NCBI GenBank assembly: GCA_013336165.1
Contig: JAAXUF010000017.1
Span: forward strand, 1-32,620
DNA length: 32,620 bases
Reading direction: 5' to 3'
Source of the DNA: Coriobacteriia bacterium
GTDB lineage: Bacteria; Actinomycetota; Coriobacteriia; Anaerosomatales; JAAXUF01
The notes beneath the pieces were generated by a model. The model ran no database searches. It worked only from the letters and a program-made list of their open reading frames with translations, and was not told where the DNA came from. Below, piece by piece: positions 1 to 32,620 of the stretch. A program made the position numbers and the translations under genes. The first letter of the stretch is position 1. Each line of letters begins with the position of its first letter.

Positions 1-56
1 TAGCCTGCGTAGAAGAGCTCCGCTGCCTCCGTCTTTGTTGCATCATCCCATTTCAT
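1..56 (-). CDS. 5' fragment of an unidentified gene
   Basis: An open frame on the minus strand starts at ATG 56-54 and runs off the window edge after 18 codons (MKWDDATKTEAAELFYAG). A purine-rich GGGGGTGA at 68-61 lies 4 nt before the ATG and could be its ribosome-binding site. The visible residues are too few to assign a family. It lies downstream of, and in the same direction as, the MerR-type regulator gene, so the two could be functionally linked, but a strong hairpin (77-110) separates them. The fragment could also be chance; the start codon plus ribosome-binding site is the only support. Confidence 0.45.
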   Translation of the reverse strand, partial: MKWDDATKTEAAELFYAG

Positions 57-76
57 GACATCACCCCCAAAAAGAG

Positions 77-110
77 AGTTGGACCCGGAACTTTCATTCC
101 GGGTCCAACT
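77..110 (-). terminator. Perfect 14-bp hairpin, probable terminator after merR
   Basis: Bases 77-90 and 97-110 are exact inverted repeats (14 bp, no mismatch) around a 6-nt loop. Reading the minus strand, the stem is followed by CTCTTTTT, so it looks like an intrinsic terminator for the regulator gene ending at 167. The plus-strand side has no T-run. The T-run is followed at once by the ribosome-binding site of the next minus-strand gene, which is unusual for a simple end-of-operon terminator. Confidence 0.75.
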
Positions 111-166
111 TTAGGGGCGCGGTCCACCGATGCGGATCGCCCTTCATTCTTGAATCGGTGGTGGGC

Positions 167-928
167 TCATGCTTGTTTGCGAGCCGCATTTGCGGTGGTC
201 GCGTCGCAGACGTAGTGCGCCATGCCCGGCCGGATCTTCTCGTACGTCGCCGTGAAGCGCGGGCCGGCGATGTACATCTTGCCGAGCTGTGCGTGCATTT
301 CCCGGGAGCATGGGTAAAACCAGCGGTCTATCTGAAGCCGATGGCGCTCTACGGCATCCATTGCTCTTACATCATCGGGTTCGACGCCTGCGTCCATCAA
401 CGCCGCGATCGCGTTGTTGATGTCCTCGCTCTCTTCCTTGAAGCGCTTCCAGTCCTCCTTCGTGTAGCGCTTCGCCCTGCGGGCCGATTCCCTGTACGCG
501 TCGGTTTCGCCCCAGCGGTCCTTGACCTCGTCCTCGTACTCGGACGGATCGAAGTCGCCGAACACCTCGAACATATCTTCCTTCGTCATCTTGATGCCAC
601 CTTCCAAAGACGCGATTGTCTTGTCGATAAGGCCGACCAGAGCCTCCAGCCTGAGCGCTTGCTCGGCAACCAGAATGCGTTGGGTCATAAGGGCCTCTCG
701 GCGATCGAACGTGGGATCGGCCATGAGGGCTCCGATCTCTTCAAGTCCGAATCCAAGTTCTTTGTAGAACATGACCTGCTGGAGCTTCTCCAGATCCTCG
801 AGCGAGTAGAGCCGGTAGCCGGCTTCAGAGCGTTCCGACGGAACAAGAAGTCCGAGTTCGTCATAATGGTGCAGTGTTCGCACGCTCACGTGTGCAAGCT
901 TCGCCACTTCGCCAACTGTGTACGCCAT
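167..928 (-). CDS. MerR-family regulator, TipA type
   Basis: This 253-residue protein begins with a MerR winged-helix DNA-binding domain at residues 1-70 (MAYTVGEVAKLAHVSVRTLH, then HHYDELGLLVPS and GYRLYS). A dimerisation helix follows. The last ~130 residues, rich in acidic and aromatic positions (EDWKRFKEE, RWFYPC), match a TipAS-type ligand-binding domain, which in known members binds thiopeptides or other bulky antibiotics. The start at 928 is chosen over an ATG 15 nt upstream because GGAGG (941-937) sits 8 nt ahead of it. Its own promoter shows the long spacer typical of MerR-activated promoters, so autoregulation is likely. The ligand and the regulon are unknown. Family assignment is firm; the TipA subgroup is likely. 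Confidence 0.9.
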   Translation of the reverse strand: MAYTVGEVAKLAHVSVRTLHHYDELGLLVPSERSEAGYRLYSLEDLEKLQQVMFYKELGFGLEEIGALMADPTFDRREALMTQRILVAEQALRLEALVGLIDKTIASLEGGIKMTKEDMFEVFGDFDPSEYEDEVKDRWGETDAYRESARRAKRYTKEDWKRFKEESEDINNAIAALMDAGVEPDDVRAMDAVERHRLQIDRWFYPCSREMHAQLGKMYIAGPRFTATYEKIRPGMAHYVCDATTANAARKQA

Positions 929-948
929 CGCATTCGCCTCCATGCAGC

Positions 949-979
949 AGCGTAAACCCTTACGCTACGTCAGGGTCAA
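949..979 (-). promoter_or_regulatory. MerR-type promoter and operator of the regulator gene
   Basis: On the minus strand, TTGACC (979-974) and TACGCT (954-949) are separated by 19 bp, the stretched spacing that MerR proteins correct by twisting DNA. A 21-bp imperfect dyad, accct...agggt at 956-976, fills the spacer. The predicted transcription start lies near 942, immediately before the GGAGG of the gene. Dyad position, spacer length and regulator identity agree, which supports autoregulation. Confidence 0.7.
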
Positions 980-1057
980 TACCCGCTTATCGATTTCTGA
1001 TGCATCGGCGACTACGATGGGTATCACCTGTGCAAACCGATAGGGAGGGGAGAGAGA

Positions 1058-1558
1058 ATGCAAGCCATAGTCGTATACGAATCGCTGTGGGGGAACACTG
1101 CTGCCATAGCTCAAGCCATCGCGGAAGGTCTGGGCAACGGCACGCGCGCCCTCTCGACTACCGAGGCGTTCGGATCGGCGGTGGGCGATGCGGACCTGAT
1201 AGTGGCCGGAGCGCCCGTGCTCGGTTTCAGTCTACCGACTGAGCAGATGCGCGAGAACCTGCGGGTCAACCCGGGCAAAGCGCCCAAGGCTCCTGATCTG
1301 TCACACCCGTCGATGCGGTCGTGGCTCGATGCGCTGCCCGAGGGCAGCGGCCGTTCCGCCGCGTTTGAAACGCGCATCTGGTGGTCGCCTCGCGGTTCGG
1401 CGCCGACGATTTCCCGCGGCCTGGAACGGGCGGGGTACTTTCCGATCAGCAAGGCCGAGCGCTTCATCGTTGAGGGAGGCTACGGGCCTTTGCGCAAAGG
1501 TGAGCTGGAACGGGCGAGGCAATGGGGCGCCGACCTTGCGAAGTTGATGGGCAGCTAG
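1058..1558 (+). CDS. Flavodoxin-like protein
   Basis: The 166-residue product opens with a beta strand and an FMN phosphate-binding loop (VVYESLWGNTAAIAQAI, residues 5-21), followed by DADLIVAGAPV near residues 45-55. This is the layout of a flavodoxin domain, a small cytoplasmic FMN carrier for low-potential electron transfer. The usual loop T/S-x-T-G-x-T appears here as SLWGNT. Gene start is clear: GGGAGGGG lies about 8 nt before the ATG. It stands alone between the divergent regulator gene and valS, so its redox partner cannot be read from context. A flavodoxin domain of unknown partner is the safe call. Confidence 0.82.
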   Translation: MQAIVVYESLWGNTAAIAQAIAEGLGNGTRALSTTEAFGSAVGDADLIVAGAPVLGFSLPTEQMRENLRVNPGKAPKAPDLSHPSMRSWLDALPEGSGRSAAFETRIWWSPRGSAPTISRGLERAGYFPISKAERFIVEGGYGPLRKGELERARQWGADLAKLMGS

Positions 1559-1587
1559 CGCCGCATGCGCTTCCGTGCGTCATCGCC

Positions 1588-1593
1588 TACAAT
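1588..1593 (+). promoter_or_regulatory. Possible -10 element for valS
   Basis: TACAAT at 1588-1593 matches five of six bases of the sigma-70 -10 consensus and lies 45 nt ahead of the valS ATG, beyond the flavodoxin stop. No good -35 is visible at 16-18 bp upstream. The short leader leaves no room for a T-box. Confidence 0.4.
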
Positions 1594-1638
1594 CGTGAGC
1601 ACACTTTGGCGCCGCGACACGACAAGGATGCTCACACG

Positions 1639-4287
1639 ATGACCGAACTCCCCAAGGCATACGATCCCAAGGCCGTTGAAGCCGCAATCTTCGCCTCATG
1701 GCAGAAGGGTGGCTACTTCTCGGCGAAGATCGTTCCGGGGGTAGCGCCGTACTCGGTCGTCATCCCGCCGCCCAACGTAACCGGCTCGTTGCACATGGGC
1801 CATGCGCTCAACAACACAATCCAAGACGTCGTCGTGCGGCGTCAGCGCATGACGGGCCGGCCGACGCTGTGGGTCGTCGGCACGGACCACGCGGGCATCG
1901 CGACACAGAACAAGGTGGAGCAGAAGCTCGCGGCCGAGGGCAGGTCACGCCATGACGTGGGCCGTGAGGCGTTCATCGAAGCGTGTTGGGACTGGCGCCG
2001 CGAGCACGGGTCGACCATCATCGGCCAGCTCAAGGCGATGGGGTGCTCGTGCGACTACGACAACGAACGCTTCACGATGGATCCGGGTTATGCGATCGCG
2101 GTGCGCAGGGTCTTCGTGGACTGGTTCGAGGCAGGGCTTGTCTATCGCGGCAAGCGCATCATCAACTGGTGCCCACGCTGTTCAACTGCGCTGTCCGACA
2201 TCGAGGTCGAACATGAGGATGTCGACGGGAGCCTGTGGTTCATTCGCTATCCACTGAAGGAGCCCGTGGGAAGCCGAGACCACATAGTGGTTGCGACCAC
2301 GCGCCCGGAGACGATGCTCGGTGACACGTGCGTGGCCGTGAACCCGGATGACGAGCGCTACCGCGATCTCATCGGCGCGACTGTGGTGCTCCCGCTTGTC
2401 GGGCGCGAGATCCCGATTGTGGCGGACGCCTACGTCGACCCGGCGTTCGGGACGGGTGCGGTCAAGGTCACGCCCGCTCACGACCCCAACGACTTCGAGA
2501 TCGGCGAGCGGCACGGAGTCGCCAAGATCAACATCATGAACGCCGACGCGACCATCGCGGCCGAGGGCGGCGCCTACGCGGGGCTCGATCGCTACGAGGC
2601 GCGCAAGCGGGTGCTGGACGACCTCGAGGCGCAGGGGCTGCTCGTGAAGATCGACGAGCACATGCACTCCGTCGGGCACTGCTACCGCTGTCACACCGTG
2701 GTGGAGCCGTGGCTCTCCGACCAGTGGTTCGTCGACATGAAACCTCTTGCGGCGCCGGCCATTGAAGTCGTGCGCGATGGCTCCGTCACCTACCATCCCA
2801 AGCGCTGGGAGAACGTCTATTACCACTGGATGGAGAACATCCGCGACTGGTGCATTTCGCGCCAGCTCTGGTGGGGTCACCGCATTCCGGTGTTCTACTG
2901 CGACGCGTGCGGCGAGACGGTCGCTTCGATGGACGACCTGGCCACCTGCCCGGTGTGCGGCGCACCGGTTCGCCAGGACGAAGACGTGCTCGACACGTGG
3001 TTCTCGTCTCAACTGTGGCCGTTTGCCACGCTCGGCTGGCCCGAAGAGACGCCCGAGCTCGGCTACTTCTACCCGACCAATGTGCTCTCAACCGCTCGCG
3101 ACATCCTGTTCCTCTGGGTCGCGCGCATGGTGATGAGCGGGCTGTCGTTTCCTGGTGACATTCCTTTCGCCGACGTCATCATCCACCCGACGGTCTTCAA
3201 CGCCGAGGGCAAGCGCATGAGCAAGTCGCTGGGCACCGGCGTCGATCCGCTCGATCTCATGGAGCATTACGGCGCCGACGGCATGCGTTTCGGCCTGATG
3301 CTCCAGCTCACCGGTAGTCAGGACATCAAGTTCGCCGAGGAGAAGCTCATATCGAGTCGCAACTTCGCCAACAAGATCTGGAACGCCAGCCGTTTCGTGT
3401 CGATGAACCTTGAGGGCTACATTCCCGGCCCTCCAGTCGCCGAGAAGGTCGCCGACCGCTGGATCCTCTCGCGCCTCGCGGATCTCTCCGCCCGCGTCGA
3501 TGAGGGCCTCGACACCTACGAGTTCGGCGAGACCGCCCGTGCGCTCTACGACTTCTTCTGGAACGAGTTCTGCGATTGGTACATCGAGCTTTCCAAGTCG
3601 CGTCTTGCGGCTGGCGGAGAGCACCGGTTGGCTGTGCAGCGTGTGCTGGTCTTTGTGCTCGATCAGGCACTACGCCTGCTGCACCCGATGATGCCGTTTG
3701 TGACCGACGAGATCTGGCGCACGCTGCCTCTGCCGGATGCCGACCGCGCCGATTCGCTCATGATCGCCGCGTGGCCCAACGCCAATGCGCTCTCGCGATT
3801 CGCCGACGAAGGCGCTGAGCGCTCGATCAGCCGCCTCATCGAGGTGATCGTAGGTGTGCGCGCAGTGCGCGCGCGCTACACGATCCCACCCAAGCAGGGT
3901 CTCACGATCGCGATCAGGACGACCGGGGACGCCGAGAACCAGTGGGTCGAGAGCGAGTTCGGCGGGATGGCATCACTTGCAGGCGTCGCGTCGTTCTCGG
4001 CAGGGGTGGATGTTGCGAAGCCCGCGCACTCGGCGACGGTGATTGCGAGCGGGATGGAGATCTACATTCCGCTGGAGGGCCTTGTGGACTTCGAAGCTGA
4101 GGCCGCGCGCCTCGGACGCGACCGCGATAAGGCAGCCACAGAGCTCAAACGGCTCGAGGGCAAGCTTTCGAATGAAGGATTCCTTGCGAAAGCCGCGCCG
4201 GAGATCGTTGAGAAGGACCGCGCCCGTGCGGCCGAGTTGACCGATGCGCTGATGCTCCTCGAAGCCCAGCTCGCCGAGTTGGCTTAA
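1639..4287 (+). CDS. valS: Valyl-tRNA synthetase
   Basis: This 882-residue class I synthetase charges tRNA-Val and edits mischarged threonine. The HIGH-type signature is HMGH at residues 52-55, after PPPNVTGSL. The KMSKS loop reads RMSKS at 526-530. An editing domain lies between (TTRPETMLGDT near residue 220), two CxxC pairs in the catalytic half (CDACG, CPVCG) suggest a zinc ribbon, and the C-terminus is the charged coiled-coil arm typical of ValRS. The frame is open further upstream into the flavodoxin gene, but the start at 1639 is chosen because AAGGATG sits 8 nt before it and MTELPKAYDPK is the usual N-terminus. The gene is 23 nt ahead of folC and probably cotranscribed with it. Confidence 0.97.
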   Translation: MTELPKAYDPKAVEAAIFASWQKGGYFSAKIVPGVAPYSVVIPPPNVTGSLHMGHALNNTIQDVVVRRQRMTGRPTLWVVGTDHAGIATQNKVEQKLAAEGRSRHDVGREAFIEACWDWRREHGSTIIGQLKAMGCSCDYDNERFTMDPGYAIAVRRVFVDWFEAGLVYRGKRIINWCPRCSTALSDIEVEHEDVDGSLWFIRYPLKEPVGSRDHIVVATTRPETMLGDTCVAVNPDDERYRDLIGATVVLPLVGREIPIVADAYVDPAFGTGAVKVTPAHDPNDFEIGERHGVAKINIMNADATIAAEGGAYAGLDRYEARKRVLDDLEAQGLLVKIDEHMHSVGHCYRCHTVVEPWLSDQWFVDMKPLAAPAIEVVRDGSVTYHPKRWENVYYHWMENIRDWCISRQLWWGHRIPVFYCDACGETVASMDDLATCPVCGAPVRQDEDVLDTWFSSQLWPFATLGWPEETPELGYFYPTNVLSTARDILFLWVARMVMSGLSFPGDIPFADVIIHPTVFNAEGKRMSKSLGTGVDPLDLMEHYGADGMRFGLMLQLTGSQDIKFAEEKLISSRNFANKIWNASRFVSMNLEGYIPGPPVAEKVADRWILSRLADLSARVDEGLDTYEFGETARALYDFFWNEFCDWYIELSKSRLAAGGEHRLAVQRVLVFVLDQALRLLHPMMPFVTDEIWRTLPLPDADRADSLMIAAWPNANALSRFADEGAERSISRLIEVIVGVRAVRARYTIPPKQGLTIAIRTTGDAENQWVESEFGGMASLAGVASFSAGVDVAKPAHSATVIASGMEIYIPLEGLVDFEAEAARLGRDRDKAATELKRLEGKLSNEGFLAKAAPEIVEKDRARAAELTDALMLLEAQLAELA

Positions 4288-4310
4288 GAGATGCTGAAAG
4301 GCTCGGCGAG

Positions 4311-5666
4311 ATGACGTACGACGAAGTGCAGGCGGCGCTCAAAGGGGCCGCCATCTTCGGCGTGAATCCGTCGCTTGAAGGCGTTACGGAGCTGGTCGAC
4401 GAGCTTGGCAGGCCGCAAGACAGCTTCGCCTCCGTGCAGATCACGGGCACCAACGGCAAGACGTCGACGTCGCGGATCACCGCAGCGCTGCTTCGCGCCG
4501 AGGGCTTCCGGGTCGGGCTCTACACGAGCCCTGAGCTTCAGCGCAACCCCGACCGCATCGAGATCGACGGCGCGGTGGTTTCCGATGCCGATTTCGCGCT
4601 CGCGATCGAGGCCGCCGTCCGCGCCGCGGAGCGCCTGCGCGGCGAAGGTGTTATCGGAACTGCGGCCGGCTTCACGCAGTTCGAGCTCCTGACCGCCGGC
4701 GCGCTGTGGCTCTTCCGCGAGCGCTCGGTCGACTTCGCGGTGCTCGAAGTGGGGATGGGCGGGCGCTGGGACGCCACGAGCGTCGCGTCTCCCAGCGTGG
4801 CCGTCATCACCGGTGTCGGTCTCGATCACACCGCAATCCTCGGCGATACGCTCGAAGCCATCGCCGCCGAGAAGGCCGCGATCATCAGGCCCGCGTCGAG
4901 CCCCGTGCTGGGCCCCGGTGTCGTCGGCCTGGATGCGATCTTCCTAGAGCGCGCCGAGAGCGTGGACACGCACGCACGGGCGGTGCGCGCGGTGGGTGAG
5001 CCCACGCCGGTGTCCGAGACGCTCACCGTGCGCTACCGGCTCGCCGCGCGTCCTGACCGCCCGGGCGGCAGCGTCGTGGTGGATGTCACTGGCGTCCACG
5101 GCGCGTACGGCGCCTTGGCGCTGCGCGGTGCGAGCTACCAAGCCGCCAACATCGCCGTGGCTGTCGGAGCCGCCGAGGCCGCGCTTGGGCGCGCGCTATC
5201 GGCCGATCGCGCGCGGGAAGCCCTCGGCAGGCTGGCGATCCCCGGCCGCTTCGAGCTGGTCCGCGAGAACCCGCCCATCGTCGTCGACGGCTCGCACAAC
5301 CCGCAGGCCGCATCCGTTCTCGCCGACGCCGTTCGCGAGGCGTTCCCCGATGCGCGGCCGGCCGTCCTTCTCGGCATCCTCGCCGACAAGGACGCCGAGG
5401 GCATCGTTCGCGCGCTCGCGCCGGTGGCCTCCCGCATCGTCGTCACGCAGTCGCGATCCCCTCGAGCGATGTCCGCCGATGCGCTGGCCGAATTGGTCGA
5501 GCGAGTAACGGGGGAGGCGCCCGAAGGCGTGTTCTCAAGCGTGGCCCAGGCGCTGGCCGCCTTGATTTCCCTCACGCCGGAAGGCCTCCTCGTGACGGGA
5601 AGCATCACGACCGCCGGTGAAGCGCGCGGGTTGCTGCTCGACGATTCGACAACACTCAGCCGCTGA
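4311..5666 (+). CDS. folC: Folylpolyglutamate / dihydrofolate synthase
   Basis: The 451-residue protein belongs to the Mur ligase superfamily and adds glutamate to folates (and possibly to dihydropteroate) using ATP in the cytoplasm. The P-loop GTNGKTS is at residues 46-52, the central motif VLEVGMGGRWDATS lies near 145-160, GLDHTAILGDT follows, and the C-terminal ligase domain contains VVDGSHNPQAA. Two positions differ from the usual text: TSPE (72-75) where TSPH is common, and GGRWDAT where GGRLDAT is common. AAAGG lies 9 nt before the ATG. The valS-folC pairing is frequent in bacteria and supports the call. Whether it has both synthase activities cannot be read from sequence. Confidence 0.93.
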   Translation: MTYDEVQAALKGAAIFGVNPSLEGVTELVDELGRPQDSFASVQITGTNGKTSTSRITAALLRAEGFRVGLYTSPELQRNPDRIEIDGAVVSDADFALAIEAAVRAAERLRGEGVIGTAAGFTQFELLTAGALWLFRERSVDFAVLEVGMGGRWDATSVASPSVAVITGVGLDHTAILGDTLEAIAAEKAAIIRPASSPVLGPGVVGLDAIFLERAESVDTHARAVRAVGEPTPVSETLTVRYRLAARPDRPGGSVVVDVTGVHGAYGALALRGASYQAANIAVAVGAAEAALGRALSADRAREALGRLAIPGRFELVRENPPIVVDGSHNPQAASVLADAVREAFPDARPAVLLGILADKDAEGIVRALAPVASRIVVTQSRSPRAMSADALAELVERVTGEAPEGVFSSVAQALAALISLTPEGLLVTGSITTAGEARGLLLDDSTTLSR

Positions 5667-5691
5667 TCTGCGCCGTCATGCGACCTTCTGT

Positions 5692-5700
5692 TAGAATCTC
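5692..5700 (+). promoter_or_regulatory. Possible extended -10 promoter
   Basis: TGTTAGAAT at 5692-5700 matches an extended -10 (TGn plus TAGAAT) and lies 45 nt before the zinc-ribbon gene start, after the folC stop. A convincing -35 is missing, which extended -10 promoters can tolerate. Confidence 0.4.
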
Positions 5701-5745
5701 GCTTGCGTGCCAGGGACGGACGCGAGTTGTCTGAAAGGGACATTG

Positions 5746-6189
5746 ATGACTGAATTGCTTGCACCGATCCTCACGAGCCCCGCTTTCAAGCTGGCCGAAC
5801 AGCTTATCGCACTCTTCGCGATAGTCCTCTATGCGGCGACCATATTCTGGACGTTTCGCGACGCTAACCGCCGAGGCGCCATGGGCTGGTTCTGGGCGCT
5901 CGTGATCGCCGTTTCGATCGTGTTCTTCCCGATCGCCCTTGTGTTCTATATCGTGGTTCGCCCGCCTGAGACTCTTGAGGACACCCGCGAGCGCGAGCTG
6001 GAGATCTTGGCACGCGAGACGGAGTTGCGGCGCGACCACCAGACGTGTTCCAGATGTCAGAGTTTCGTTCAGGAAGACTACATCGTGTGCCCCAAGTGCA
6101 TGGCTACACTTCGCAAGCCCTGCACCAGCTGCGGTCATGCGCTCGAGTTGGAATGGAATGTCTGCCCCTACTGTGCTACTAAGCAATAG
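5746..6189 (+). CDS. Membrane-anchored double zinc-ribbon protein
   Basis: This 147-residue protein has two hydrophobic segments (about residues 15-36 and 47-72) joined by a short basic loop (RDANRRG). A charged helical linker follows, then a C-terminal double zinc ribbon. Eight cysteines form four CxxC pairs: 101/104, 115/118, 126/129 and 140/143, the DZANK-like pattern. The topology suggests two membrane spans with the ribbons on one face, probably cytoplasmic. The start at 5746 is chosen because AAAGGG precedes it by 6 nt; an in-frame ATG 39 nt upstream lacks such a site. It lies between folC and thrS but shares no obvious pathway with them. Function unknown; the ribbons may bind protein or nucleic acid. 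Confidence 0.8.
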   Translation: MTELLAPILTSPAFKLAEQLIALFAIVLYAATIFWTFRDANRRGAMGWFWALVIAVSIVFFPIALVFYIVVRPPETLEDTRERELEILARETELRRDHQTCSRCQSFVQEDYIVCPKCMATLRKPCTSCGHALELEWNVCPYCATKQ

Positions 6190-6225
6190 GGCGCAGTTCG
6201 GAGAGGCTCGAGCAGTACGCATCGC

Positions 6226-6252
6226 GCTGCCCCGTATCCGATGCGGGGCAGC
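6226..6252 (+). promoter_or_regulatory. Hairpin just upstream of the thrS ribosome-binding site
   Basis: GCTGCCCCG (6226-6234) and CGGGGCAGC (6244-6252) form a perfect 9-bp stem with a 9-nt loop. It is followed by TTCATAAG and then the AGGAG of thrS. There is no T-run, so it is a weak terminator at best; it could end the zinc-ribbon message or influence thrS translation. No T-box features are present in this 88-nt gap. Confidence 0.5.
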
Positions 6253-6277
6253 TTCATAAGAGGAGAGCGAGACAGCA

Positions 6278-8191
6278 ATGCCAGATATCACCGTAGGGCT
6301 TCCGGACGGCACTCTGAAGGTAATCCCCGAAGGGTCGACGGTTTTCGGACTCGCGGAGACGATCGGCCCGCGTTTGGCAGCCTCCGCTCTTGCAGGCAAG
6401 GTCAACGGCAAGCTCGTGGACGTCGGCGAGGTTCTCGGCGAAGGCGACTCTGTGGAGATCATCACGAGTAAGAGCCCCGAAGCACTCCACATTCTGCGCC
6501 ACTCGGCTGCGCACGTGATGGCCGAGGCGGTCAAGGACCTCTTTCCGATGGCGCAGTTCGGTATCGGCCCCGCGATTGAGGACGGTTTCTACTACGACTT
6601 CGAGATCGGCCGCCCGTTCACGCCGGAAGACCTGACGGCGATCGAGGAGCGCATGAGCCAGATAGTCGCCGAGGAGTTGCCGTTCAAGCGCACCGAGCTT
6701 GACAGGCTCGAGGCGTGGGACGAGTTCGAACAGCAGGACCTCAAGCGCGAGCTCATCTCCGAGCTTCCTGAGGGCGAGACGATCTCGATCTACCGCCAAG
6801 GCAACTTCACCGACCTGTGTCGCGGACCGCATCTGCCCAACACCGGTTTCATCGGTGCGTTCAAGCTGACCAAGATCGCCGGGGCCTACTGGCGCGGCGA
6901 CTCGAAGCGTCCGATGCTTCAGCGCATCTACGGCACCGCATGGTTCACGCAGAAGGACCTGGAGGCCTACCTCACCCGCATCGAGGAGGCCGAGAAGCGC
7001 GACCACCGCAAGTTGGGCAAGGAACTCGATCTCTTCAGCTTCCACGAGGTCGCGGGCGCGGGCCTGCCGATCTACCACCCCAAGGGTGCGCGCGTGCTGC
7101 GGCTCATGCAGGAGTGGCTGCGCGGTGTGCTCTACGAGCGCGGCTACGAAGAGGCCATCACGCCACATATCTACAAGACCGACGTGTGGAAGATCAGTGG
7201 GCACTACGACTTCTACGGCGAGAACATGTACTTCTTCAACATCGACGAAGGGGAGGGCAAGACCAACGAGTATGCGGTCAAGCCCATGAACTGCCCCGGC
7301 CACGTCCTGATCTTCGCAAACGATGTGCGCAGCTACCGCGATCTGCCGATGCGCATCAGCGAGTTTGGCACCGTGTACCGTCATGAGCTTTCCGGTGTCG
7401 TACACGGCCTCATGCGTGCTCGTGGCTTCACTCAGGACGACGCCCACATCTTCTGCACGGCCGAGCAAGTCCACGACGAGGTCATCGGCATGCTCGACTT
7501 CGTCGACTACGTCATGGGCGTCTTCGGTTTCGAGTACTCGGCGGAGGTCTCCACGCGCCCCGAGAAGTCGATCGGTGAGGATGCGGACTGGGCGATTGCG
7601 ACGGATGCGCTCATCGAAACGCTCAAGGAGCGTGGTATCGACTTCGAGATCAACGAGGGCGACGGGGCGTTTTACGGCCCCAAGATCGACATCAAGCTCA
7701 AAGATGCGATCGGTCGTACGTGGCAGTGCTCAACGATCCAGGTCGATTTCAACTTCCCGGCCAGATTTGGCCTCACGTACCGCACCGCCGAGAACACCGA
7801 GGCGACGCCGTTCATGCTGCACCGCACGATCCTGGGCAGCATGGAGCGCTTCTTCGGCATCCTGATCGAGCACTACGCCGGGGCGTTCCCGACGTGGCTT
7901 GCGCCTATCCAGGCGGTACTCATCCCGATTTCGGATCGCCATCTGGAACACACGGAGTCCGTCTCCAAGCGCCTGCGCACGTTAGGCCTGCGCACCGAGG
8001 TCTACTCGGCAAACGAGCCGATGCGCGTCAAGATCGCGAAGGCACAGCAGCAGAAGGTTCCCTACATGCTGGTGATCGGCGACAAGGAAGTCGAGACGGA
8101 TACCGTATCCGTGCGCGAGCGTACGCACGGGGACACCGGCGCCATGGGCGTCTCGGCGTTCGCAGAGATGGTTCTTGCCGAGAAGCCGTAG
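6278..8191 (+). CDS. thrS: Threonyl-tRNA synthetase
   Basis: The 637-residue class II synthetase is full length. An N-terminal TGS domain (1-62) is followed by the editing domain with its HxxxH (H75, H79) and DLCRGPH (C181, H185) metal-type sites that remove serine. The catalytic core has the three zinc ligands expected for ThrRS: C339 (in MNCPGH), H390 (in DDAHIFC) and H515 (in MLHRTI). The C-terminal anticodon-binding domain ends with the usual GDKEVET region. AGGAGAG lies about 10 nt before the ATG. The downstream infC promoter sits in its last codons, so thrS and infC are adjacent but at least partly independent units, as in many bacteria with thrS-infC-rpmI-rplT order. Confidence 0.97.
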   Translation: MPDITVGLPDGTLKVIPEGSTVFGLAETIGPRLAASALAGKVNGKLVDVGEVLGEGDSVEIITSKSPEALHILRHSAAHVMAEAVKDLFPMAQFGIGPAIEDGFYYDFEIGRPFTPEDLTAIEERMSQIVAEELPFKRTELDRLEAWDEFEQQDLKRELISELPEGETISIYRQGNFTDLCRGPHLPNTGFIGAFKLTKIAGAYWRGDSKRPMLQRIYGTAWFTQKDLEAYLTRIEEAEKRDHRKLGKELDLFSFHEVAGAGLPIYHPKGARVLRLMQEWLRGVLYERGYEEAITPHIYKTDVWKISGHYDFYGENMYFFNIDEGEGKTNEYAVKPMNCPGHVLIFANDVRSYRDLPMRISEFGTVYRHELSGVVHGLMRARGFTQDDAHIFCTAEQVHDEVIGMLDFVDYVMGVFGFEYSAEVSTRPEKSIGEDADWAIATDALIETLKERGIDFEINEGDGAFYGPKIDIKLKDAIGRTWQCSTIQVDFNFPARFGLTYRTAENTEATPFMLHRTILGSMERFFGILIEHYAGAFPTWLAPIQAVLIPISDRHLEHTESVSKRLRTLGLRTEVYSANEPMRVKIAKAQQQKVPYMLVIGDKEVETDTVSVRERTHGDTGAMGVSAFAEMVLAEKP

Positions 8192-8203
8192 CGCGGGTAT
8201 ACT
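8175..8203 (+). promoter_or_regulatory. Promoter of infC-rpmI-rplT
   Basis: TTGCCG (8175-8180) and TATACT (8198-8203) are 17 bp apart, a good sigma-70-type match. The -35 and part of the spacer lie within the last codons of thrS. Transcription would start near 8210, giving a leader of about 240 nt before infC. Confidence 0.7.
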
Positions 8204-8209
8204 TCCGAC

Positions 8210-8447
8210 GCTAACTGAATAACGAATACCGCTTACAAGTGGAATTCGGGGTCTTTGAGGCCCTGCGGTTCCCACCTTTCGGCGCCACGTGCAGCTGTCT
8301 GGTCGATGCGATCCATATCCGAGGGCCCGTACACCGGGCGAATCCTCGGGCTGCATCTCCCGTCAGCCTTGCCAAGGGCGACGGGAGTTTTGTTTTGTGA
8401 TCAACGTAGGCCCTAGCAGGGACCGGACACACGGAGGTGAGCTGCCT
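8210..8447 (+). ncRNA. Structured infC leader with attenuator
   Basis: No gene lies here. The leader contains a two-part helix (CCGAGG 8319-8324 with CCTCGG 8344-8349; GCCCG 8325-8329 with CGGGC 8335-8339) just before an intrinsic terminator at 8357-8396. A terminator between a promoter and its gene marks a transcription attenuator. In Bacillus the same operon is controlled by L20 binding to such a leader; that the same ligand works here is inference, and I did not find a clear match to the L20-leader consensus. Confidence 0.6.
8357..8396 (+). terminator. Leader terminator upstream of infC
   Basis: CTCCCGTC (8357-8364) pairs with GACGGGAG (8380-8387), extended by an inner GCC/GGC after a single bulged A, and is followed directly by TTTTGTTTT (8388-8396). 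This is a textbook intrinsic terminator placed about 50 nt before the infC start, hence an attenuator rather than an operon end. Confidence 0.85.
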
Positions 8448-9041
8448 ATCAGCAGCAGCAGCACGGAACCAAGGATCAACGAACGCATCCGTGTGCCGCG
8501 ATGCCGTCTCATCGGCGTCGATGGCAGTCAGCTTGGCATCTTCGCTATGCAGGACGCTCAGCGCATCGCCGAGGATCAGGACCTGGACCTCGTCGAGATC
8601 GCGCCGCTGGCCGATCCCCCGGTCTGCCGCATCATGGACTACGGCAAGTTTAAGTACGAGCAGATCCAGAAGGAGAAGCTCGCACGAAAGCACCAGACAA
8701 AGATCGAGATCAAGGAAATCAAGTTTCGCCCCAAGATTGACAAGCACGACTACGAGACCAAGAAGAAGCACGTGGTGCGATTCCTGGATTCGGGCGCCAA
8801 GGTCAAGATCACGATCATGTTCCGTGGTCGAGAGATGTCGCATCCCGAACTCGGTCTTAACATTCTTGAGAAACTCGCAGCCGATCTCGGCGAGACGGCC
8901 ATTGTGGAAACTTCCCCCAAGCTGGAGGGGCGCAACATGCACATGCTCCTTACTCCGGCTCGGAAAAAGGAAGGCAAGGAAGGCGCGACCGACACCGATA
9001 TCGACGCAGGGGACGATTCGTCTCCGGCTGACGAGAATTAG
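8448..9041 (+). CDS. infC: Translation initiation factor IF-3
   Basis: The 197-residue protein binds the 30S subunit and checks start-codon pairing. The N-domain ([17 protein letters not shown], then [20 protein letters not shown]) and C-domain ([31 protein letters not shown]) are intact. A charged tail (KKEGKEG to the end) is common in actinobacteria. The start is placed at ATC 8448-8450: GGAGGTGA (8433-8440) lies 7 nt before it, no ATG, GTG or TTG is near, and actinobacterial IF3 proteins often begin ISxEPRIN. IF3 discriminates against such starts, so a non-AUG codon gives negative autoregulation, as known for infC of E. coli. A GTG at 8397 is in frame but lies at the end of the terminator T-run. 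Confidence 0.95.
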
Positions 9042-9055
9042 GAGGAAGGGCAGAC

Positions 9056-9253
9056 ATGCCGAAAATGAAGACCCACAAAGGGACCGCCAAGCGGTTCCGG
9101 GTGACCGGTACCGGGAAGATCGTTCGGGGCAAGGCATTCAAGAGCCACATCCTCGAGAAGAAGTCGCCCAAGCGCAAGCGTGGCTTCCGTCAGGAGACCA
9201 TCGTCTCGCAGGCCGACACGAACGTGATCAAGAAGGGCCTCGGGATAGGCTAG
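9056..9253 (+). CDS. rpmI: 50S ribosomal protein L35
   Basis: The 65-residue basic protein reads [20 protein letters not shown] at its start and [15 protein letters not shown] in the middle, the normal L35 pattern and length. It is a structural protein of the large subunit. An AGGAGGAAGGG stretch beginning in the infC stop region provides a strong ribosome-binding site 14 nt after infC, so it is cotranscribed and perhaps coupled with it. Confidence 0.97.
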
Positions 9254-9311
9254 TCGCCTCCCTGCCCACAGTTCTTTCTTATTCTTTGAAGACTCGAGGA
9301 GTGATCTACCG

Positions 9312-9671
9312 ATGCCACGCGTAAAACGCTCAATGACGGCCAAGAAGAAGCGCCGCACAGTTCTTGGCCGCGCACAGGGTTACTACGGAAACAAGAGTCG
9401 CAGTTACCGCGCTGCCAAAGAGCAGACTCAGCACTCAATGCAATACGCCTATCGTGACCGCCGCAACAAGAAGCGTGAGATCCGGCGCCTGTGGATCACC
9501 CGCATCAATGCCGCGGCCCGCATCAACGGGCTGTCGTACTCGGTGTTCATGAACGGGCTCAAGAAGGCCGCGATCACTCTTGACCGCAAGGTCCTCTCGG
9601 ACATGGCGATCACGGATGCGGCTTCGTTTGCCAAGCTGGTGGAGTTGGCCAAGCAGGCGCACGCAGCCTAG
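9312..9671 (+). CDS. rplT: 50S ribosomal protein L20
   Basis: The 119-residue protein has the L20 sequence throughout ([56 protein letters not shown]). L20 binds 23S rRNA early in large-subunit assembly and in several bacteria also binds the leader of its own operon to repress it. It is the last gene of infC-rpmI-rplT, 58 nt after rpmI, with GAGGAGTGA about 9 nt before the ATG. A strong terminator follows. Confidence 0.97.
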
Positions 9672-9699
9672 GCTTTCGCCAGAGCATAGAGACGCAATT

Positions 9700-9735
9700 C
9701 CGATGACCCCCTCAGCGAGGGGGTCATCGGCGTTT
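9700..9735 (+). terminator. Terminator of the infC-rpmI-rplT operon
   Basis: CCGATGACCCCC (9700-9711) and GGGGGTCATCGG (9719-9730) form a perfect 12-bp stem with a 7-nt loop, followed by cgTTTCTTC. It lies 28 nt after rplT and isolates the next two genes. Confidence 0.88.
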
Positions 9736-9884
9736 CTTCGGGCGAGTCATCAGCGCGCAAGGCTTTCGGTAAACCTTCCGAAAGGCTGTTGTCGGACAGT
9801 GGGCGTGGGCGGCTTGGCGCCAGCCGGCCACAAACACTATCCACGCCGTTTCCCCTCGGCGGCACACCTCTTCGAGGAGGAACC

Positions 9885-10370
9885 ATGCTAAGAAAGATAC
9901 TGTTGACGGCATTGGGCGCGATCTCGGCCCTTGCGATCGGTTCGGCGGGAGCCTACTTCACGACACAGGTCCAGGTGCCCGATAGCGTGATACGTGCCGG
10001 CTCGGTGGCGATCTCGACACTGCCTACTGCAACGCCGCTCGCGATCGACGCGCTGGCGCCGGGGGCGACCGTGGCGCGGACGATGTCGATCTACAACGAC
10101 GGCTCGCTGCCGTGTGACGTCATAGTGACAGCGTCGAAGAAGGCGGGAATCACGGAGTTCTATGCTGCTCTGACGGCGCAGGTGTCGTGCGCGGGGACGC
10201 AGCTCTATTCCGGGCCGCTTTCTGCGATGAGCACGACTGCTCTGCGCCTGTCGCCGGGCGCCAGCTGCGAATACGTCTTCGAGATCGGCCTTCCGGCGTC
10301 GGCCACGAATTCGTTGGCTGAAGACTATGTGAAGCTCTCGCTGTACGTGGACGCCGAACAGGCGCACTGA
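9885..10370 (+). CDS. Secreted TasA/camelysin-like protein
   Basis: The 161-residue product begins with a signal peptide (MLRKILLTALGAISALAIGS) that runs into AGAYFTTQVQ, the pattern of SipW-dependent signals in which an A-x-A-Y-F segment marks the junction. The rest is a single beta-rich domain with a repeated strand pattern (VARTMSIYNDGSLPCDVIV, YVKLSLYVD) and three cysteines (77, 102, 128). TasA and camelysin homologues form extracellular fibres or surface proteins. The start at 9885 is chosen for GGAGG 5 nt upstream. The stop overlaps the start of the signal peptidase gene by one base, which strongly ties the two. Family similarity is by pattern, not by close match, so the fibre role is inference. 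Confidence 0.7.
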   Translation: MLRKILLTALGAISALAIGSAGAYFTTQVQVPDSVIRAGSVAISTLPTATPLAIDALAPGATVARTMSIYNDGSLPCDVIVTASKKAGITEFYAALTAQVSCAGTQLYSGPLSAMSTTALRLSPGASCEYVFEIGLPASATNSLAEDYVKLSLYVDAEQAH

Positions 10371-10762
10371 TGCAGCAGAGACTTCAGGGCAATCTTGCAT
10401 CGGCTGCGGGCATCGCGCTTGTCGGTCTGCTTGTCTGGCTGGCTCTCTGCGTGTGGCTTCCGGTGCGGGCAAGTGGCGCATCGATGAGTCCGGCGCTGGT
10501 GCCGGGCGATATCGCGATCGTTTACCGCCACGCCCCTGTGCTGAATGGCGACATCGCGCTTATTGAGTTGGCGGGTCAGCCGCGGTTCCTGCATCGCGTA
10601 GTGTGTGTTTCGCCGGATGGAACCGTTCAGACGAAAGGGGATGCAAATCCCATTGCGGATCGGGCCAGTTCGCCGGGTTGGGCCGTCAGTGGTCGTGTCG
10701 TGGCCGTGATACCGGTAGGTGCGTGGATACAAAGCTGGCGGCAAAGGGCACGTGTACGCTAG
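10370..10762 (+). CDS. Signal peptidase I, SipW-like (ER type)
   Basis: The 130-residue enzyme has one N-terminal membrane span (about residues 11-32) and the catalytic motifs of the Ser/His class: SGASMSP with Ser38, FLHRVV with His75 where bacterial type enzymes have Lys, and TKGDAN with Asp91. Such SipW-type peptidases cleave exported TasA-like proteins at the outer face of the membrane. There is no obvious second membrane span at the C-terminus, so it is shorter than Bacillus SipW. Its ATG shares one base with the stop of the TasA-like gene (TGATG), implying coupled translation. The pairing suggests that the upstream protein is its dedicated substrate. Confidence 0.85.
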   Translation: MQQRLQGNLASAAGIALVGLLVWLALCVWLPVRASGASMSPALVPGDIAIVYRHAPVLNGDIALIELAGQPRFLHRVVCVSPDGTVQTKGDANPIADRASSPGWAVSGRVVAVIPVGAWIQSWRQRARVR

Positions 10763-10779
10763 GATGACACCACATCGAG

Positions 10780-11120
10780 AATAGTGACGGCAATGACGGA
10801 GACGGCGCTGCGCTTATTGAGTCGTACGACCAGGGAACGGCCTCTTGACTGGAAGGGCCCCACGGACGGCGCGCAACGGTTCACTCCAACAGCCGCGATC
10901 TGAACAGCACACCTGTGTGCGCAGTAGGAAAGCCGGAATCTCCGATATCGGATCGCATGGGTGAGAGGCCCGTGGATGCTGCAGCGCGAGTATGCGTTGC
11001 CGGAGAGGACTCGTTGCTTCGGCGGCGGTCAACCGAGGTGGTACCGCGGGGGTCTCGTCCCTCGTCCTTGGGCGTAGGAACGCTCAACGACGGGAAGACG
11101 GGACTCCCGCTACATTTTGC
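10780..11120 (+). ncRNA. Phenylalanine T-box riboswitch upstream of pheST
   Basis: The T-box core AGGTGGTACCGCGG is at 11035-11049. UGGU (11039-11042) would pair with a tRNA ending A-CCA. The antiterminator forms from GCGGT (11025-11029) and ACCGC (11043-11047). Stem I is visible: CGGC (10788-10791) with GCCG (10892-10895), GGAG with CTCC above it, a distal loop holding CTGGAAGG, and a specifier loop AACGGTTCA in which TTC (10880-10882) is followed by A. TTC is a Phe codon and pheS follows. Uncharged tRNA-Phe should favour antitermination. A TAGGAT at 10760-10765 may be the -10, without a clear -35. Confidence 0.92.
11046..11118 (+). terminator. T-box terminator hairpin
   Basis: GCGGGG (11046-11051) through GTCTCGTC (11052-11059) pairs back with GACGGGAC and TCCCGC ending at 11110. 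The stem continues inward to TTGGGCGT / ACGCTCAA around an AGGA loop. The T-run is interrupted (TACATTTT, 11111-11118). The 5' arm uses GC of the T-box ACCGC, so this hairpin and the antiterminator exclude each other. Confidence 0.8.
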
Positions 11121-11155
11121 ACGGGACCACGAGAGCGAAAGGTGCGAAACGCGAT

Positions 11156-12217
11156 ATGGGCATCACCGACGATTTGATGCGCCTCAAGGAAGAAGGGGTC
11201 TCGGCCGCCTCGGCCGCCGCCGATCTCGAAACGCTCGACGCCACGCGGGTCGAACTCCTCGGCAAAAAGGGATCGCTCACGGCCGTCCTTCGCGGACTGG
11301 GGACGCTGCCTTTGGAGGAGCGCCCGCTTGCGGGCAAGGTCGCCAATGAAGTACGCGTGGCGCTGGAGGGTGCGATTGAGGCTCGGCACGCCGATCTTTC
11401 CGCAGCTCAACTCGAAGCCCGCATTCTTGCAGGCGCAGTCGACGTGACACTTCCCGGGCGGGGGAGACCCATCGGCAGCCGTCACTTGATCGAGCAGATC
11501 ACCGCCGAGGTGATCGATGTGCTCCTCGGGCTGGGCTACAAGATTGCCGAAGGCCCCGAAGTCGAACTCGACTACTACAACTTCACCGCACTCAACACGC
11601 CGCCCGACCACCCGGCTCGCAGCCTGCAGGACACGTTCTATGTGCGCGACCTGTCGGGCGATAAGGCCGCAGTTGAGAGCGAGAGCGACGTACTGCTGCG
11701 CACGCAGACCAGCCCGGTGCAGGTTCGTGTCATGGAAAGCCAAGAGCCCCCGATCTATATTCTCGCGCCGGGACGGGTGTATCGCCGAGACATTGCAGAC
11801 CCCAGTCACCTGCCGCAATTCAATCAGATTGAGGGCCTCGTGGTGGACAAGGGCATCACATTTGGCGATCTCAAGGGCACGCTTGACCACATCTGCAAGG
11901 CGATCTTCGGCCCGGACAGGCGCACGCGTTTTCGCCCGCACTTCTTCCCGTTCACCGAGCCTTCGGCCGAGGTGGACGTCTCATGCGGAATCTGTGAAGG
12001 CGCGGGGTGCCGTTTCTGCAAAGGAACCGGCTGGCTTGAGATTCTCGGGTGCGGCATGGTCGACCCGAACGTCTTTGCGTATGTGGGCATCGACCCGGAG
12101 GTCTACACCGGGTTTGCTTTCGGCATGGGTGTCGAGCGTATCGCGGCACTCAAGTACAACATTCCGGACCTGCGCTTGCTGCTGGAAGGCGACATGCGCT
12201 TTCTGCGCCAGTTCTAA
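11156..12217 (+). CDS. pheS: Phenylalanyl-tRNA synthetase alpha subunit
   Basis: The 353-residue class II subunit holds the active site of the alpha2-beta2 enzyme that charges tRNA-Phe. An N-terminal helical arm (RVELLGKKGSLTAVLRGLG) is followed by the catalytic domain: RPIGSRHLIEQ, motif 2 around GRVYRRDIADPSHLPQFNQ, a cysteine cluster (CGICEGAGCRFCKGTGW) found in many PheS proteins, and motif 3 GFAFGMGVERIAALKY. The start at 11156 fits the usual N-terminal length; AAAGGTG lies 11 nt upstream, slightly far. It follows the T-box directly and lies 37 nt before pheT, so both subunits are under the same tRNA-sensing control. Confidence 0.97.
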   Translation: MGITDDLMRLKEEGVSAASAAADLETLDATRVELLGKKGSLTAVLRGLGTLPLEERPLAGKVANEVRVALEGAIEARHADLSAAQLEARILAGAVDVTLPGRGRPIGSRHLIEQITAEVIDVLLGLGYKIAEGPEVELDYYNFTALNTPPDHPARSLQDTFYVRDLSGDKAAVESESDVLLRTQTSPVQVRVMESQEPPIYILAPGRVYRRDIADPSHLPQFNQIEGLVVDKGITFGDLKGTLDHICKAIFGPDRRTRFRPHFFPFTEPSAEVDVSCGICEGAGCRFCKGTGWLEILGCGMVDPNVFAYVGIDPEVYTGFAFGMGVERIAALKYNIPDLRLLLEGDMRFLRQF

Positions 12218-12254
12218 CCTCTACGTACAAAGACGCGAAAGGACTGAAACGGAC

Positions 12255-14690
12255 ATGCTCGTTTCGTTGAAATGGCTCAGAGAGCTTGTCGATGTGCCGA
12301 TCGACATCAAGGAGTTCGTCGACCGGCTCGATCTGACCGGAACGGCCGTGGAGGCCGTGCACCACACCGGCGCCGCGCTTAAGGGCGTCGTCGTGGGCCG
12401 GATTCTGGCGAAGGAACGTCATCCGGAGGCCGATCGGCTCTGGGTGACAACGATCGATGTTGGAGATGCCGAACCGCTGACAATCGTGTGCGGTGCGCAG
12501 AATTTCGAGGCAGGCGACAAGGTTCCCGTCGCACTTGTAGGCGCCACGCTGCCTAATGGTCTGACGATCAAGAAGTCGAAGCTACGGGGTGTTGCGAGCA
12601 ACGGCATGAACTGCTCGGCGGATGAGTTGGGACTCGGTGGCGCCCATGACGGGCTGCTGATTCTGCCGGCCGAGGCACCGGTCGGGCAATCGTTTGCCGC
12701 CTACAGGGGGCTTTCGGACGATGTCCTCGAGTTGGAAATCACTCCGAACAGACCCGATTGCCTGTCGGTGGCCGGGGTCGCACGCGAGGTCGGGGCAGTC
12801 TTGGACCATGGGGTGCGAATTCTCCCGTCCAAACCCGCCGAGTCCGGTGAACCGATCGCCGAGAGTGTCGCGGTGGCCATCGAGGACGCCGAGTTGTGCC
12901 CGCGGTATGCGGCCCGCCTGATTCGCGGAGTCAGAATAGGCTCCTCACCGGAGTGGCTTGTCGAACGTGTTGTTGCGGCGGGGGCCCGCCCGATCTCCAA
13001 TATCGTCGATATCACGAACTACGTCATGTTCGAGCTCGGCCATCCCCTTCATGCGTTTGATGCGGGGCTGCTCGCTCGTGACGCCGATGGACGGATCCGT
13101 ATCGGCGTTCGTCGAGCACAAGACGGCGAGACTCTCAAGACGCTGGACGGGGTTGAGCGCAGGCTCACCGCCGATTCGCTTCTGATAACCGATCCTTCGG
13201 GGCCGATCGCCCTCGCCGGGGTCATGGGCGGAGAGGCCACCGAGGTCAACGCCGGCACGGTAGACGTGCTCCTTGAGAGCGCATCGTTTGCCCCGGCATC
13301 CATATCCCGGACAAGCCGTCAGCTGGGACTCGTGTCCGAGGCGTCGATGCGGTTCGAGCGGGGAGTGGACCGCGCCGGCTGTATCGAGGCGCTCGATCGG
13401 GCCGCTGCCCTCATGGCCGAATATGCCGGCGGCACCGTCGCGCCGGGTGTGGTCGACGAGTATCCGCTGCCGGCGGTCCCGCGCCGCATATCGCTTCGCA
13501 TGTCGCAGGTGAACGGCATCCTTGGCGCCGAGATCGCCGCACAGGAGGCTGCCGCGATCCTTGGACGCCTGGGCTGTGTTGTCGCCGCGCCTGAAGAGGC
13601 TCTCGAGGACGCGGTCACGCTCGTCGTGGACGTTCCGACGTTTCGTCCCGATCTCGAGCGCGAAATCGACCTGATCGAGGAGATCTTGCGTGTCTTCGGG
13701 ATGGATCGCATCGAGGCCACACTTCCCGCAGGTCGCGGTCGAATCGGTGCGCTGACTCGCGAGCAGAGCTGGCGCGAGCGCGTTGGCGCGACGCTTCGGG
13801 CTTCGGGACTCAACGAGACGATGACGTACACGTTCGCCGACCCCGCCGATCCGGCCCGCATGCGGGAGACGTTGGCCGAGGACGAAGTCCAGGTTGAGTT
13901 GCACAACCCGATGTCGGCCGAGCAGTCCGTATTGCGACGTTCATTGCTTCCGGGTCTGTTGCGGGCGGTCTCCTACAACCAGCGTCGCGGAGTTGAAGAC
14001 GTGCACCTCTATGAGACGGGCACTGTCTTTCACACGTCGCTTGGGCGCAAACGGCCCAAGGAGCACGGTGTTGTAGCCGGAGTGCTGGCGGGGGCATGGC
14101 ACCGGCCGGCATGGAATGAGCCGGCAGTGGGCCTTGAGTTCTTCGACGGCAAAGGCGTAATTGAGGCTCTTCTGCGCGAACTCGGCCTGGCTCGTGTGGA
14201 GATGCGGGCTGCCGAGGTGCCGCACCTGCAGCCGGGACGTTCAGCAGAGGTCGTCATGGCAGGGGAGATCGTCGGGTGGCTCGGCGAGGTCCATCCTCTC
14301 GTCCTCGATTCTTTCGATACGCAAGGACCCGTGACGGCGTTCGAACTGAACCTCGCAGCGCTCCTGCGATCGGCGCAAGACGTCAAGCCTTTCAGCGAAG
14401 TGCCGCGCTACCCGGGCGTGGATCTCGATGTAGCCATCGTGGTTCCCGAAGACGTGACCGCACGCAAGATCGAAAAATCCATCGTCTCGGCGGGCGGAAA
14501 ACTACTCTACTCGGCTCGGCTTTTTGATGTGTATCGCGGCCCCGGCGTGGAGCCGGGCAAGAAATCGCTGGCGTTCGAACTCGTGTACCGCGCGCAAGAC
14601 AGGACGCTGACGGCAGAAGAAGTGGCGGCAAACCACGAACGCCTCGTGCGCAAAGTCTGTAGTGCGGTGGGTGGAGAACTGCGTGCCTGA
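12255..14690 (+). CDS. pheT: Phenylalanyl-tRNA synthetase beta subunit
   Basis: The 811-residue beta subunit contains, in order, an N-terminal segment MLVSLKWLRELVDVP, an EMAP/tRNA-binding domain (about 40-150), the B3/B4 editing domain, B5, the catalytic-like core, and a C-terminal FDX-ACB anticodon-binding domain (FSEVPRYPGVDLDVAIVVP to the end). It edits tyrosine mischarged to tRNA-Phe. The frame stays open far upstream into pheS, but only the ATG at 12255 gives the conserved N-terminus; AAAGGA lies 11 nt before it. It ends the T-box transcript unless reading continues into argC, 96 nt on. Confidence 0.97.
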   Translation: MLVSLKWLRELVDVPIDIKEFVDRLDLTGTAVEAVHHTGAALKGVVVGRILAKERHPEADRLWVTTIDVGDAEPLTIVCGAQNFEAGDKVPVALVGATLPNGLTIKKSKLRGVASNGMNCSADELGLGGAHDGLLILPAEAPVGQSFAAYRGLSDDVLELEITPNRPDCLSVAGVAREVGAVLDHGVRILPSKPAESGEPIAESVAVAIEDAELCPRYAARLIRGVRIGSSPEWLVERVVAAGARPISNIVDITNYVMFELGHPLHAFDAGLLARDADGRIRIGVRRAQDGETLKTLDGVERRLTADSLLITDPSGPIALAGVMGGEATEVNAGTVDVLLESASFAPASISRTSRQLGLVSEASMRFERGVDRAGCIEALDRAAALMAEYAGGTVAPGVVDEYPLPAVPRRISLRMSQVNGILGAEIAAQEAAAILGRLGCVVAAPEEALEDAVTLVVDVPTFRPDLEREIDLIEEILRVFGMDRIEATLPAGRGRIGALTREQSWRERVGATLRASGLNETMTYTFADPADPARMRETLAEDEVQVELHNPMSAEQSVLRRSLLPGLLRAVSYNQRRGVEDVHLYETGTVFHTSLGRKRPKEHGVVAGVLAGAWHRPAWNEPAVGLEFFDGKGVIEALLRELGLARVEMRAAEVPHLQPGRSAEVVMAGEIVGWLGEVHPLVLDSFDTQGPVTAFELNLAALLRSAQDVKPFSEVPRYPGVDLDVAIVVPEDVTARKIEKSIVSAGGKLLYSARLFDVYRGPGVEPGKKSLAFELVYRAQDRTLTAEEVAANHERLVRKVCSAVGGELRA

Positions 14691-14721
14691 GTGCCTATTG
14701 TGAACTATTTGCGGATAAAGT

Positions 14722-14755
14722 AGATATCCTATTCAGTTAATGTGTATACTTATGC
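14722..14755 (+). promoter_or_regulatory. Putative promoter/operator of the arginine operon
   Basis: An A+T-rich patch in otherwise G+C-rich DNA lies between pheT and argC. TATACT (14745-14750) is a good -10, but no clear -35 is seen at 16-18 bp. The -10 overlaps an imperfect dyad centred on GTATAC (aaTGTGTATACTTATG), and ATTCA at 14731-14735 resembles half an ARG box. It is a plausible ArgR target; the match to known ARG consensus is weak. Confidence 0.4.
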
Positions 14756-14786
14756 CGTACCAACCAGATTGGACGGTGAAAGTCCC

Positions 14787-15830
14787 ATGCTCAACGTTGC
14801 TGTCGTAGGCGCTGCGGGATACTCGGGGATTGAGGCCGTGCGCCTCGTCTTAGGGCATCCGCGCATGCGTCTCGTATGTGCGACCTCTGCAAACGATGCC
14901 CGGAAACCGATTGCGAACGTCTACCCGGCGCTCGCAGGTCTGACCGATGTGGTGTTCAGTGCTCCTGATGCCGAGATGATCGCAGCCGTTGCCGATGTGG
15001 CGTTTCTCGCGGTGCCGCACACGGCGGCGCTTGCTCTCGTACCGACATTGCTTGCTGCAGGCACCACAGTGATCGATCTTTCCGCCGACTTCCGGCTGAA
15101 GGACCCTCTGGTGTACGAAGCTTGGTACGGGGTGCTGCATACCGCTCCGGAACTGCTGGCCGAGGCCGTGTTCGGTCTGCCGGAACTCGATCGCAGTCGG
15201 CTCGCAGGCGCGCGGCTTGTGGCATGCCCGGGCTGCTATCCGACTGCCACCGTGCTTGCGGCGCTTCCGGCACTGGAGTCGGGCATCGCCCTCGGCGGTT
15301 CTCGGATCATGGTCGACGCAAAGTCCGGCGTTTCGGGAGCCGGCCGCACGCCTACCGCGGCTGCACACTTCGTCTCGGCCAATGAGGCAGTCCTGCCATA
15401 TAAGGTGGGGACTCATCGGCACACGCCTGAGATCATCCAGACGCTGAGTGAGGTCACCGGGGCTCCGATATCTCTCACCTTTGTTCCGCATCTTGTGCCC
15501 ATGACGCGTGGGTTGCTCTCGACCGTCTACCTCGAAGTCGAGGAGAACTTCACGACGTCAGAGGCGGTCGACCTCTACCGTGGGCGCTACCACAAGGAGC
15601 CATTCGTGCACGTCCACGATGCAGGCGGCATGCCATCAACCGCCGAGGTTCGCGGCACCAACCGCGCCTCGATCGGCGTTGCCGTGGACGAGAGCACACA
15701 CACACTTGTGGCAGTCTGCGCAATCGACAACCTGGGCAAAGGCGCGGCCGGTCAGGCCATCCAGTGCGCAAACGCCGTCTTCGGGTACCCGGAGACCGAG
15801 GGGTTCGAGCGACCTGCACCCGTGGTCTAA
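14787..15830 (+). CDS. argC: N-acetyl-gamma-glutamyl-phosphate reductase
   Basis: This 347-residue NADP-dependent enzyme reduces N-acetylglutamyl phosphate to the semialdehyde, the third step of ornithine synthesis. The Rossmann start VAVVGAAGYSGIEAVRL, the catalytic cysteine motif CPGCYPTA (Cys150) and the substrate region GVSGAGRTPT are all present. The start at 14787 is preferred over one 45 nt upstream because GGTGA lies 7 nt before it and MLNVAVVGAAGYSG is the usual N-terminus; the upstream ATG would fall within the -10 region. First gene of argCJBDFRGH; argJ starts 35 nt on. Confidence 0.96.
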   Translation: MLNVAVVGAAGYSGIEAVRLVLGHPRMRLVCATSANDARKPIANVYPALAGLTDVVFSAPDAEMIAAVADVAFLAVPHTAALALVPTLLAAGTTVIDLSADFRLKDPLVYEAWYGVLHTAPELLAEAVFGLPELDRSRLAGARLVACPGCYPTATVLAALPALESGIALGGSRIMVDAKSGVSGAGRTPTAAAHFVSANEAVLPYKVGTHRHTPEIIQTLSEVTGAPISLTFVPHLVPMTRGLLSTVYLEVEENFTTSEAVDLYRGRYHKEPFVHVHDAGGMPSTAEVRGTNRASIGVAVDESTHTLVAVCAIDNLGKGAAGQAIQCANAVFGYPETEGFERPAPVV

Positions 15831-15865
15831 GCGCTAGTTCGTCAGCTGTTCTTTTCGGAGGTAGC

Positions 15866-17086
15866 ATGTTTGAGAGTACCGGCTTTTCCTATGCAGAGGG
15901 CGGCGTGTTGGCCCCTCTCGGCTTTCTTGCATCCGGAGTGAGTGCCGGCCTCAAGTCGGGCGGCAAGCGCGATCTCGCTTTGGTCGTCGCCGAGAAACCC
16001 GTCCCGACTGCGGCCGTATTCACCACGAACAAGGTAGCCGCAGCCCCCGTGCTGGTGTCTCGGCAGCACATGGCTTCGGGTGTGGCTCGAGCAGTTATCA
16101 TCAACGCGGGCAATGCGAACGCATGCACCGGCGCGCAAGGGCTTGCCGACGCACGTGCAACAGCGTCTGCACTCGCCGACGCGCTCTCGTGTGCCGCCGA
16201 GGAAATCGTCGTTGCGTCGACAGGAGTCATCGGCGTTCCTCTCCCTGTGGAGCGCATCCTGTCAGCAATTCCGGAATCGGTCGAGATGCTCGGTTCCGCC
16301 GATGGCGATTCGGCGGCTGCGGCGATCATGACCACCGACACTTTCGCGAAGCAGACGGCCATCGCCGTGGCCGTGTCGGGGCACACGTATACGGTCGGTG
16401 GCATGGCGAAAGGCAGCGGCATGATCGCGCCAAACATGGCGACGATGCTCGCGGTGCTTACGACCGACGCCCCGCTCACCTCGGCGGCCTGCGACGAGGC
16501 GCTTCGCGCGGCGGTCAAGACGACTTTCAACAAGGTGACGGTCGACTCAGACACGTCCACGAACGACATGGCCGTCCTGATGGCTTCCGGCGAAGCTGGC
16601 GGGGAGGCTATCGGGTGCGATCACCCTGCGTTCGTGCCACTCGCTGAGGCCATCAGGAAGGTTGCGAATGAACTCGCAAAGATGATCGCGCGTGACGGCG
16701 AAGGCGCAACCAAACTCATTACCGTGACCGTGCTCGGGGCCGCAACTGCAAGTGACGCCGATCTGGCTGCATTCGCGATCGCGAACTCGCCACTGGTCAA
16801 GACGGCGATCTTCGGTCGCGACGCCAACTGGGGCCGTGTCGCCGCTGCGGCAGGCCGCTCGGGTGCCGTACTTGACCCCGATGCGCTCGACATTCGATTC
16901 GCGGGGATAGAGGTGTGCAAGGACGGCGGTGCCGTGCCGTTCGACGAGACGGCCGCGAAGGCCGCGCTTGCGCAAACAGAGGTGGAGATCGAGGTCAACT
17001 TAAACCTCGGCGAAGAACGCTCGACCGTGTGGACATGCGATCTCACTTACGAATACGTCAGGATCAACGGGGAGTACCGCTCATGA
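15866..17086 (+). CDS. argJ: Ornithine acetyltransferase / N-acetylglutamate synthase
   Basis: The 406-residue enzyme recycles the acetyl group from N-acetylornithine to glutamate, making the pathway cyclic. It is a self-cleaving Ntn-type hydrolase relative: GSGMIAPNMATML contains the autocleavage site between Ala192 and Thr193, Thr193 becoming the nucleophile. The C-terminus DLTYEYVRINGEYRS is typical. GGAGGT 4 nt before the ATG fixes the start. Its TGA overlaps the argB ATG (ATGA). No argE or argA lies in the operon, so ArgJ should carry the deacetylation; whether it can also use acetyl-CoA is not readable here. Confidence 0.96.
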   Translation: MFESTGFSYAEGGVLAPLGFLASGVSAGLKSGGKRDLALVVAEKPVPTAAVFTTNKVAAAPVLVSRQHMASGVARAVIINAGNANACTGAQGLADARATASALADALSCAAEEIVVASTGVIGVPLPVERILSAIPESVEMLGSADGDSAAAAIMTTDTFAKQTAIAVAVSGHTYTVGGMAKGSGMIAPNMATMLAVLTTDAPLTSAACDEALRAAVKTTFNKVTVDSDTSTNDMAVLMASGEAGGEAIGCDHPAFVPLAEAIRKVANELAKMIARDGEGATKLITVTVLGAATASDADLAAFAIANSPLVKTAIFGRDANWGRVAAAAGRSGAVLDPDALDIRFAGIEVCKDGGAVPFDETAAKAALAQTEVEIEVNLNLGEERSTVWTCDLTYEYVRINGEYRS

Positions 17087-17976
17087 GTGCAGCAACCGAA
17101 CGGGTGATGACAGGCCTGCTGGAGAAGGCGACGACGCTTACCGAGGCGCTGCCGTGGATCAAGCGCACATGGGGAAGGACGGTCGTCATCAAGTATGGCG
17201 GGGCCGCCATGACGGATCGTGGGCTGCGCGACGACGTGGCAAGCGACATCGTCTTGATGAAGCTCGTCGGCATCAATCCCGTCATTGTGCACGGGGGCGG
17301 GCCGGAGATAACGTCCTACATGGACCGCCTGAGCATGCCGGTCGAGTTCTGTAACGGGCTGCGCGTGACCAGCGACGAGGCGATGGAACTGGTCAGGATG
17401 GTTCTTGTCGGCAAGGTGAATCCCGAGCTTGTCTCGGCGATCAACCAGCATGGGCGGCTGGCCGTGGGCGTCTCGGGTGACGACGGGAACCTTGTGCGCG
17501 CCACCAGAATCGACGAGAGGCTTGGCCGCGTTGGCAAGGTGACCGAGATCGACACCACCATCATCGAGAATCTCATCGAAGACGGCTTCATCCCCGTGGT
17601 CGCGACCGTTGCAGCCGGGGATGATGGAGGCAGCTTCAACGTGAACGCCGACCTGGTCGCAGGCGAACTAGCCGCCGCGCTTCACGCCGAGAAGGTCATC
17701 TTCCTTACTGATGTCGACGGTCTGTACGCCGATGTGAGCGATCCTTCCACCCTGATCTCGGCGCTCACGCCCTCACAGGCCGAGGAGATGGTGGTCTCTG
17801 ATCGGCTCGGCGGTGGGATGGTGCCCAAGGTCGCAGCCTGCGTGGCGGCGCTGAAGGGTGGCGTCAAACGCGCTCACATCCTGAACGGCACGGTGCCGCA
17901 TGCGTTGCTGCTCGAGGTCTACACCGATCAGGGTGTGGGCACCATGATCGCGGAAGGTGAGGAGGCGGGCGCATGA
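17083..17976 (+). CDS. argB: Acetylglutamate kinase
   Basis: The 297-residue amino-acid kinase phosphorylates N-acetylglutamate. Motifs are VVIKYGGAAM (Lys37 region), VHGGGPEI and FLTDVDGLY. An N-terminal helix (residues 5-30) precedes the kinase fold, the feature linked with arginine feedback inhibition in other acetylglutamate kinases, so inhibition by arginine is likely. GGGGAG lies 8 nt before the ATG, inside the end of argJ. It overlaps argJ and argD by 4 bases each (ATGA), implying coupling of three successive enzymes. Confidence 0.96.
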   Translation: MSAATERVMTGLLEKATTLTEALPWIKRTWGRTVVIKYGGAAMTDRGLRDDVASDIVLMKLVGINPVIVHGGGPEITSYMDRLSMPVEFCNGLRVTSDEAMELVRMVLVGKVNPELVSAINQHGRLAVGVSGDDGNLVRATRIDERLGRVGKVTEIDTTIIENLIEDGFIPVVATVAAGDDGGSFNVNADLVAGELAAALHAEKVIFLTDVDGLYADVSDPSTLISALTPSQAEEMVVSDRLGGGMVPKVAACVAALKGGVKRAHILNGTVPHALLLEVYTDQGVGTMIAEGEEAGA

Positions 17977-19178
17977 CGCAGAAGTTCGACAGCGCGAGGG
18001 AGCTCGACCAAGCGGCTGTGATGCACACCTACGCGCGCAAGCCTGTCATGTTCGTGCGCGGCGAAGGCATGCGCCTGTACGACGATTCCGGGCGAGAGTA
18101 CCTCGACTTCATCGCGGGCATCGGTGCCGTGAACCTAGGGCATGCGCACCCTGCTGTGACATCGGCGCTGGCCGAGCAGGCGGCCAAGCTCGTTCACGTG
18201 AGCAACCTGTTCTACGTCGAGCACCGCGCAGAGCTGGCGGCCGAGGTTGTGGCCCTTTTGGGCGGCGGAATGAAGATGTTTTTCGCGAACTCGGGAACCG
18301 AGGCGGTTGAAGGTGCGATAAAGCTTGCGCGCCGCTGGGCGGGAGCAAACAAGCCCGGCGCATACAAGGTTGTGAGCCTTGAACGCTCGTTCCACGGGCG
18401 GACGTTGGCTGCGTTGGCGGCGACAGGGCAGCCCTCAAAGCAGGAAGCGTTCGCGCCGATGCCGGAGGGTTTCATCCACGTGCCTGCCAACGATATCGCC
18501 GCGCTTGAGGCTGCAGTCGACGGGACTGTGGCCGCGATCCTGCTCGAAGTTATTCAAGGCGAGGGTGGGGTGTGGCCGCTTTCGGCGGAATATCTCGAGG
18601 CAGCCAGAAGGATCTGCGACGAGCGCTGCTGCCTGCTGATAATCGACGAGGTCCAGACCGGCTTCTTCCGCACAGGCCCGGCATTCGCGCATCAGGCGTT
18701 CGGCGTCCGCCCCGATGTCGTGATCGTCGCCAAGGCGATGGCCAACGGCCTTCCCGTCGGCGGCATCGTGGCGATCGAGAGAGTAGCCGATACGTTCGTC
18801 CCCGGGGATCACGGTTCGACGTTCGGCGGAGGCCCCGTGATATGCGCTGCGGGACGTGCGACAGTCTCTGCACTGGTGTCCGAACGTCTCGGCGAGAATG
18901 CCGAGGAGTCTGGCGAGTACCTGAAGCGCGAGCTTATGGTGCTGGGTGAATCGACCGGCATGATCACCGACGTCCGAGGCCGCGGCCTGATGGTCGGAGT
19001 GACGCTATCCGCCCCGATCGCGGCGGAAGTGGCTAGGATCGCTCTGCTCCGGGGCATAGTGCTCAACAATACGGGTCCTGAAACGTTGCGTTTCTTGCCA
19101 CCACTCGTGTGCAAAAAGCCGGAGATTGATACACTTCTTGCCACCATTTCCGATATTCTCACAGAATTGGCGGTCTAA
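17973..19178 (+). CDS. argD: Acetylornithine aminotransferase
   Basis: This 401-residue class III PLP aminotransferase converts N-acetylglutamate semialdehyde to N-acetylornithine. Visible features are FANSGTEAVEGAIKLAR, the SFHGRTLAAL stretch, LIIDEVQTGFFRTG and the PLP lysine in VIVAKAMANG (Lys254), then STFGGGPVICAAG. Its ATG overlaps the argB stop. Family members can also act in lysine synthesis (as DapC), but position in the arg operon makes ArgD the right call. Confidence 0.95.
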   Translation: MTQKFDSARELDQAAVMHTYARKPVMFVRGEGMRLYDDSGREYLDFIAGIGAVNLGHAHPAVTSALAEQAAKLVHVSNLFYVEHRAELAAEVVALLGGGMKMFFANSGTEAVEGAIKLARRWAGANKPGAYKVVSLERSFHGRTLAALAATGQPSKQEAFAPMPEGFIHVPANDIAALEAAVDGTVAAILLEVIQGEGGVWPLSAEYLEAARRICDERCCLLIIDEVQTGFFRTGPAFAHQAFGVRPDVVIVAKAMANGLPVGGIVAIERVADTFVPGDHGSTFGGGPVICAAGRATVSALVSERLGENAEESGEYLKRELMVLGESTGMITDVRGRGLMVGVTLSAPIAAEVARIALLRGIVLNNTGPETLRFLPPLVCKKPEIDTLLATISDILTELAV

Positions 19179-19179
19179 C

Positions 19180-20112
19180 ATGGATACGCCGCTCAGGGGA
19201 CGCGATCTACTCAGTCTCGGCGACTTGAGTCCCGCCGACCTCGCCAGGATTCTCGATGCCGCCGATGCCCAGAAACGCACATGGGCGATAGGTTCCCGGC
19301 CCATGCCGCTGGTGGGCAAGTCCGTCGCGCTCATCTTCCAGAAGCCCTCGATGCGCACGCGGGTGTCGTTTGAGGTCGCTTGTGCGAGGCTGGGCGCCCA
19401 TCCCGTGGTCATGAGCGGTCCGGACGGGGCCTTCTCGCGGGGCGAGAGCGTGCGCGACACCACCAAGGTGCTTGAGCGCTACTGCGATGCGATCGTGATC
19501 AGGACGTTCTCTCAGGCGATGGTCGAGGAGATCGCCGAGCACGCCTCGGTGCCCGTAATCAACGCCCTGACAGACGATCACCATCCTTGCCAGGGTCTTG
19601 CAGACCTCATGACCATCCGGGAGCATCTCGGCAGGCTCGAGGGTGTACGCTTCGCCTACGTTGGTGACGGCAACAACATGGCGAACACCTACCTTCTCGG
19701 CGGAGCGCTCGCGGGCATGTCGGTCGCCATTGCGACTCCAGAGGGCTACGAGCCTCCGGTTGCCGTCGTGGAGCAGGCGAAGGCGATCGCCGAGCGCACC
19801 GGCGCCACGATCACTCTGGGGAACGACCCCGCGACCGCGGTGGCGAGGGCGGATGTGGTTGTGACCGACACATGGGCATCCATGGGCCAGGAGGCCGAAC
19901 ACCTTGCCCGTCTCGGCGTATTCGAGCCGTTCAGGGTTGACGAGGCGCTGATGGCACAGGCGCCGGATGCGATCTTCATGCACTGCCTGCCGGCACATCG
20001 CGGCGAGGAGGTCGTCGACGAAGTGATCGATGCAGCATACTCGGTTGTCTACGATGAAGCTGAGAACAGGCTGCATGCCCAGAAGGCTCTGCTCTCGCTC
20101 GTCTTAGGCTAA
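19180..20112 (+). CDS. argF: Ornithine carbamoyltransferase
   Basis: The 310-residue enzyme makes citrulline from ornithine and carbamoyl phosphate. The carbamoyl phosphate loop reads SMRTR (57-61) where STRTR is the usual text, HHPCQ is at 134-138 and the ornithine-binding HCLP at 268-271. The ATG is one base after the argD stop, and no good Shine-Dalgarno sequence precedes it; translation probably relies on ribosomes finishing argD. An ATG 54 nt upstream in the same frame lies within argD and would add a non-conserved extension. Confidence 0.95.
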   Translation: MDTPLRGRDLLSLGDLSPADLARILDAADAQKRTWAIGSRPMPLVGKSVALIFQKPSMRTRVSFEVACARLGAHPVVMSGPDGAFSRGESVRDTTKVLERYCDAIVIRTFSQAMVEEIAEHASVPVINALTDDHHPCQGLADLMTIREHLGRLEGVRFAYVGDGNNMANTYLLGGALAGMSVAIATPEGYEPPVAVVEQAKAIAERTGATITLGNDPATAVARADVVVTDTWASMGQEAEHLARLGVFEPFRVDEALMAQAPDAIFMHCLPAHRGEEVVDEVIDAAYSVVYDEAENRLHAQKALLSLVLG

Positions 20113-20143
20113 GGTCAGCACGACGTCAAAGGGAATGGCACAC

Positions 20144-20575
20144 ATGAGAAAAAGAATCGAACGACAGGACGCCATTCGTCGCATCGTCCGCGCAGAGCGC
20201 GTGAAGACGCAGCGCACGCTGGTGGATATGCTGAGGGAGCAAGGCTACGTGTGCACGCAGGCCACGGTTTCGCGTGACATCACCGAGATGTCTTTGAAGA
20301 AGCTTCCTGAGGGAGTGTACGTGCTTGCTGAGGATCTCCATCTGCAGAGGATGGTCTCGGACCTGGTTCTTGACGTGAAGCAGACCGGCAATCTTGTGCT
20401 GGTGAAGGCATCGACGGGCACCGCTTCCGGTGTTGCCGCGGCACTTGATGCGGCCGAAATCGACGGAATCCTCGGCTCCGTCGCCGGCGACGACACCATC
20501 CTGGTGATCACAGTCGGCGAGGCCGAAGCACGGCTGCTCGTGGACACACTCGACAAGTTTCGCGGCGCCGTCTAG
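20144..20575 (+). CDS. argR: Arginine repressor
   Basis: This 143-residue regulator has an N-terminal winged helix (RKRIERQDAIRRIVRAERVK, then QATVSRDITEM) and a C-terminal hexamerisation and arginine-binding domain (GTASGVAAALDAAEIDGILG, SVAGDDTILVI). It represses arginine synthesis when arginine is high. Two ATGs compete: 20135, which directly abuts the AAAGGGA, and 20144, which lies 10 nt after AAAGGG; the second is preferred. Being inside argCJBDFRGH it would control its own level. The likely operator is before argC, though the site there is weak. Confidence 0.95.
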   Translation: MRKRIERQDAIRRIVRAERVKTQRTLVDMLREQGYVCTQATVSRDITEMSLKKLPEGVYVLAEDLHLQRMVSDLVLDVKQTGNLVLVKASTGTASGVAAALDAAEIDGILGSVAGDDTILVITVGEAEARLLVDTLDKFRGAV

Positions 20576-20614
20576 AGCAGACGGGTCGTTACCGTTATCG
20601 GAAAGGAATCGCAC

Positions 20615-21841
20615 ATGGCTCGGGAGAAAGTAGTTCTGGCGTACTCCGGTGGTCTTGATACGTCTGTTGCCATTCAGTGGCTCAAGGAGAATCACGACCT
20701 TGACGTCATCACGCTTGTCGTAGACGTTGGACAGGAGCGTCAGGATCTCGAGTTCGTCCGCCAGAAGGCGCTTACCATCGGCGCGGTAGAGTCCGTGTGC
20801 AAAGACGTTCGCGAGGAGTACGTCGAGGAATTTCTCGCCAAGGCGCTGCGTGCCAATGCGCTCTACGAGAACAAGTACCCGTTGCTCTCGGCGATGAGCA
20901 GGCCGATCATTGTGAAGCACCTCGTCGAGGAGGCTCATAAGCACGGCGCGCGTTTCATTGCGCACGGCTGCACCGGCAAAGGCAACGACCAGGTGCGCTT
21001 CGAGGTCGGAGTCGCGGCGCTGGATCCGGACTTGGGTGTGATCGCTCCGGTCCGTGACTGGGAGCTTCGGACGCGTGACGAAGAGATGGTCTATGCGGCC
21101 GAGCGCGGGATTCCGGTACCGACCACGAAAGACAGCCCATATTCGATCGACGACAATCTGTGGGGCCGAGCCATCGAATGCGGGCAGCTTGAGGATCCGT
21201 GGATCGAACCGCCGGCGGACATCTACACGCTGACAAGCGACGCCCGCGCCGACGCGTGCAGCGAGGCCGAGTATGTGATCATCAGCTTCGAGGAAGGCCT
21301 GCCGGTCGCTATCGACGGCAAGACCGCGAGTTTTCACGAGATCATCATTGCGATGAACGACATCGCCGGTCGACATGGCTTCGGTCGCATCGACATGATC
21401 GAAAACCGCCTCGTCGGAGTGAAGAGTCGCGAGGTCTACGAAGTCCCGGGCGCTTTGACGCTGATCCAGGCTCACAAGGCGCTTGAAGACCTGTGTCTGG
21501 AGCGTGAGGTATTGCACTACAAGCTGGGTGTGGAGCAGAAATGGGCCGAACTCGTCTACAACGGCTTGTGGTTCTCTCCGCTCAAAGAGGCGCTTGATGG
21601 CTTCATTGACACCACCCAGAAGCTTGTCACGGGCGATATCAGGCTGCGGTTCTTCAAGGGTAGTTGCGTGGTCGTCGGGCGTCGCAGCCTTTACTCCCTG
21701 TATGACTACAATCTCGCCACGTACGATGCCGCTGACTCCTTTGACCACAAGGCGGCCCGCGGTTTCATCGAGCTGTGGGGGTTGCCGACGAAGGTCTGGG
21801 CCCGCCAGCGCCGCAAAGTCGGCAAGGAAGGGGAGGTCTAA
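20615..21841 (+). CDS. argG: Argininosuccinate synthase
   Basis: The 408-residue enzyme joins citrulline and aspartate using ATP. The N-terminal PP-loop LAYSGGLDTS (8-17) binds ATP; GCTGKGNDQVRFE, KDSPYSIDDNLWGRAIE and the C-terminal tail are standard. GGAAAGGAA about 6 nt before the ATG fixes the start. It follows argR by 39 nt and precedes argH by 5 nt. Confidence 0.97.
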   Translation: MAREKVVLAYSGGLDTSVAIQWLKENHDLDVITLVVDVGQERQDLEFVRQKALTIGAVESVCKDVREEYVEEFLAKALRANALYENKYPLLSAMSRPIIVKHLVEEAHKHGARFIAHGCTGKGNDQVRFEVGVAALDPDLGVIAPVRDWELRTRDEEMVYAAERGIPVPTTKDSPYSIDDNLWGRAIECGQLEDPWIEPPADIYTLTSDARADACSEAEYVIISFEEGLPVAIDGKTASFHEIIIAMNDIAGRHGFGRIDMIENRLVGVKSREVYEVPGALTLIQAHKALEDLCLEREVLHYKLGVEQKWAELVYNGLWFSPLKEALDGFIDTTQKLVTGDIRLRFFKGSCVVVGRRSLYSLYDYNLATYDAADSFDHKAARGFIELWGLPTKVWARQRRKVGKEGEV

Positions 21842-21846
21842 AGATC

Positions 21847-23262
21847 GTGGCTGACGCCAAGACGCCCTGGGGCGGACGGTTCGAGAAATCCCCTGCCAAG
21901 TTCCTCGAGGAGTTCGGCGCCTCACTGCCTGTCGACAAGCGCATGTGGGCCGAGGACATCCGCGGCTCGATCGCGCATGCCCGGATGCTGGCGAAGCAAG
22001 GCGTGATCACCGAGGCCGATGCCGATGCGATCGAAACTGGCCTCTCGGCGATCTACCGCGAGATCAAGGCGGGCACCTTCGCGTGGGTTCTCGGCGACGA
22101 GGACGTCCACATGGCGATCGAGCGCGTCCTGACCGAGAGGATCGGCCCGGCAGGCGCACGGCTTCACACCGGCCGCAGCCGCAACGATCAGGTTGCCACC
22201 GACACGCGCCTGTACGCGAAACGCGCGGCATCCGAACTCGCTGAAGCCGTGATCGAGTTACGGCAGGTGCTCATTGGCGTCGCGCAGGATAACTCAACCG
22301 CCGTCATGCCGGGATACACCCACCTGCAGAAGGCGCAGCCGGTGCTGTTCGCCCACCACATGCTCGCGTACTCGTGGATGTTCGCGCGCGATCTGACGCG
22401 GCTGCGTCACGCCCGCGAAGCCGCCGACGTCCTGCCGCTCGGCAGTGCCGCGCTCGCCGGGACGACATACCCGCTGGATCGCGAGTATGTTGCCGCCAGA
22501 CTCGGCTTTGCCGAGGTGTCGGCGAACTCCATGGACGCGGTGTCGGATCGCGACTTTCTCCTCGACCTTTGCTATGCGTGCTCGGTGTGCCAGCTGCACC
22601 TCTCAAGGCTCGCCGAGGAGATCGTTCTGTGGTCGACCGACGAGTTCGGCTTCGTCACGCTCTCAGATGAGTTCTCGACGGGTTCAAGCATCATGCCCCA
22701 GAAGAAGAACCCGGACTTCGCCGAGCTCGTTCGCGGCAAGACCGGCAGGGTAATCGGCAATCTAACGTCGCTCATGATCACACTGAAGGGGCTGCCGCTG
22801 GCGTACAACAAGGACATGCAGGAGGACAAGGAGCCGGTATTCGATGCGATCGACACGGTATCGTCGTCCCTCCGCGTGATGGCTGGCATGCTTTCGACCA
22901 TGCGGGTCAACGAGGACCGCATGCGCGCCGCATCCGAAGGCGGATTCATGGCAGCCACGGATGTGGCGGACTACCTCGTCGGCAAGGGCATGCCGTTCCG
23001 TCAGGCCCACGAGGTCGTCGGGCGTCTCGTTCTTGCATGCGAACGTCAGGGTCGCACTCTCCAAAGCCTTACCACCGAGGAGTTCGCGGCGCACGCGCCG
23101 GAGCTCGGACCGGCTGTCCTGGAAGCCGTGGACATCGACAAGGTCGTCGCGCGCCGGATCACCACCGGTGGCACCGGACATGAAGCCGTCGCTCTTCAGT
23201 TCGATGCCGCGCGCGATGTTCTTGCGGCCGATAAGGCGTGGCTCGAGTCCGTTACCGGCTGA
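21847..23262 (+). CDS. argH: Argininosuccinate lyase
   Basis: The 471-residue member of the fumarase/aspartase superfamily splits argininosuccinate into arginine and fumarate. TPWGGRF is at the N-terminus, TGRSRNDQVATD in the middle, and the superfamily signature GSSIMPQKKNPD starts at residue 279. The start is a GTG at 21847 with GGGAGGT 9 nt upstream, inside the end of argG; the frame is open further back into argG but without conservation. Last gene of the operon. Confidence 0.96.
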   Translation: MADAKTPWGGRFEKSPAKFLEEFGASLPVDKRMWAEDIRGSIAHARMLAKQGVITEADADAIETGLSAIYREIKAGTFAWVLGDEDVHMAIERVLTERIGPAGARLHTGRSRNDQVATDTRLYAKRAASELAEAVIELRQVLIGVAQDNSTAVMPGYTHLQKAQPVLFAHHMLAYSWMFARDLTRLRHAREAADVLPLGSAALAGTTYPLDREYVAARLGFAEVSANSMDAVSDRDFLLDLCYACSVCQLHLSRLAEEIVLWSTDEFGFVTLSDEFSTGSSIMPQKKNPDFAELVRGKTGRVIGNLTSLMITLKGLPLAYNKDMQEDKEPVFDAIDTVSSSLRVMAGMLSTMRVNEDRMRAASEGGFMAATDVADYLVGKGMPFRQAHEVVGRLVLACERQGRTLQSLTTEEFAAHAPELGPAVLEAVDIDKVVARRITTGGTGHEAVALQFDAARDVLAADKAWLESVTG

Positions 23263-23291
23263 TGGCATCCCGGTGACGAGGCCGAGCAGGA

Positions 23292-23332
23292 CTTCCGACC
23301 CGAACTCCCCCGAGGGATCTCCGGGTCGGAAG
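23292..23332. terminator. Stable hairpin between convergent genes
   Basis: CTTCCGACCCG (23292-23302) and CGGGTCGGAAG (23322-23332) form a perfect 11-bp stem with a 19-nt loop, between argH and the convergent penicillin-binding protein gene. Neither strand has a T-run after it, so it may act as a bidirectional but non-canonical terminator. Confidence 0.6.
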
Positions 23333-23345
23333 CGCGCTCTCACTC

Positions 23346-25463
23346 CTAGGGAGTAGGTGTCGTTGGGCCTGACCCGCCGGTGCCCGAGGTTGGAACGCTC
23401 GGTATCGTGGGCTGGGGGCCGCTTGACACGGTGACTATGATCTTGCCGTTGACGTTCCTCTGACTGATGATCGTACCGATCGGGAGATCCGACCACACGT
23501 ACTCGATCATGTCGGGCGTAAGTGATCCCACGGTGACAGGTATGTTGAACTTCGATGCGTCGTAGGCTGGAGTTCCAGCTGACGGGAAATCGAGCACCGG
23601 CTGATCCGCCAAGGCCAGCTTCATATAAGCCGCCCAGATCGGTGCCGAGACACTCCCGCCGTACGCGACAGTGCCGTTGACGTAGATCGTGCGCTCGGTG
23701 GGATATCCCACCCAGACCGAGGTCACCAGTTGCGGCGTGTAGCCGACGAACCACACGTCGCGACTCTGTTCACTGGTACCGGTTTTGCCCGCCGCAGGAC
23801 GATTGATATCGGCACGGGTGCCCGTTCCGTAGTCAATGACGCCGCTGAGGAGGTCGGTCGTTGCCCTAGCGATCTCCGGTGTAACCACACGATTGCCCGT
23901 GGGCTTTGCTTCGAAGACCGTCGCTCCGGTGCGATCCGTCACCTTCGTGATCATCGTCGGTGCGTAATGGATCCCGCCGGTCGCTAACGTTCCATACGCG
24001 GAAGCCATTTCAAGGGGGGTGACACCGGCGGCCCCAAGTGCGATGGCCGGGTACTCTGGAATGGGGGTGGTGACCCCCATTTTCTTGGCGGTTGCAGCCA
24101 CATTCTTGATCCCCAGCGCCATGGCGACGCGAGCGAACACGGTGTTCACGGAGCCGGCTGTGGCGCTGGCAAGTGACATCATGCCCGAGCCTCCACCTTC
24201 CGAGTTGTTCACCACCCACTCTGTGGGGGTGACCGCGAAGGTGGCAGGGGATGAAGAGTCGATTTCGAAGGTCGGAGGCATCCCCTGCTCGAGCGCGGTC
24301 ACGAGCACAAATGTCTTGAACGAAGAACCCGGCTGCCGGAGCGCCTGTGTGGCTAGGTTGAACTTGCTCTGGCTGTAGTCCCGGCCACCAACCAGTGCCT
24401 TGACGTAGCCGTTCTGAGGATCGATGGACACGAGCGCGACTTCGGGATCCTGCGGCGTGCTGAGCGTGGCGTGTGCGGACTGCTCGGCGTAGCCCTGAAG
24501 ACGGGTGTCGAGGGTTGTGTAGACGGTCAACCCTCCTCCGAAGACAACCGATTGCGGGAACTGCTGCTGGAGCTGCCTCTTGACTTCGGACACGAAGTAC
24601 GGCGCCGCGTAGATTCCCTCAGTAGGCTCGTTGTTCCGCTTGAGCACGAGCGGTACCGCGACGGCGGCCTCGTACTCGGCCTGAGTGATGTACTTGTTAT
24701 CGAGCATTTGCTCAAGGACGATATTTCGGCGGGCTAACGCTCCCTTGGGGTTTGTGTAGGGATCAAGGGCGCTTGGCGCCTGGGCCAATCCCGCGATAGT
24801 CGCCGATTCAGCCAGAGTCAATTCGCTCGCGTTCTTCGAGAAATAGATCCGGGCGGCGGACTGGGCGCCGTAGGCGCCTTCGCCGAGGTAGACCGTGTTG
24901 AGATACATCTCCAACACTTGCTGCTTGCTGAACTTCTTCTCGATCTCAAGCGCGAGGAAAGCCTCGCGGACTTTGCGTTTCAGCGTGATGTCGGTGCGCT
25001 CATCGATCAGGATGGTGTTTCGGATCAGCTGCTGGGTGATCGTTGACGCGCCCTGAGGAGTGCTTGCGTTGGAATTCGTGTTTGTGACCGCCGCGCGCAG
25101 GATACCCACCGGATCCACGCCAACATGCTGGTAGAAGCGTTCGTCCTCGACTGCGACCAAGGCGTCCGCCAGATCGGTCGCAATCTGCGACATCGCCACA
25201 GATTCGCGGTCTTGGAGGTAAAGCCTTGCGAGCAATACTCCGTCCGCCGAGTAGATCCGTGTAGGCTGCGTGACGTCGAAGGCGGTCTGCGACGAGTAGT
25301 CGGGGAGATCCTTCAGCCACCCCTGAACAAGCGTCAGCACCGCCATTGAGGCGATAACCGCAACAACAATCAACCCGGCGATCAGCGCCGTGCCGATACC
25401 CAGTGCGATCTTGCCGTACGGCGCCTTCTTGTTGCGGCGCACCTTCGCGCGTCTTCTCGACAT
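23346..25463 (-). CDS. Class A penicillin-binding protein with PASTA module
   Basis: The 705-residue bifunctional peptidoglycan synthase has a basic cytoplasmic N-terminus, one membrane span (about 18-45), a GT51 glycosyltransferase domain (catalytic Glu106 in EDERFYQH, GASTITQQL near 138-146), and a transpeptidase domain with S380-x-x-K383, SVN (438-440) and KTG (560-562). A single PASTA-like module (about 640-683) and a Pro/Ser/Gly tail follow. All catalytic residues are present, so it should be active in wall synthesis. The ATG is only one base after GAGGAG, an unusually close ribosome-binding site, with no better start nearby. It is divergent from the U32 gene and paralogous to the protein at 28003-30588. 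Confidence 0.94.
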   Translation of the reverse strand: MSRRRAKVRRNKKAPYGKIALGIGTALIAGLIVVAVIASMAVLTLVQGWLKDLPDYSSQTAFDVTQPTRIYSADGVLLARLYLQDRESVAMSQIATDLADALVAVEDERFYQHVGVDPVGILRAAVTNTNSNASTPQGASTITQQLIRNTILIDERTDITLKRKVREAFLALEIEKKFSKQQVLEMYLNTVYLGEGAYGAQSAARIYFSKNASELTLAESATIAGLAQAPSALDPYTNPKGALARRNIVLEQMLDNKYITQAEYEAAVAVPLVLKRNNEPTEGIYAAPYFVSEVKRQLQQQFPQSVVFGGGLTVYTTLDTRLQGYAEQSAHATLSTPQDPEVALVSIDPQNGYVKALVGGRDYSQSKFNLATQALRQPGSSFKTFVLVTALEQGMPPTFEIDSSSPATFAVTPTEWVVNNSEGGGSGMMSLASATAGSVNTVFARVAMALGIKNVAATAKKMGVTTPIPEYPAIALGAAGVTPLEMASAYGTLATGGIHYAPTMITKVTDRTGATVFEAKPTGNRVVTPEIARATTDLLSGVIDYGTGTRADINRPAAGKTGTSEQSRDVWFVGYTPQLVTSVWVGYPTERTIYVNGTVAYGGSVSAPIWAAYMKLALADQPVLDFPSAGTPAYDASKFNIPVTVGSLTPDMIEYVWSDLPIGTIISQRNVNGKIIVTVSSGPQPTIPSVPTSGTGGSGPTTPTP

Positions 25464-25485
25464 ACTCCTCGCAATCCAACAGTGA

Positions 25486-25494
25486 TGTTACATT
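25486..25494 (+). promoter_or_regulatory. Possible promoter of the U32 gene
   Basis: TGTTACATT at 25486-25494 matches an extended -10 in the gap between the divergent penicillin-binding protein and U32 genes. No -35 is obvious. The remaining bases of this ~100-nt gap must also contain the minus-strand promoter, which I cannot place with confidence. Confidence 0.35.
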
Positions 25495-25567
25495 GGTGCT
25501 CTACCGGGCGAAATGCATGCCATCGGCCAGGTTTGTTGTCGGCCTGTCAATCAGTATCGGAGAAACC

Positions 25568-27985
25568 GTGACCGCTTCTCGGACAGATGCCCCCGAACTT
25601 CTTGCCCCCGCCGGTTCCCTTGAGGGGCTTCGAGCCGCTGTGGCGAATGGTGCCAATGCGGTGTACCTCGGCGTCGAGGAGTTCAACGCACGGCGCGGCG
25701 CCGAGAACTTCAAGCTGGAAACCCTGTCAGATACCTGTCGGTATGCGCACTTGCACGAGGTTAAAGTGTACCTGACTGCGAACGTGGTCGTATTGCAGCA
25801 CGAACTGACCGACATTTTGAACATGGTGGACAGGGCGTGGGAGTCGGGAATTGATGCGGTCATCGTACAGGATCTGGGTGTGCTTCTCGCTATCAATCGC
25901 ACTATGCCGCATGTCCGGGTGCATGCATCGACGCAGATAAACGCGCACAACTCAATGACGCTTGGAACGCTTGCATCGATGGGGGTCAGCAGGGCGACCC
26001 TGGCGCGCGAGGTCTCCATCGAGGAAATTGCGTCCTTCGCCCGCCGAGACGACATCGAAGTAGAAACGTTCGTCCATGGAGCACTCTGTGTGTGCCACTC
26101 GGGGCAGTGCCTCATGTCGTCGGTGATCGGCAGACGCAGTGCCAACCGCGGGCTCTGCGCTCAACCGTGCCGCCTGCCCTACGAGCTGCTGGACCGCGAA
26201 GGCGCACCAATCGAGACGCCGGGTGCCCACTTGCTGTCGCCGAAGGATCTTGCCGGCATAGGCATGCTTCCGGATCTCGTCAGGGCCGGGGTTGCGGCCC
26301 TCAAGATCGAAGGTCGCATGAAGAGCGCCGAGTATGTCGCGCTCGTGACAGGCACCTACCGTGCGGCTCTCGACCGCGCGGTCGCCGATCCTGAAGGCTT
26401 CTCGGTACGGGACGGAGAGCAGGCGGTACTCGAGGAATCGTTCTCGCGCGGATTCTCGCAGGCGTACCTTGTCGGTGAGCGCGGGAACGCCATGATGAGC
26501 TACCAGCGACCCAACAATCGTGGCGTTCCCGTTGGGCGTGTCGTCTCAGTTGCCAGCGGCCTGGCTACGATTGACTTCGGAATCTCGGTCGATGCCGAAG
26601 ACACGTTGGAGTTCTGGACCTCAGCCGGTCGCTTTGCCCAGGCGGCCGGCCCCCTTGAACTGGCTGGTTCGGTCGTTCGCGCTGTCCCGGCAGGGGCACG
26701 GGCGGCGCTGAGGCTCGAGCATTCCGCCATTGCCGGGGACAGGGTCTTCCGTGTACGCAATGCATCGCTCACTCAAGCCGCTCGGCGCACGTTTGCCGCC
26801 TCCGGTGATGCCGATTCGATGCCGCTGTCGTTCTCGGTGCGTGTTGTCGCGGCCAGTCCGCTCAGCGTCGAGGTGCGTGACTGTCGGGGCGTAGTCGGGG
26901 TGGCCGAGGGCCCGATTGTTGAGCCTGCTCGCACCAAAGCCGTGACTGCCGAGGAAGTCGCCGAGCACATCGGGCGCCTGGGCGGAACTCCATATTGGAT
27001 AGAGGCGTGGAATCTCGAGATGTCACCGAACGTCGGAGTGGGGTTCTCGGCGCTGCACCGAGTGCGCCGAGACGCCATTGAGGCCTACGAGAGCGCCTTG
27101 CTTGCGCCGTGGCGAGACCGGCGGCGCGTCCATCCCGCGGTTCCCGCGGTGATGGGGGGACGGTCGAGAGCACCCCGGAGACAGCCGCTTGTCTTTGCGG
27201 CGGTGGAGGACTCGGACGTGGCCAAAGCATGTTTGGAGGCCGGAGCTGATTTCGTCCACATCCCGACCTATGCACTCAGGCCACACGATGCCGAGCTTCC
27301 GGGCATGGTTCCCCTGCTGCCGCGTATTGCCCACGATCGGGAATGCGGGGCCATACTCTCCCATGTGCGAGAAGGGGGAAGAGTCGTGGTCGGCAATCTC
27401 GGCCTGCTTGCCGAGGCCTCACGTCGGGGCGCAGCCACGGAGGCGCATTGGTCCCTAAACGCTTTGAACTCGCTTTCGGTGGAGCAGCTTGCGGGGATGG
27501 GGGCATCGCTGGTCTGGCTCTCGCCGGAACTGTCCGGTCACCAGATCGAGCAGATCGTTTCCGCCTCGCAGGTCCCAGTCGGAATCGCCGTATACGGCCA
27601 CCACGAAGTCATGGTTACCGAGCACTGCGTGCTGATGGCTGAGGGCGATTGTAAGAGGTCCTGCGGCACCTGCTCGCGCCGCAGGACGAAGCATACCCTT
27701 CGGGACCGAAAAGACTACGAGTTCCCGATTCAGACCGACACCACGGGACGCACGCATATCTACAACGCGGTCCCCCTCGATCTGTCTGCGGCATTGCCTG
27801 AACTGCTGGCGACGGGCGTTGAGGCACTGCGCCTCGATCTGGCAGTCGAGTCGCCTCAGGAGGCCGCGCAGCAGGTCCGGCGGGTGCGGATGGCCCTGGG
27901 GATCGCGCTTGCGGGGAGTGTGCCTCCACGGCGCGACGATGGAGTGGCAACCACCACAGGGCATTTCTTCAGAGGCGCGATCTGA
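25568..27985 (+). CDS. U32-family peptidase/hydroxylation protein, long form
   Basis: The 805-residue protein starts with the U32 barrel (LLAPAGSLEGLRAAVANGAN, AVYLGVEEFNARRG) and its cysteine cluster: C174, C176, C181, C197 and C201 in CVCHSGQC and NRGLCAQPCR. A beta-rich DUF3656-like middle follows, then a second U32-like module with its own cysteines (C687, C695, C699, C702). Such long forms include RlhA, which hydroxylates 23S rRNA; older names call the family collagenase-like peptidases, and proteolysis is poorly supported for this type. An Fe-S cluster on the cysteines is likely. Start GTG at 25568 has GGAG 5 nt before it; an in-frame ATG at 25517 has no good site. It ends 17 nt from the convergent gene. 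Confidence 0.88.
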   Translation: MTASRTDAPELLAPAGSLEGLRAAVANGANAVYLGVEEFNARRGAENFKLETLSDTCRYAHLHEVKVYLTANVVVLQHELTDILNMVDRAWESGIDAVIVQDLGVLLAINRTMPHVRVHASTQINAHNSMTLGTLASMGVSRATLAREVSIEEIASFARRDDIEVETFVHGALCVCHSGQCLMSSVIGRRSANRGLCAQPCRLPYELLDREGAPIETPGAHLLSPKDLAGIGMLPDLVRAGVAALKIEGRMKSAEYVALVTGTYRAALDRAVADPEGFSVRDGEQAVLEESFSRGFSQAYLVGERGNAMMSYQRPNNRGVPVGRVVSVASGLATIDFGISVDAEDTLEFWTSAGRFAQAAGPLELAGSVVRAVPAGARAALRLEHSAIAGDRVFRVRNASLTQAARRTFAASGDADSMPLSFSVRVVAASPLSVEVRDCRGVVGVAEGPIVEPARTKAVTAEEVAEHIGRLGGTPYWIEAWNLEMSPNVGVGFSALHRVRRDAIEAYESALLAPWRDRRRVHPAVPAVMGGRSRAPRRQPLVFAAVEDSDVAKACLEAGADFVHIPTYALRPHDAELPGMVPLLPRIAHDRECGAILSHVREGGRVVVGNLGLLAEASRRGAATEAHWSLNALNSLSVEQLAGMGASLVWLSPELSGHQIEQIVSASQVPVGIAVYGHHEVMVTEHCVLMAEGDCKRSCGTCSRRRTKHTLRDRKDYEFPIQTDTTGRTHIYNAVPLDLSAALPELLATGVEALRLDLAVESPQEAAQQVRRVRMALGIALAGSVPPRRDDGVATTTGHFFRGAI

Positions 27986-28002
27986 AGCTCAAGCGCCAAA
28001 CG

Positions 28003-30588
28003 CTACTGTATCTTGATGGTCTTTGTGATCGTGGTCGCCTGGCCGCTGTTATCGGTCACCTTGAGAGTGACTTTGTGGTCGCCGGTGGTCTTCCACTGGT
28101 GAGTCACTTTCGTTCCGTTGCTCGGCAGGGTGCCATCATCAAACTCCCAGTACCATTCGACGACCGTTCCGTCGTCCTTCGAAAGTGAGCCGTCGATAGC
28201 GACGGATTCATTGACATTTGCAGTGACGGGTATGGAGAACTCCGCAGTCGGTGCCTTGTCGGCGGGGCTTGCGGCAATTGTCACGGTAACAGCAGCTCCC
28301 TCTGTGACTGAGCTTCCAGCCGCTGGAGTCTGTGCGGCAACCGTGCCCGCCGTCACACCGCTCACGCTCTTCTCGAATATAGTCGCTGCCAACTTCAGGT
28401 TGCTGAGCGCCGTCAACGCCTGTGCCTTGGTCATGCCCACAAGGTTGGGCATCGTGATGGTAGTGGGTGCTACGTGCAGAGTGCAAGACGTGAGTTGAGT
28501 TCCTGCGAGGAAGAGCGAGTCTGCTGTCTTGGGACAGCTGGCGGTTGCAGCAAGGCCGGTATCCTGGCACACCGTGATCTTCGTGAGACCTGATGGCTGA
28601 GTGAAATCCTGCGCCGGGGTCGAGGCTAGGGCGGCCTTCATGAACTTGGCCCACATGGTTGCCGGGAATGAGCCTCCGGTGACCAGTTTCCCATGGACAT
28701 TCGTCATGGGCTTCTGCGAGTCCACATATCCCATCCAGACTGCTGTCGCCAATTGCGGGGTGTAGCCGACAAACCACGCATCGGCGTTGTTCTCGGTCGT
28801 GCCGGTCTTGCCGGCGGCAGGGCGGCCGATTTGAGCGCCGGTGCCGGTTCCTTTGCTGATGACGCCTCTCAGGATGTCCGTGGTCAGATACGCGATCGCG
28901 GGATTGATCACTTGGCTGGTCTGGGGCTTCGCCGAGTACAAGACCTTGCCTGCAGCGTCTTTGACCTCGGTGATGCCGTATGGCGCTGCGTAGGTCCCGT
29001 TTGTGGCCAAAGTGGCGTAGGCAGCAGCCATCTCCAGGGGATTCATGTCCATGACACCCAGTGCGATTGCGGGAACTGGCGAGATTCCCGTGTGGATGCC
29101 CATCTTCTCGGCCGTCTGGACAACCTTCTGGGGTGTCACCTGAATAACAAGTTGTGCATACACCGCGTTGACCGATTGCTCGGTTGCGACCCTCAGGCGC
29201 AATGGCTCACCAGTGCCGCCTGGCTCTCCTTTGACACTCCAGATCTCATTGCCCACTGGCAGGTCAATCGCGGCAGATGAGTAGGTCTGTTCCGGACTGA
29301 TCCCCTGCGTCAGCGCCGTGATCAGAACGAAAGGCTTGAAGGTGGACCCCGGTTGACGTCCCTTGCCCACGGCTGCGTTGAACTGCTGGGTCTTGAAGTC
29401 GCGGCCGCCGACCATTGCGAGAACCTCTCCCGTGCCCGGACGGATCGAGACCAGAGCCGCCGAGGGGTCTTCCGGTTTGTTCAGCGTATCCGCAATTGCC
29501 TTCTCGGCAGCCTGCTGCGTGGTCAGATCGAGCGTCGTTGTGATCGTGAGACCGTCGCGGTACAGCACGTCGTCCCCGTACATCCCCACAAGCTGAGCCG
29601 TGACCCACTGCACGAAGTAGGGAGCGTTTGACGCAGCCGACTTGAGGCCGACGGGTTTGACCGGAGTCGCGACAGCGGCGTCGTAGTCCGCTTGGGAGAT
29701 GTATCCCTGCGACAGCATCTGGGACAGGACGGTGTCGCGCCGCTGTTTTGCGGCCGTGAGGTCAACGTAGGGAGAGTAAGTGCCCGGGGACTTAATGACA
29801 CCCGCAAGCATGGCTGACTCGGCTAGGGTGAGATTCTCCACACTCTTGCCGAAGTAGAGCTGCGCAGCCGATTCTACGCCCCACGCACCGTGGCCAAAGC
29901 AGATCGTGTTCATATAAAGCTCAAGTACCTGATCCTTGCTGTAGAGCTTGTTGACTTTGCTTGCGAGCATGGCTTCCATGATCTTACGCTTGAAGGACAC
30001 GTCGGTTGAACCGAATGCGTTCTTCACGTACTGCTGGGTTATCGTGGAACCGCCCTGTCGGGGTTTGCGGAGGACGTAGTCGTTTACGAGGGCCCGAAGG
30101 ATTCCTATCGGGTCGACTCCGCTGTGCTGGTAGAACCGCTGATCCTCTGTGGCGATCACCGCCTGTCGAAGCGCTGCGGGCATCTTCGCGAGGGATTTGT
30201 CCACACGGTTCTGATCGGCATACAACTTGGCCAGGACCACTCCGTTGCGATCGAGAATTGTGGTGGTCTGGTCCCGTCCTCGAGCTTGCGTAAGGTCGGG
30301 GTCAGGCAGAGACGAGTCCAGCCTCGCATACGCTACGCCGCCCAGCCCTCCGAGCAACACAACAGCGATCGCAGCGCACAGCAGGACCCAGCGAAGGATG
30401 CGTCCCCTTCGTTTGGGGGTCCGCCGCCCTTTCTTTCGAGGAGCGCTCGTTGGAGGACGACGGGTCGCCGACGTGTGGCGCGGAGCCGTTGAGCCGCTGC
30501 GGGCGCGAGGCGTACTTCGCGCATCTGACTTGCGCGAACCTGCCGAGCGACCATCGCCGCTGTTTCGACGGGGACGATATTCTGTCAT
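28003..30588 (-). CDS. Class A penicillin-binding protein with PASTA and PKD domains
   Basis: This 861-residue synthase has a 62-residue basic, Ser/Arg/Pro-rich cytoplasmic tail, one membrane span (65-88), a GT51 domain (Glu148 in EDQRFYQH, GGSTITQQY near 179-187), and a transpeptidase with S415-x-x-K418, SVN (472-474) and KTG (594-596). A cysteine-bearing linker (C674, C685, C702) leads to a PASTA module (about 711-775; MPNLVGMTKAQALTALSN) and a C-terminal PKD domain (about 778-861) with EWYWEFDDGT and HQWKTTGDHKVTLKV. PKD domains are beta sandwiches usually involved in extracellular binding. The start at 30588 is chosen because AAGGG is about 10 nt upstream and the next frame extension runs into the tyrS gene on the other strand. 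Confidence 0.94.
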   Translation of the reverse strand: MTEYRPRRNSGDGRSAGSRKSDARSTPRARSGSTAPRHTSATRRPPTSAPRKKGRRTPKRRGRILRWVLLCAAIAVVLLGGLGGVAYARLDSSLPDPDLTQARGRDQTTTILDRNGVVLAKLYADQNRVDKSLAKMPAALRQAVIATEDQRFYQHSGVDPIGILRALVNDYVLRKPRQGGSTITQQYVKNAFGSTDVSFKRKIMEAMLASKVNKLYSKDQVLELYMNTICFGHGAWGVESAAQLYFGKSVENLTLAESAMLAGVIKSPGTYSPYVDLTAAKQRRDTVLSQMLSQGYISQADYDAAVATPVKPVGLKSAASNAPYFVQWVTAQLVGMYGDDVLYRDGLTITTTLDLTTQQAAEKAIADTLNKPEDPSAALVSIRPGTGEVLAMVGGRDFKTQQFNAAVGKGRQPGSTFKPFVLITALTQGISPEQTYSSAAIDLPVGNEIWSVKGEPGGTGEPLRLRVATEQSVNAVYAQLVIQVTPQKVVQTAEKMGIHTGISPVPAIALGVMDMNPLEMAAAYATLATNGTYAAPYGITEVKDAAGKVLYSAKPQTSQVINPAIAYLTTDILRGVISKGTGTGAQIGRPAAGKTGTTENNADAWFVGYTPQLATAVWMGYVDSQKPMTNVHGKLVTGGSFPATMWAKFMKAALASTPAQDFTQPSGLTKITVCQDTGLAATASCPKTADSLFLAGTQLTSCTLHVAPTTITMPNLVGMTKAQALTALSNLKLAATIFEKSVSGVTAGTVAAQTPAAGSSVTEGAAVTVTIAASPADKAPTAEFSIPVTANVNESVAIDGSLSKDDGTVVEWYWEFDDGTLPSNGTKVTHQWKTTGDHKVTLKVTDNSGQATTITKTIKIQ

Positions 30589-30713
30589 GCGGTGGTTGCC
30601 CTTCGTTTGAGAGCCTCGTCGTTGCAGTTGACGGGCATCAACACATACGGCGCACAGTTGGCGCTTGGTGCGCGCTCGGCCTCGGCCGGTACTCTGGTAG
30701 TATGACATGCAAG

Positions 30714-30740
30714 TTGCGAACCAATCGAGCCGGCTATAAA
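30714..30740 (+). promoter_or_regulatory. Possible tyrS promoter
   Basis: TTGCGA (30714-30719) and TATAAA (30735-30740) have good sequence but a short 15-bp spacer. If used, transcription would begin within a few bases of the ATG at 30745, giving a leaderless message or favouring a later start. Confidence 0.4.
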
Positions 30741-30744
30741 CGTC

Positions 30745-32001
30745 ATGGTGACGTCTTGGAAGGTTCCCGCATTGCTGGAAGGACGACGACCTTTGCTTTC
30801 TGCCGACGAGCAGCTCAAGATCATACAAAGCGGCATTGCCGATCTCGTTCCAAATGCCGACATGGTGCGCAAGCTCAAGAAGGGCGCCCCCCTTCGCATC
30901 AAGCTTGGCGTCGACCCTACGGCGCCGGATCTGCATCTCGGGCACGCCGTGCCCCTGCGCAAGTTGAGGCAGTTTCAGGACCTCGGGCATACGGTGGTAC
31001 TGATCATCGGGGACTTCACGGCGTTGATCGGCGATCCTTCGGGCAGAAACACCACGCGGCCCGCGCTATCGCTCGAGCAGATCAACGAGAATGCGCGAAC
31101 CTATGTGGATCAGGCTTTCAGAATCCTGGATCCGCAGAAGACGGAGCTAAGACGCAATTCCGAATGGCTCGGCAAGCTCGGCTTCGCCGACTTGCAGCGT
31201 CTGGCGAGCAGATTCACGGTGGCCCGAATTCTCGAACGTGACGATTTCTCCAAGCGATTCTCCGATCGCCAACCGATTTCGCTCCATGAGTTCCTGTATC
31301 CAGTTGCGCAGGCATACGACTCGGTTGTCATCGAAGCAGACGTGGAACTGGGCGGCACCGACCAGCTCTTCAATTTGCTGGCGGGGCGAGAACTCATGGA
31401 GAAGCTCGCTATGGAACCGCAGGTGGCCCTGACCCTGCCACTGCTCGAGGGGACCGATGGCATTCAGAAGATGAGCAAGTCGTACGGCAACTACATAGGG
31501 CTTACTGACATGCCTGAGGAAATATTCGGTAAAGTCATGTCCATCCCAGACGGGCTCATGTTGAAGTACTACACGCTCTGCACATCTTTGCCCGTAGCCG
31601 AAGTCGACAAAATCGGTGCAGCCATTGGCGCGGGGGAGTTGCCGGCCAACCAGGCCAAGCGCAGACTCGCGCGAGAAATCGTGGCACTCTACCATGGCGC
31701 CGATGCATCCATCGATGCTGAAGCCGCGTTCGATAGAGTATTCAAGGACCATCAGGCGCCCGCGGACTTACCTGAGATACCTGTTGCTCTGTCTGACGAA
31801 GTCTACCTTCCGGGGCTACTTCACGAACTGGGTCTGGTGACTTCGACCTCCGAAGGCCGCAGGATGATTGACCAAGGCGCGGTCAAGCTTGATGGAGCGT
31901 CGTTGAAGCCGGGCATATATTTGTGCGCGTGCGCGCGTGTGGATGGGCACATACTGCAGGTGGGTAAACGCCGCTTCGCCAAGCCGAGGAACAATAGCTA
32001 G
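30745..32001 (+). CDS. tyrS: Tyrosyl-tRNA synthetase
   Basis: The 418-residue class I enzyme charges tRNA-Tyr. The HIGH motif reads HLGH (64-67) after KLGVDPTAPDL, LIIGDFTALIGDPSGR follows, KMSKS is at 242-246, and an S4 RNA-binding domain ends the protein (about 355-415). The KLGVDPTAPDLHLGH text places it in the TyrRS subgroup common outside enterobacteria and Bacillus TyrS. The ATG at 30745 has no ribosome-binding site and lies five bases after a TATAAA; TTG at 30772 has GGAAGG 8 nt before it, and TTG at 30793 has GGAAGG 10 nt before it. The true start may therefore be 9 or 16 codons later. No T-box precedes it. Confidence 0.95.
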   Translation: MVTSWKVPALLEGRRPLLSADEQLKIIQSGIADLVPNADMVRKLKKGAPLRIKLGVDPTAPDLHLGHAVPLRKLRQFQDLGHTVVLIIGDFTALIGDPSGRNTTRPALSLEQINENARTYVDQAFRILDPQKTELRRNSEWLGKLGFADLQRLASRFTVARILERDDFSKRFSDRQPISLHEFLYPVAQAYDSVVIEADVELGGTDQLFNLLAGRELMEKLAMEPQVALTLPLLEGTDGIQKMSKSYGNYIGLTDMPEEIFGKVMSIPDGLMLKYYTLCTSLPVAEVDKIGAAIGAGELPANQAKRRLAREIVALYHGADASIDAEAAFDRVFKDHQAPADLPEIPVALSDEVYLPGLLHELGLVTSTSEGRRMIDQGAVKLDGASLKPGIYLCACARVDGHILQVGKRRFAKPRNNS

Positions 32002-32180
32002 ACGAGTGTCCTCGTTGGACCAATTCGAAATGCTTTCGCGTGCGCTTCGGCGTCTTGACAATTGAGCGCCGAGCGGAACCGTTGAAGTTCCCTAGGGCGC
32101 ATCTTTCTATGAGGCGATGGCTTTTCGCAGCGATATCCGGTGGCTTTCGGGACGCTGGGGAAATAAGTCCAAACAAAGTG
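32002..32180 (+). other. Intergenic region between tyrS and the rRNA promoter
   Basis: I see no gene in this stretch. Just after the tyrS stop, ACGAG and CTCGT form a small 5-bp hairpin without a T-run, a poor terminator. A TTGACA at 32055-32060 looks like a -35 but has no acceptable -10 at 16-18 bp. The region may contain upstream rRNA promoter elements. Confidence 0.4.
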
Positions 32181-32209
32181 TTGACACTGTGGGGGAGGGT
32201 GCGTAAAGT
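32181..32209 (+). promoter_or_regulatory. rRNA operon promoter
   Basis: TTGACA (32181-32186, full consensus) and TAAAGT (32204-32209) are separated by exactly 17 bp. Transcription should start near 32215. This is the best sigma-70-type promoter in the window and lies about 290 bp before 16S rRNA. Confidence 0.88.
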
Positions 32210-32214
32210 ATCCC

Positions 32215-32502
32215 CTTGCCGCCGACGCAAGCCGAGCGGAGAGCAGCGGGAAGCAAGCACTACAAAGCTGGATTTCGCTGCAGCCTGAACCTTGAAAACC
32301 GGATACTGTGACAAGCCAGTAGGTTCGCATTGCGAACCACACAATGAACCCGTCAAGCTGAGAGGGTCTGTTAAAAGACCAAACCAGCATGACATAGTAC
32401 GGATCTAAACCACGTCGGCTTCCTTACCGGCGCAGGTAGATCACTCCGGATAGAACCGGATCACACTTCGTGATTTACGAGCTTTAGCTCGTAAAAACAA
32501 AT
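32215..32502 (+). ncRNA. rRNA leader with a run of hairpins
   Basis: The leader has no coding sequence. Visible perfect stems are GGTTCGC/GCGAACC (32322-32338, 3-nt loop), GGTC/GACC around TGTTAAAA (32365-32380), ATCAC/GTGAT near 32459-32473, and TTTACGAGC/GCTCGTAAA around TTTA (32474-32495), which ends about 7 nt before 16S. CTTGAAAACC at 32291-32300 resembles the region around boxA antitermination sites in Gram-positive rRNA leaders. Roles in processing and antitermination are inferred. Confidence 0.6.

Positions 32503-32620
<118 letters not shown>

Follow-up and report, generated by a model that had tools for sequence, protein, structure and literature searches.

To our knowledge, the placement of class A penicillin-binding proteins (PBPs) in the wall has been worked out in few model species only. 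The locus described here raises the question of what a second small domain may do at the C-terminal end of such an enzyme, behind a PASTA domain. The window, by which we mean the whole stretch of DNA analysed (32,620 nucleotides of a Coriobacteriia contig), contains a class A PBP gene whose end had been described in a preliminary description as a PASTA domain followed by a PKD domain, a domain order thought to be unusual. We asked whether the last domain is indeed a PKD, how widely the PASTA-PKD tail is carried and which function it might have.

Domain order of the penicillin-binding protein

The following features of the gene were assigned:

28003..30588, minus strand, class A PBP gene (ATG at 30588, stop codon 28005..28003; 861 amino acids)
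30322..30396, minus strand, probable single transmembrane segment (about residues 66-90, after the basic cytoplasmic N-terminus; by eye)
29716..30243, minus strand, GT51 glycosyltransferase domain (PF00912, Transgly, 212.1 bits; residues 117-292)
28708..29451, minus strand, transpeptidase domain (PF00905, 118 bits; residues 381-628)
28273-28458, minus strand, PASTA domain (PF03793, 52.2 bits, cut-off 23.2; residues 712-773; 56.6 bits in the genome-wide search)
28009-28257, minus strand, C-terminal PKD domain (PF18911, PKD_4, 61.4 bits, cut-off 27, E 8.7e-17; residues 779-861)

The open frame spans 30591..28003 on the minus strand, and the residue numbers above are those of its translation (P0001), which has one extra leading residue. 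All four domains scored above their Pfam cut-offs in the order GT51, transpeptidase, PASTA and PKD. With GT51 and then a transpeptidase in a single chain, the protein is by profile a class A PBP. In NCBIfam it was assigned to the PBP1A subfamily TIGR02074 with 565.3 bits (cut-off 508.75), and none of the 18 other NCBIfam families that it matched reached its own cut-off. When the translation was inspected by eye, STFK, SVN and KTGTT were found in the transpeptidase domain, and EDQRFYQHSG and GGSTITQQ were also intact; these we take to be the catalytic motifs of a class A PBP. The protein is probably an intact and working bifunctional enzyme. Since its hydrophobic segment lies behind a basic N-terminus, all four domains, and with them the PASTA-PKD tail, would be expected outside the membrane.

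The C-terminal domain is a PKD domain

The strings EWYWEFDDGT and HQWKTTGDHKVTL, cited in the preliminary description for the PKD, were both found in the minus-strand frame 30591..28003. The tail has WEFDDG, in agreement with W-x-F-x-D-G, which we take to be the PKD motif, and W113 and F115 were invariant in the 30 PKD rows of the order. Besides PKD_4, the PKD family PF00801 was matched with 49.3 bits (cut-off 23.5, residues 790-857). When the source genome (1,987,874 bases, 99.5% complete) was searched, the same domain scored 66.1 bits with PKD_4 and was the sole PKD_4 match at E values up to 0.001. The closest solved chains by sequence were collagenase PKDs (ColH, E 3e-15), and this was likewise the case for the tail profile A1.

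The structure of the tail was predicted, as had been suggested, with AlphaFold2 from an alignment of the tail with one other row, the relative L002. The model (mean pLDDT 81.9) showed a PASTA-like part with one helix (21-30) and strands, and a sandwich with six strands listed at 81-160. The relative placement of the two parts is unreliable (pTM 0.51), so that we infer, rather than see, an extension of the tail by the PKD. The top five Foldseek matches were all collagenase PKDs. With VIA-align, the PKD part was superimposed on the ColG PKD 4tn9 with a Z of 13.9 (rmsd 1.4, 84 residues) and the PASTA part on the S. aureus PBP1 PASTA 7o4c with a Z of 9.9, whereas the best chain with an FN3-like title reached a Z of 10.0 for the PKD part. 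Among the Pfam families listed for P0001 at E values up to 0.1, neither FN3 nor Big was present, and BiPBP_C (PF06832) scored 15.6 bits at residues 789-855, below its cut-off of 26.8. In one relative (L086), Big_9 was seen with 17.2 bits, under its cut-off of 23.6, alongside PKD_4 with 78.5 bits. FN3, Big and BiPBP_C were rejected as the best label for the tail because PKD profiles and PKD structures scored clearly higher. The C-terminal domain of the tail is a true PKD, and the earlier claim of a PKD after the PASTA on a PBP was borne out by profile and fold, the predicted β-sandwich fitting a PKD better than an FN3-like chain. The span first given for it, 28003-28340, includes the whole PKD and extends further over roughly the final third of the PASTA.

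The PASTA-PKD tail within the order

The distribution of the tail was tested with the profile A1 in 69 genomes of the order, where an E value of 1e-20 or better was counted as a match. The tail was matched in 63 genomes, and in 62 of these PASTA and PKD were covered by a single match. In G022, the match comprised the PKD end only, in an open frame of 56 residues, and another PKD was found elsewhere in this genome. Six genomes (G002, G507, G012, G023, G131 and G013) had no tail by this profile; G002 belongs to the same family as the source and is 97% complete. The protein or its tail therefore seems to be dispensable in some lineages, or the assemblies miss it. When only genomes with a completeness of 90% or more and a contamination of 5% or less were considered, A1 was matched in 48 of 51.

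Whole-protein searches showed the catalytic part and the tail in one unbroken match in 59 of the 62 genomes. The first search covered 41 genomes (the source, two of its family and 38 others of its order) and gave 33 unbroken matches; the second gave 26 of 26, with best matches of 50-55% identity. In G007, which is counted among these 59, the match contains a TAA. In G017, G029 and G040 the tail was present and the catalytic part was interrupted by a contig end or divided over frames or contigs. G051, in which the match begins at query residue 53, and G025 both have a full-length PASTA-PKD PBP, and a further one lies on the Coriobacteriia MAG record WRDS01000008.1 (L002), with which the locus L013 of G027 coincides. 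In G122, two full-length copies were observed on contigs C55 and C21, each about 2.5 kb from a second PBP; this may be due to duplication or, as the genome has 3% contamination, to mixing in the assembly. The full-length relatives show 48-61% identity across the order, which puts the PASTA-PKD tail far above chance. All 30 fully read loci of the order have exactly one PASTA followed by one PKD in the same register.

An artefact of assembly or gene calling, or a random recent fusion, has next to no probability, as the same tail occurs in 62 of the 69 order assemblies, including the single-contig G014, and in WRDS01000008.1. A one-off fusion or artefact is ruled out by these relatives. PASTA-PKD is the standard end of this PBP gene in its order and, being near-universal there, a stable and seemingly undescribed accessory tail.

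The neighbours of the gene are:

30745..32001, plus strand, tyrS-like aminoacyl-tRNA synthetase gene, divergent from the PBP gene (PF00579, Trp and Tyr synthetases, 256 bits; Tyr is the presumed specificity)
25403..27985, plus strand, U32 peptidase-family gene, convergent with the PBP gene (PF01136, 309.3 bits)

The tyrS gene lies back to back with the PBP gene in 28 of the 30 order loci; the exceptions are L029 and L024, the latter beginning at a contig end. In 27 of the loci the PBP gene has the U32 gene beside it (not in L013, L017 and L035). Outside the order, tyrS adjoins the PBP gene in 8 of 10 relatives tested (not in L091 and L095). The same adjacency inside and outside the order makes it most likely that the relatives represent the same gene.

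A second class A PBP gene is encoded about 2.5 kb away, past the U32 gene (23346-25463, minus strand). Pfam found no PASTA in it; by eye, its tail LPIGTIISQ...GKIIVTVSSGP resembles the latter half of a PASTA and may be a decayed one. The only other PASTA matches in the source genome are the four of L115 (contig C16, 17732-18511). They lie in one open frame of 631 residues, in which Ser/Thr kinase motifs were recognised by eye, so that a PASTA kinase would coexist with the PASTA-PKD synthase. The rest of the region 1522-32001 is mostly housekeeping by Pfam, with valine-, threonine- and phenylalanine-type tRNA synthetases, a Mur ligase-family (folC-like) gene and an arginine biosynthesis run resembling argC, J, B, D, G and H (gene names are our assignment). 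No Rfam leader scored over threshold in the window. The contig breaks off within a 16S rRNA gene, of which it holds the first 117 positions (32503-32620, plus strand), a typical assembly break.

Spread outside the order and exchange of the last domain

Among 149 genomes sampled from the class, the tail profile was matched at an E value of 1e-15 in 63 of the 68 order genomes and in none of the 81 from its other orders. For the phylum, 396 genomes were searched at 1e-20 with at most 9 candidates scored per genome and hence at lower sensitivity. Of the 22 matches, 4 were in the order and 14 were to the PKD only, and the remaining 4 combined PASTA and PKD in genomes outside the order. These last four (G372, G428, G324 and G444) come from a single other class, of which 36 genomes were covered; a fifth match in this class (G334) was to the PKD alone. 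The four domains were confirmed by Pfam in L086 (of G372), L089 (of G428) and L071 (of G444, with GT51 cut by the locus end). A scan of genome contigs with patterns taken from the source PBP confirmed five relatives, of which L002 has PASTA-PKD, whereas the tail is missing from the other four, which are Veillonella PBPs. In the sampled phylum, the PASTA-PKD tail is rare outside the order. The earlier impression of an unusual domain order holds in that our literature searches found no description of the order GT51-transpeptidase-PASTA-PKD, but the case is not an isolated one, given the 62 of 69 genomes of the order and the 4 of 36 in another class.

The ends of the relatives outside the order were then compared, with PASTA and PKD assigned by profiles built from A1. 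In the other actinobacterial class, four relatives (L087, L090, L091 and L093) end in PASTA-PASTA, and the four genomes named above in PASTA-PKD. A single PASTA is found at the end of L088 and L092. L085 (G041), from another order of the source's own class, has 51% identity and the tyrS and U32 neighbours and carries neither tail domain; it terminates in a Ser/Thr-rich stub ahead of the PASTA position. A decayed PASTA past the stop of L085 was considered and rejected. The match to query residue 781 crosses two stops, and as the stretch lies opposite the U32 gene and is not PASTA-like, the extension of the match is taken as chance. Since the ends of the orthologues differ, the last slot is exchangeable and can hold nothing, a PASTA or a PKD.

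To follow this exchange, a tree was calculated from the catalytic part of 41 proteins with the tail left out. The split between the 30 order proteins with L085 and the remaining ten had 100/100 support, and the PKD-bearing PBPs of the other class were placed among the PASTA-only ones. At least three changes in the PKD label are forced by branches with good support, and a branch with just the PKD proteins on one side was recovered in 0% of 200 bootstrap trees. The outcome was the same in a quick tree with 63 rows, with 5 changes of which at least 3 are forced; it left out the duplicates L068-L070 and L013 (a duplicate of L002), the partial L111 and the unread L098. In a tree of the PKDs only, all PBP-attached PKDs together against 23 other PKDs gave an AU p of 0.152, from too few columns. 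The forced changes and the lack of a PKD clade in the bootstraps make separate gains, or a gain with repeated exchange for PASTA, likelier than one gain that was kept. This suggests that the PKD was gained separately in both classes, and one gain with losses would also be allowed.

The occupation of the slot by a PASTA in relatives would be expected if the PKD were a pure spacer or cap. Without a ligand it would merely lengthen or shield the C-terminus, and any small sandwich or second PASTA would serve. The least variable PKD residues, for example W113, F115, D117, G118 and L141, are likewise mostly generic residues of the PKD fold, as we assume. Against this stand the 30 of 30 loci with always one PKD in the same register and the lineage-specific tryptophan described below. 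A spacer is a possible reading, though one on the unlikely side.

Constraint on the PKD and a lineage-specific tryptophan

The constraint on the tail was estimated from the mean pairwise identity of 435 pairs of order proteins, which was 65.8% for GT51, 66.6% for the transpeptidase, 47.6% for the PASTA and 47.4% for the PKD. The cytoplasmic N-terminal tail showed 24.9% (427 pairs). Since its identity is close to that of the PASTA and well above that of the N-terminus, the PKD is held like the PASTA and is not drifting as the N-terminus is; its conservation is no higher than that of the PASTA and much below that of the catalytic domains.

In the VTLWVTD strand of the PKD, a tryptophan is present in 27 of the 30 order orthologues, with Lys in two, including the source copy, and Arg in one. 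At the same position in other PKDs of the phylum, Thr was found in 24 of 27, Lys, Ala and Glu in one each and Trp in none. These 27 are the scorable ones of 30 PKDs from 13 loci of 12 genomes; they are PKD-only matches with several per protein and so not independent. Thr was also read by eye at this place in the PKDs that are attached to PBPs in the other class, and the collagenase PKDs have Lys or Arg in the aligned sequences. The alternation of residues along the strand suggests that the Trp side chain points outward.

The preliminary description had proposed that the PKD could dock the synthase to a surface polymer. For a polysaccharide, an aromatic, carbohydrate-binding face of the PKD could serve for this, and the Trp, with its presumed outward direction and its absence from all 27 scored other PKDs, would be the one lineage-specific hint of such a binding face. 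The Lys of the source copy hints against the Trp being essential, and the other two exceptions, with Lys and Arg, and the collagenase PKDs, with the same two residues, also speak against docking to a polysaccharide, as does the dependence among the comparison PKDs. PKDs in other enzymes are, moreover, often linkers. From the sequences we regard polysaccharide docking as unlikely.

A broader proposal would treat the last slot as an exchangeable cassette for wall recognition, with the PKD of the order having become a specific receptor, marked by the outward-facing Trp, whose target would be a polymer of the wall or surface that only this order has, and with a separate exchange in the other class. 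We consider this a quite unlikely, speculative reading.

Possible function of the tail

With moderate confidence, and going by sequence features, we propose that PASTA-PKD is an extracytoplasmic positioning tail of the class A PBP. The PASTA would recognise the wall in its nascent or crosslinked form. The PKD would lengthen the tail and add a second contact, to a wall glycopolymer, a surface layer or a partner protein. In this way the synthase could be kept at, or steered to, particular sites of wall growth, with the PKD taking no part in catalysis. The proposal builds on the domains and their fold, the fixed tail in the order, the exchange in the last slot and the constraint on the PKD. Against it count the six order genomes that lack the tail, L085 with neither tail domain, a PKD conservation no higher than that of the PASTA, the unreliable placement of PASTA and PKD to each other, and the Lys in place of the Trp in the source copy. 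As a second PASTA fills the PKD slot elsewhere, a related job in wall recognition or reach can be argued for the PKD.

The partner could also be the main target, in that the PKD would bind an extracytoplasmic activator or a divisome protein. Such docking is found in E. coli PBP1B, where UB2H contacts LpoB, and several class A PBPs are controlled via non-catalytic domains. The neighbouring tyrS and U32 peptidase-family genes are not envelope-partner-like and speak against it. According to the accessible part of one report, PKDs are predicted to contact proteins elsewhere, in the context of serine proteases (PMC2605481). Partner docking seems improbable to us.

For the positioning tail that we favour, the exchange at a conserved locus across the order offers a natural experiment, as the synthase occurs with no tail, with PASTA, with PASTA-PASTA or with PASTA-PKD. 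A ligand of the PKD, should there be one, would identify the envelope component by which the wall synthase is placed in this lineage. The order is probably Anaerosomatales (OPB41), in which case its two described isolates make the proposal testable; Anaerosoma tenue and Parvivirga hydrogeniphila are given a Gram-positive wall type in the part of PMC9686372 available to us, the main text of which does not mention penicillin, peptidoglycan or PKD.

Comparison with known systems

PASTA domains in Actinobacteria have reportedly been surveyed by Ogawara in 2016 (J. Antibiot.). In the sections available of a PASTA review, these domains are reported in Actinobacteria solely in class A PBPs, and peptidoglycan is bound by some PBP PASTAs and not by others such as that of PonA2 (PMC6273383); PKD does not occur in its main text. 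Elsewhere, as far as the accessible parts of these papers go, an internalin with three PKDs is described (PMC4293459), and PKD-named and PBP-named proteins appear as table entries, with one accession under both names in two tables (PMC10535722).

The PonA2-type class A PBPs of Actinobacteria likewise consist of GT51, transpeptidase and a C-terminal PASTA, and the source PBP differs by the PKD that is added after the PASTA. A terminal sandwich domain (BiPBP_C) on a class A PBP is known from PBP1C (PbpC), and the NCBIfam PBP_1c model aligns over residues 103-859 of the source PBP. This equivalog reaches only 306.1 bits against its cut-off of 494.2, BiPBP_C stays below its own, and the source PBP has a PASTA. 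In the clostridial collagenases ColG and ColH, which have the closest solved PKDs by sequence and fold, the PKDs sit between the peptidase and the collagen-binding domains, whereas the PKD described here sits behind a PASTA on a wall synthase. The same catalytic protein is present in L087, L090, L091 and L093, with 44-46% identity and, in three of the four, an adjacent tyrS; their second PASTA occupies the slot that is held by the PKD in the source PBP. In conclusion, a class A PBP with a C-terminal accessory domain is a known arrangement, and the PASTA-PKD order at its end is a seemingly new form of it, undescribed as far as our literature searches reached.
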